This document shows, piece after piece, positions 1 through 36,698 of a stretch of DNA of 36,698 nucleotides. Positions within the stretch are counted from its first letter, which is position 1. Every line of letters starts with the position of its first letter. Position numbers and translations under genes: made by a program. Below the pieces are notes generated by a model. That model saw only the letters and a program-made list of their open reading frames with translations, did not search any database and was not told where the DNA came from. The stretch comes from Candidatus Methanoperedens sp. (lineage in GTDB: Archaea > Halobacteriota > Methanosarcinia > Methanosarcinales > Methanoperedenaceae). The stretch covers positions 1 through 36,698 of the forward strand of contig JAPZAP010000040.1 in assembly GCA_027460585.1 (NCBI GenBank), given 5' to 3'.

Positions 1-29
1 ACTAAAACAAAATTCTTGGTTTCTGCCAT
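1..29 (-). CDS. 5' end of an unidentified gene (cut by window edge)
   Basis: Only the first nine or ten codons are visible, beginning MAETKNFVL on the minus strand. The start is supported by a strong Shine-Dalgarno (AGGAGAT) seven bases upstream. An alternative ATG at 36 would touch the Shine-Dalgarno and is less likely. The gene follows folD by about 50 bases in the same direction, so it is probably the next gene of the folD-glyA operon. Too little is present to name a product. Confidence 0.6.
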
Positions 30-82
30 AATTCATATCTCCTTGCAGCATTGCTGCGCCACTAAATACTCATTACCGGTTA

Positions 83-955
83 TTAAATGTTCTGCAATTT
101 CGCTGCTTGCAGCGTATGCTCCATCAAAATAGCTATCGTCATTGGACCTACTCCCCCCGGTACAGGAGAGATCAATTTCACTTTTGGAAGCACATCTTCA
201 AAATCCACATCCCCATACACTTTTTCATCCTGCCATGTTATACCCACATCAAAAACCACTGCGCCTTCCTTTACCATATCAGCTTTTATCAATCCCCTGA
301 CTCCAGTTGCCACGATCAGGATATCGGCTTCTCTTGTCTGGCTTGCCAGATCCTTTGTGAACACATGACAGATCTTAACTGTTGCATTACGGTTCAAAAG
401 CATCATAGCTGCGGGCTTTCCAACTACATTGCTGTGCCCCACGACGACGACTTCCATGCCCTGCGGGTCGATATTATGTTCCTCAAGCGCCCTGATTATC
501 CCTTTGGGCGTGCATGGAACAAATCCCTCGCGCCCGATAAGCATTTTACCCATATTGAGGGGATTGAAACCATCCACATCTTTTTCCGGCGCTATTTTCA
601 TCATTACTGTACGTTCATCAATATGCCTGGGCAATGGAAGCTGAACAAGAATTCCGTGTATTTCAGGGCGGTTGTTCAACGTTTCAATCAGTTTGATTAT
701 CTCGTCCTCTTTTGTCTCCTGGGTGAATTTGTGGTCTTCGGAAATAATACCAACACGTTTACATGCCCAATGCTTGAGCTTCACATATAGTTTTGAAGGA
801 GGATGTTCCCCGACAAGTATTGTAGCAAGAGCAGGCTTGATGCCGTGCTCGCTTACAAATATTTCTACCTCTTTCTTGACCTGCGCTTCAATACTTTGAG
901 CTATTTTTCTCCCATCTATGACTCTGGGATCAGTGACCTCAGGAAGCGGTTCCAT
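83..955 (-). CDS. folD: Bifunctional methylene-THF dehydrogenase / methenyl-THF cyclohydrolase FolD
   Basis: Interconverts 5,10-methylene-, 5,10-methenyl- and 10-formyl-tetrahydrofolate in the cytoplasm using NAD(P). With the start at 955 the protein is 290 residues, the usual FolD length. A start 12 codons upstream would run into glyA; the chosen ATG lies 5 bases after the glyA stop. The catalytic segment has Tyr57 and Lys61 (YVKLK), QLPLP at 105-109 and DVDGF at 126-130. A nucleotide-binding loop GHSNVVGKP follows (family consensus has GRS, so His replaces Arg here), and the C-terminal signature PVPGGVGPMT is present. It sits directly behind glyA, which makes methylene-THF, and purN, which uses 10-formyl-THF, so the three form a coherent folate one-carbon set. 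Family assignment is near certain. Confidence 0.96.
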   Translation of the reverse strand: MEPLPEVTDPRVIDGRKIAQSIEAQVKKEVEIFVSEHGIKPALATILVGEHPPSKLYVKLKHWACKRVGIISEDHKFTQETKEDEIIKLIETLNNRPEIHGILVQLPLPRHIDERTVMMKIAPEKDVDGFNPLNMGKMLIGREGFVPCTPKGIIRALEEHNIDPQGMEVVVVGHSNVVGKPAAMMLLNRNATVKICHVFTKDLASQTREADILIVATGVRGLIKADMVKEGAVVFDVGITWQDEKVYGDVDFEDVLPKVKLISPVPGGVGPMTIAILMEHTLQAAKLQNI

Positions 956-960
956 AATGC

Positions 961-2196
961 TCACTCGTAGGGGATAGGGAACTGGTTGCACAGTTCAAGA
1001 ATAGTTCTCTTTACATCCTTCATTTTGTCAATATCATTCATGTTCCGAATTATTTTATCGACCGCTTCGGCAATAATAACCATTTCCTTTTCTTTCATTC
1101 CCCGTGTTGTTACAGCAGGCGTCCCGATACGAATGCCGCTTGTAATGAATGGGCTCTTGGTTTCAAAAGGAATAGTATTCTTATTCAGGATAATCCCTGC
1201 TTCCTGTAGTTTTGCCTCAGCTTCTTTCCCGGTTATGCCAATTGGTGTGAGGTCAACGAGCATCAGGTGATTATCAGTGCCGCCGGATACGAGGTCGTTG
1301 CCGCGTATTATCAACTCGTCTGATATCTTTTTCGCATTTTTCACTATCTGTTTCTGGTATTCAGTAAATTCCTTGCTCATGGCTTCTTTGAATGCCACTG
1401 CTTTTGCTGCAATGACATGCATCAGAGGTCCTCCCTGGATTCCCGGAAAAACCGTCTTATCAATATCCTTTGCATAATCCTGCCTGCACATAATCATTCC
1501 ACCGCGAGGCCCGCGAAGTGTCTTATGAGTGGTTGTTGTCACAAAATCCGCATAGGGAACAGGGTCATTGTGTACTCCTGCCACGACCAATCCTGCTATA
1601 TGCGCGATATCAGCAAGCAACAGCGCACCTGATTCATCAGCGATTTCCCTTAATCTCTTGAAATCAAGTTCACGTGGATATGCGCTTGCACCTGAAACGA
1701 TTAGTTTGGGCTTATGTTCTCTTGCGATTTTTGATAATTCATCGTAATCGATCATTCTTGTTTCCCTTGAAACACCATAAGGAACTATCTTGAACAATTT
1801 TCCTGAAAAATTGACCGGGCTGCCATGCGAAAGATGACCCCCATGCGATAGATCCATGCTCATTATCGTATCGCCGTGATTGAGCATGGCAAAGTAAACA
1901 GCCATGTTCGCCTGTGAACCGGAATGTGGTTGCACATTTATATGCTCAGCCTTAAAGAGTTTTTTGGCCCTATCGATGGCAAGGTTTTCCGCGGCGTCTA
2001 CGAATTCACAGCCCCCGTAATACCTTTTCCCAGGATAACCCTCAGCGTATTTGTTTGTCATTACCGAGCCCTGCGCCTGCAGCACTGCCCTGCTTGCATA
2101 GTTCTCGGATGCTATAAGATTCAGTTTTGTTCTCTGTCTTTCAATTTCATGTCTCATTACTTCATAAATTTCAGGATCAATTGTTTTTAATGGCAT
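961..2196 (-). CDS. glyA: Serine hydroxymethyltransferase GlyA
   Basis: PLP enzyme that converts serine plus a tetrahydropterin to glycine and the methylene carrier. At 411 residues it is of normal bacterial/archaeal length. Visible landmarks are SENYAS near residue 30, the HSGSQAN stretch at 91-97, the PLP-contacting Asp196 and His199 (LADIAHIAG), and the Schiff-base Lys225 in [14 protein letters not shown]. The gene runs just downstream of purN (17 bases) and just upstream of folD (5 bases), indicating one transcript. The pterin used in this organism (H4F or a methanopterin) cannot be read from the sequence, but FolD and PurN next door favour tetrahydrofolate. Confidence 0.97.
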
Positions 2197-2213
2197 AATA
2201 ATTCCTTTTCAAA

Positions 2214-2819
2214 TCATTTAATGATCTTCACTTTGCGTCCTTCTATACGCAGCTTATTTTCGGCAAACAATTTAATGGCTTCGGGATAAATCTTGTGCTC
2301 CTGTTCAAGTATCCTGTCTGCAAGAGTTTGAGCGGTGTCATCTTCTTTTACTTCAACGCATTTCTGAAGTATTATTGGTCCGCCATCAAGTTCTTCATCC
2401 ACAAAATGAACCGTGCATCCCGCCACTTTCACACCGTGTTTGAACGCCTGTTCCTGGGCATGAAGTCCGGGAAAAGCAGGAAGGAGTGCAGGATGAATAT
2501 TGAGAATTCGGTCCTTGTATGCAGTTAGCAGGGTTTTTCCAAGGATCTTCATGTACCCCGCAAGCAGCACGAGTTGCACATTATGGGAATTCAATGTTTT
2601 TAGAACCTCGGCTTCGTATGATGCCTTTGATGCAAATTTTCCGGGATCTATATGAACAGCATTTATTCCGTGCTTTCTTGCCCTTTCAAGGGCGTAGGCA
2701 TCTCCAATGTCGCTTATCACTACGGAAATTTGCGCATGCAAATATTTATTTTCGATACTGTCAATGATCGCCTGGAGGTTTGAACCTCTTCCTGATACAA
2801 GCACTGCTATTCTGATCAC
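2214..2819 (-). CDS. purN: Phosphoribosylglycinamide formyltransferase PurN
   Basis: Transfers a formyl group from 10-formyl-THF to GAR, the third step of purine synthesis. It has the N-terminal VLVSGRGSN phosphate-binding loop, the catalytic Asn107/His109 in NIHPALLP and Asp145 in EELDGGPII. Its 201 residues match the family. The start is GTG; the protein opens MIRIAVLVSGRGSN, as expected for the family. Presence of the formyl-THF enzyme alongside folD and glyA suggests a bacterial-type one-carbon supply to purines. First gene of the minus-strand run apart from the small protein at 2860. Confidence 0.96.
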   Translation of the reverse strand: MIRIAVLVSGRGSNLQAIIDSIENKYLHAQISVVISDIGDAYALERARKHGINAVHIDPGKFASKASYEAEVLKTLNSHNVQLVLLAGYMKILGKTLLTAYKDRILNIHPALLPAFPGLHAQEQAFKHGVKVAGCTVHFVDEELDGGPIILQKCVEVKEDDTAQTLADRILEQEHKIYPEAIKLFAENKLRIEGRKVKIIK

Positions 2820-2859
2820 AAGATGGCCTTATATCCCCCAGGAATATAATAGGTTTTGG

Positions 2860-3021
2860 TTATTTGCGTTTATAAAACTCGGTCAATAAATCGTTTGTAC
2901 AGTTGATTTGCGCTTTTGCCATCCCCACCGGGCAATCAGGTTGATGTTTGTCGCCACATTGCAGGCAACCCTTTTCTAAAGCTCGTAAATAATCTATTTT
3001 AGATGAAAAACATTCGGTCAA
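2860..3021 (-). CDS. Small Cys-rich (zinc-ribbon-like) protein, 53 aa
   Basis: A short open frame upstream of purN on the same strand, starting at TTG (3021) with the Shine-Dalgarno GAGGTG at an ideal six-base spacing; a GTG inside that element is the only in-frame alternative. The product begins MTECFSSKIDYLRALEKG and contains CLQCGDKHQPDC, then one further Cys, giving a CxxCG...C pattern typical of small metal-binding domains. It ends about 40 bases before purN and could be the first gene of the purN-glyA-folD transcript. Function unknown; start-site quality and Cys spacing are the evidence that it is real. Confidence 0.5.
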   Translation of the reverse strand: MTECFSSKIDYLRALEKGCLQCGDKHQPDCPVGMAKAQINCTNDLLTEFYKRK

Positions 3022-3145
3022 ACTGTTCACCTCATAGTTTAGATAACATAAGTAAAAATAAATCTTTTGTTTTGCATGATTTTGGAATTACCATAATAAA
3101 CTCGTAAAGTTTTAATATAACCTGTTGTTATTAAGTGATTCTGAT

Positions 3146-3457
3146 ATGGCTTCCCAGGTCAAATGCGATGATGAATATTCGATATCGGCTATAAATACAA
3201 AGAATGAGTGTATCGATGTAGTTGTTCGAAAATGCCGTCACTGCAACGAGATTGTGCCTATAGTTGGATTGTGTTCGGACTGCAACACCGAATATGAACA
3301 TAAAAATACAGTGGAAAATCCTGAAACCGGTTTTATCCATTTTGTATATGAATGTTCAGGTTGCCCTCCAGCAAAAAGGAAAGCCCAGAAGATAATAAAA
3401 ATAAACGAAGGCAATAACAGAAAGTCAAGTGATGAATTGATGAAGAATTTCCTTTGA
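3146..3457 (+). CDS. Zinc-ribbon protein of unknown function
   Basis: A 103-residue protein starting at ATG 3146, with an AAGTGAT Shine-Dalgarno-like run before it and an AT-rich TATA-like stretch (TTTTAATATAA) near 3108-3118. It carries three Cys pairs, CRHC, CSDC and CSGC, in the first 80 residues, which fits a treble or double zinc ribbon; the basic tail is poorly structured. It lies 29 bases before the LUD-domain iron-sulfur gene in the same direction and is probably co-transcribed with it. No enzymatic motif is visible. An upstream in-frame TTG at 3125 would lengthen it by seven residues but lacks support. Confidence 0.7.
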   Translation: MASQVKCDDEYSISAINTKNECIDVVVRKCRHCNEIVPIVGLCSDCNTEYEHKNTVENPETGFIHFVYECSGCPPAKRKAQKIIKINEGNNRKSSDELMKNFL

Positions 3458-3486
3458 TCATCAAAATCTAATTTTTTGCCGATATT

Positions 3487-4683
3487 ATGAACTACGAAGA
3501 AGTCAGAGCCCTCAGGAAAGCTTTTAATTCCGTGAAAGAGCGACAGGGCGTTAACCAGTTAAAAGACTTTCATGAAAGATCAAAGAGGCTGGTCTCGTCA
3601 AGGGAACTTTGCGTGGGTAATGAGGAACTCCTTGAAAAAGCTGTTTCAAATCTGAGGAAGAATGGCATCAAAGTTTATCTGGCAAAAGAAAAGCAGGAAG
3701 CTCTTGACATTATCCTGAATGAGATCGGCCAGGAAAAACTTGTAGTGAAATCCAAATCCAATGTGACAAAGGAACTGGAATTAACAAAATTTCTTGAAAA
3801 AAAAGGGTTAACCGTTGTGGAAACAGATATTGGTGACAGGATCCTTCAGGTAATGAATGCAAAGCCATCGCATCCCACAGGACCGGTGACTCATCTATCC
3901 GCAAAAGAAATAGCAAAGGGGATATCGAAATATTATGGTTTGCCAATCAAAGAAACACCGGAAGATATAGTAAAAATAGTAAAGGATGACATCGTTTCAA
4001 GCCTTAATAAAGCTAAAATAGGGATCACGGGGGCAAATGCAATTACAGTTGAGGAAGGCTCAATTCTCATCACCCACAATGAAGGGAATATCCATGAGGT
4101 CATGAGGAAAGAAAAACATATAATTGTGACTTCGATCGATAAATTGTATCCTGATATTGAATCTGCTATTAATATGCTAAAGATCCTTTCTTTTAATGCA
4201 ACGGGTTCAATCATCCCTTCATTTGTCAATGTGATCACAGGAGTTCCAAAGACCGCTGATGTTGAAAAGAAATTCATAAAAGGGGTTCATAATCCCTCCG
4301 AGACCATTCTTGTTCTTATTGACAATAAAAGGCGCGAATTTGTGGAGAAAGGGTTCAAAGAACTTCTATATTGCATTGGATGCGGGAACTGCCTGCTGCA
4401 TTGTCCCATGTATAATACCATCGGAAATGAATATGCGATTGACAGCTACCTCGGAGGGAAAGGACTGGCCTATCATTCGATATATTCAGGTGAACCTGAT
4501 GAAAAACTGGAGCTTTGCCTTGGCTGCGGTAAATGCAAGGATAACTGCCCGCTTGAACTTGATGTTCCCGGGATGATCACGAAGCTAAGAAGCAGGGGTG
4601 TGTCTTCTGATATCTATTTCTTCCTGAAATCGCATATTGTGTGGGCATATTACCAGATGCTTCTAAGATCGGGGAAAAAATAG
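3487..4683 (+). CDS. LUD-domain iron-sulfur protein (LutB-like)
   Basis: A 398-residue cytosolic protein. Residues about 60-290 form a LUD (lactate utilisation) domain, with recognisable KSKSNVTKEL, ITGANAITVEEGSI and THNEGN segments. The C-terminal part carries two cysteine clusters for [4Fe-4S] centres: CIGCGNCLLHCP from residue 296 and CLGCGKCKDNCP from residue 344. This order is that of LutB of the LutABC lactate oxidation system, also found in archaeal proteins that feed electrons to Hdr-type partners. No LutA or LutC partner is next to it; only the zinc-ribbon gene precedes it. The role is therefore an electron-transfer flavin-independent redox protein of unknown substrate; lactate is a guess from family. 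Confidence 0.85.
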   Translation: MNYEEVRALRKAFNSVKERQGVNQLKDFHERSKRLVSSRELCVGNEELLEKAVSNLRKNGIKVYLAKEKQEALDIILNEIGQEKLVVKSKSNVTKELELTKFLEKKGLTVVETDIGDRILQVMNAKPSHPTGPVTHLSAKEIAKGISKYYGLPIKETPEDIVKIVKDDIVSSLNKAKIGITGANAITVEEGSILITHNEGNIHEVMRKEKHIIVTSIDKLYPDIESAINMLKILSFNATGSIIPSFVNVITGVPKTADVEKKFIKGVHNPSETILVLIDNKRREFVEKGFKELLYCIGCGNCLLHCPMYNTIGNEYAIDSYLGGKGLAYHSIYSGEPDEKLELCLGCGKCKDNCPLELDVPGMITKLRSRGVSSDIYFFLKSHIVWAYYQMLLRSGKK

Positions 4684-4688
4684 AGTTG

Positions 4689-4967
4689 TTATAACAAGTC
4701 TTCCGCTTTCTTCAATGCTTTCATTGCATCGACTAAAAAGGGAAGAATTACATTTCCTTTTGATGTGAGCTTATATCTGATTCTTTTGCCAGTATCTCCT
4801 TGAATAATTGTCGTTTCAATAATTCCGAGTTTTTCAAGTTCTTTAAGTCTTCTTGATAGTGTATCAGAGTATATTTTAAGCTGATTTTGAATTTCATTAA
4901 ATGCCTGCGGTTCATTTTTTAATGCCAAAATTATATCAATAATAAACTTTTTGTGCAATAATTCCAT
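4689..4967 (-). CDS. Winged-helix transcriptional regulator, HxlR/ArsR-like
   Basis: A 92-residue winged-helix protein. The segment NEPQAFNEIQNQL followed by DTLSRRLKELEKLGIIE matches the helix-turn-helix of HxlR-type regulators, and RIRYKLTSKG is the wing. It is transcribed away from the radical SAM gene at 5134 and converges with the LUD gene, so it is probably the local regulator of the divergent gene. A 12-bp palindrome lies in the shared intergenic region (see 5049-5074). The gene is AT-rich like its neighbour, in contrast to the flanking genes, which hints at joint acquisition. No clear Shine-Dalgarno precedes the ATG. Confidence 0.8.
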   Translation of the reverse strand: MELLHKKFIIDIILALKNEPQAFNEIQNQLKIYSDTLSRRLKELEKLGIIETTIIQGDTGKRIRYKLTSKGNVILPFLVDAMKALKKAEDLL

Positions 4968-5048
4968 GCAAGACTTTGGAAGTCCTTTAACATTAATTAA
5001 AAATAAGTAAGATTTTAAAAGTATACTCTTATATTCGAATTGGAAATA

Positions 5049-5074
5049 TTTATATATGTTATAACCAATTGGTT
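5049..5074 (+). promoter_or_regulatory. TATA box with adjacent palindromic operator candidate
   Basis: TTTATATAT at 5049-5057 is a good archaeal TATA box for the gene at 5134, with about 50 bases of leader expected. Six bases downstream, at 5063-5074, is the perfect palindrome AACCAATTGGTT. This is where a repressor would block RNA polymerase loading. The divergent HxlR-like gene at 4689-4967 is the obvious candidate to bind it. Binding is inferred. Confidence 0.5.
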
Positions 5075-5133
5075 CAACTTGTTTATTAAATGAAAGTAAA
5101 AGTTCTTTGAATAATTTTAATGGATGTTATTAG

Positions 5134-6438
5134 ATGAATTGTAGAATATTAAGCAGTCTATATATTAGAGCTAATGGAGAAATTGTATGTGATTGTGATG
5201 CTGGTAAAGGAATTTCTTTAGGGAAGGTATTTTCAACTGACGAATGGTCTATTAGTGACATTTTCGATAATGAAAAATATCAGCACATACGTAAATCATT
5301 TTCAATGGGAATCCCACCATGGAAGGATATTTGTATAAATTGTGGACTCTTTAATTCAGGGGAATTGTTCGTAGATAATTTGAAAAATAAGCAAATTAAA
5401 AATATTCAAATTGAAACTTCACTCAAATGTAACCTATCATGTGGAGGTTGCCGCTTAGGAATAAATCAAAGGCCATTGCCTCATTTGATGAACTTAAAAA
5501 TTTACGAAAGGTTACTAAAAAGTTGTGTAGAAAGTGGTTTCAAAGTTGAAAATATTGAATTCTGTGGAAATGGGGAACCGCTAAGTCATCCGAATTTTTC
5601 TGAGTTTGTTAGACTGGCTCATTCAATTATTCCAGAAGCAAAGCAAACACTGGTCACAAATGGAAATTGGGATTATAACAAATCTCTAAAAGACCAATAT
5701 TTGGATGTAATATATGTATCATGTGATGGATTATATCAAAGTAGCTATGAAAAATACCGTGTTAATGGGTCTGTATCTCAAGCTCTAAAGTTTATGGCAG
5801 ATGTCAAGTCTTCAAAAAAGCCAAAACTTCCAATTGTGATATGGAAATATATATTGTTTGATTATAACGATTCAGATGAAGAATTGATATCAGCGCAAAA
5901 AAAGGCTGTGGAGATAGCGGTAGATAAACTTATGTTTGTATTTACTCATACACCACATGAATCAAAACGGTATAATATAGAAAATAGCCAAGAAATTCCA
6001 TTAGTTTCTCCGATCGTTTCTAATTTCTCAATGGAAAAATTAACTCGCATAACACAAGTTGGCAAGCCATTGAACAGTAATGATAGCAGAAACATTGAAT
6101 CTTCAAACGAGATATCAAGGAAAACATATTGCGTTATTGATGATGTGCATATTTCAGACAATAATTTCATAACCATTCAAGGTTGGGCAATGGAAAAGGA
6201 AGGGCAGAGTATAAAAAGTATATCAATATACTGTGATGACCAATTTATAGGTAAAGCAAGTTTCGGTCTTAGGGAGGACGTTCTTAGAGCTTATCCAGAA
6301 CTAAAAAATGATACATCTGGATTTATCTTAAACCATAAATTATCTAAACCCTTAAATTCTCCCACTAAAATAATACTTCAATTGATGACAAATGAGGGAA
6401 TTACTGAGAATTTTTCAGTAAAGTACTTATTTGGTTAA
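5134..6438 (+). CDS. Radical SAM protein with N-terminal SPASM-like cysteines and a C-terminal beta-sandwich domain
   Basis: A 434-residue protein. The radical SAM motif CNLSCGGC (Cys99, Cys103, Cys106) is followed by a GNGEPL-type segment near 150, the S-adenosylmethionine-binding region. In front of it, residues 1-75 hold Cys3, Cys19, Cys21, Cys67 and Cys70 in a pattern resembling a SPASM auxiliary-cluster domain, which normally follows the radical SAM barrel. Residues about 335-434 look like the Ig-like domain often appended to glycosyltransferases of surface-polysaccharide loci (DDQFIGKASFGLREDV, then SGF). The gene is distinctly AT-rich and isolated behind an HxlR-type regulator. Peptide or sugar modification is possible; the substrate is unknown. 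Confidence 0.8.
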   Translation: MNCRILSSLYIRANGEIVCDCDAGKGISLGKVFSTDEWSISDIFDNEKYQHIRKSFSMGIPPWKDICINCGLFNSGELFVDNLKNKQIKNIQIETSLKCNLSCGGCRLGINQRPLPHLMNLKIYERLLKSCVESGFKVENIEFCGNGEPLSHPNFSEFVRLAHSIIPEAKQTLVTNGNWDYNKSLKDQYLDVIYVSCDGLYQSSYEKYRVNGSVSQALKFMADVKSSKKPKLPIVIWKYILFDYNDSDEELISAQKKAVEIAVDKLMFVFTHTPHESKRYNIENSQEIPLVSPIVSNFSMEKLTRITQVGKPLNSNDSRNIESSNEISRKTYCVIDDVHISDNNFITIQGWAMEKEGQSIKSISIYCDDQFIGKASFGLREDVLRAYPELKNDTSGFILNHKLSKPLNSPTKIILQLMTNEGITENFSVKYLFG

Positions 6439-6503
6439 CCTGATAGTATTTATCCTTGCATCTAACTTCATTCATATTTTGATATAAAATCCCTTATATA
6501 CGA

Positions 6504-6635
6504 TGAGACTGTCGGAAAAGTCGATATTTGGAGGTGTTTCAACCTTATCCCAGATTTCAATATGGCAGTGCATAACGATTAACTGACTTAAATTTCATTC
6601 AATGTTTCGATTTTGGCACTTATCCGACAGTCTCA
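6504..6635. mobile_element. MITE-like element, 132 bp
   Basis: Bounded by near-perfect 18-bp terminal inverted repeats: TGAGACTGTCGGAAAAGT at 6504-6521 and its complement at 6618-6635, with one mismatch. No open frame of useful length lies inside, so it is non-autonomous or a remnant of an insertion sequence. The flanks are AT-rich and no clean target duplication is visible. The GAGACTGTCGGA type of end resembles transposon ends, but I cannot name the family. It sits between the AT-rich radical SAM gene and the acylphosphatase gene. Confidence 0.55.
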
Positions 6636-6802
6636 GTAATATAGGAACAACTTGTATCTGTGCAACAATTCCGTTGAGCTTCTCCAACTTGCGCCTATAT
6701 GTCATTTACGGGGTGGGTAGGAAGAGATAGGAGTGGTAATCTGGCTGGCGTGGCACTGGTCAATGTTGTAATTGGACCACATTAGGAGAAGCTGAAAAAA
6801 TA
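6636..6802. other. Intergenic stretch without a convincing gene
   Basis: Carries a 28-codon frame starting near 6701 that ends VALVNVVIGPH; it has no ribosome-binding site and could be the tail of a decayed gene. A short inverted match (AGCTTCTCC near 6673 and GGAGAAGCT near 6784) bounds it. Nothing else is recognisable. Confidence 0.3.
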
Positions 6803-6826
6803 AGATAAATGAGATAATATTTATCT
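6803..6826 (+). promoter_or_regulatory. Inverted repeat just upstream of the acylphosphatase start
   Basis: AGATAAAT (6803-6810) and ATTTATCT (6819-6826) form an 8-bp perfect inverted repeat ending three bases before the ATG at 6830. Its position suggests an operator or a start-site hairpin. There is no Shine-Dalgarno between it and the start codon. Confidence 0.35.
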
Positions 6827-6829
6827 ACT

Positions 6830-7348
6830 ATGGACTATAAGGATAGACTAATGCATAAATGTCATAGTATTATTATCACTGGCAAAGTACAGGACATAGG
6901 ATTCAGGTCTATTGTAGAGCATATCGGACGGTCATTCGGTCTGCCCGGCTTTGTCTTTAATTCAAAGGATGGTAGTGTTAATATTCTTTGTTCCGGCGAG
7001 GATACTGTAATAGATAATTTTAAGCAAGAAATCAAGGCACGAGGTGTGGCGAACGGCGCTGAAATCGCAGGTATCAAAGAACAAACATTATCTATTAATA
7101 TTAATCTGCCAGAGAATTTTACAAAAGCATCTGCTGATGATGATATCGATATTGGAAGAAAGCTGGATAAAGCAAATCTTTTATTAAAAACAGGATTCAA
7201 TAACTTAAACACAGACTTAAACGCAGGATTCAATAAGCTGACCGATATGTTAGGTACTTTTATTATAGAGCAGAAAGTGTATACCAGAGGGCAACAGGAA
7301 CATAACACCCGCCTTGAAGCGATCCTTGAAAAATTAGCCAATAAATAA
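6830..7348 (+). CDS. Acylphosphatase domain fused to a C-terminal coiled coil
   Basis: Residues 9-95 are an acylphosphatase fold: the signature GKVQDIGFR at 18-26 gives the phosphate-binding loop and Arg26, and FVFNSKDGSV places the catalytic Asn44. The usual Gly of VQGV is Asp here, which may affect loop geometry. Residues 110-172 form a helical, heptad-like tail (FNNLNTDLNAGFNKLTDML, later HNTRLEAILEKLANK), which ordinary acylphosphatases of about 90 residues lack. Known acylphosphatases hydrolyse carboxyl-phosphate bonds; the tail suggests oligomerisation or attachment to a partner. Monocistronic, next to a MITE-like element. The role in the cell is unknown. Confidence 0.8.
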   Translation: MDYKDRLMHKCHSIIITGKVQDIGFRSIVEHIGRSFGLPGFVFNSKDGSVNILCSGEDTVIDNFKQEIKARGVANGAEIAGIKEQTLSININLPENFTKASADDDIDIGRKLDKANLLLKTGFNNLNTDLNAGFNKLTDMLGTFIIEQKVYTRGQQEHNTRLEAILEKLANK

Positions 7349-7404
7349 TTCTTTTTCTAATTCATAAAAACGGCATATAATTTCTTATAAATATGGATTA
7401 TATC

Positions 7405-7690
7405 CGATTTTCATTCTTATATGCTTGTGCTTTAGGCTTATTGACGTTTATATGCAGCCTGGTGAGGAGGTTGAGGTCGGGGAAGGGGGTTGAACCCTTG
7501 AATCACTGCTAAAACAGATATTAAATGTATGTACGCGCGCCCGGTGTCAGAAATGACTTGCAGCGCCATAGCGATATGCTGACCGAGGCCGGCCACTCTC
7601 TGGAGCAGGGGCGGAAGAGTGTCGCCCAACCACCCGTTCCTAAGTATGCCGTCCACAGCAGTAAATGAGGATGTATTTTTAATCCCGAAT
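7405..7690. ncRNA. GC-rich, possibly structured RNA region
   Basis: About 290 bases without a plausible gene but markedly GC-rich against AT-rich flanks. Frames that cross it on the minus strand also run through tRNA-Gly and have no protein-like features. Visible hairpins on the plus strand include CAGC...GCTG enclosing ATA-GCGA-TAT (a GNRA loop, 7561-7584), CACTCT/AGAGTG (7594-7621) and the palindrome GGCCGGCC. TATA-like sequences stand at 7370-7386 (plus reading) and 7672-7684 (minus reading), so either strand could be transcribed. The conserved cores of RNase P RNA (GAGGAAAGUCC) and SRP RNA (GGUCAGG/GGAA/AGCAGC) are not present on either strand. A lineage-specific non-coding RNA is the best guess. 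Confidence 0.35.
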
Positions 7691-7763
7691 TTCTTTGTTT
7701 GATTTCCACCAAAAAATCCTGAGTATGGTACTTTTCTGTTTTGTTCCCAATAGAAAAACCGTA

Positions 7764-7835
7764 TGCACCGATCGGGATTTGAACCCGAGTTATTAGCTTG
7801 GAAGGCTAAAGTCATAGCCGCTAGACCATCGGTGC
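7764..7835 (-). tRNA. tRNA-Gly (anticodon UCC)
   Basis: Cloverleaf folds cleanly on the minus strand. The acceptor GCACCGA pairs with TCGGTGC and the discriminator is A; the anticodon stem TTAGC/GCTAA encloses CTTCCAA, giving anticodon TCC; the T-arm is TCGGG-TTCAAAT-CCCGA. CCA is not encoded. No intron. Reads GGA codons (and GGG by wobble). Confidence 0.96.
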
Positions 7836-7860
7836 AAGTATCCCTAAGATGCATTAAAAG

Positions 7861-7870
7861 GTATAAAAAG
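7861..7870 (-). promoter_or_regulatory. TATA box for tRNA-Gly
   Basis: CTTTTTATAC on the minus strand, centred about 30 bases before the mature 5' end of the tRNA, the expected archaeal distance. Confidence 0.55.
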
Positions 7871-7912
7871 CTTTATCTAAAGCAGGGCTTTGTGACAAAA
7901 TTGTTTGCATCT

Positions 7913-9052
7913 CTAAAGAACCGCTTCCATCCTCTTTAGCGCTTCCTTTATGCGTTCCTGGGATGTTGCATAGGATATCCGGATATAATCATTTCCCGCT
8001 TCACCGAATGCAGAACCAGGCGTTGTAGCCACGAATGCCTTATTAAGCAAAAGCTCTGCGACTTTTTCGCCGCTTCCATACTTGCTTACATCAGCAAAAG
8101 CATAAAAGGCGCCATCAGGTCTTCCACTTTTTATGCCCAACTTTTCCAGGCCTTTGATCAGAAGATCCCTTCGCTTCTTGAACTCACTGACCATTGCCGT
8201 AACAGGCGCCTGGTCGCCCTTGAGCGCGGCTAGGCCTGCATATTGGACGAATGAAGTCGCCTGGCTCACAGAATGCGAGTGCAGTTTCAGCATCTGTTCA
8301 TAGATTTCTTTTGGCGCGCACACATATCCCAGCCGCCATCCTGTCATCGCATATGCTTTTGAGAATCCATTGACAGTTATTGTAAGGTCCTGCATCCCGT
8401 CCATTGCGCCGATGCTGATATGTTTCATGTCGTAGATGATCTTCTCGTAAATCTCATCTGATAAGACAAGGATATTATTATCAATAGCGATATCTGCTAT
8501 CTCTTTTAGCGTTTCCTTGCTGTAAACTCCGCCTGTGGGATTGCATGGGCTGTTTATGACAATGAGTTTTGTCTTTTTTGTAACGGATTCCCCGATATTC
8601 TCAGGTGAAAAACCATTGTCACGTGATGTGGGAGCCCAGACCGTTCTTGCTCCTGCGAGTTGTATGCAGGGGTCATAGGAAACCCATGCAGGGTCAAAAA
8701 GAATGGCTTCATCTCCTTCCTGGAGAACTGACAGCATGACTTCAAAAATTGCCTGTTTGGCGCCGGGCGTAACTATGACATTTCCGGGTTTTGTCTCGAT
8801 CTTATTCTCGACCTTTAATTTCTCTGCAATGGCTTTTCGCAATTCTGGAATGCCCGGCGATGGCGTGTAATGCGTATCGCCACGGTCAAGTGATGCTTTC
8901 GCTGCATCAATGATATGCGATGGCGTGGTGAAATCAGGTTCACCAAGGCTAAAGCTTATTATATCTTTGCCCTGGCTCTTTAATTCACTCGCAAGATTTG
9001 AAATTCGAAGCGTTGCAGACTCGGTAATATTTAGCAGTCTTTTTGCTGTCAT
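7913..9052 (-). CDS. Class I aminotransferase, aspartate-type
   Basis: A 379-residue fold-type I PLP enzyme. PLP contacts are visible: the Schiff-base Lys232 in SKAYAMTGWRLGY, Asn171 in NSPCNPTGG, Asp199 in LSDEIYE, and the carboxylate-binding Arg in DYIRISYAT near the C terminus. The opening SLGEPDF is typical of the AspC/AspB subgroup (1-gamma), so aspartate or an aromatic/branched amino acid with 2-oxoglutarate is the likely pair. Exact substrate cannot be fixed from sequence. Stand-alone gene, divergent from the ATPase at 9144; a TATA-like palindromic element lies about 30 bases upstream of the ATG. Confidence 0.93.
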   Translation of the reverse strand: MTAKRLLNITESATLRISNLASELKSQGKDIISFSLGEPDFTTPSHIIDAAKASLDRGDTHYTPSPGIPELRKAIAEKLKVENKIETKPGNVIVTPGAKQAIFEVMLSVLQEGDEAILFDPAWVSYDPCIQLAGARTVWAPTSRDNGFSPENIGESVTKKTKLIVINSPCNPTGGVYSKETLKEIADIAIDNNILVLSDEIYEKIIYDMKHISIGAMDGMQDLTITVNGFSKAYAMTGWRLGYVCAPKEIYEQMLKLHSHSVSQATSFVQYAGLAALKGDQAPVTAMVSEFKKRRDLLIKGLEKLGIKSGRPDGAFYAFADVSKYGSGEKVAELLLNKAFVATTPGSAFGEAGNDYIRISYATSQERIKEALKRMEAVL

Positions 9053-9077
9053 AAAGTGTGGCTCACAGACTAATTTC

Positions 9078-9120
9078 TTAATATTTAAGGCATTCTAAAG
9101 AAGAAAAGAACCTTTATATA
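9078..9120. promoter_or_regulatory. Divergent promoters of the aminotransferase and ATPase genes
   Basis: CTTAATATTTAAG at 9078-9090 (a 5+3+5 palindrome) acts as a TATA element for the minus-strand aminotransferase, about 32 bases from its ATG. CCTTTATATA at 9111-9120 is the TATA box for the plus-strand ATPase, about 27 bases from its ATG. Both transcripts are therefore likely leaderless or nearly so; neither start has a Shine-Dalgarno. Confidence 0.5.
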
Positions 9121-9143
9121 GTTGAGAGTAAAGTATACTACTT

Positions 9144-10547
9144 ATGTCTCAACAAAAGTTTGTAGACCGGAAGGAAGAGCTCGGATTTCTGGAGGAAAGA
9201 TACAAAACTGATTCTTCTGAATTTATCGTTTTGTATGGTAGAAGAAGGGTGGGGAAAACAGAATTATTGCTGAAATTCCTCGAAAACAAGAAAGGGGTTT
9301 ATCTCCTTGCATCAACAGAAGGCGACAGGCAAAACATCAAGGATTTCTCCAAAGTAGTTGGCCGCTTTATAGGAGACGAGAACATGGGCACTCTTGAGTT
9401 CGACAACTGGCAGAGCTTTTTTGAAAATCTTTTTAAGCACAAGGCATTCGATGCCATGCTGAAGAAAGAAAAAATCGCCATAATCATAGACGAGTTTCCA
9501 TTTCTGATACAAAGCAATAAAGACATACCCTCCATTTTCCACAAAATCTGGGAACTTATAATGAAAAATGAAAACATTATGCTTGTCCTGTCCGGTTCTT
9601 CAGTCGCAGTCATGGAATCTGAAGTCCTTGATAAAAAAAGTCCGCTATATGGAAGAAGAACAGGCCAGTGGCAACTCCAGCCGCTCCATTTTTCATATTT
9701 GAAAGAGTTTTTCCCGTACTCTTTGGAAGAGTTGGCCATGGTGTGGTATGTAACGGGAGGAATTCCTGCATACCTGCCGAAATTCAACCCAAAGCAGTCT
9801 TTTTGGGAAAACATCCAGAACGCAGTCTTAAAAAAAGGATCCTATCTTTACTCAGAAGTTGAATTATTGCTAAATGACGAATTCAGGGAGCCAAAAAACT
9901 ATAAGCTGATTTTCAAAGCAATTGCATTGGGCTGTCATACGCTTGGGGAAATATGCAATAATACTGGCCTTGACAAGAGCATGGTGTCCAAATATCTTGA
10001 TGTGTTGAAAGGCTTGCATATTGTCAGGGAGGAAATTCCAGTAACTGCTTCACGCAAATTCAAAAGAAGACTTTATTTGATCTGCGATCCCTACTTCAAT
10101 TTCTGGTTCAGGTACGTTTACCCGAACAGGATTGACCTGGAAGCCGGCAGAAGTGAAGAAATCACAGCACTTATAAAAAAAGATTTTTCAAATTATGCGG
10201 GGCCTATGTTTGAGGTTTTGGTCGATGAGCTGATAAGGACAAAATATGTCTTAAAGCAATTTTCATTTACAGAAATCGGCCGCTGGTGGCATGGTGGCGA
10301 GGAGATAGATATTGTAGCCTTAAATGAAACAGCAAAAGAGATTGTGTTTGTAGAATGCAAATGGCAGAGCTTAAGCCACAAAGAGGCTGAAAAAGTGCTT
10401 TTTGATTTACAGGAAAAAAGCAAAAACGTTGACTGGAACATCGGAAAAAGAAAGGAATATTTTGCATTATTTGCGAAAAAAATAGAAGGAAAAGAGACTC
10501 TTAGAAAAAGCGGTTATATTCTATGGGATCTGGATGATTACTGTTGA
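9144..10547 (+). CDS. Archaeal ATPase with C-terminal DUF234 nuclease-like domain
   Basis: A 467-residue protein of the archaeal STAND-like ATPase family (PF01637) joined to DUF234. Walker A is GRRRVGKTE at 32-40 and Walker B is IAIIIDEF near 112-119. A winged-helix segment (TLGEICNNTGLDKSMVSKYL) follows near residues 275-295. The C-terminal part has EEIDIVAL then VFVECKW, a PD-(D/E)xK-type metal-nuclease pattern. Such genes are common, often multicopy, in archaea and are linked to mobile elements or defence, but no function is established. Monocistronic, with its own TATA box and a leaderless-type start. Confidence 0.9.
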   Translation: MSQQKFVDRKEELGFLEERYKTDSSEFIVLYGRRRVGKTELLLKFLENKKGVYLLASTEGDRQNIKDFSKVVGRFIGDENMGTLEFDNWQSFFENLFKHKAFDAMLKKEKIAIIIDEFPFLIQSNKDIPSIFHKIWELIMKNENIMLVLSGSSVAVMESEVLDKKSPLYGRRTGQWQLQPLHFSYLKEFFPYSLEELAMVWYVTGGIPAYLPKFNPKQSFWENIQNAVLKKGSYLYSEVELLLNDEFREPKNYKLIFKAIALGCHTLGEICNNTGLDKSMVSKYLDVLKGLHIVREEIPVTASRKFKRRLYLICDPYFNFWFRYVYPNRIDLEAGRSEEITALIKKDFSNYAGPMFEVLVDELIRTKYVLKQFSFTEIGRWWHGGEEIDIVALNETAKEIVFVECKWQSLSHKEAEKVLFDLQEKSKNVDWNIGKRKEYFALFAKKIEGKETLRKSGYILWDLDDYC

Positions 10548-10573
10548 TATATCGAAAAATTAGATTCGTTTTC

Positions 10574-10915
10574 CTATTTTACGAACTCACTCTCAAGCTT
10601 GAGAGAATAAAAGAATATCGCTTCGCCTTCAGGCACGTCCTTCCACAGGCTTTTATCCACGCAATCCTTGCCAAGTTCCTTTACAAGACCATCATAAGTG
10701 ACCGCTGCAATTTTATCAATGTTCACGGCGATTCCCTCAAGGACACCGCTATTTGCATTTCGTACCCTGTAAACTCCCTTGTTAAATAATTTTGGGGAAA
10801 TCATCGTGCTCTTTCCACGTTCTCTGGCTTCGTTTATTTTATATTCATCCATATCAAGAACGTGTCCGATCCTTTCTATTTCCAGCTTGAATGATGTTAT
10901 TGTGTTCAAACCCAT
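10574..10915 (-). CDS. Hypothetical protein, 113 aa
   Basis: Unrecognised small soluble protein. Start set at the ATG at 10915; a TTG immediately before it is less likely. There is no Shine-Dalgarno, but TTAAATAC lies about 28 bases upstream, consistent with a leaderless message. The sequence has no Cys pairs, membrane segments or catalytic signature; the middle (SPKLFNKGVYRVRNANSG) is basic and the rest acidic. It is convergent with the ATPase and lies downstream of rnz on the same strand. Its own promoter suggests separate expression. Confidence 0.6.
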   Translation of the reverse strand: MGLNTITSFKLEIERIGHVLDMDEYKINEARERGKSTMISPKLFNKGVYRVRNANSGVLEGIAVNIDKIAAVTYDGLVKELGKDCVDKSLWKDVPEGEAIFFYSLKLESEFVK

Positions 10916-10950
10916 CAATTATGAAATATGTACATGCGTGTATTTAATGG

Positions 10951-11865
10951 TTATTTATCGCAAAGCAATATCTCGATTTCCATCAATTCCTCGGCAAGCC
11001 TGGAATTTTCAAAAACTTTTTTGGCATCATGCAAAAGCATTTCCTTTTTTTCGCAATATCTTGAACTGATATGGGTAAGTATCAATTGTTTCACATTTGC
11101 ATTCCTTGCGACCTCTGCCGCTTCTTTTGCTGTAGAGTGTTTAGTTTCAAGCGCCCAGTCCTTAAGATCCTCTGCGAGTGTGCTGTCATGGATCAACAGG
11201 TCAGCTCCGGCGCTTTCTAATTCTATGTTCTTGCATGGTCTTGTATCTCCTGAATATACGATCTTTCTCCCGGGACGGCTTTCACCTATAACCTGTGAGG
11301 GCAGGATCGTCTTACCATCTATGGTGACAGGTTCGCCTTTTTGCAGCTTTGAGAAAAGCCTTCCAACGGGCACACCAAGTTCTATGGCTTTTTCCCGGTT
11401 GAACCGTCCGATACGTTTTTTCTCCTCCAGCACATAACCCAGGCTTGGAATGCCGTGATCTGTCGCAACAGCCTTTATGAAATAATCTCCTTTATCAATA
11501 ATATCCCCATCATTCAGTTCATGGGAATTTATTACAAACCCTAGCCTGTAATAACCAAGCTGCACAAGAAGATCCACGAATTGTTTTGTCCAGATAGGAC
11601 CGTAAATGTCAAGGGGTTCTTCGCGGCCATTGAAGGACATGGTCTGGATAAGCCCCGGAATACCCAGGAAATGGTCTGCATGGAAATGAGTAATGAATAT
11701 GGAACTTAGCTTCATGCCTGTCTTTGCGCACATCATCTGCTTTTGTGTCCCCTCGCCGCAATCAAAGAGCATCATATCACCTTCCCGGTTTATGAAAATG
11801 GAAGACGGATTACGGTCTGGCGTGGGAAGCGTTCCTCCAGTGCCAAGAAAAGTTACGGAAAACAT
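10951..11865 (-). CDS. rnz: Ribonuclease Z
   Basis: Metallo-beta-lactamase-fold endonuclease that removes 3' trailers from tRNA precursors, needed where CCA is not encoded (both tRNAs in this window lack CCA). The 304 residues carry THFHADH (His60, His62, Asp64, His65), the metal-bridging Asp in YSGDTRP, and HDSTLAED, KHSTA and LTHIS, the RNase Z set with the third His motif. The opening FLGTGGTLPTPDRN is canonical. Length fits the short (ElaC-type) form. Reads away from the SecB-like/surE pair, with a hairpin between them. Confidence 0.96.
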   Translation of the reverse strand: MFSVTFLGTGGTLPTPDRNPSSIFINREGDMMLFDCGEGTQKQMMCAKTGMKLSSIFITHFHADHFLGIPGLIQTMSFNGREEPLDIYGPIWTKQFVDLLVQLGYYRLGFVINSHELNDGDIIDKGDYFIKAVATDHGIPSLGYVLEEKKRIGRFNREKAIELGVPVGRLFSKLQKGEPVTIDGKTILPSQVIGESRPGRKIVYSGDTRPCKNIELESAGADLLIHDSTLAEDLKDWALETKHSTAKEAAEVARNANVKQLILTHISSRYCEKKEMLLHDAKKVFENSRLAEELMEIEILLCDK

Positions 11866-11958
11866 GAGATGCTTAATTGTGCCGGGGATTTAAATAGGTC
11901 ACTTATTTTGAGGTGGTTCAGGAAAAACAAAAAAGATGAAGGTCCGCAATGAAAGCAT

Positions 11959-11987
11959 TTTCCAGATGATAATTTTATATCTGGAAA
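11959..11987. terminator. Hairpin between the SecB-like gene and rnz
   Basis: TTTCCAGAT and ATCTGGAAA form a 9-bp perfect stem with an 11-base AT-rich loop. It lies about 40 bases after the stop of the minus-strand gene at 12025 and before rnz, the position of a transcription terminator for the surE/SecB-like transcript. A-rich/T-rich ends flank the stem on both sides. Confidence 0.4.
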
Positions 11988-12024
11988 AAGATTCTTCATC
12001 GTCAGTGAGTTATCATTTTTCTCT

Positions 12025-12483
12025 CTACCCATGGTAATATGTAGGTTCTTCCTTTTTCTTCTGTGCCTGCTGGAAATTGATAACAGGAATAGGCATGGAT
12101 GGGGGAAGACCCAGCGACTTTGAGATGAGGAGAGCAAGAGGAGCAAGGTTTGCAACCATTGTATTTGCAAGCTCGTTCTGGATATCGCCCGGCGCTTTTC
12201 CGGCGTCCCATTTTTCTTTCAGGTCTTTTAAGTCCTCGTCGCTGTAATAATCCGATGATCCTTCAAACCTGATGTGGCCGATATTGGGGCTCAGGTAATT
12301 GATAGCAAATGTATATTCCACCCTCAATACTGATTTTTCCCCGAATGGGGTATTTTGCGAAACGAGTGAGGGATTTTTAAGATTAACATCGTAATTTATA
12401 TTGATATTCTTATACTTTCGAATATCCTCAGAGGTTGAATAAACCTTTGATTCCACATTTGTAAGCTGGAAGTTTAAGATCAT
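12025..12483 (-). CDS. SecB-like protein (tentative)
   Basis: A 152-residue soluble protein. The first ~95 residues alternate polar and hydrophobic as in antiparallel beta strands (LRVEYTFAINYLS, then IGHIRFEGSSDYY). A helix follows, then ANLAPLALLISKSLGLPPSM and PIPVINFQ, an arrangement like the SecB fold, whose C terminus carries a similar PPLMLAPVNF segment. SecB-like proteins occur in some archaea and with toxin-antitoxin pairs; no toxin is adjacent here. It follows surE by 48 bases on the same strand, so the two are likely co-transcribed. The match is from pattern only and should be treated as a hypothesis. Confidence 0.6.
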   Translation of the reverse strand: MILNFQLTNVESKVYSTSEDIRKYKNININYDVNLKNPSLVSQNTPFGEKSVLRVEYTFAINYLSPNIGHIRFEGSSDYYSDEDLKDLKEKWDAGKAPGDIQNELANTMVANLAPLALLISKSLGLPPSMPIPVINFQQAQKKKEEPTYYHG

Positions 12484-12531
12484 GTTTTCTCAGGTTTATT
12501 ATGCTATTTGGGATATTAAATCATTCCCATC

Positions 12532-13317
12532 TCACAATAATTCTTCAATCTCTTTAAAATCCACCCTTGCAGTAGAATCCAGTGTTAGCGGGGTTACTGA
12601 AATATGCCCTTTCTTCATCACCGCTTTTACATCAGTTCCTTCTTCTGCATCCCTGATAAGATCGCCATTTATCCAGTAGTACGGCCTGCCCCTCGGATCA
12701 AATCTTTCTTCCACGCCCGTAATAAATATCTTAGGCGCGAGGCGGGTGATCTCGATTTCTGTATCCATGCTTGCATGTTTTGGTATGTTGATGTTGAGCA
12801 GGTCCACGCCGTGCGGTAAACCCTTACTTATCACTTTTTTTGCGATCCTGTTAACGATCTTAACTCCCACATCAAAATCATAATTATATTCGCGGTGGTC
12901 ATCGAACTTATCACCCTCATCGATTACCTGTATAGATGCGGCAAGCGCAGGAATTCCATAGCTTGCAGCTTCAAGGGCTGCGCCGATCGTACCGCTTGTA
13001 GTAACTGTATCCGTGCTGATATTCTCTCCTATATTGAAACCTGAAAGAACAAGGTCTGGATTCTCTTTTAATATCGAAAATAAACCTATTATGACAGAAT
13101 CGGTAGGAGTTCCAGCAACTGCGTATGCTTTGAAACCATTAACATTTGCCTCCGACACCCGAAGCGGTTCAAATATAGATATACCACGTCCAACACCGCT
13201 TTTCTGCGTCGAGGGTGCGACGACCGTTACTTCCCCAAGGTCGCAAACGCTATCATATGCAGCTTTAAGTCCGGTGGAATATACTCCGTCATCATTGGTC
13301 AATAGGATCTTATTCAT
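12532..13317 (-). CDS. surE: 5'/3'-nucleotidase SurE
   Basis: Metal-dependent phosphatase acting on nucleoside monophosphates. The N terminus MNKILLTNDDGV provides the Asp pair for the metal, and SGFNIGENIS and GTIGAALEA are the family motifs. 261 residues with the ATG at 13317; an in-frame TTG three codons upstream has a closer AGGA (four-base spacing) and may be the true initiator, adding three residues. Divergent from rps17e. It probably heads a two-gene transcript with the SecB-like gene. Confidence 0.94.
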   Translation of the reverse strand: MNKILLTNDDGVYSTGLKAAYDSVCDLGEVTVVAPSTQKSGVGRGISIFEPLRVSEANVNGFKAYAVAGTPTDSVIIGLFSILKENPDLVLSGFNIGENISTDTVTTSGTIGAALEAASYGIPALAASIQVIDEGDKFDDHREYNYDFDVGVKIVNRIAKKVISKGLPHGVDLLNINIPKHASMDTEIEITRLAPKIFITGVEERFDPRGRPYYWINGDLIRDAEEGTDVKAVMKKGHISVTPLTLDSTARVDFKEIEELL

Positions 13318-13427
13318 TGCAAGCAAATAGTCCTTAGATAAAATAAATCTGTGGTTTTTTCTTTTTCTCCAGAAATCTATAAGAATGATGGGGTTGTATG
13401 CACAGAAAAAAATGGAGATAACTAAAT

Positions 13428-13628
13428 ATGGGAAATATTAGACAAGGATATGTTAAATCATTAACAGCCCAATTACTTGAAAAACACAATGATGCTTTCA
13501 GCCTGGATTTTAACCAGAACAAGGAAAACGTCACCAAATACACAGACGTCGAAAGTAAAGTTATTCGAAATCGAGTGGCTGGATATATAGTAAGACAGTT
13601 AAGAGTCAAGGCCACAAGAAAGAGATAA
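13428..13628 (+). CDS. rps17e: 30S ribosomal protein S17e
   Basis: A 66-residue basic protein of the archaeal/eukaryotic S17e family: MGNIRQGYVKSL at the start and VESKVIRNRVAGYIVRQL toward the C terminus are diagnostic. A good Shine-Dalgarno (GGAGAT) stands 8 bases before the ATG. It is the first gene of the rps17e-dapA-dapB-tusA run, a neighbourhood also known from methanogen genomes. Its presence shows the host is archaeal. Confidence 0.95.
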   Translation: MGNIRQGYVKSLTAQLLEKHNDAFSLDFNQNKENVTKYTDVESKVIRNRVAGYIVRQLRVKATRKR

Positions 13629-13634
13629 ATATCT

Positions 13635-14510
13635 ATGATACGCGGTGTTCTGCCAGCCCTTATTACTCCTTTCACAAAGGATAATAAGGTTGACAAAGAA
13701 GGTCTGAAGCAGAATATCGGTTTTCTGATCGATAACGGTATTTCAGGAATAGTTCCCTGTGGAACCACAGGTGAATCCGCGACCCTTTCGATCGAAGAAC
13801 ATGAAAAGGTCATTGAAATTGCGATAGAATGCTCCACAGTCCCGGTAGTTGCGGGAACTGGTTCAAATAATACCACTGAAGCGTTAGAGCTGACACGTTC
13901 TGCAATGGATGCTGGCGCGGATGCAGCTCTTTTGATAACTCCTTATTATAATAAACCAAATGACCGGGGAATGCTTGCGCATTTTAAGAAGATAGCAAAT
14001 GAAGTTGACATTCCAATAATACTCTACAATGTTCCATCGCGAACCGGCATAAATCTCAAGCCTGAAGTTGTGGCAGAACTTGCAAAAGAGAGCAATATAA
14101 TCGGTGTAAAAGAAGCAAGCGGCAACCTTGACCAGGTAACAAGGATACTTGAGATGACACAGGATGAGGATTTCGAGGTTATCTCCGGTGATGATGGATT
14201 GACACTTCCAATAATGGCAATAGGCGGAGCCGGTGTAATTTCAGTGGTGGCCAATGTCGCCCCGAAACTTACGGTTTCGATGGTTGAGGCGTTTCGCAAA
14301 GGGAATCTGGAAGAAGCAAGAAAATTACATTTGAAACTTGCCCCGCTCATACGTGCAGTCTTTTTAGAAACAAATCCCATCCCCATCAAAAAGGCAGTTG
14401 AACTTATCGGACTTCCGGCAGGGGATCTGAGACTTCCTCTTGCATCCATGAGTGACGATAATGAGCGAAAGTTAAAAACTGCATTAAATAATCTTCATCT
14501 AATAAAGTGA
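13635..14510 (+). CDS. dapA: 4-hydroxy-tetrahydrodipicolinate synthase
   Basis: Condenses aspartate semialdehyde with pyruvate, the first committed step to diaminopimelate and lysine. TIM-barrel protein of 291 residues. The catalytic set is complete: Thr44/Thr45 in CGTTGES, Tyr131 in ILYNVPSRTG, Arg136, and the Schiff-base Lys159 in IIGVKEASGN. Starts 6 bases after the rps17e stop and ends 4 bases before dapB, so the genes are translated from one message. No asd gene is visible, so semialdehyde comes from elsewhere. Confidence 0.97.
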   Translation: MIRGVLPALITPFTKDNKVDKEGLKQNIGFLIDNGISGIVPCGTTGESATLSIEEHEKVIEIAIECSTVPVVAGTGSNNTTEALELTRSAMDAGADAALLITPYYNKPNDRGMLAHFKKIANEVDIPIILYNVPSRTGINLKPEVVAELAKESNIIGVKEASGNLDQVTRILEMTQDEDFEVISGDDGLTLPIMAIGGAGVISVVANVAPKLTVSMVEAFRKGNLEEARKLHLKLAPLIRAVFLETNPIPIKKAVELIGLPAGDLRLPLASMSDDNERKLKTALNNLHLIK

Positions 14511-14514
14511 TAAT

Positions 14515-15309
14515 ATGATAAAAATAGCTGTCACCGGCGCCTGCGGGAAAATGGGCGGGCTTATTATTGAAAATGTCCTGAAATCGCAAGATATGAAACT
14601 TGTGGCAGCCATTGATGTCACAAATATCGGCAAGGATATTGGCGAAGTTATGAGGATCAAAAACCTTGGCGTAGCAGTAACAGATGCAAAGGATATTGAT
14701 ACTGTCCTGAAAAAGTCAAAACCCGATGTTCTTATTGATTTCACGATAGCCCATGCTGCCGTGAATAATATAACCGCATCAGCTAAGAATAAGGTAAATC
14801 TCGTTGTTGGAACGACAGGTTTTACGCCTGAACAGCGCTCAACAATAGATAAAGCGATAAAAGACAACGGCATAGCAGCCGTTATTACACCTAATTTTTC
14901 AATTGGCGTGAATGTTTTCTGGGGTTTGCTCGCAGAAGCAGCAAAACGTCTTGATGATTACGATATTGAAATAATAGAAGCTCACCATAACCAGAAAAAG
15001 GACGCTCCAAGCGGTACAGCAATGAAGGCGGCAGAAGTTATATCACAGACTCTTGGCGGGAAAGAGTTTGTATATGGAAGAAAAGGTCTTGCCCCACGGC
15101 ATAAAGAGATCGGCATCCATGCAGTTCGCGGCGGAGATATCGTGGGAGATCATACGGTACTCTTTGCAGGAGACGGTGAGCGAATTGAGATCAAGCACCA
15201 AGCGCACAGCAGGGCAGCGTTCGCAAAAGGGGCTGTGAGAGCCGCGGTATGGGTTTCAAAGGAACAGCCGGGCATATATGAAATGTCGGATGTCTTGGGG
15301 ATTAAATAA
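14515..15309 (+). CDS. dapB: 4-hydroxy-tetrahydrodipicolinate reductase
   Basis: NAD(P)H-dependent second enzyme of the pathway, acting directly on the DapA product. The N-terminal Rossmann loop is VTGACGKMGG; VVGTTGF and NFSIGVNVFW are family motifs, and the catalytic region is EAHHNQKKDAPSGTA (His pair and the substrate-binding Lys). 264 residues, standard length. Overlap-free but tightly coupled to dapA; tusA follows after 48 bases. Confidence 0.97.
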   Translation: MIKIAVTGACGKMGGLIIENVLKSQDMKLVAAIDVTNIGKDIGEVMRIKNLGVAVTDAKDIDTVLKKSKPDVLIDFTIAHAAVNNITASAKNKVNLVVGTTGFTPEQRSTIDKAIKDNGIAAVITPNFSIGVNVFWGLLAEAAKRLDDYDIEIIEAHHNQKKDAPSGTAMKAAEVISQTLGGKEFVYGRKGLAPRHKEIGIHAVRGGDIVGDHTVLFAGDGERIEIKHQAHSRAAFAKGAVRAAVWVSKEQPGIYEMSDVLGIK

Positions 15310-15357
15310 GCTTAAGAATTCGCGATCCTATAATACATATTAGAAAGGTTGAGTTCA

Positions 15358-15606
15358 ATGGCTGAAAAAGATAATATTAAACCAAAGATACTGGTTGATT
15401 GCGTGGGACTCTATTGCCCTATTCCGATTTTTAATACGACGACTGAAATGGAAAAAATAGAACCGGGAGAGGTCCTTGAAATGGTCACAGGAGACCCGGC
15501 TGCCGTCCAGGATATACCACGATGGGCAAAAAGGGCTGGGCATAAATTATTGAAACTCTCCCAGGAAGGAGAAGAGTACCATTTCCTGATCCAGAAAGGG
15601 AATTAG
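15358..15606 (+). CDS. tusA: TusA-family sulfur carrier protein
   Basis: An 82-residue protein of the SirA/TusA fold. The active Cys20 lies in DCVGLYCPIPI, the CPxP motif at which the carrier persulfide forms, and EMVTGDPAAVQDIPRWAKRAGH is the rest of the fold signature. Starts at ATG 15358 with AGGTTGAG just upstream; a TTG three codons earlier is less likely. It ends the dap transcript and is followed by a terminator-like hairpin. In archaea TusA-like proteins serve in sulfur trafficking for thiolation, Fe-S or molybdenum cofactors; which one here is open. The dap link may be mere co-transcription. Confidence 0.92.
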   Translation: MAEKDNIKPKILVDCVGLYCPIPIFNTTTEMEKIEPGEVLEMVTGDPAAVQDIPRWAKRAGHKLLKLSQEGEEYHFLIQKGN

Positions 15607-15616
15607 ATTTTTTATT

Positions 15617-15633
15617 TTTAGTCTTCGACTAAA
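15617..15633 (+). terminator. Terminator-like hairpin after tusA
   Basis: TTTAGTC-TTC-GACTAAA, a perfect 7-bp stem with a three-base loop, preceded by a run of T. It is placed 10 bases after the tusA stop and fits the end of the rps17e-dapA-dapB-tusA message. Confidence 0.45.
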
Positions 15634-15742
15634 CCATATTTTACTGAAACAATTTGAATTTTCTGGAATCTATCGCTCAATGAAACGAATATTAAGCGCA
15701 GATGGGTGTGTACGACATATCCGCGAAAATCCGCGCGATCAG

Positions 15743-15880
15743 CGTCAACCGTTGTGCCAGTTGACGTCGCCCAACCGTCAAGTCAGTTGACGACGTGCAC
15801 ACGTATGCTAGCGCGCACTGGCATACGTGGACGCGTCCTCAAGGGGGCGCAACCCTTGACGTATGGCTCTCGCCATACGT
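15743..15880. repeat. Array of five perfect hairpins, GC-rich
   Basis: Five inverted repeats lie almost end to end: CGTCAAC/GTTGACG (15743-15766, 10-base loop); CGTCAA/TTGACG (15776-15792); CACGTATGC/GCATACGTG (15800-15829); TCAAGGG/CCCTTGA (15839-15859); ACGTATGGC/GCCATACGT (15859-15880, loop TCTC). Arms are shared between units: TTGACG occurs three times, and CATACGTGGA follows hairpins 3 and 5, so the array grew by duplication. The near-identical 12-mers ATCCGCGCGATC (15729-15740) and ATCCGCGCAATC (15894-15905) flank the block like a target duplication. It lies between the convergent tusA and the gene at 15992. REP/BIME-like element, terminator cluster or structured RNA are the options. 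Confidence 0.8.
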
Positions 15881-15991
15881 GGATATCCTCATCATCCGCG
15901 CAATCCGTTTTCCTCCCAGTAAAGGCAGCGTCTTTTCATAACTGATAGCAACGATTGTGGCAAAAGAAATCCTTTGATTGCTCTCGATGTA

Positions 15992-17152
15992 TCAATTAAT
16001 TTTCCTTCTCCAGGTTCCTGATATTGATGAATGTGGCATTATCCAGCCATTATATTTCAATTTGGAATTAGATTTGATAGGAGGATTTGGAACACCGATA
16101 AGAACTTCCTCGATCTTTGTCTCAAAATCATCCCCTAACTGTAATTCAAATGTTGCACCTTTTGTATATGAAATGAATTCATAAGTCCATAGATCAAAAA
16201 CAGGCACAATTCCCTTTACTTCAAAAAAAAGCTCTATGAACTCTTTTGGAGGGATCTTGATATTAAAATATGCATTCAATTTCAGGATCTTATTCCCATC
16301 GCTTTGACTTATTATCTCATAAACAACGTATAATCCGGGCTTGATTTCCTTTTCATTTTTTGAATTATTCGGTCTGCAATTTTCAAGATCAAAATCATTT
16401 CTCTTTATGTAAACGGGCTCAAGTGGTGTAAGATTCTTATTGCACGCGTATCCGCTTATTTCAAAAGAAGTAGAGAATTTGAAAGAAATATCCTGGTATT
16501 TGTGAATATTCTTCAGGATATCCTCCTCTTCTTCGGTGGTTAATCCCGGAACATCAGAATCGAAAAATGCAACAAGACCATCCCTGTTTATCAATTTTGA
16601 AGTCCCCCCAACTTTTGCCTCATTTTTGGCCATATAATCATATATCCTGTTCAGGATAATCTTGTCATTTTCACCTTCCACTTCGCCTTCTTTCTTGAAG
16701 ATTATTGAAAGATTGGACAATCTCGGCTCTTCTGCCAATTCAAGCAAACCATGTTTTTCATACAAAGAGTATATTTCATCATCTATATGCTCATATTTAT
16801 TTAAATTTCGTATTCCTTTTAAAATAAACCCGATCAATTCATTCCTTGTGAAATGCCTGTCTATTATTTCATCTATGATGGATCTTGATACATCTTTAAC
16901 CATCAACGCAAGAGGATGCTCTTCCAGGACATAAACAACAAAACCTGAAAGTATAAAAGCTTCGCCGACTTTGCCAGAAAGCTCAATAATAATGTTCAGA
17001 ATATGTGAAATACCAGTCGGCTGCGAAGCAGGAATCATTTCTTTTGCAAGTAGTGAAAGGAGCAAAAAGATAATACCGGTCAGCCCTATTTTGACCGCTA
17101 AACTCCTGCGTTTTTCAAACAGGTCTTTGAATATTGATTTTTTATAAGTCAT
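15992..17152 (-). CDS. Membrane-anchored protein of unknown function, two N-terminal TM helices
   Basis: A 386-residue protein I do not recognise. After a short basic N terminus (KKSIFKDLFEKRRS) there are two hydrophobic helices, about residues 22-42 (LTGIIFLLLSLLAKEMI) and 62-78 (GEAFILSGFVVYVLEEH). A helical linker (VKDVSRSIIDEIIDRHFTRNEL) and a ~200-residue, probably beta-rich cytosolic domain follow. Net charge of the loops puts both ends inside. No catalytic motif is evident. Two-TM anchors plus a soluble sensor-like domain recall effectors of defence or stress systems, but no partner enzyme is adjacent. Its 3' end faces the hairpin array. Transcribed alone. Confidence 0.75.
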   Translation of the reverse strand: MTYKKSIFKDLFEKRRSLAVKIGLTGIIFLLLSLLAKEMIPASQPTGISHILNIIIELSGKVGEAFILSGFVVYVLEEHPLALMVKDVSRSIIDEIIDRHFTRNELIGFILKGIRNLNKYEHIDDEIYSLYEKHGLLELAEEPRLSNLSIIFKKEGEVEGENDKIILNRIYDYMAKNEAKVGGTSKLINRDGLVAFFDSDVPGLTTEEEEDILKNIHKYQDISFKFSTSFEISGYACNKNLTPLEPVYIKRNDFDLENCRPNNSKNEKEIKPGLYVVYEIISQSDGNKILKLNAYFNIKIPPKEFIELFFEVKGIVPVFDLWTYEFISYTKGATFELQLGDDFETKIEEVLIGVPNPPIKSNSKLKYNGWIMPHSSISGTWRRKIN

Positions 17153-17198
17153 TATGAGAATGTTGGATAATAGTATATACTGAAGTGGGGTGAATGCA

Positions 17199-17306
17199 AT
17201 GATATATTCGTATTTTGAATATCAAAGAGAAATGAAAGGAGGAAAGATACTTGGAATAAATGCTTTGGATGAATTAATTATTCTCAATCTGTCCAGTAAA
17301 AGATAG
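17199..17306 (+). CDS. Possible 35-aa protein
   Basis: ATG at 17199 has a good Shine-Dalgarno (GGGGTGA, 17187-17193) at five-base spacing, and the frame encodes MIYSYFEYQREMKGGK then a hydrophobic end (DELIILNLSSKR). It overlaps the candidate frame on the other strand at 17284, so at most one may be functional. No homology can be claimed. Confidence 0.25.
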   Translation: MIYSYFEYQREMKGGKILGINALDELIILNLSSKR

Positions 17307-17400
17307 GTAGGAATCTTGCATTTCTTTCCCCTTTCTCTTCCTGTCTTTCAGTAATTCTTTCAGTCTTTTCTCGTATCATTTTGTTTTTGTTTTGAGTCAT
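17284..17400 (-). CDS. Possible 38-aa charged protein
   Basis: Starts at ATG 17400 and encodes a highly charged helix (MTQNKNKMIREKTERITERQ, then more Glu/Arg, ending FLPIFYWTD). A TATA-like GTATTTATATT at about 17437-17447 and an AAGGA near 17412 support expression. Short and without a recognisable domain. Confidence 0.3.
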   Translation of the reverse strand: MTQNKNKMIREKTERITERQEEKGERNARFLPIFYWTD

Positions 17401-17679
17401 GATTACGGTTTCCTTACTTACTTAAATAACCTTAATCAATATAAATACTGTGACAATTATTTGAGTTTATTTTATTGTTTAAAGGTACATGGAAGTATAT
17501 TTTCGTTTTTATTAGTTTTTATGCAGATATAATAAAATAAAAAGATAGATTATCCCTTTGATTGTGAGAAGATATACGAAACTCTGGGATATTGCATCTA
17601 GAGGTCGTTTTCAGATAGCGATCTCGTCAGAATTGTATTTATAGTCAAGAACCTAATTTATTTCACAAAATGCCAAACA
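17401..17679. other. AT-rich intergenic stretch
   Basis: Nearly 280 bases with many in-frame stops on both strands. Apart from the TATA-like element noted for the small frame at 17284, nothing is recognisable. Confidence 0.5.
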
Positions 17680-17738
17680 CTTTGCGCTCTTTGCGTCCTT
17701 TGCGGTGCACGATTTTTTTCACCGCAAAGAGCGCAAAG
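17680..17738. repeat. Dispersed-type palindrome with CTTTGCG tandem units
   Basis: CTTTGCGCTCTTTGCG (17680-17695) pairs perfectly over 16 bp with its complement at 17723-17738. A competing 10-bp hairpin CTTTGCGGTG/CACCGCAAAG (17698-17707 and 17720-17729) lies inside with a T-rich loop. The left arm holds three tandem CTTTGCG units. Similar ctttgcg...cgcaaag palindromes are scattered in intergenic regions of many prokaryotes. Downstream of the minus-strand dehydrogenase at 17837, it could also end that transcript. Confidence 0.7.
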
Positions 17739-17836
17739 ATAGTTTGAATTGTTTGGTATTCAACTATAATTGGAGCCTTTTGATTCATGAGCAGTTTCCT
17801 GCAAGTTGAAAAAATGTATGAAAAAAAGATGGAAAA

Positions 17837-18853
17837 TTACTTTATTTTTTTGATTATTTCATCAACCATCCTGCTTGATTTTGCATTTCCTCCGAGGTCG
17901 TAAGTCAGGTATTTGCCCTCGGAGATCACGTTTTCAGTAGCCTTGAATATCGCTTCCGAATTCTTTTTCTCACCCAGGTAATCAAGAAGCCACGCACCTG
18001 CAAGTACTGTCGCCACCGGATTTACCTTGTCCAGTCCCGCATATTTCGGGGCAGAACCGTGTGCTGGTTCAAACATCGCATACTTGTCACCAATATTGGC
18101 TGAATAGATAAGACCAATGCTTCCCACTAGCGCAGAACACTCTTCGCTCAATATGTCCATAAAGAGGTTCGTAGATAGCAGGACTTTCTGGTTGAATATC
18201 TGCGGGTTTTTGATAAGCTGCTGGGCAATGTTATCGATATGATATTCCTCAAGCTCGATGCCAGGATAATTCTTGGAGACCTTTTCGACTTCCTCAAGGA
18301 AAGTCCCGCATGTCATTTTGAGGATATTGCTCTTATGGATCGTCACAACACTCTTCCAGTTGTGCCTTTTTGCTTCCTCAAATGCGTATTTTGCTACATT
18401 TCGGCAGGCAGGGCGCGTAATCTTCCTGATGGCAATAAAAACATCATCCGTAAGCTGGACTTCCTTTCCGAAATAAAGCCCCTCCGTGCCTTCTCTTACG
18501 CAAACAAAATCAACATCTCCCAATGGTTTCTGAGTGTTTGGGAATGTTTTGATCGGCCTGACATTGGCATAAAGATTGAGCTTCTGCCTGATCGATACTG
18601 CGACACTTTTTGGCGAACCGGCACCGCCAGGGGTCGTTGTGGGGCCCTTAAAACCAGCATCGGTATTTGCAAGCACATCCCATGTTGCTTCCGGGATCAA
18701 AGAATCCCCGCCATTTTCTTTCCACCACTGCTCTCCCCCTTCACACATTATGAACTCAACTTTTGTGCCGACAGCTTCTGCTACCCTGAGCATGCTGTTA
18801 ACTAGTTCAGGTCCTACACCATCGCCTTTTATGACTGCTGCTTTCTTACTCAT
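17837..18853 (-). CDS. Isocitrate/isopropylmalate dehydrogenase family protein
   Basis: Beta-decarboxylating dehydrogenase of 338 residues. The N terminus VIKGDGVGPELV, the substrate loop SIRQKLNLYANVRPIK, REGTEGLYFG, the metal/substrate region and the cofactor loop EPAHGSAPKYAG are all present. The substrate-loop Ser (KSVAVSIR) is of the isocitrate type, so NAD(P)-isocitrate dehydrogenase is favoured; isopropylmalate or homoisocitrate is possible. The ATG at 18853 is chosen over a GTG at 18877 because it avoids overlap with the preceding gene and has GAAGAGG close by. Follows the toroid gene by 10 bases on the same strand. Confidence 0.9.
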   Translation of the reverse strand: MSKKAAVIKGDGVGPELVNSMLRVAEAVGTKVEFIMCEGGEQWWKENGGDSLIPEATWDVLANTDAGFKGPTTTPGGAGSPKSVAVSIRQKLNLYANVRPIKTFPNTQKPLGDVDFVCVREGTEGLYFGKEVQLTDDVFIAIRKITRPACRNVAKYAFEEAKRHNWKSVVTIHKSNILKMTCGTFLEEVEKVSKNYPGIELEEYHIDNIAQQLIKNPQIFNQKVLLSTNLFMDILSEECSALVGSIGLIYSANIGDKYAMFEPAHGSAPKYAGLDKVNPVATVLAGAWLLDYLGEKKNSEAIFKATENVISEGKYLTYDLGGNAKSSRMVDEIIKKIK

Positions 18854-18863
18854 GACCTCTTCA

Positions 18864-19673
18864 TTATTCTGAACCACTATTAAATTTATCCAGGTACATT
18901 TTCAAAGATATCAATGACAACGTTGTTGAAATAATATCTTTCCAGCTGCCGTTGTCTTCCTGTTTTCCAAGAAGCCAGGCGATCGATGGCGTAATCTCTT
19001 GCTCCCCTATCCCGGAAAGGATCAGGGCCTGGATAACGAGGTTGCTTGTAGCGATATATTTCCAGCCCCCGTCCTCTCTCTTTGAAATAAGCCAATTTGC
19101 CCTGCCTTTAATAAAATCCCCGTATCTGGTTTTGTCCTGCTTTGAGAGGGCAGTGATTATGAGGCTTGTTGTTCCGGGATGCTCCCACTCCTTCCCGTAA
19201 TTGCGAAACAGCCATTGGCATCCCGTTTCATTTTTGATCCCGCGATCTGCGAGGGATATGAGGGCATAAGAAGAATCAATTTCACTGTTATTCCAGTTGT
19301 CATTTTTCTGCTCTTTTTGTATCCATTGGAGTATTTCGGTTTGGATCTGCCTGCATCCGGAAAGGGCGATGCAAGCCCTTGCTGTATCATTTATGGGTGT
19401 TTCAGTTTCCCAGTATCCATCTATTCTCATGGATATCAATTTCTCAATGAGAATGGATGCTGGTTCATCCCACAAAGAGAGCGCCTGGATCGAGCGGGAG
19501 ATATCCTTGACGGTTTCCGGTTCCTGTTCTTTTAACCATGCCAGTCCGCGCGAAGCTGCAATTCCAATTCCTATGGCATCAACTTGAAAATCTGCTCCTT
19601 TCAGATCGTTCGCCAGGCAATTTGATTTGCGTTTATCTGTGTTTATCTGCTGTTCCATTTTTTTAGAATCCAT
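18864..19673 (-). CDS. Prenyltransferase/squalene-cyclase-like alpha/alpha-toroid protein
   Basis: About 269 residues made of repeats with the toroid signature: DGYWETETPINDTARACIAL, DNWNNSEIDSSYALISL, GGWKYIATSNLVIQALI and NGSWKDIISTTLSLISL, each pairing an aromatic turn with a helix. These repeats occur in terpene cyclases, protein prenyltransferases and uncharacterised stand-alone proteins. No DxDD catalytic motif is visible, and the protein is shorter than real cyclases, so an enzymatic role is doubtful. Start set at ATG 19673 with no clear Shine-Dalgarno. It leads the dehydrogenase gene in a two-gene transcript. Confidence 0.75.
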   Translation of the reverse strand: MDSKKMEQQINTDKRKSNCLANDLKGADFQVDAIGIGIAASRGLAWLKEQEPETVKDISRSIQALSLWDEPASILIEKLISMRIDGYWETETPINDTARACIALSGCRQIQTEILQWIQKEQKNDNWNNSEIDSSYALISLADRGIKNETGCQWLFRNYGKEWEHPGTTSLIITALSKQDKTRYGDFIKGRANWLISKREDGGWKYIATSNLVIQALILSGIGEQEITPSIAWLLGKQEDNGSWKDIISTTLSLISLKMYLDKFNSGSE

Positions 19674-19751
19674 TACTTTCAATATACTTTTAATTTATTG
19701 ATAAAACCAATGTTTATTGATTCTAAAAAGGGTTCTTGAATGAAAGGTTTA

Positions 19752-19806
19752 TCATTAATAATCAATACAGATATTTCAAACTCTTTAGAAAGTCTTAAAT
19801 ATAGAA
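19752..19806 (+). promoter_or_regulatory. Promoter of the first hyfB (shared with the second hyfB)
   Basis: TCATTAATAATCAATA (19752-19767) is followed 41 bases from its start by TCTTAAATATAGAA (19793-19806), the latter a TATA-type element about 28 bases before the ATG. The same two elements with the same spacing precede the second hyfB at 23840-23894. Transcription should start at or next to the ATG, giving a leaderless message. Confidence 0.6.
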
Positions 19807-19827
19807 TATTGAATAAACAGTCCTCTC

Positions 19828-21849
19828 ATGCTTTCCTATCTTTTTTTAGGAATAATTGCAGCATACCTTGTCGGGTCTGTATCAGCCCTGATATTAAATA
19901 AAAAAGATCGCTTATGCACATACGCATCATTTCTTAGTGCATCTATAGCATCCATCTTCGGTATTGTTTTTTCATTTTCAGTATTATTTGGGGAGACTTT
20001 TGAATTTACAAAATCAAGCGACTTGCCTTTGACCTATGGCCTTTTTGTGGATAAATTATCAGCCTTCTTTATTCTTGTTATATCTATAACTGCATTTGCA
20101 GTATCAATCTACTCGATCGGATATGTCCGTGAATATTACGGGAAGAAAAATATCGGATACCTGGGATTCCTGTATAATATTTTCCTGCTTTCAATGATCC
20201 TTGTCGTTTCTGCAAATAATGCTGTCATGTTCCTGATAGTCTGGGAATTAATGTCCATAATATCATTTCTGCTTGTGCTTTTCGAGCATGAGAAAGAGGA
20301 GGCAAGAAAAGCAGGTTTCATATATATTGTGATGACTCATATCGGCACCGGGTTCATCATTTTGTCATTCCTGATCCTTGCAGGTTCAAGCGGAAGCTTC
20401 AATTTCAATACCTTCAATGCTGCTGCGACAACTCTGTCTCCCGGTCTTAAGGATGCAGTTTTCCTTTTTGCACTTATTGGTTTCGGAACAAAAGCCGGTA
20501 TCGTTCCCCTGCATATCTGGCTTCCATATGCTCATCCCGCAGCACCGAGCAATGTTTCTGCACTAATGTCCGGTGTAATGATTAAAACTGCAATTTTCAT
20601 GCTTATCCGGGTCTTTTTTGATTTCCTGGGAGCAGGCGTTGCATGGTGGGGCGTGCTGGTGTTGATACTTGCGTCCGTTTCAGCGCTTCTTGGTGTATTA
20701 TATGCCCTGATGGAACATGATATGAAACGCCTTCTTGCGTATCATAGTGTCGAGAATATCGGGATCATCCTCATAGGAGTTGGGGTTTCTATGATCTTTA
20801 TGGCATCGGGTCATCCTGACCTTGCAGCGTTCGGATTAATAGCCGGGCTTTACCATACGATCAATCACGCTGTATTTAAATCGCTGTTGTTCATGGGAGC
20901 CGGTTCCATCCTATATTCAACGCACACAAGGAACATAGAGGAATACGGGGGGCTTATCAAAAAAATGCCCTGGACAGCGCTCTTTTTCCTGATAGGGTCA
21001 ATATCGATCTCAGCTCTTCCACCGTTTAATGGTTTTGTAAGTGAATGGCTGACTTTACAGGCGCAATTGCTCAGTATCAATCTTTCAGATAATATCACCA
21101 AAATGATCGTACTTTTTAGCGGCGCGGGCCTTGCTCTCACAGGCGCCCTTGCAGCAGCATGTTTTGTAAAGGCATTCGGAGTCAGTTTCCTTGCCCTTCC
21201 TAGAAGTGAACACGCGCAACATTCAAAGGAAGTGCCAATTCCAATGCTGATTGGAATGGGAATTCTTTCAGTGATGTGCATTGTTCTTGGAGTATTGCCT
21301 TTTTATTTCATCAGGATAATTGATTCCATATCTTCACCGCTTGTGGGTGTGAGCATAATTTCCCGGATAGATGCAAATCTATCGATCTCAACGCTGTCAG
21401 CTTTTCCCGCAACCATTTCGACTACAGCCATTGCTATTCTCGTTTTTGTGGTTTTGCCGCTTCCGGTAATCATGTATTTGCTGTTGAAGCGCACCCCAAC
21501 CCCGAAATATGAAACATGGGGCTGTGGGCAGCCCATCTCAACCGGAAGAAATGAATATACAGCTACCGCATTTTCAAAGCCTTTCCGCATGTGGTTCGGA
21601 GGGATCTTCAGGCCTCGAAGGGAGATACAGACTACCTATTCAGATTCGCCCTTCTTTAAGGAGAAAGTGATATTTTCATCTGAGATCGAGCCGATATTTG
21701 AGAGATTTTTGTATAATCCAGTCGTTTGGCTGGTTGTGACCGTATCGCGATACATGAGGATAATACAGACAGGATATCTTCAGACTTATCTACTCTATAT
21801 ACTTCTCACGCTTGTGATATCATTGATATTTGTGGGAAGCGGGGGATGA
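19828..21849 (+). CDS. hyfB: Hyf-type antiporter-like membrane subunit HyfB, first copy
   Basis: A 673-residue polytopic protein of the NuoL/MrpA/HyfB family, with about 15 predicted membrane helices. Core motifs for ion translocation are seen: the Glu in LIVWELMS, the Lys of GFGTKAGIVPLHIWLPYAH, and the NHAVFKSLLFMGAGS helix. The C-terminal soluble region CGQPISTGRNEYTATAFSKP is typical of HyfB. Clearly related along its whole length to the second hyfB at 24022, but substantially diverged. Not followed by hyfC: the reading frame ends at 21849 and a reversed hyfF begins 90 bases on. It may add an extra pump module to the complex, or be an orphan left by rearrangement. Confidence 0.92.
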   Translation: MLSYLFLGIIAAYLVGSVSALILNKKDRLCTYASFLSASIASIFGIVFSFSVLFGETFEFTKSSDLPLTYGLFVDKLSAFFILVISITAFAVSIYSIGYVREYYGKKNIGYLGFLYNIFLLSMILVVSANNAVMFLIVWELMSIISFLLVLFEHEKEEARKAGFIYIVMTHIGTGFIILSFLILAGSSGSFNFNTFNAAATTLSPGLKDAVFLFALIGFGTKAGIVPLHIWLPYAHPAAPSNVSALMSGVMIKTAIFMLIRVFFDFLGAGVAWWGVLVLILASVSALLGVLYALMEHDMKRLLAYHSVENIGIILIGVGVSMIFMASGHPDLAAFGLIAGLYHTINHAVFKSLLFMGAGSILYSTHTRNIEEYGGLIKKMPWTALFFLIGSISISALPPFNGFVSEWLTLQAQLLSINLSDNITKMIVLFSGAGLALTGALAAACFVKAFGVSFLALPRSEHAQHSKEVPIPMLIGMGILSVMCIVLGVLPFYFIRIIDSISSPLVGVSIISRIDANLSISTLSAFPATISTTAIAILVFVVLPLPVIMYLLLKRTPTPKYETWGCGQPISTGRNEYTATAFSKPFRMWFGGIFRPRREIQTTYSDSPFFKEKVIFSSEIEPIFERFLYNPVVWLVVTVSRYMRIIQTGYLQTYLLYILLTLVISLIFVGSGG

Positions 21850-21935
21850 CGTGGATCTACCCGATATTGTTGTCCCTGGAAATCCATACGATTGAATAAT
21901 CTGGTATTGTACCTGGGAAGCATTTGGATCTTGCA
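21850..21935. other. Junction region between hyfB and reversed hyfF
   Basis: About 86 bases where hyfC would be expected if this were an intact operon. It holds short coding-like scraps (DLPDIVVPGNPYD, GIVPGKHLDLALKL) in the plus direction but no ribosome-binding site or hyfC similarity. Interpreted as the breakpoint of the rearrangement. Confidence 0.4.
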
Positions 21936-23426
21936 TTAAAACTGACCAAAAATGAGCCATTTTTTATCATCCCACCTTACAACTGCTACTACTTTCATTA
22001 TCATATCATAAAAGGTGGGAGGAATATAAACACCGAGGACAAATACAAACACAACCAGTATCACCATCGCACCCAGCGTCCACCTGCTCACTTCACCCGG
22101 AGTTATTCCTGGTTTTGGGTTTCCGAATATCATTTTACTGAGGTTATAGAAAAAACCTGCGAAGATCATTATTATAAATAGCAAGAATAATACGGAAGCG
22201 ATGATATGTCCCTGGAGGAATCCCGCCCAAAGTATAATGAATTCACTGATAAATAAGCTAAATGGAGGTGACCCTGTGATCGCAAGACCACCTATTAGCA
22301 GCATGGCTCCTGTTACAGGCATTGATTTCACGACCCCGCTCACTTTACCTATCTCTTTTGTCCCATGTTTAAGATGAACGTTTCCCGCACCAAAAAACAT
22401 GAGTGATTTTGTCATTGCATGGTTGAACATGTGAAGAAGCGCCCCAAAAACCCCAAAAGTACCTCCAAACCCTATCCCAATAGCGATAATTCCCATGTGC
22501 TCTACGCTACTGTACGCAAGCATTCGTTTGTAATCTTCCTGCAAGATTATGAAAGGCATTGCAATTCCAAGTGATAGGAGCCCAAATACTATCAGAAGAT
22601 TGCTGGTGAATTCTATGCCGGTTGACTTTGTTGCGATTGAATAGAATCGAATGATACCGTACATAGCGCAATTCAAGAGAACTCCAGAAAGCAGCGCACT
22701 GACAGGACTTGGAGCTTCGCTATGCGCATCTGGAAGCCATGTATGCATTGGTGCAAGACCTGCTTTTGTTCCGTAACCAATAAGGATAAAAATAAACGCG
22801 AGCTTCATTATAGTCGGATCAAACTGGTCTGCAACCTTGATAAGTGAAGTCCAGTTAAGAGCATCTCCTGATTCACCCATTATTTTGACAGCACCATAAT
22901 ATGTGAGAATGGTACCCAAAAGGGCAAACGTTATGCCTACCGTGCATATTGTCATGTATTTCCAGGCTGCTTCCACCGAGGATTTTCTTAAATAAAGGAT
23001 TAACAATAGAGTCGAGACGAGCGTTGTCATCTCGATAGCGATCCAGAGTCCGAGATTATTGGTTACGCCTACAAGAAGCATTGTAAACATGAACATATGG
23101 AAAAGTATATAATAGAGTCTCAATTTTTTTAAATCCAAAATGCCATGTTTGAATTCATGCCCCATGTATCCAATAGAATAAATTGAAGCCACAAAGCCCA
23201 CAATGGAAACGATCAGGACGATGAAAGCGCTGAACATATCAGCGAACAATGTATTTGTCCATTCCATTATGATACCGTTTTGGTATACGTATTTCACAAG
23301 GTTCAATCCTAATATGAGCGTTACCGTAGAACCTGTGAGGCTTACTGCCTCAATTTGAGTCTTTGATCTGGTCAAAAAGCATAATACCCCGGTTAATATA
23401 GGAATAAAAAGCAGATATTCGATCAT
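21936..23426 (-). CDS. hyfF: Hyf-type antiporter-like membrane subunit HyfF, inverted copy
   Basis: A 496-residue NuoN/HyfF-type protein with about 14 membrane helices. IEMTTL contains the conserved Glu, GYGTKAGLAPMHTWLPDAH the Lys and YKRMLAYSSVEHMG the broken-helix motif. It is colinear with the hyfF at 27669: moderately alike in the N-terminal third and nearly identical in the last two thirds. The last 13 residues (RWDDKKWLIFGQF) have no counterpart in the other copy; the original stop seems lost and the frame reads on into foreign sequence. Start at ATG 23426 behind AGGTTGAT, three codons after a TTG alternative. It runs opposite to hyfB, behind the HEPN-hyfE chimera. Confidence 0.92.
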   Translation of the reverse strand: MIEYLLFIPILTGVLCFLTRSKTQIEAVSLTGSTVTLILGLNLVKYVYQNGIIMEWTNTLFADMFSAFIVLIVSIVGFVASIYSIGYMGHEFKHGILDLKKLRLYYILFHMFMFTMLLVGVTNNLGLWIAIEMTTLVSTLLLILYLRKSSVEAAWKYMTICTVGITFALLGTILTYYGAVKIMGESGDALNWTSLIKVADQFDPTIMKLAFIFILIGYGTKAGLAPMHTWLPDAHSEAPSPVSALLSGVLLNCAMYGIIRFYSIATKSTGIEFTSNLLIVFGLLSLGIAMPFIILQEDYKRMLAYSSVEHMGIIAIGIGFGGTFGVFGALLHMFNHAMTKSLMFFGAGNVHLKHGTKEIGKVSGVVKSMPVTGAMLLIGGLAITGSPPFSLFISEFIILWAGFLQGHIIASVLFLLFIIMIFAGFFYNLSKMIFGNPKPGITPGEVSRWTLGAMVILVVFVFVLGVYIPPTFYDMIMKVVAVVRWDDKKWLIFGQF

Positions 23427-23431
23427 ATTTA

Positions 23432-23734
23432 TCAACCTATCAGGTTTTTGAGCATGTCGGTATCGATGCTATCGAATGTCTTATTTATCCGGAATATCAG
23501 GATGCCCATAATGAGAACGGTACAAGTTTCCAAATCCTTCAGGAGTTGGACAATGGAATTACCATAAGCTGAAACCCCAGGTCCTTTCAAGAGAGCCTTA
23601 ACCGCATATTCGGCAGCTTGCCGGGCCTTAAAACAGCACCAGTTATAGCTTTTACTTGAATGATCCTGCCGGGCTGAATTTAAAGTATTGGACGCTTGCG
23701 CCATCCAGCGCTCAAATTCATCTTTGTCAAACAT
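23432..23734 (-). CDS. HEPN domain fused to the C-terminal end of HyfE (chimera)
   Basis: A 100-residue frame joining two unrelated parts. Residues 1-71 are a HEPN domain (FDKDEFERWMAQASNTL; NWCCFKARQAAEYAVKALLK; YGNSIVQLL). Residues 73-100 (VLIMGILIFRINKTFDSIDT then DMLKNLIG) are the last helix and tail of HyfE and match the end of hyfE at 27663 almost residue for residue. The junction is in frame. The HEPN part lacks its C-terminal half, where the Rx4-6H RNase motif usually lies, and no MNT nucleotidyltransferase is adjacent. Probably a remnant formed by recombination; whether it is expressed is unknown. It overlaps the hyfF start region by the TTG alternative only. Confidence 0.75.
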   Translation of the reverse strand: MFDKDEFERWMAQASNTLNSARQDHSSKSYNWCCFKARQAAEYAVKALLKGPGVSAYGNSIVQLLKDLETCTVLIMGILIFRINKTFDSIDTDMLKNLIG

Positions 23735-23750
23735 GATTTATATAAATCAT
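23733..23750. promoter_or_regulatory. 18-bp perfect palindrome at the HEPN-hyfE start codon
   Basis: ATGATTTATATAAATCAT at 23733-23750 is a perfect palindrome that includes part of the minus-strand start codon and a TATA-like core. Directly beyond it, TTTGTGGA (23751-23758) and TCCACAAA (23771-23778) form a second inverted repeat. HEPN/antitoxin modules are often autoregulated at such sites, so this may be the surviving operator of a toxin-antitoxin pair. Confidence 0.45.
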
Positions 23751-23839
23751 TTTGTGGATTTAAAAGGATTTCCACAAAGAGTGAGACTATTCTTACCTGT
23801 GATCCCTGATTTGAAAGCCCTCCATTTTTCCTCCATCTC

Positions 23840-23894
23840 TCATCAATAATCAATATATATCATTTCTTTTTATTAGGAAATCTTAAATACAGAA
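23840..23894 (+). promoter_or_regulatory. Promoter of the hyfB-C-E-F-G-H-I operon
   Basis: TCATCAATAATCAATA (23840-23855) and TCTTAAATACAGAA (23881-23894) repeat the elements of the first hyfB promoter with the same 41-base start-to-start spacing. The second is a TATA element. Because the ATG is at 24022, transcripts should carry a leader of roughly 110 bases, unlike the first copy. Confidence 0.6.
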
Positions 23895-24021
23895 ACAAAG
23901 ATGATACGGGGTTCTGTTGTTCATTAAATTAAATAATTAAAGAAGGCTGGGATTTAATATTTTAGATACAAATGGATTTGCAGTTAAATTCGCGGGATAA
24001 AAACGATATTTTTTGGTGATT

Positions 24022-26049
24022 ATGTCAGTGGATTATTTGTTCTTCGGGATTATCGCGTTTTATTTAATAGGCGCCGTATCGGCTGTTATTCTTAATAAGA
24101 AAGATGCCATCTGTGCTTATACTTCTTTCATTAGCGCAGCAATCGCAGCGCTCCTGGGTATCATATTCTCAATTTCAGTAATTTTCGGTGATACATTTTC
24201 GTACAATCTTTCAGGAGGATCATACCTGAAATTTGGCTTTTTTGTTGACAGGCTCTCAGCATTCTTCATTCTTGTTATATCCATCTGCGTCTTTGCAGTA
24301 TCGATATACTCAACAGGATATGTCAGGGAATATTTCGGGAAAAAGAATATCGGCTACCTGGGTTTCCTGTATAACATATTTATTATTTCAATGATACTTG
24401 TAGCATCTGCGGATAATGCGATAATGTTCCTGATAGTCTGGGAATTGATGTCAGTGGTATCTTATTTCCTTGTTGTCTATGAACATGAAAAACCCGAAAC
24501 AAGAAAAGCGGGTTTTATCTATATCGTGATGACCCATATCGGAACAGGTTTCATCATGCTGTCATTCCTTATCTTTGTGGGAACAAGCGGAAGTTACAGC
24601 TTTGGAACATTCGCAGAAGCGGGCAAAACGATGACACCGCTCCTTAAAGACCTTGCATTCATATTCGCACTCATTGGTTTCGGGACAAAAGCAGGAATAG
24701 TCCCAATGCATATCTGGCTTCCATATGCTCACCCAGAAGCCCCAAGCAACGTGTCAGCGCTAATGTCAGGCGTCATGATTAAGATTGCTATTTTCATGTT
24801 AATCAGGGTTTTCTTCGATTTCCTTGGCGCAACTCAGGCCTGGTGGGGTTACGTTGTGCTAACCCTTGGCACGATATCCGCTATTCTTGGAATACTCTAT
24901 GCAGTCGTGGAATCCGATATCAAGAGAATGCTTGCATTTAGCAGTATCGAAAATATAGGGATAATCCTGATCGGAATTGGCGCTTCCATGATCTTTTTTG
25001 CAAGCGGGAAGCCAGTACTTGCTTCGATCGCAGCAATAGCAGCATTATATCACCTGCTTAACCATTCCATATTCAAAGGGCTTTTATTCATGGGTGCAGG
25101 CTCAATTCTTTATTCAACTCATACGAAAAATATAGAAGAATTAGGCGGGCTGATAAAGAAGATGCCAAAAAGCGCAATGTTAATTCTCATCGGTGTTCTT
25201 TCGATCTGTGCTTTGCCGCCATTTAGCGGTTTCGTAAGTGAGTGGTTGACTTTCCAATCGCTGCTCCTGGGTTTCAATCTGAATGAAACATTCCCTATGA
25301 TAATATTATTTATCAGCGCCGCAGTCCTTGCATTGACCGGAGCGCTTGCAGCTTATTGTTTCCTCAAATTCTTCGGTATAGGGTTCCTGGCTCTTCCAAG
25401 AAGCAAGCATGCAGAGCATGCAAAGGAAGCAAATACGCCAATGCTTATAGGAATGGGGATATTTGCATCTTTATCGGTATTACTCGGTATATTACCATTT
25501 TATGTGTTGCCCGTACTAGAAAGGATTGCAGCCTCATTTACAGGGAACCTTGAATCGTTCACCTTCGCAAATTTCGCAACATTCGCCATCCCATCCAGTA
25601 TGATCTCTTTATCGACCCCCATTATCCTTGCTTTAGTATTCATTTTTATGCTTATCCTGTCCCTGATCCTGTTCTTAATTAACAGGAAAAAGCAGCCAGT
25701 ATATGAAACATGGGGTTGCGGACAACCAGTATCTACATCAAGGAATGAATATACGGCTACAGCGTTTTCAAAACCAGTGCAGATGTGGTTCAAGAACCTT
25801 TATCGGCCGGCCAGGGAAACAGAAGTTACATATTCCACATCCCTATACCTGAAGGAATCCTTCAAATTCGAGTCCAAAATTGAACAGGTGATAGAACGAT
25901 ACTTATACGAACCAGTTGTTGGTTTTGTCATTACAAGATCACGAAAACTATTGGTAATCCGAACTGGAAGCATCCATACATACCTGGGTTACATTTTTGG
26001 TACATTAGTTATACTATTCATGTTCGTTATAGCAGGAGGCAGCTCATGA
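24022..26049 (+). CDS. hyfB: Hyf-type antiporter-like membrane subunit HyfB, operon copy
   Basis: A 675-residue NuoL/HyfB-type proton- or sodium-translocating subunit. Conserved features are LIVWELMSVVSY (Glu), GFGTKAGIVPMHIWLPYAHPEAPSNV in the core (Lys) and LLNHSIFKGLLFMGAGS; the C-terminal loop has TWGCGQPVSTSRNEYTATAF. Start chosen at ATG 24022 (MSVDYLFFGII), which matches the first copy, with GGTGAT just before it. Its stop overlaps the hyfC start (ATGA), showing translational coupling. First gene of the complete operon. Confidence 0.94.
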   Translation: MSVDYLFFGIIAFYLIGAVSAVILNKKDAICAYTSFISAAIAALLGIIFSISVIFGDTFSYNLSGGSYLKFGFFVDRLSAFFILVISICVFAVSIYSTGYVREYFGKKNIGYLGFLYNIFIISMILVASADNAIMFLIVWELMSVVSYFLVVYEHEKPETRKAGFIYIVMTHIGTGFIMLSFLIFVGTSGSYSFGTFAEAGKTMTPLLKDLAFIFALIGFGTKAGIVPMHIWLPYAHPEAPSNVSALMSGVMIKIAIFMLIRVFFDFLGATQAWWGYVVLTLGTISAILGILYAVVESDIKRMLAFSSIENIGIILIGIGASMIFFASGKPVLASIAAIAALYHLLNHSIFKGLLFMGAGSILYSTHTKNIEELGGLIKKMPKSAMLILIGVLSICALPPFSGFVSEWLTFQSLLLGFNLNETFPMIILFISAAVLALTGALAAYCFLKFFGIGFLALPRSKHAEHAKEANTPMLIGMGIFASLSVLLGILPFYVLPVLERIAASFTGNLESFTFANFATFAIPSSMISLSTPIILALVFIFMLILSLILFLINRKKQPVYETWGCGQPVSTSRNEYTATAFSKPVQMWFKNLYRPARETEVTYSTSLYLKESFKFESKIEQVIERYLYEPVVGFVITRSRKLLVIRTGSIHTYLGYIFGTLVILFMFVIAGGSS

Positions 26050-26999
26050 TAGCGGCATTACAGTCTGCGATTTTGCAGATAATCATAATTCTTGCATTTT
26101 CACCGCTAATAAGTGGAATTATAAAGAAAGCAAAAGCATTTTTCCAGATCAGGAAGGGGCCCAGTATATTCCAGCCATATTATGATATTGCAAAGCTCTT
26201 CAGGAAAGATTCTGTAGTATCACAGAATGTATCCTGGATATTCCATGCAGCTCCAATTATATCATTCGCTGCGGTCATGACAGCCGGTCTTTTAATACCT
26301 ATCTACATTACTTCGCTGCCACTTGGTTTTGCCGGTGACCTGATCGCTGTAGTTTATCTTTTTGCACTCGCCCGCTTTTTCACAGCTCTAGCCTCGCTTG
26401 ACGCAGGGAGCTCATTCGGTGGCATGGGTGGAAGCCGTGAGATGTTCGTGGCAGCCATGGTAGAACCAGCTTTGATGCTTTCGATATTTGCAGTTGCGCT
26501 TAATGTAGGTTCCACTAATTTGAGCTATATTTCCCAGACCTTATCGGGTATGGGCATGGATGCGTTATCGCCTTACCAGATACTGGCATTTGTGGCACTA
26601 TTTATAATCGCGATAGCAGAAACAGGACGCATACCCGTTGATAATCCGTCCACGCATCTTGAACTTACCATGATCCATGAAGCCATGATCCTTGAATATT
26701 CGGGAAAACAACTGGCGATCGTAGAACTTGGAGCCATGGCCAAGCAATTACTTATATTTTCATTGATCGCGAACATATTCTTCCCATGGGGCATAGCATC
26801 GGCAGGTTCAGGAATATCAGCGCTTGTATTGGCCCTTCTCGTTTATATGTTAAAGATAGTTATCATCGGGTTAGCGATGGCTGCGGTTGAGACCTCAACT
26901 GCAAAATGGAGACTATTCAGGCTTCCGGACCTGTTATCTATTTCCCTTATGTTCTCATTCCTTGCACTTGTTTCATTTATTATTGTTAAAGGAGGATAA
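26046..26999 (+). CDS. hyfC: Membrane anchor subunit HyfC (NuoH-like)
   Basis: A 317-residue membrane protein with about eight helices, homologous to NuoH, HycD and EchB. QIRKGPSIFQPYYDIAKLF, AETGRIPVDNPSTHLELTM and EAMILEYSG are the diagnostic cytosolic loops with the conserved charged residues that link the hydrophilic arm to the pump. Starts within hyfB (ATGA overlap). The gene is absent from the rearranged copy. Confidence 0.95.
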   Translation: MIAALQSAILQIIIILAFSPLISGIIKKAKAFFQIRKGPSIFQPYYDIAKLFRKDSVVSQNVSWIFHAAPIISFAAVMTAGLLIPIYITSLPLGFAGDLIAVVYLFALARFFTALASLDAGSSFGGMGGSREMFVAAMVEPALMLSIFAVALNVGSTNLSYISQTLSGMGMDALSPYQILAFVALFIIAIAETGRIPVDNPSTHLELTMIHEAMILEYSGKQLAIVELGAMAKQLLIFSLIANIFFPWGIASAGSGISALVLALLVYMLKIVIIGLAMAAVETSTAKWRLFRLPDLLSISLMFSFLALVSFIIVKGG

Positions 27000-27003
27000 A
27001 AAA

Positions 27004-27663
27004 ATGGCTGAGATTGTTTTTGGATCTAATACTATGCAGTTGCTCATTGCTTTGATACTTGTTTCTACTTTTATGATACTGGGATCAACAAGGCTTTATT
27101 CATGTGTCAGGGCTTTTGGTATCCAGTCATTCCTGCTGGCATGTGTCGCTGGTATTGTCGCATATTCGACAGGTAAAAACGACATATACATTATAGCAGT
27201 ACTTACTCTTCTATTCAAATCGATAGTCATTCCGTATTTCTTAATATACATCATACGCGAAATAAAAGTTAAGAAGGAAATTGATCTTTATGTCAAGATA
27301 TCGCCATCTCTCATAATCGGTGGAGGGCTTGTTGTAATTTCATATTACCTGATACGATCTATTAATGTCATATCAGAACTTTCAAGCTTTGCACTTTCCG
27401 CTTCAATGTCCCTTGTTTCAATCGGGCTTTTTATTATGATCAGCAGGAAAAAAGCCATCATGCAAATGATCGGGATACTGATTATGGAAAATGGTCTTTT
27501 CCTTGGTGCGATATCCCTGACATACGGTATGCCGTTGCTTGTGGAACTTGGAATCTTCTTCGATGTGCTCATAGCTGTCCTGATAATGGGAATTTTGATA
27601 TTCAGGATAAATAGAACCTTCGAAAGTGTTGATACATCCATACTAAAAAATCTAATAGGTTGA
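27004..27663 (+). CDS. hyfE: Membrane subunit HyfE
   Basis: A 219-residue protein with about seven helices, related to HyfE and, in its fold, to NuoK/MrpC. The start at 27004 has a strong Shine-Dalgarno (GGAGG) at eight-base spacing; a longer upstream frame overlaps hyfC and is rejected. SRKKAIMQMIGILIMENGLF is the NuoK-like helix with its Glu. The C-terminal VLIMGILIFRINRTFESVDT recurs at the end of the chimeric gene at 23432. Confidence 0.92.
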   Translation: MAEIVFGSNTMQLLIALILVSTFMILGSTRLYSCVRAFGIQSFLLACVAGIVAYSTGKNDIYIIAVLTLLFKSIVIPYFLIYIIREIKVKKEIDLYVKISPSLIIGGGLVVISYYLIRSINVISELSSFALSASMSLVSIGLFIMISRKKAIMQMIGILIMENGLFLGAISLTYGMPLLVELGIFFDVLIAVLIMGILIFRINRTFESVDTSILKNLIG

Positions 27664-27668
27664 TCCAA

Positions 27669-29123
27669 ATGATCGAATATCTTCTTCTTTCTCCCATCAT
27701 AACAGGCATATTATGCTATTTTACAAGAAGCCGCAAGCAGGTTGAAACCATAAGTATCCTCGGTTCGACGATCACGCTTATCCTTGGTTTAACACTTGTT
27801 CTGGATGTATACAGGAACGGCATCATTGTCACATGGCAGAATGCACTTTTTGCGGATGCATTCAGTGCGTATATAGTCCTTATCGTCTCGATCATCAGTT
27901 TTGTATCATCGATATATTCTATCGGATATATGGGATATGAGATAGACCATAATGTAATTGACCTGAAAAGATTGAAAATGTATTATGTCCTGTTCCATTT
28001 TTTCGTGTTCACAATGCTCCTGGTAGGGGTTACAAATAACCTTGGACTCTGGATCGCAATCGAGATGACAACACTTGTGTCCGCGCTTCTCATAATCTTT
28101 TATTCAAATAAAGCCTCGGTCGAGGCTGCCTGGAAATACGTGATAATATCAACTGTAGGCATAACCTTTGCCCTGTTTGGCACAATACTTACTTATTACG
28201 CAGCCGTAAAGATACTGGGAGAAACAGGGAATGCACTTAACTGGACATCGCTTATTGCAGTCGCAGGACAGTTTGACCCCATGATAATGAAACTCGCATT
28301 CATTTTTATTCTTATCGGATATGGAACAAAAGCAGGTCTTGCTCCAATGCATACATGGCTTCCGGATGCATACAGCGAATCCCCAACCCCTGTTGGTGCA
28401 CTTCTATCAGGAACGCTTGTTAATTGCGCTATGTACGGAATAATCAGATTCTATTCAATAGCTACTAAATCAACAGGTACAGAATTCACAAGCAATTTGC
28501 TCATTATTTTTGGGCTGTTGTCCCTCGGTATAGCTGTACCATTTATAATCCTCCAGGAGGATTATAAGCGTCTCCTTGCGTATAGCAGCGTTGAGCATAT
28601 GGGAATTATCGCATTGGGTATAGGATTTGGAGGAGTTTATGGGATTTTCGGGGCAATACTTCACATGTTCAATCATGCAATGACAAAATCACTCATGTTC
28701 TTTAGCGCAGGAAATGTTCTTCTCAAACATGGTACAAAAGAGATCGAAAAAGTCAGCGGGATAGTAAAAACAATGCCTGTGACCGGAGCTATTCTGTTAA
28801 TCGGGGGGCTTGCGATAACAGGGTCACCTCCATTTGGCATATTTATCAGTGAATTTACTATACTTTCAGCGGGATTTTTCCAGGGACATATTATCGCATC
28901 CGTATTATTCCTGCTATTTATAATAATGATTTTCGCAGGTTTTTTCTATAACCTCAGTAAAATGACTTTCGGAAATCCAAAGCCAGGAGTAACTCCTGGT
29001 GAAGTGAGCAGGTGGACGCTGGGTGCGATGATGATATTGGTGGTGTTCGTAATTGTCCTGGGTGTCTATATACCTCAAGACTTCATTCAAATGATACACA
29101 ATGTAGTAAAAGTTGTGATGTGA
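27669..29123 (+). CDS. hyfF: Antiporter-like membrane subunit HyfF
   Basis: A 484-residue NuoN/HyfF-type translocator. The start is ATG 27669 with GGTTGAT upstream; a TTG three codons earlier overlaps the hyfE stop. The conserved Glu (IEMTTL), Lys (GYGTKAGLAPMHTWLPDAY) and second half-channel (YKRLLAYSSVEHMGI) are in place. It ends KVVM four bases before hyfG. Paralogue of the inverted gene at 21936. Confidence 0.94.
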   Translation: MIEYLLLSPIITGILCYFTRSRKQVETISILGSTITLILGLTLVLDVYRNGIIVTWQNALFADAFSAYIVLIVSIISFVSSIYSIGYMGYEIDHNVIDLKRLKMYYVLFHFFVFTMLLVGVTNNLGLWIAIEMTTLVSALLIIFYSNKASVEAAWKYVIISTVGITFALFGTILTYYAAVKILGETGNALNWTSLIAVAGQFDPMIMKLAFIFILIGYGTKAGLAPMHTWLPDAYSESPTPVGALLSGTLVNCAMYGIIRFYSIATKSTGTEFTSNLLIIFGLLSLGIAVPFIILQEDYKRLLAYSSVEHMGIIALGIGFGGVYGIFGAILHMFNHAMTKSLMFFSAGNVLLKHGTKEIEKVSGIVKTMPVTGAILLIGGLAITGSPPFGIFISEFTILSAGFFQGHIIASVLFLLFIIMIFAGFFYNLSKMTFGNPKPGVTPGEVSRWTLGAMMILVVFVIVLGVYIPQDFIQMIHNVVKVVM

Positions 29124-29127
29124 CACT

Positions 29128-30696
29128 ATGAAAACTGAGATCATAGATACAATTAAGAAAGATTTTCAGGAGAACATTCTTGAAGAATCGATATCATACA
29201 ACGAGATTTATCTCACAGTAAAAAAAGAATCAATAGTGAAATTATGCGATCGGATCTATTACCATTTCGATTTACCCCTTGTTTCGATATTTGCTACTGA
29301 TGAGAGAAATATTAATGGATTTTTCAAGATCCATTATGTTTTTTCGATCGATAAAAATGATGCCTTTATAATTCTAAGAATAAACGTAGATGGGAAAAAT
29401 CCCGGATATCCATCAATTACGTATAAGATAGCGGCGGCAAACTGGTATGAACGGGAGATGCAGGACATGTTCGGTCTTGTGCCGCAGGGGCATCCCGATC
29501 CGAGAAGGCTTATGAATTTTGAGGATTGGCCGGATGGAGTTCATCCCCTCAGGAAAGATTTTGATATCAGAACAAAACCACCCCGTGTCAATGGTGAATA
29601 TATTTACCGCCATGTCGATGGTGAAGGAGTTTACGAGATACCTGTAGGACCGGTTCATGCAGGCGTAATCGAACCAGGGCACTTCAGGTTCAGCGTGGCA
29701 GGAGAACCTATAATCAATCTTGAAATAAGGCATTTCTATACTCATAAAGGTGTTGAAAAATTGTTTGAGAACATCTCGATAGACAAAGCCGTATTTCTTT
29801 CTGAAAGGATTTCCGGCGATAACTCAGTTGCTCATGCAGTCGCATTTTGCCAGGCTATGGAAAAAATAGCCGGGGTCAATGTACCTCCCCGTGCGAGATT
29901 TATAAGGACGATACTTCTTGAACTTGAACGCATATACAACCATCTCGGAGATATCGCCGGGATCGCAACAGATGTGGCTTTTGCATTCGGCGCTGCTCAT
30001 GCGAATAAACTTAAGGAAGAAGTATTGCAATTAAACGAGCGTGTAACTGGCAGCAGGATGCTCCGGGGCATGAACGCTATCGGCGGAGTCAGGCGTGACA
30101 TAGGTGATAAGAAAGATGAGATCCTTCAAAAGTTGTCCATAATACAGCGGGATTTCAGGAAATTGATGGAAAATTTCACTTCGACACCTTCGCTTATGGA
30201 CAGGATCGAAACGACGGGACGAATTTATCCTGATACTGCAAAGGGATTGCATGTAGTGGGACCATCAGGACGGGCATCCGGGCTGGACAGGGATACAAGA
30301 CGCGATCATCCTTATGCAGCATACCCTGAATTCAATTTCAAAGTGCCGGTTCTCAAAGCTGGCGATGTACTTTCAAGAACGATCGTGAGGGCAGATGAAA
30401 TATGTGAATCCGTAGCATTGATAGAACAGGCGCTCTGGGCTCTTCCTGAAAGAGAGACCAGGGTAAATGTCGAAAAGATCCCCGACGGTCATGCGTTTGG
30501 ATATACTGAATCGCCAAGAGGTGAAACCATTTACTGGGTCAGGACAATTGGAAACAGGATAGACAGATGCAAGGTTCGCGACCCGTCTTTCTGTAACTGG
30601 CTTGCTATCGAGTATGCCGTGCTTGATAATATCGTTCCTGATTTCCCGATCATAAACAAGAGCTTGAGCTTATCATACTCAGGCAATGACATGTAG
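29128..30696 (+). CDS. hyfG: HyfG-like large subunit (NuoC-NuoD fusion) without NiFe ligands
   Basis: A 522-residue soluble protein: residues 1-160 are the NuoC (30-kDa) domain (ANWYEREMQDMFGL, PLRKDF), and the rest is the 49-kDa/large-hydrogenase-subunit domain (RHFYTHKGVEKLFE, PRARFIRTILLELERIYNHL). True group 4 hydrogenases bind NiFe with a CGxC pair and a DPCxxC pair. Here the first site reads ISGDNS (228-233) and the second DPSFCN (485-490): all four ligand positions are non-Cys; Cys489 is out of register. The protein should therefore not make hydrogen and resembles energy-converting hydrogenase-related (Ehr) subunits. Electron donor and acceptor are unknown. Confidence 0.92.
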   Translation: MKTEIIDTIKKDFQENILEESISYNEIYLTVKKESIVKLCDRIYYHFDLPLVSIFATDERNINGFFKIHYVFSIDKNDAFIILRINVDGKNPGYPSITYKIAAANWYEREMQDMFGLVPQGHPDPRRLMNFEDWPDGVHPLRKDFDIRTKPPRVNGEYIYRHVDGEGVYEIPVGPVHAGVIEPGHFRFSVAGEPIINLEIRHFYTHKGVEKLFENISIDKAVFLSERISGDNSVAHAVAFCQAMEKIAGVNVPPRARFIRTILLELERIYNHLGDIAGIATDVAFAFGAAHANKLKEEVLQLNERVTGSRMLRGMNAIGGVRRDIGDKKDEILQKLSIIQRDFRKLMENFTSTPSLMDRIETTGRIYPDTAKGLHVVGPSGRASGLDRDTRRDHPYAAYPEFNFKVPVLKAGDVLSRTIVRADEICESVALIEQALWALPERETRVNVEKIPDGHAFGYTESPRGETIYWVRTIGNRIDRCKVRDPSFCNWLAIEYAVLDNIVPDFPIINKSLSLSYSGNDM

Positions 30697-30704
30697 GTGA
30701 GATA

Positions 30705-31043
30705 ATGTTTGAGATAATTAAAAAAACCTTACAGACAGGCTGCCAGACTACGAAATATCCCCAAACGCCTGATTTCGCGCCTCAGGGGTTTCGCGGAAAA
30801 CCCGAATTTATCGCTGAAAAATGCACCTATTGCGCAGATTGTGTGAAGGTTTGTCCTGCGGGTGTCATATGGCTCTCAGAAAAAAGCGGTGAAAAAACTC
30901 TTTCATTATCCTGCTGCGGTTGTATATTCTGCGGACGATGTGAGGAAGTATGCAAACCAGGTGCCATTAAACTTACCCAGGAATATGAACTTTCAGCAAA
31001 GAAAAAAGAGGATCTTATATCAAGCATCGGAAGGAAGTTATGA
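30705..31043 (+). CDS. hyfH: Two-cluster ferredoxin-like subunit HyfH
   Basis: A 112-residue NuoI-type protein with two [4Fe-4S] motifs, CTYCADCVKVCP near residue 45 and CIFCGRCEEVCKPG near residue 70, which relay electrons to the HyfI cluster. Starts at 30705 with AGGTGA five bases upstream; its stop overlaps the hyfI start. Order and coupling match Hyf and Ech operons. Confidence 0.93.
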   Translation: MFEIIKKTLQTGCQTTKYPQTPDFAPQGFRGKPEFIAEKCTYCADCVKVCPAGVIWLSEKSGEKTLSLSCCGCIFCGRCEEVCKPGAIKLTQEYELSAKKKEDLISSIGRKL

Positions 31044-31522
31044 CTGTTGAAGACGAAATTGAGATCATGGGACAGCGCATGAATGACAAGATCAGGAAGA
31101 TCTTTGGGCGATCCCTGCATATCCGTGAAGTTGATGCCGGCTCCTGCAATGCCTGTGAGGTTGAAGTGAACTCTCTCTCAAATCCAATTTATGATATCGA
31201 GCGATTCGGTTTGCATATTGTGGCATCCCCCCGCCATGCAGATATGCTGCTTGTCACCGGTTCTGTGACACGGAATATGGAACTTGCACTTCTTAAGACC
31301 TATAATGCCACGCCATCACCCAAGCTTGTTGCCGCGATGGGTTCCTGCGCCTGCAACGGGGGCATATTCGGGGAAACATACGCAAGTGGTGGCGGTGTTG
31401 ATAAATTCATTCCGGTTGATGTTTATATACCAGGGTGCCCTCCAAGACCGCAGGCTGTGATCTTTGGCATCATGGTAGTTCTTGATAAACTTGAACAGAA
31501 GATCGGGAAGAAAGAGGTATGA
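31040..31522 (+). CDS. hyfI: NuoB-like small subunit HyfI
   Basis: A 160-residue homologue of NuoB/HycG, carrying the terminal [4Fe-4S] cluster next to the large subunit. The ligands are Cys36 and Cys39 (GSCNACE), one Cys in GSCACNGG (103 or 105) and Cys133 in PGCPPRP. The motif CNxC is retained even though the partner lacks NiFe ligands, as in complex I and Ehr. The start overlaps hyfH (ATGA), and the stop is followed within bases by the uspA start. Confidence 0.94.
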   Translation: MTVEDEIEIMGQRMNDKIRKIFGRSLHIREVDAGSCNACEVEVNSLSNPIYDIERFGLHIVASPRHADMLLVTGSVTRNMELALLKTYNATPSPKLVAAMGSCACNGGIFGETYASGGGVDKFIPVDVYIPGCPPRPQAVIFGIMVVLDKLEQKIGKKEV

Positions 31523-31524
31523 TC

Positions 31525-31959
31525 ATGACAAAATATGAAATTCTTCTTGCCACAGATGGCAGTGAATGCGCACGAAAAGCAGAGATCGCAGCCATGAAAA
31601 TCACAAGATCATATAATATCAGGATGGCAGCGATATTTGTTGCAGTAGCGAAGAAAGATTCCCAACGCGAAGAACTTATTGCCAGGGGTGAAGAGGTGTT
31701 AAAGCGCGTTGTGGAAACGGGAGCAGATATGGGAATTGATATCCATAAGATCCTTGTGGGTGTCAGCATGCAGCGGATGCCAAAAAAAGGAGCGCACGCC
31801 GAGATTATTGCTCATTCTATCCTGGAAGCCGCCGGGAAATATAGGGTTCATACGATCGTCATGGGCAGCGAGGGTGAAACTGAAATAGACCCCGAGCTTG
31901 GAAGCGTTGCGCAGGCTGTCGTGGGAAAAGCAAAATGCACAGTGCTTGTAACCAGATGA
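31525..31959 (+). CDS. Universal stress protein (UspA family) in the hyf operon
   Basis: A 144-residue single-domain USP. ILLATDGSECARKAE is the N-terminal ATP-contact strand, and HTIVMGSEG with GSVAQAVVGKAKCTVLVTR forms the usual nucleotide-binding G-loop (GSVAxxV). Start set at ATG 31525 with GAGGT at six-base spacing; an ATG six bases earlier overlaps the Shine-Dalgarno. Co-transcribed with hyfI, so a regulatory or protective role for the complex is possible. ATP binding is inferred from motif. Confidence 0.9.
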   Translation: MTKYEILLATDGSECARKAEIAAMKITRSYNIRMAAIFVAVAKKDSQREELIARGEEVLKRVVETGADMGIDIHKILVGVSMQRMPKKGAHAEIIAHSILEAAGKYRVHTIVMGSEGETEIDPELGSVAQAVVGKAKCTVLVTR

Positions 31960-31972
31960 AATGAGCCTGATG

Positions 31973-32010
31973 GACAGGATTCATTTCACGAGAATCCAGT
32001 AATTCCTGTC
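31973..32010. terminator. Nested hairpins between uspA and the HAD gene
   Basis: GACAGGA (31973-31979) pairs with TCCTGTC (32004-32010); inside, GGATTC (31977-31982) pairs with GAATCC (31992-31997), the two being alternatives. Placed between convergent genes, they fit a shared terminator for the hyf operon and the minus-strand HAD gene. Confidence 0.4.
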
Positions 32011-32821
32011 AAATGAATGTTTCCGACATTTTTTCCACTATCCCAACCACCTCATGAATATCCCTGATCACAATATCCGCTTCATCAAAAAGGATAGCAG
32101 GGCATGTTCCTGTCTGTTGTATCGATAGAACACTCAAATCTGCAGCCCGAAAAGCAAGTATATCGTTAATCCCATCCCCCACCATTACAACCTTATCATA
32201 TTCTTCTTTTAATCTCTTCACTATCTCTTCTTTTTTCTTTGGCGTTGATATCTCATACACACATTCAAGGGGAACACAGACATTCTTAGCCAGAGGCTGT
32301 AAATTCCTTATGCTGTCGCCCGATGCGATATAAACACTTATTCCCCGCTCTGTTAGGGTCTGCATTACGGAACAGCTATTTGAATAAATTTTTCCCCCTG
32401 TGCATACGACGTATGGGATGCTTTTTGTTTCTACATCAATGATCAGCCCAACGCCCAGATAAAAAATATTCTTGCATTTTTGCTTTACCGTTGCCATCAC
32501 TTCCTGGAGATCTGCCATTGTAGCATGTTGATCGTTTTTCACGACCGACAATGCTGTAATATTATCCACATGCGCTTTCGAGCAGCCTACGTCAATACTA
32601 ATATTATATTTCCCGATAAAATCCGAGATCAGCATGTCTGGCGGGCAATTGACAATCTTATTTGAATCAATCTGCATTACAAGAAGCGCACAATCGGGCT
32701 TTTTGCCCACAAGTTCTGTTGAAACTATATCGTTCAGGATGGCGCCCGTTCCTATGTTCTTTGCCACCCGGTACATGCGAAGCAGGGTTCCGGCGCTGTC
32801 AAAGACTACTGCAATTTTCAT
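32009..32821 (-). CDS. HAD-family hydrolase, soluble P-type-ATPase-like
   Basis: A 270-residue HAD phosphatase. The nucleophile motif is VVFDSAGTLLR, with Asp8 and a Ser-Ala in place of the second acid, as in P-type ATPase-like HADs; motif II is YIASGD and motif IV VVMVGDGINDILA (Mg-binding Asps). An insertion domain lies between motifs I and II. Start at ATG 32821; a GTG three codons earlier is possible. Annotated relatives are called soluble P-type ATPases; the substrate is unknown. Convergent with the hyf operon. Confidence 0.88.
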   Translation of the reverse strand: MKIAVVFDSAGTLLRMYRVAKNIGTGAILNDIVSTELVGKKPDCALLVMQIDSNKIVNCPPDMLISDFIGKYNISIDVGCSKAHVDNITALSVVKNDQHATMADLQEVMATVKQKCKNIFYLGVGLIIDVETKSIPYVVCTGGKIYSNSCSVMQTLTERGISVYIASGDSIRNLQPLAKNVCVPLECVYEISTPKKKEEIVKRLKEEYDKVVMVGDGINDILAFRAADLSVLSIQQTGTCPAILFDEADIVIRDIHEVVGIVEKMSETFI

Positions 32822-33029
32822 AGCATACACACGTTTTTTATAAGTTATTATCTTTTCTGAGAGCGCAAGACAATAAAAATTACCCCCAAATTAGAGGAAT
32901 AATCAGCGAGAATATGGTGTCTGGAGTTCGTCCAGAGTCATTTATCTGAAGGAATTATGAAAATCTCACATTTACATTAATTAACCTTTAAAAACCATCA
33001 AAAGAATTTTAATAAATGTGGGTGTTCTC

Positions 33030-33092
33030 ATGTCTGGAGCCATAGAAGCTGTAAGAGAAGATAAAGAAGAAGTTTCTGGAAACAAAAAATAA
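33030..33092 (+). CDS. Possible 20-aa peptide
   Basis: ATG 33030 encodes MSGAIEAVREDKEEVSGNKK, a charged helix, with GGTG seven bases upstream and TTTTAATAAAT, a TATA-like run, at about 33007-33017. Too short for recognition; it could equally be chance. The remaining bases of this 290-base gap show only the small hairpin TCTGGA/TCCAGA at 32920-32936. Confidence 0.25.
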   Translation: MSGAIEAVREDKEEVSGNKK

Positions 33093-33122
33093 GATTCCGA
33101 AGTTATAGATAAAAAAGTTGAT

Positions 33123-33551
33123 CTATTTCTTCTTTCGCGTCTCTATCTCTTTCTTAAGCCAGGGACCAACATCTAGTCCGTGTATGAGTCCTTTGAGGTC
33201 ATCCTTCAGGTTGGTTGGCTTTATCTTTATAAGCCATCCTTCAACGTAAGGATCTTGCTTTAAAATATCAAGGTCATCTTCGATAGTTTCATTGACCCCT
33301 GTGATTGTTCCGGTGACAGGCATAAGGAGACCACCAACCCATTTTGCAGATTCAAGTGAGCCAAACGCTTCCCCGGCTTCGAATTCATCATCTTCCATTG
33401 GAAGGTCTATGAACTCGATATTTCCTGCCGATTTTGCGCCATATGCATCAAGTCCTACCGTCACAGAACCATTATCTTCAATTTTTGCCCATGTGTGATC
33501 TTTAGTATAATACAGTTCATCCGGAAGTTTGTATCCCTCTATTTCGACCAT
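33123..33551 (-). CDS. gcvH: GcvH-like lipoyl carrier protein 1
   Basis: A 142-residue lipoyl-domain protein of the glycine-cleavage H type. YYTKDHTWAKI is the usual N-terminal motif, and the lipoyl Lys70 is in GSLESAKWVGGLLMPVTG. Strong Shine-Dalgarno GAGGT upstream. The tail GLDVGPWLKKEIETRKKK is more basic than in standard H proteins. No gcvT or gcvP is adjacent, so a carrier role outside glycine cleavage is possible. Clearly distinct from its neighbour at 33598. Confidence 0.92.
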   Translation of the reverse strand: MVEIEGYKLPDELYYTKDHTWAKIEDNGSVTVGLDAYGAKSAGNIEFIDLPMEDDEFEAGEAFGSLESAKWVGGLLMPVTGTITGVNETIEDDLDILKQDPYVEGWLIKIKPTNLKDDLKGLIHGLDVGPWLKKEIETRKKK

Positions 33552-33597
33552 TTTTTTTTACCTCATTCGTTGGTTATTACATTTGTTATATTTAAAC

Positions 33598-34020
33598 TTA
33601 ATTATCTGCGTATCGTTCCCGTTCTTTTGCGATCAATTTTGTATAATATTCTATTGCTTCTTCCACTTTCATTACAAGGTTTGCGCTAAATTTCCCATTG
33701 ACCTTAACTATCCATTCTCCATACGGGTCACTGTTAATGATATTAGGGTCATCCCAGAGTTTTTCATTAACCGATATGACTTTCGAATCGAAAGGAAGTG
33801 ATATCTGTGAAACCGCTTTTATGGTTTCATATGCAACGATCATGTCACCCTTTTTGATCGATTCGCCGACCTCGGGAAGATCAATATGGACTATTCCTTT
33901 TGACAGCGACTGCCCAAGTTCGGTAATACCTATGCTGACCTGTCCATTTTCAGGTTTCAACCATACATGGTTCTTCATATAATACAGGTCATCAGGGAAC
34001 TCGAACTCATAAGCCTTCAT
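33598..34020 (-). CDS. GcvH-like lipoyl carrier protein 2
   Basis: A 140-residue H-type lipoyl domain: YYMKNHVWLK in front and the lipoyl Lys68 in AYETIKAVSQISLPF. It aligns with the protein at 33123 throughout but is much diverged, so duplication is old. A TATA-like TATTTTATACC (about 34045-34055) gives a near-leaderless message, separate from the following gcvH. The sequence around the lysine (ETIKAVSQ) departs from the GcvH consensus (ESVKAxS) only slightly. Confidence 0.9.
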   Translation of the reverse strand: MKAYEFEFPDDLYYMKNHVWLKPENGQVSIGITELGQSLSKGIVHIDLPEVGESIKKGDMIVAYETIKAVSQISLPFDSKVISVNEKLWDDPNIINSDPYGEWIVKVNGKFSANLVMKVEEAIEYYTKLIAKERERYADN

Positions 34021-34253
34021 GAAGCTTACAATCTGAAGAAAGGTATAAAATACTTTTGGCTGGAATATCCGGCAGATATTTTGATCACAGTAGACATTTA
34101 TTATTATCTAACGTCTTGTTCTGGGGCTAAAGGTAATCATGGCAATTGATAGAAAAAGTTAATTCGCGATTTGTTCCGATACATCAAACACGGATCGATT
34201 CCAAGTTTGGATTTTTGCTACAAATTACATATTTGACCATTGGCGGCAAAATC
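34021..34253. other. Intergenic stretch
   Basis: Only the TATA element of the gene at 33598 is recognised here; the rest shows neither a supported frame nor a stable hairpin. Confidence 0.5.
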
Positions 34254-34814
34254 CTATTTAACAAAACGGAATCTAAGATGTGTCCTGCCGCCTGGAAGTT
34301 CGACTACCTTAATTCTTTCCAATCTGATTGACCTATTGCCTGTATCTTCAAATGGCCGAAAACCAGCTTTCAGAAATAGCGGAATTATATCAATATGCAG
34401 TTCATCAGCTAATCCTGCTTTAATACATTGCAATGTGGTGCTTGCACTTCCGATAATTGTAACATTTTTGTCGACTGCGACTGCTTTTGCTTGCTGGATT
34501 GCGCTTTTAATACCGTCTGTAACGAAAGTAAAGGTTAACCTGTCAGTTTCCTTTGGATGCTTTTTGGGTACTTTATCCGTAAAAACAAATATTGGCACTT
34601 GATACTCGTAATTACCCGCAAACCAATCAGGGTCTTCCGCCATAGCAAACTCTTTAAATGCCATCACTACCGAGCCTGTAGTTTGTATGGACTCCCGTAA
34701 GACCCCGGTATTTCTCAGAGTATCGAGGTCAGGATACAGCGCGTCTACGCTACCATTGCTATCTTCGGCAAACCCGTCCAGCGATATTGTTACTCCTAAA
34801 ATAACTTTTGCCAT
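34254..34814 (-). CDS. RibD C-terminal/dihydrofolate-reductase-like protein
   Basis: A 186-residue protein with the DHFR fold: VILGVTISLDGFAEDSNG at the N terminus, VFTDKVPKK in the middle, and IIGSASTTLQCIKAGLADEL with the glycine-rich NADPH-binding turn and DELHI strand. Members of this family are NADPH-dependent oxidoreductases often of unknown substrate; the DHFR-like identity does not imply folate. A typical family GRxT segment reads VVMAFKEF, so the second nucleotide contact is altered. It heads two VOC genes reading the same way, a bacterial-looking group probably acquired by transfer. Confidence 0.88.
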   Translation of the reverse strand: MAKVILGVTISLDGFAEDSNGSVDALYPDLDTLRNTGVLRESIQTTGSVVMAFKEFAMAEDPDWFAGNYEYQVPIFVFTDKVPKKHPKETDRLTFTFVTDGIKSAIQQAKAVAVDKNVTIIGSASTTLQCIKAGLADELHIDIIPLFLKAGFRPFEDTGNRSIRLERIKVVELPGGRTHLRFRFVK

Positions 34815-34827
34815 ATTGATTATTTGC

Positions 34828-35256
34828 TCATTTCGGATAGGAGTAAATCACCATCCACTGCACTCCGAACTTATCTTCAAAGCTGCCGTAGTAGTCGCCC
34901 CATACCTGGTCAGAGATCGGCATCTCTATTGTGCCGTCAGCGGAAAGATCGTTAAATATCCTGTCTGCCTCTTCTTTGCTTTCCGGGTGGACTGAAATGT
35001 AAACATTGTTGCCCTGCGTCAGTTCCATTCCGAGCGATTCAAGAGAATCGGTTGCCATCAACACGTTGTCTTTACCAATCGGCAAGCTGATGTGCATTAA
35101 TTTGTTTTGGTCATTTTTCGGGATATTTACGCCTTCCATCGGCATATCCTTGAAGCGGACAACAGAGCTGAACTCTCCGCCAAAAACGGATTTATAAAAG
35201 TTAAACGCTTTTTCCGTATTGCCCGCAAAATTGAGGTATATATTTAATTTTGTCAT
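34828..35256 (-). CDS. VOC-family protein (PhnB-like)
   Basis: A 142-residue vicinal-oxygen-chelate protein. YLNFAGNTEKAFNFYKSVFG at the N terminus and VWGDYYGSFEDKFGVQWMV at the C terminus are the PhnB-type signature. Such proteins resemble glyoxalase/bleomycin-resistance folds; most have no known activity. Lies 13 bases downstream of the tandem VOC gene's direction and just upstream of the DHFR-like gene, all in one run. Confidence 0.9.
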   Translation of the reverse strand: MTKLNIYLNFAGNTEKAFNFYKSVFGGEFSSVVRFKDMPMEGVNIPKNDQNKLMHISLPIGKDNVLMATDSLESLGMELTQGNNVYISVHPESKEEADRIFNDLSADGTIEMPISDQVWGDYYGSFEDKFGVQWMVIYSYPK

Positions 35257-35295
35257 GGTATTTTCTCCTTAACTTTTAATGATTTGATCTTTTAT

Positions 35296-36216
35296 TTATT
35301 GGCCCTCATATGCTTTTTTTAATTCTCCAATGTCAAACTTTTTCATTTTCAGGAACGCATTGGTAACTCGTTCCACCTTTTCTTTATCGTGGTCTCGCAG
35401 CATCTCACCCAGGATTATGGGGGAAACCTGCCATGAAACACCGAACTTATCCTTGAGCCAGCCGCACACACTTTCTTGCCCCCCATCTGCGGTGAGTTTC
35501 TCCCAGTAGTTGTCAATTTCTTTCTGGGTCTTGCATTCAACCATAAACGAGATGGCCTCATTGAAGGTAAAGTCGTGATTAAGAGCGCTATCCATGGCGG
35601 CAAATCCCTGATTCTCAAGCGTAAAGGCGGCATATTTTATTGTCCCCTCTTTGTCTGGTTCCTCGCCTTTTCCGTAACGGAGAATGTTGCCAATTTCTGA
35701 ATTATTGAACACAGATGTGTAAAAATTGATCGCAGCTTCTGCTTTCCCGCACTGCTCGCCTACAAACATAAGCGTCGGAGTGATTTTCTGCTTCATCTTA
35801 TGCTCGCCTATGAACATCACCTGCCACGAAAGACCGTACCTGTCCTGCGTCCATCCATATTTTTCACTGAAAGTATATTCGCCAAGTTCCATGAGCGCAG
35901 TGCCACCTTCAGACAGTTTTTCCCATACCTTATCGACTTCCTTTTTCGTATAACAGGCGACAAGAAATGATATAGCCGGAGTGAATTTGAATATCGGTCC
36001 GCCATTGATCCCAATGAATTTTTGCCCCTCAATCTCAAACTCAATGGTCATTACGGTTCCCTCTGGCAATCCGTGAATTTCGAACCCTGCTTTACTGGCC
36101 CGGGTTATCCTGCTAATCCTGGAATTTTTGAAGATAGAAGCGTAAAATTTCGCCGCTTCTTCGGCCTGGCGGTCAAACCATAGATTCGGTGTGATTTTTT
36201 GCTTGATGTTTGCCAA
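35296..36216 (-). CDS. Tandem VOC-domain protein (PhnB-like fusion)
   Basis: A 306-residue protein made of two VOC domains in tandem. Domain 1 (1-140) opens ANIKQKITPNLWFDRQAEEA; domain 2 (about 145-306) opens MKQKITPTLMFVGEQCGKAE. Both end with a DRYGLSWQV or DKFGVSWQV segment. The start is a TTG at 36216, six bases from GGGGGA, giving the sequence above; extending further upstream adds a non-family tail. Domain fusion gives the pseudo-dimer in one chain. Substrate unknown; relatives are often mislabelled as methyltransferases. Confidence 0.88.
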   Translation of the reverse strand: MANIKQKITPNLWFDRQAEEAAKFYASIFKNSRISRITRASKAGFEIHGLPEGTVMTIEFEIEGQKFIGINGGPIFKFTPAISFLVACYTKKEVDKVWEKLSEGGTALMELGEYTFSEKYGWTQDRYGLSWQVMFIGEHKMKQKITPTLMFVGEQCGKAEAAINFYTSVFNNSEIGNILRYGKGEEPDKEGTIKYAAFTLENQGFAAMDSALNHDFTFNEAISFMVECKTQKEIDNYWEKLTADGGQESVCGWLKDKFGVSWQVSPIILGEMLRDHDKEKVERVTNAFLKMKKFDIGELKKAYEGQ

Positions 36217-36408
36217 ACAGATTCCCCCGTTAACAAGATAATTATGTGTTCGATGATATAAGGATTTTTCGCAGCTAAATAAATTCAACATAAGAGAAAA
36301 AGCTCTTTCAATGACAGCTTCTCAAATGTTTCCAGTTTATCCCACTGTATGCTATTGAAATGTGGCAGTAATCCTTGAAAAAAAATACGAATTGAACTTG
36401 CCATAATA
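36217..36408. other. Intergenic stretch between tandem VOC gene and tRNA-Trp
   Basis: About 190 AT-rich bases. It contains the Shine-Dalgarno GGGGGA of the VOC gene (about 36223-36228) but no further supported element. It is too short for an additional gene of note. Confidence 0.4.
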
Positions 36409-36648
36409 TGGGGCTGGTGAGATTTGAACTCACGATCGACGGGTCTCTCCGAAAATGCCAGGATTTTGGCAATTTAATCTTTGAGCAGCACGTTCAGTGC
36501 TCCAACGGTTCCTCATAGCTTACTGCGTCCAGTTCGCTCAGCAGACCGTTTACTCATCATCACACCCCGGTCAAACCCCGGAATAAATTCCAGAGCCTCC
36601 GGGTTTTCCGCTGGAGCCCGTCGCCATGCCGGACTAGGCCACAGCCCC
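36409..36648 (-). tRNA. tRNA-Trp (anticodon CCA) with intron
   Basis: Exon 1 is 36648-36611 and exon 2 is 36444-36409. The acceptor GGGGCTG pairs with CAGCCCC, discriminator A; the D-arm is GCC...GGC; the anticodon stem ACGGG/CCCGT holds CTCCAGA, anticodon CCA at 36614-36612. The T-arm is GTGAG-TTCAAAT-CTCAC. The 166-base intron sits between positions 37 and 38. Exon-intron ends fold as a bulge-helix-bulge: central helix CTCC/GGAG, bulges AGC and AGA. CCA is not encoded. A TATA-like TTTTAATA lies about 30 bases upstream. Confidence 0.95.
36445..36610 (-). ncRNA. tRNA-Trp intron carrying a box C/D methylation guide
   Basis: Reading the minus strand: box C GTGATGA (36563-36557), box D' CTGA (36541-36538), box C' TATGAGG (36517-36511) and box D CTGA (36497-36494). 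Before box D, TTGGAGC pairs with the anticodon loop so that the fifth base lands on C34. Before box D', GGTCT pairs with the exon 2 junction, the fifth base on C39. These are the same two positions guided by the pre-tRNA-Trp intron of haloarchaea (Cm34, Um39). Methylation itself is inferred. Confidence 0.85.
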
Positions 36649-36698
36649 TTATGGGTCGCTCATAATTCATCCGATTGCTATTAAAACTATCTAATCAT

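Follow-up and report, generated by a model that had tools for sequence, protein, structure and literature searches.

An old second hyfB and a separately inserted hyfE–hyfF fragment probably lie side by side at an Ehr-type locus of Candidatus Methanoperedens

Beside a complete operon for a complex I-like membrane assembly, a Candidatus Methanoperedens genome carries an additional hyfB in forward orientation, followed by a reversed hyfF and the reversed last 28 codons of hyfE. Side by side, these genes look like a single rearranged operon copy, yet their origins differ: the reading that we favour, and hold to be likely, joins an old HyfB paralog to a hyfE'–hyfF fragment that was inserted separately. 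The window, meaning the whole 36,698-nucleotide stretch analysed here, belongs to a metagenome-assembled genome (MAG) of 153 contigs (84% complete, 4% contaminated) and was compared with a set of 31 genomes of the genus Methanoperedens (labelled in the style G001), of which G014 is the closest relative. The features are as follows.

19828–21849, + strand: hyfB2, NuoL/HyfB-like antiporter subunit (PF00361, E = 1.8e-55)
21850–21957, no strand: left insert junction, from the hyfB2 stop to the start of hyfF homology, unlike the G014 locus
21872–21919, - strand: DUF772/DDE_Tnp_1 transposase remnant (16 codons, 12 identical, E = 0.001)
21936–23435, - strand: hyfF2, the second hyfF, with its own stop codon lost and foreign codons at the 3' end
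23432–23519, - strand: HyfE tail, last 28 codons and stop, which came in together with hyfF2
23525–23734, - strand: truncated HEPN gene (PF05168), its N-terminal 70 codons reading in frame into the HyfE tail
23735–23778, - strand: HEPN upstream block, a putative promoter/operator
23835–24021, + strand: native hyfB1 upstream region, the right edge of the insertion site
24022–26049, + strand: hyfB1 of the main operon, from identity to hyfB2 and synteny
26046–31959, + strand: hyfC, hyfE, hyfF1, hyfG, hyfH, hyfI and a Usp gene, from Pfam and synteny
27660–29123, + strand: hyfF1 of the main operon
29128–30696, + strand: hyfG, a fused 30/49-kDa subunit that has lost the NiFe cysteine ligands

The main operon resembles E. 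coli hydrogenase-4 (Hyf)/formate hydrogenlyase in its gene order B-C-E-F-G-H-I, which we take to be that of Hyf, and its HyfG aligned over query residues 25–521 to subunit 5 of the E. coli formate hydrogenlyase (7z0s, E = 2.3e-97); the Pfam match of its hyfE scored below the family cut-off. In contrast to the E. coli systems, it lacks the CxxC motifs and, on inspection, hyfD: relative to 7z0s_E, RVCGIC has become RISGDN and DPCYSC has become SLSYSG. Since all four NiFe cysteines are gone, the operon is Ehr-type and not a hydrogenase, and assignment to the [NiFe] group 4 hydrogenases (Hyf/Hyc) was rejected because the large subunit has neither CxxC motif; the sequence-only reading's label 'Hyf' was too specific for a large subunit without any NiFe ligand. 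Both motifs are covered in 27 Methanoperedenaceae loci, and none of these has a cysteine at the motif places. Ehr complexes are described as complex I-like assemblies that combine antiporter subunits with a large subunit of group-4-like type devoid of NiFe ligands (PMC6349859), and the same combination is found here. The archaeal type at this locus is marked by a single fused 30/49-kDa subunit and a terminal Usp gene, and many of the genomes also encode a second HyfB separately. For strain MPEBLZ, an Ech hydrogenase without EchD is reported, which may correspond to this locus (PMC4683180), and literature titles and abstract openings yielded no second hyfB or second hyfF of Methanoperedens.

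The hyfB2 gene is an intact ORF of 673 codons with 63% amino acid identity to hyfB1. In a HyfB tree of 50 rows, which omits the G028 hyfB1, interrupted by an in-frame TAA, as well as the incomplete B2-type matches of G008, G011 and G013, the B1 sequences (26 rows) were separated from B2 and the outgroups by a branch with support of 100/100, and the B2 clade (22 rows from the genus, support 97/90) stood beside two Methanosarcinaceae rows. Both types occur together in 20 of the 31 genomes, a count that includes the G028 hyfB1 with its one TAA, a G006 hyfB2 split across two contigs and G019, with one TGA within the hyfB2 range. The pair is adjacent in nine of these 20 genomes and lies on separate contigs in 11; at all nine off-site hyfB2 loci examined, no hyf genes were found within 5.5 kb. 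In the BLZ2 genome hyfB2 lies away from the operon. Another three genomes (G008, G011, G013) carry B1 with a partial B2-type match (76–79%), two have a B2-clade gene only (G001, G015), four have B1 only (G012, G016, G020, G025), and neither gene was found in G003 and G026, so that HyfB2 is not universal, eight of the 31 genomes being without a full or partial pair. A B2-clade gene directly precedes hyfC in G001, G015 and both outgroups, indicating that the B2 type can act as the operon's HyfB.

Judged from the tree and this distribution, HyfB2 is an old paralog, older than the split of most sampled Methanoperedens species, and its substitution pattern is that of a gene conserved by purifying selection (dN/dS between the window and G014 of 0.057/0.627 for B2 and 0.053/0.631 for B1). 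HyfB2, like HyfF2, retains the checked charged residues, which presumably form the proton path, their roles being taken over from complex I. The protein may serve as an extra antiporter-like subunit in the membrane arm, most likely as an ion-translocating HyfB that supplements or replaces the operon's own in the adjacent Ehr-type complex. A parallel is offered by the 2M complex I of Nitrospira and the five-pump complex I of Ca. Manganitrophaceae, complex I relatives with genes for extra antiporter-like subunits (PMC9040806). There the extra genes lie inside the complex I gene clusters, whereas HyfB2 is often encoded elsewhere; an extra antiporter-like gene is kept alongside the complex in the 20 genomes with both types, plus the three with partial matches.

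The second component has a different structure and spread. Homology to G014 breaks off precisely where hyfB2 ends, at its stop codon, and restarts at 23835, from where positions 23835–23967 are 85.7% identical to G014 over 133 bp and can be aligned with the gaps of ~200 bp in relatives; between these points, 21958–23520 aligns with the hyfE–hyfF stretch of G014 (blastn). The insert is thus an inverted hyfE'–hyfF piece of ~1.56 kb in the hyfB2–hyfB1 gap, with both junctions known from one assembled contig. This gap carries cargo in four of nine tandem loci, the other cargo being that of three relatives. The orientations given by the sequence-only reading were borne out by ORFs and homology, as was the absence of hyfC between hyfB2 and hyfF2; both genes are open as it had stated, although hyfF2 (499 codons, 81% identical to hyfF1) has lost its native stop, and its last ~12 codons extend beyond the stop position of other hyfF genes. 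At this end hyfF2 adjoins the IS remnant, and this transposase was not found elsewhere in the incomplete genome.

At the other end, the ORF at 23432–23734 (- strand) matches the HyfE C-terminus at 23 of its last 28 positions, and its residues 8–70 form a truncated HEPN domain (PF05168, E = 6.6e-15) spanning profile positions 2–65 of 117, so that the ORF is a HEPN::HyfE chimera. Neither the HEPN domain nor the run-on of hyfF2 past its usual stop had been recognised from sequence inspection. Seven relatives have longer HEPN genes (78–84% identical, 118–134 aa) that match both the truncated gene and the block upstream of it, and the fragment shows roughly as little decay as these homologs; unlike in HEPN/MNT modules, the HEPN part ends after ~70 codons and runs on into HyfE sequence, and a toxin activity is putative, being taken from the family alone. 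The upstream block is 97.7% identical over 43 bp to that of the G014 HEPN gene and recognisable in all seven aligned homologs. It contains an 8-bp inverted repeat (TTTGTGGA...TCCACAAA) flanking a TATA-like CTTTTAA, the repeat being exact in G014 and G012 and mismatched in the other homologs, and it may be regulatory, as a putative promoter/operator.

A second hyfF was found in one of the 31 genomes, that of the window itself, and no hyfF closer than 86% to HyfF2 was found in the genomes searched, nor did a viral contig collection yield a match that would point to a viral carrier. HyfF2 fell within a seven-row clade including BLZ2 in the protein tree (96/87) and in the DNA trees (92/91 for all sites, 98/95 for codon positions 1+2). 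The first HyfF tree was built without G014, whereas later ones include G014 and drop UBA474; all omit G021 (whose hyfF is interrupted by a run of N), G018 and G020 (hyfF incomplete or outside the stretches used) and G003 and G026 (where no relative of hyfF was seen at this level). A recent duplication of hyfF1 was rejected, with hyfF1 and hyfF2 as sisters at p-AU = 0.0003 (DNA) and 1e-140 (protein). The tendency of HyfF2 to group with the BLZ2 clade suggests transfer from an unsampled relative. The ~1.56-kb fragment would then probably derive from a different Methanoperedens, one belonging to the BLZ2 clade or close to it. It would have entered, back to front, a gap occupied by cargo in several species and become joined there to a truncated HEPN toxin-type gene.

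Alternatively, HyfF2 could have arisen by duplication before the species of the window and of G014 diverged, being kept here and lost in G014. Trees uniting HyfF1, the G014 HyfF and HyfF2 were not rejected (p-AU = 0.12 for protein, 0.125 for DNA and 0.053 for codon positions 1+2), but free trees place HyfF2 with the BLZ2 clade and the little-degraded HEPN fragment suggests a recent event, and we consider such a duplication unlikely.

Selection on hyfF2 was assessed with a codon model (16 of 29 rows, fixed topology, branch lengths refitted). Its omega was 0.076 against a background of 0.069, on a branch that also spans time before the insertion, and omega 1 was worse by 96 log units. These values point to strong past purifying selection on HyfF2 and give no support to a decayed pseudogene with omega near 1. 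The open frame and low omega are explicable by a recent insertion, and the insertion event looks recent; the low omega would also suit a copy in use. The putative HEPN promoter could drive a transcript of HEPN'::HyfE' and HyfF2, in which case HyfF2 could compete with HyfF1, but hyfF2 is more likely a young passenger whose role has yet to settle. It is a doubtful proposal that HyfB2 acts as a third pump of the NiFe-free Ehr in most methanotrophs of the genus, often encoded off the operon, while a foreign HyfF under a stress-responsive toxin-gene promoter allows conditional exchange of pump modules.

An assembly artefact, in which hyfE'–hyfF from a co-occurring species was wrongly built into the contig, would suit both the fragmentation, completeness and contamination of the MAG and the resemblance of HyfF2 to another species' gene; it would nevertheless need both joins to be false, in a window in which no N bases were found, with no visibly shared sequence at either join on inspection (HEPN/hyfE; hyfF end/IS remnant) and with other inserts in the same gap at three related loci, making it quite improbable. 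Least probable, to the point of being remote, is the original proposal of one ancestral duplicate operon, reduced and partly inverted, of which selection kept just the two pump subunits to extend the membrane arm: the open ORFs, the conserved charged residues and the low omega of hyfF2 agree with it, but the spread of the B1 and B2 pair (20 of 31 genomes, B2 being old and off-operon in relatives) against that of HyfF2 (one of 31) implies separate histories, hyfF2 bears scars at both ends, and the supposed loss of hyfC from a former copy is contradicted by the genus, where 29 of the 31 genomes gave a single hyfC match and none gave two, with no second full hyfE, hyfG or hyfI seen in the stretches examined.

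The pairing of an old HyfB2 with a separately acquired fragment cautions that adjacent partial paralogs are not necessarily one duplicated operon. The HyfF2 insert appears to capture a complex I-like module in mid-shuffle, with a foreign subunit gene placed behind the upstream region of a toxin gene. Were HyfB2 to take part in the complex, the number or the choice of pumps in the Ehr complex of Ca. Methanoperedens would be variable, and this would bear on low-potential electron handling in these methane oxidisers.

The sequence-only reading had placed a forward second hyfB beside a reversed hyfF and HyfE tail, next to a complete operon. ORF and homology checks bore this out: hyfB2 and hyfF2 are both open frames at the positions and on the strands described, and the HyfE tail forms the C-terminal end of a short ORF that starts with a truncated HEPN domain. 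The native stop codon of hyfF2 is gone at the usual hyfF end, and about 12 extra codons read into unrelated DNA.

19828–21849, + strand: hyfB2, second copy
21936–23435, − strand: hyfF2, second copy
23432–23734, − strand: truncated HEPN domain fused to the HyfE tail
24022–26049, + strand: hyfB1, main operon
27660–29123, + strand: hyfF1, main operon
29128–30696: HyfG, fused 30/49-kDa large subunit, main operon

The window's MAG (G000; 2.47 Mb, 153 contigs, 84% completeness, 4% contamination) was compared within all genomes available for its genus (n = 31, G000 counted in; G handles denote genomes, L handles loci). A 50-row HyfB tree, rooted at the midpoint so that either B1 or B2 may be the original copy, separated 26 HyfB1 rows from 22 genus HyfB2 rows at 100/100; the latter were supported at 97/90, beside two Methanosarcinaceae rows. 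Each window copy pairs with its counterpart in isolate Ig 1 (G014), the nearest relative in this tree, with similar dN and dS for B2 and B1. HyfB2 is an old paralog. The charged residues checked, whose roles are those known from complex I, are retained in the window's copies.

Both HyfB types occur in 20 of the 31 genomes, a count that takes in G028 (in-frame TAA in hyfB1), G019 (TGA within the hyfB2 range) and G006 (hyfB2 divided between two contigs). In G028 the interrupted hyfB1 lies at C77:501–2507, and hyfB2 is open on a separate contig. B1 accompanies a partial B2-type match (76–79% identity, outside the HyfB tree) in G008, G011 and G013; G001 and G015 have a B2-clade gene alone, and G012, G016, G020 and G025 B1 alone. 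Direct search and tree placement across the 31 genomes found neither in G003 and G026. Assembly gaps may lie behind some of these absences. The B2-clade gene is the HyfB immediately 5' of hyfC in G001, G015 and both outgroups, so a B2-type HyfB can serve in the operon.

hyfB2 and hyfB1 adjoin in nine genomes (G000, G002, G010, G014, G017, G018, G019, G021 and G029) and lie on separate contigs in 11, among which the pair may have been broken at contig ends in G006 and G027; in the remaining nine, all inspected, no hyf gene was found within 5.5 kb of B2. Immediately before hyfB2, G002 (L090 4893–5288) and G027 (L084 4233–4628) carry a second Usp gene resembling the one that ends the main operon. 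In G005 (L078 15214–16105), the off-site hyfB2 has two GcvH-like genes at a distance of about 4 kb; in the window, the same two (33123–34020) come after the operon on its downstream side.

The gap in the nine tandem loci measures 193–231 bases in five and exceeds 1.1 kb in four, and is a site that takes cargo:

Window 21850–23834: hyfF2
G014, L091 9023–10261: AAA ATPase
G002, L090 7619–8278: SatD-like gene
G019, L092 3002–4121: nucleotidyltransferase and HepT-like pair

Homology to G014 breaks off precisely with the stop codon of hyfB2 (21849) and restarts at 23835; within the insert, 21958–23520 aligns to hyfE–hyfF of G014. Between hyfB2 and hyfF2 lies a DUF772/DDE transposase remnant (16 codons, 12 identical, E 0.001), carried whole by relatives. 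The other side comprises the HEPN fragment, fused in frame to the HyfE tail (a one-in-three chance), and its own upstream region. Seven genus genomes hold a longer HEPN gene, 78–84% identical across the shared part; each of them also has a recognisable 44-bp block upstream (97.7% identity to G014 over 43 bp, the likeness fading past the block). The block, a putative promoter with operator, contains an inverted repeat of 8 bp that flanks a TATA-like stretch; this repeat is exact in three cases (the window, G014 and G012) and mismatched in the other five.

Two hyfF genes at this similarity level occur only in the window's genome among the 31; hyfC has a single match in 29 and none in two, and is doubled in none. 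hyfF1 is the native gene: it belongs to the operon and shares 92% identity with hyfF of G014. hyfF2 reaches at most 86% with any other hyfF. The named genomes nearest by hyfF2 are Ca. Methanoperedens, with strain BLZ2 the top match (86%). HyfF2, BLZ2 and five relatives form a clade of seven rows in protein (96/87), DNA (92/91) and codon-position 1+2 (98/95) trees. A constrained-tree test rejected F1 and F2 as sisters. Holding F2 with F1 and G014 instead is not rejected (p-AU 0.12, 0.125 and 0.053), so that transfer of HyfF2 is favoured, not proven. HyfF2 is a lone insert.

In a branch-specific codon model of 16 of the 29 rows, omega was 0.076 on the F2 branch vs 0.069 elsewhere (log-likelihood difference 0.1), and fixing it at 1 was 96 log-likelihood units worse; the branch spans donor time too, making omega partly pre-insertion. 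Past constraint on hyfF2 is clear. Of 271 sites that are otherwise invariant, F2 also deviates at 8, the highest number among 27 rows (next G016, 7 of 270). The HEPN fragment's pN/pS (0.11–0.17 against six homologs, 0.25 against L121) is near that among pairs of those six (0 to 0.14), so the truncation looks recent, though 70 codons make a weak clock. The open hyfF2 frame is therefore no proof of use at its new place.

HyfG aligns to subunit 5 of E. coli formate hydrogenlyase (7z0s), with RISGDN replacing RVCGIC and SLSYSG replacing DPCYSC. All four NiFe-ligand cysteines are missing in the 27 of 27 Methanoperedenaceae loci covering both motifs, and in G000, an incomplete genome, the weak HyfG match is the sole NiFe-hydrogenase family match seen. 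Ehr complexes are distinguished by loss of these ligands (PMC6349859), and the loss across all 27 loci marks the operon as Ehr-type. Nitrospirota operons of the same type (L068, L069) share the loss (KVSGDTS, NLSYAGND) and carry two tandem HyfF-like genes.

With arrangement and relative ages established, HyfB2 could add a pump to the Ehr complex, much as in the 2M complex I with its extra pump (PMC9040806), or be an alternative HyfB. HyfF2 would be a passenger, perhaps with expression driven by the putative HEPN promoter. The NiFe-ligand loss may also call for a re-check of reports of an Ech hydrogenase in Methanoperedens.
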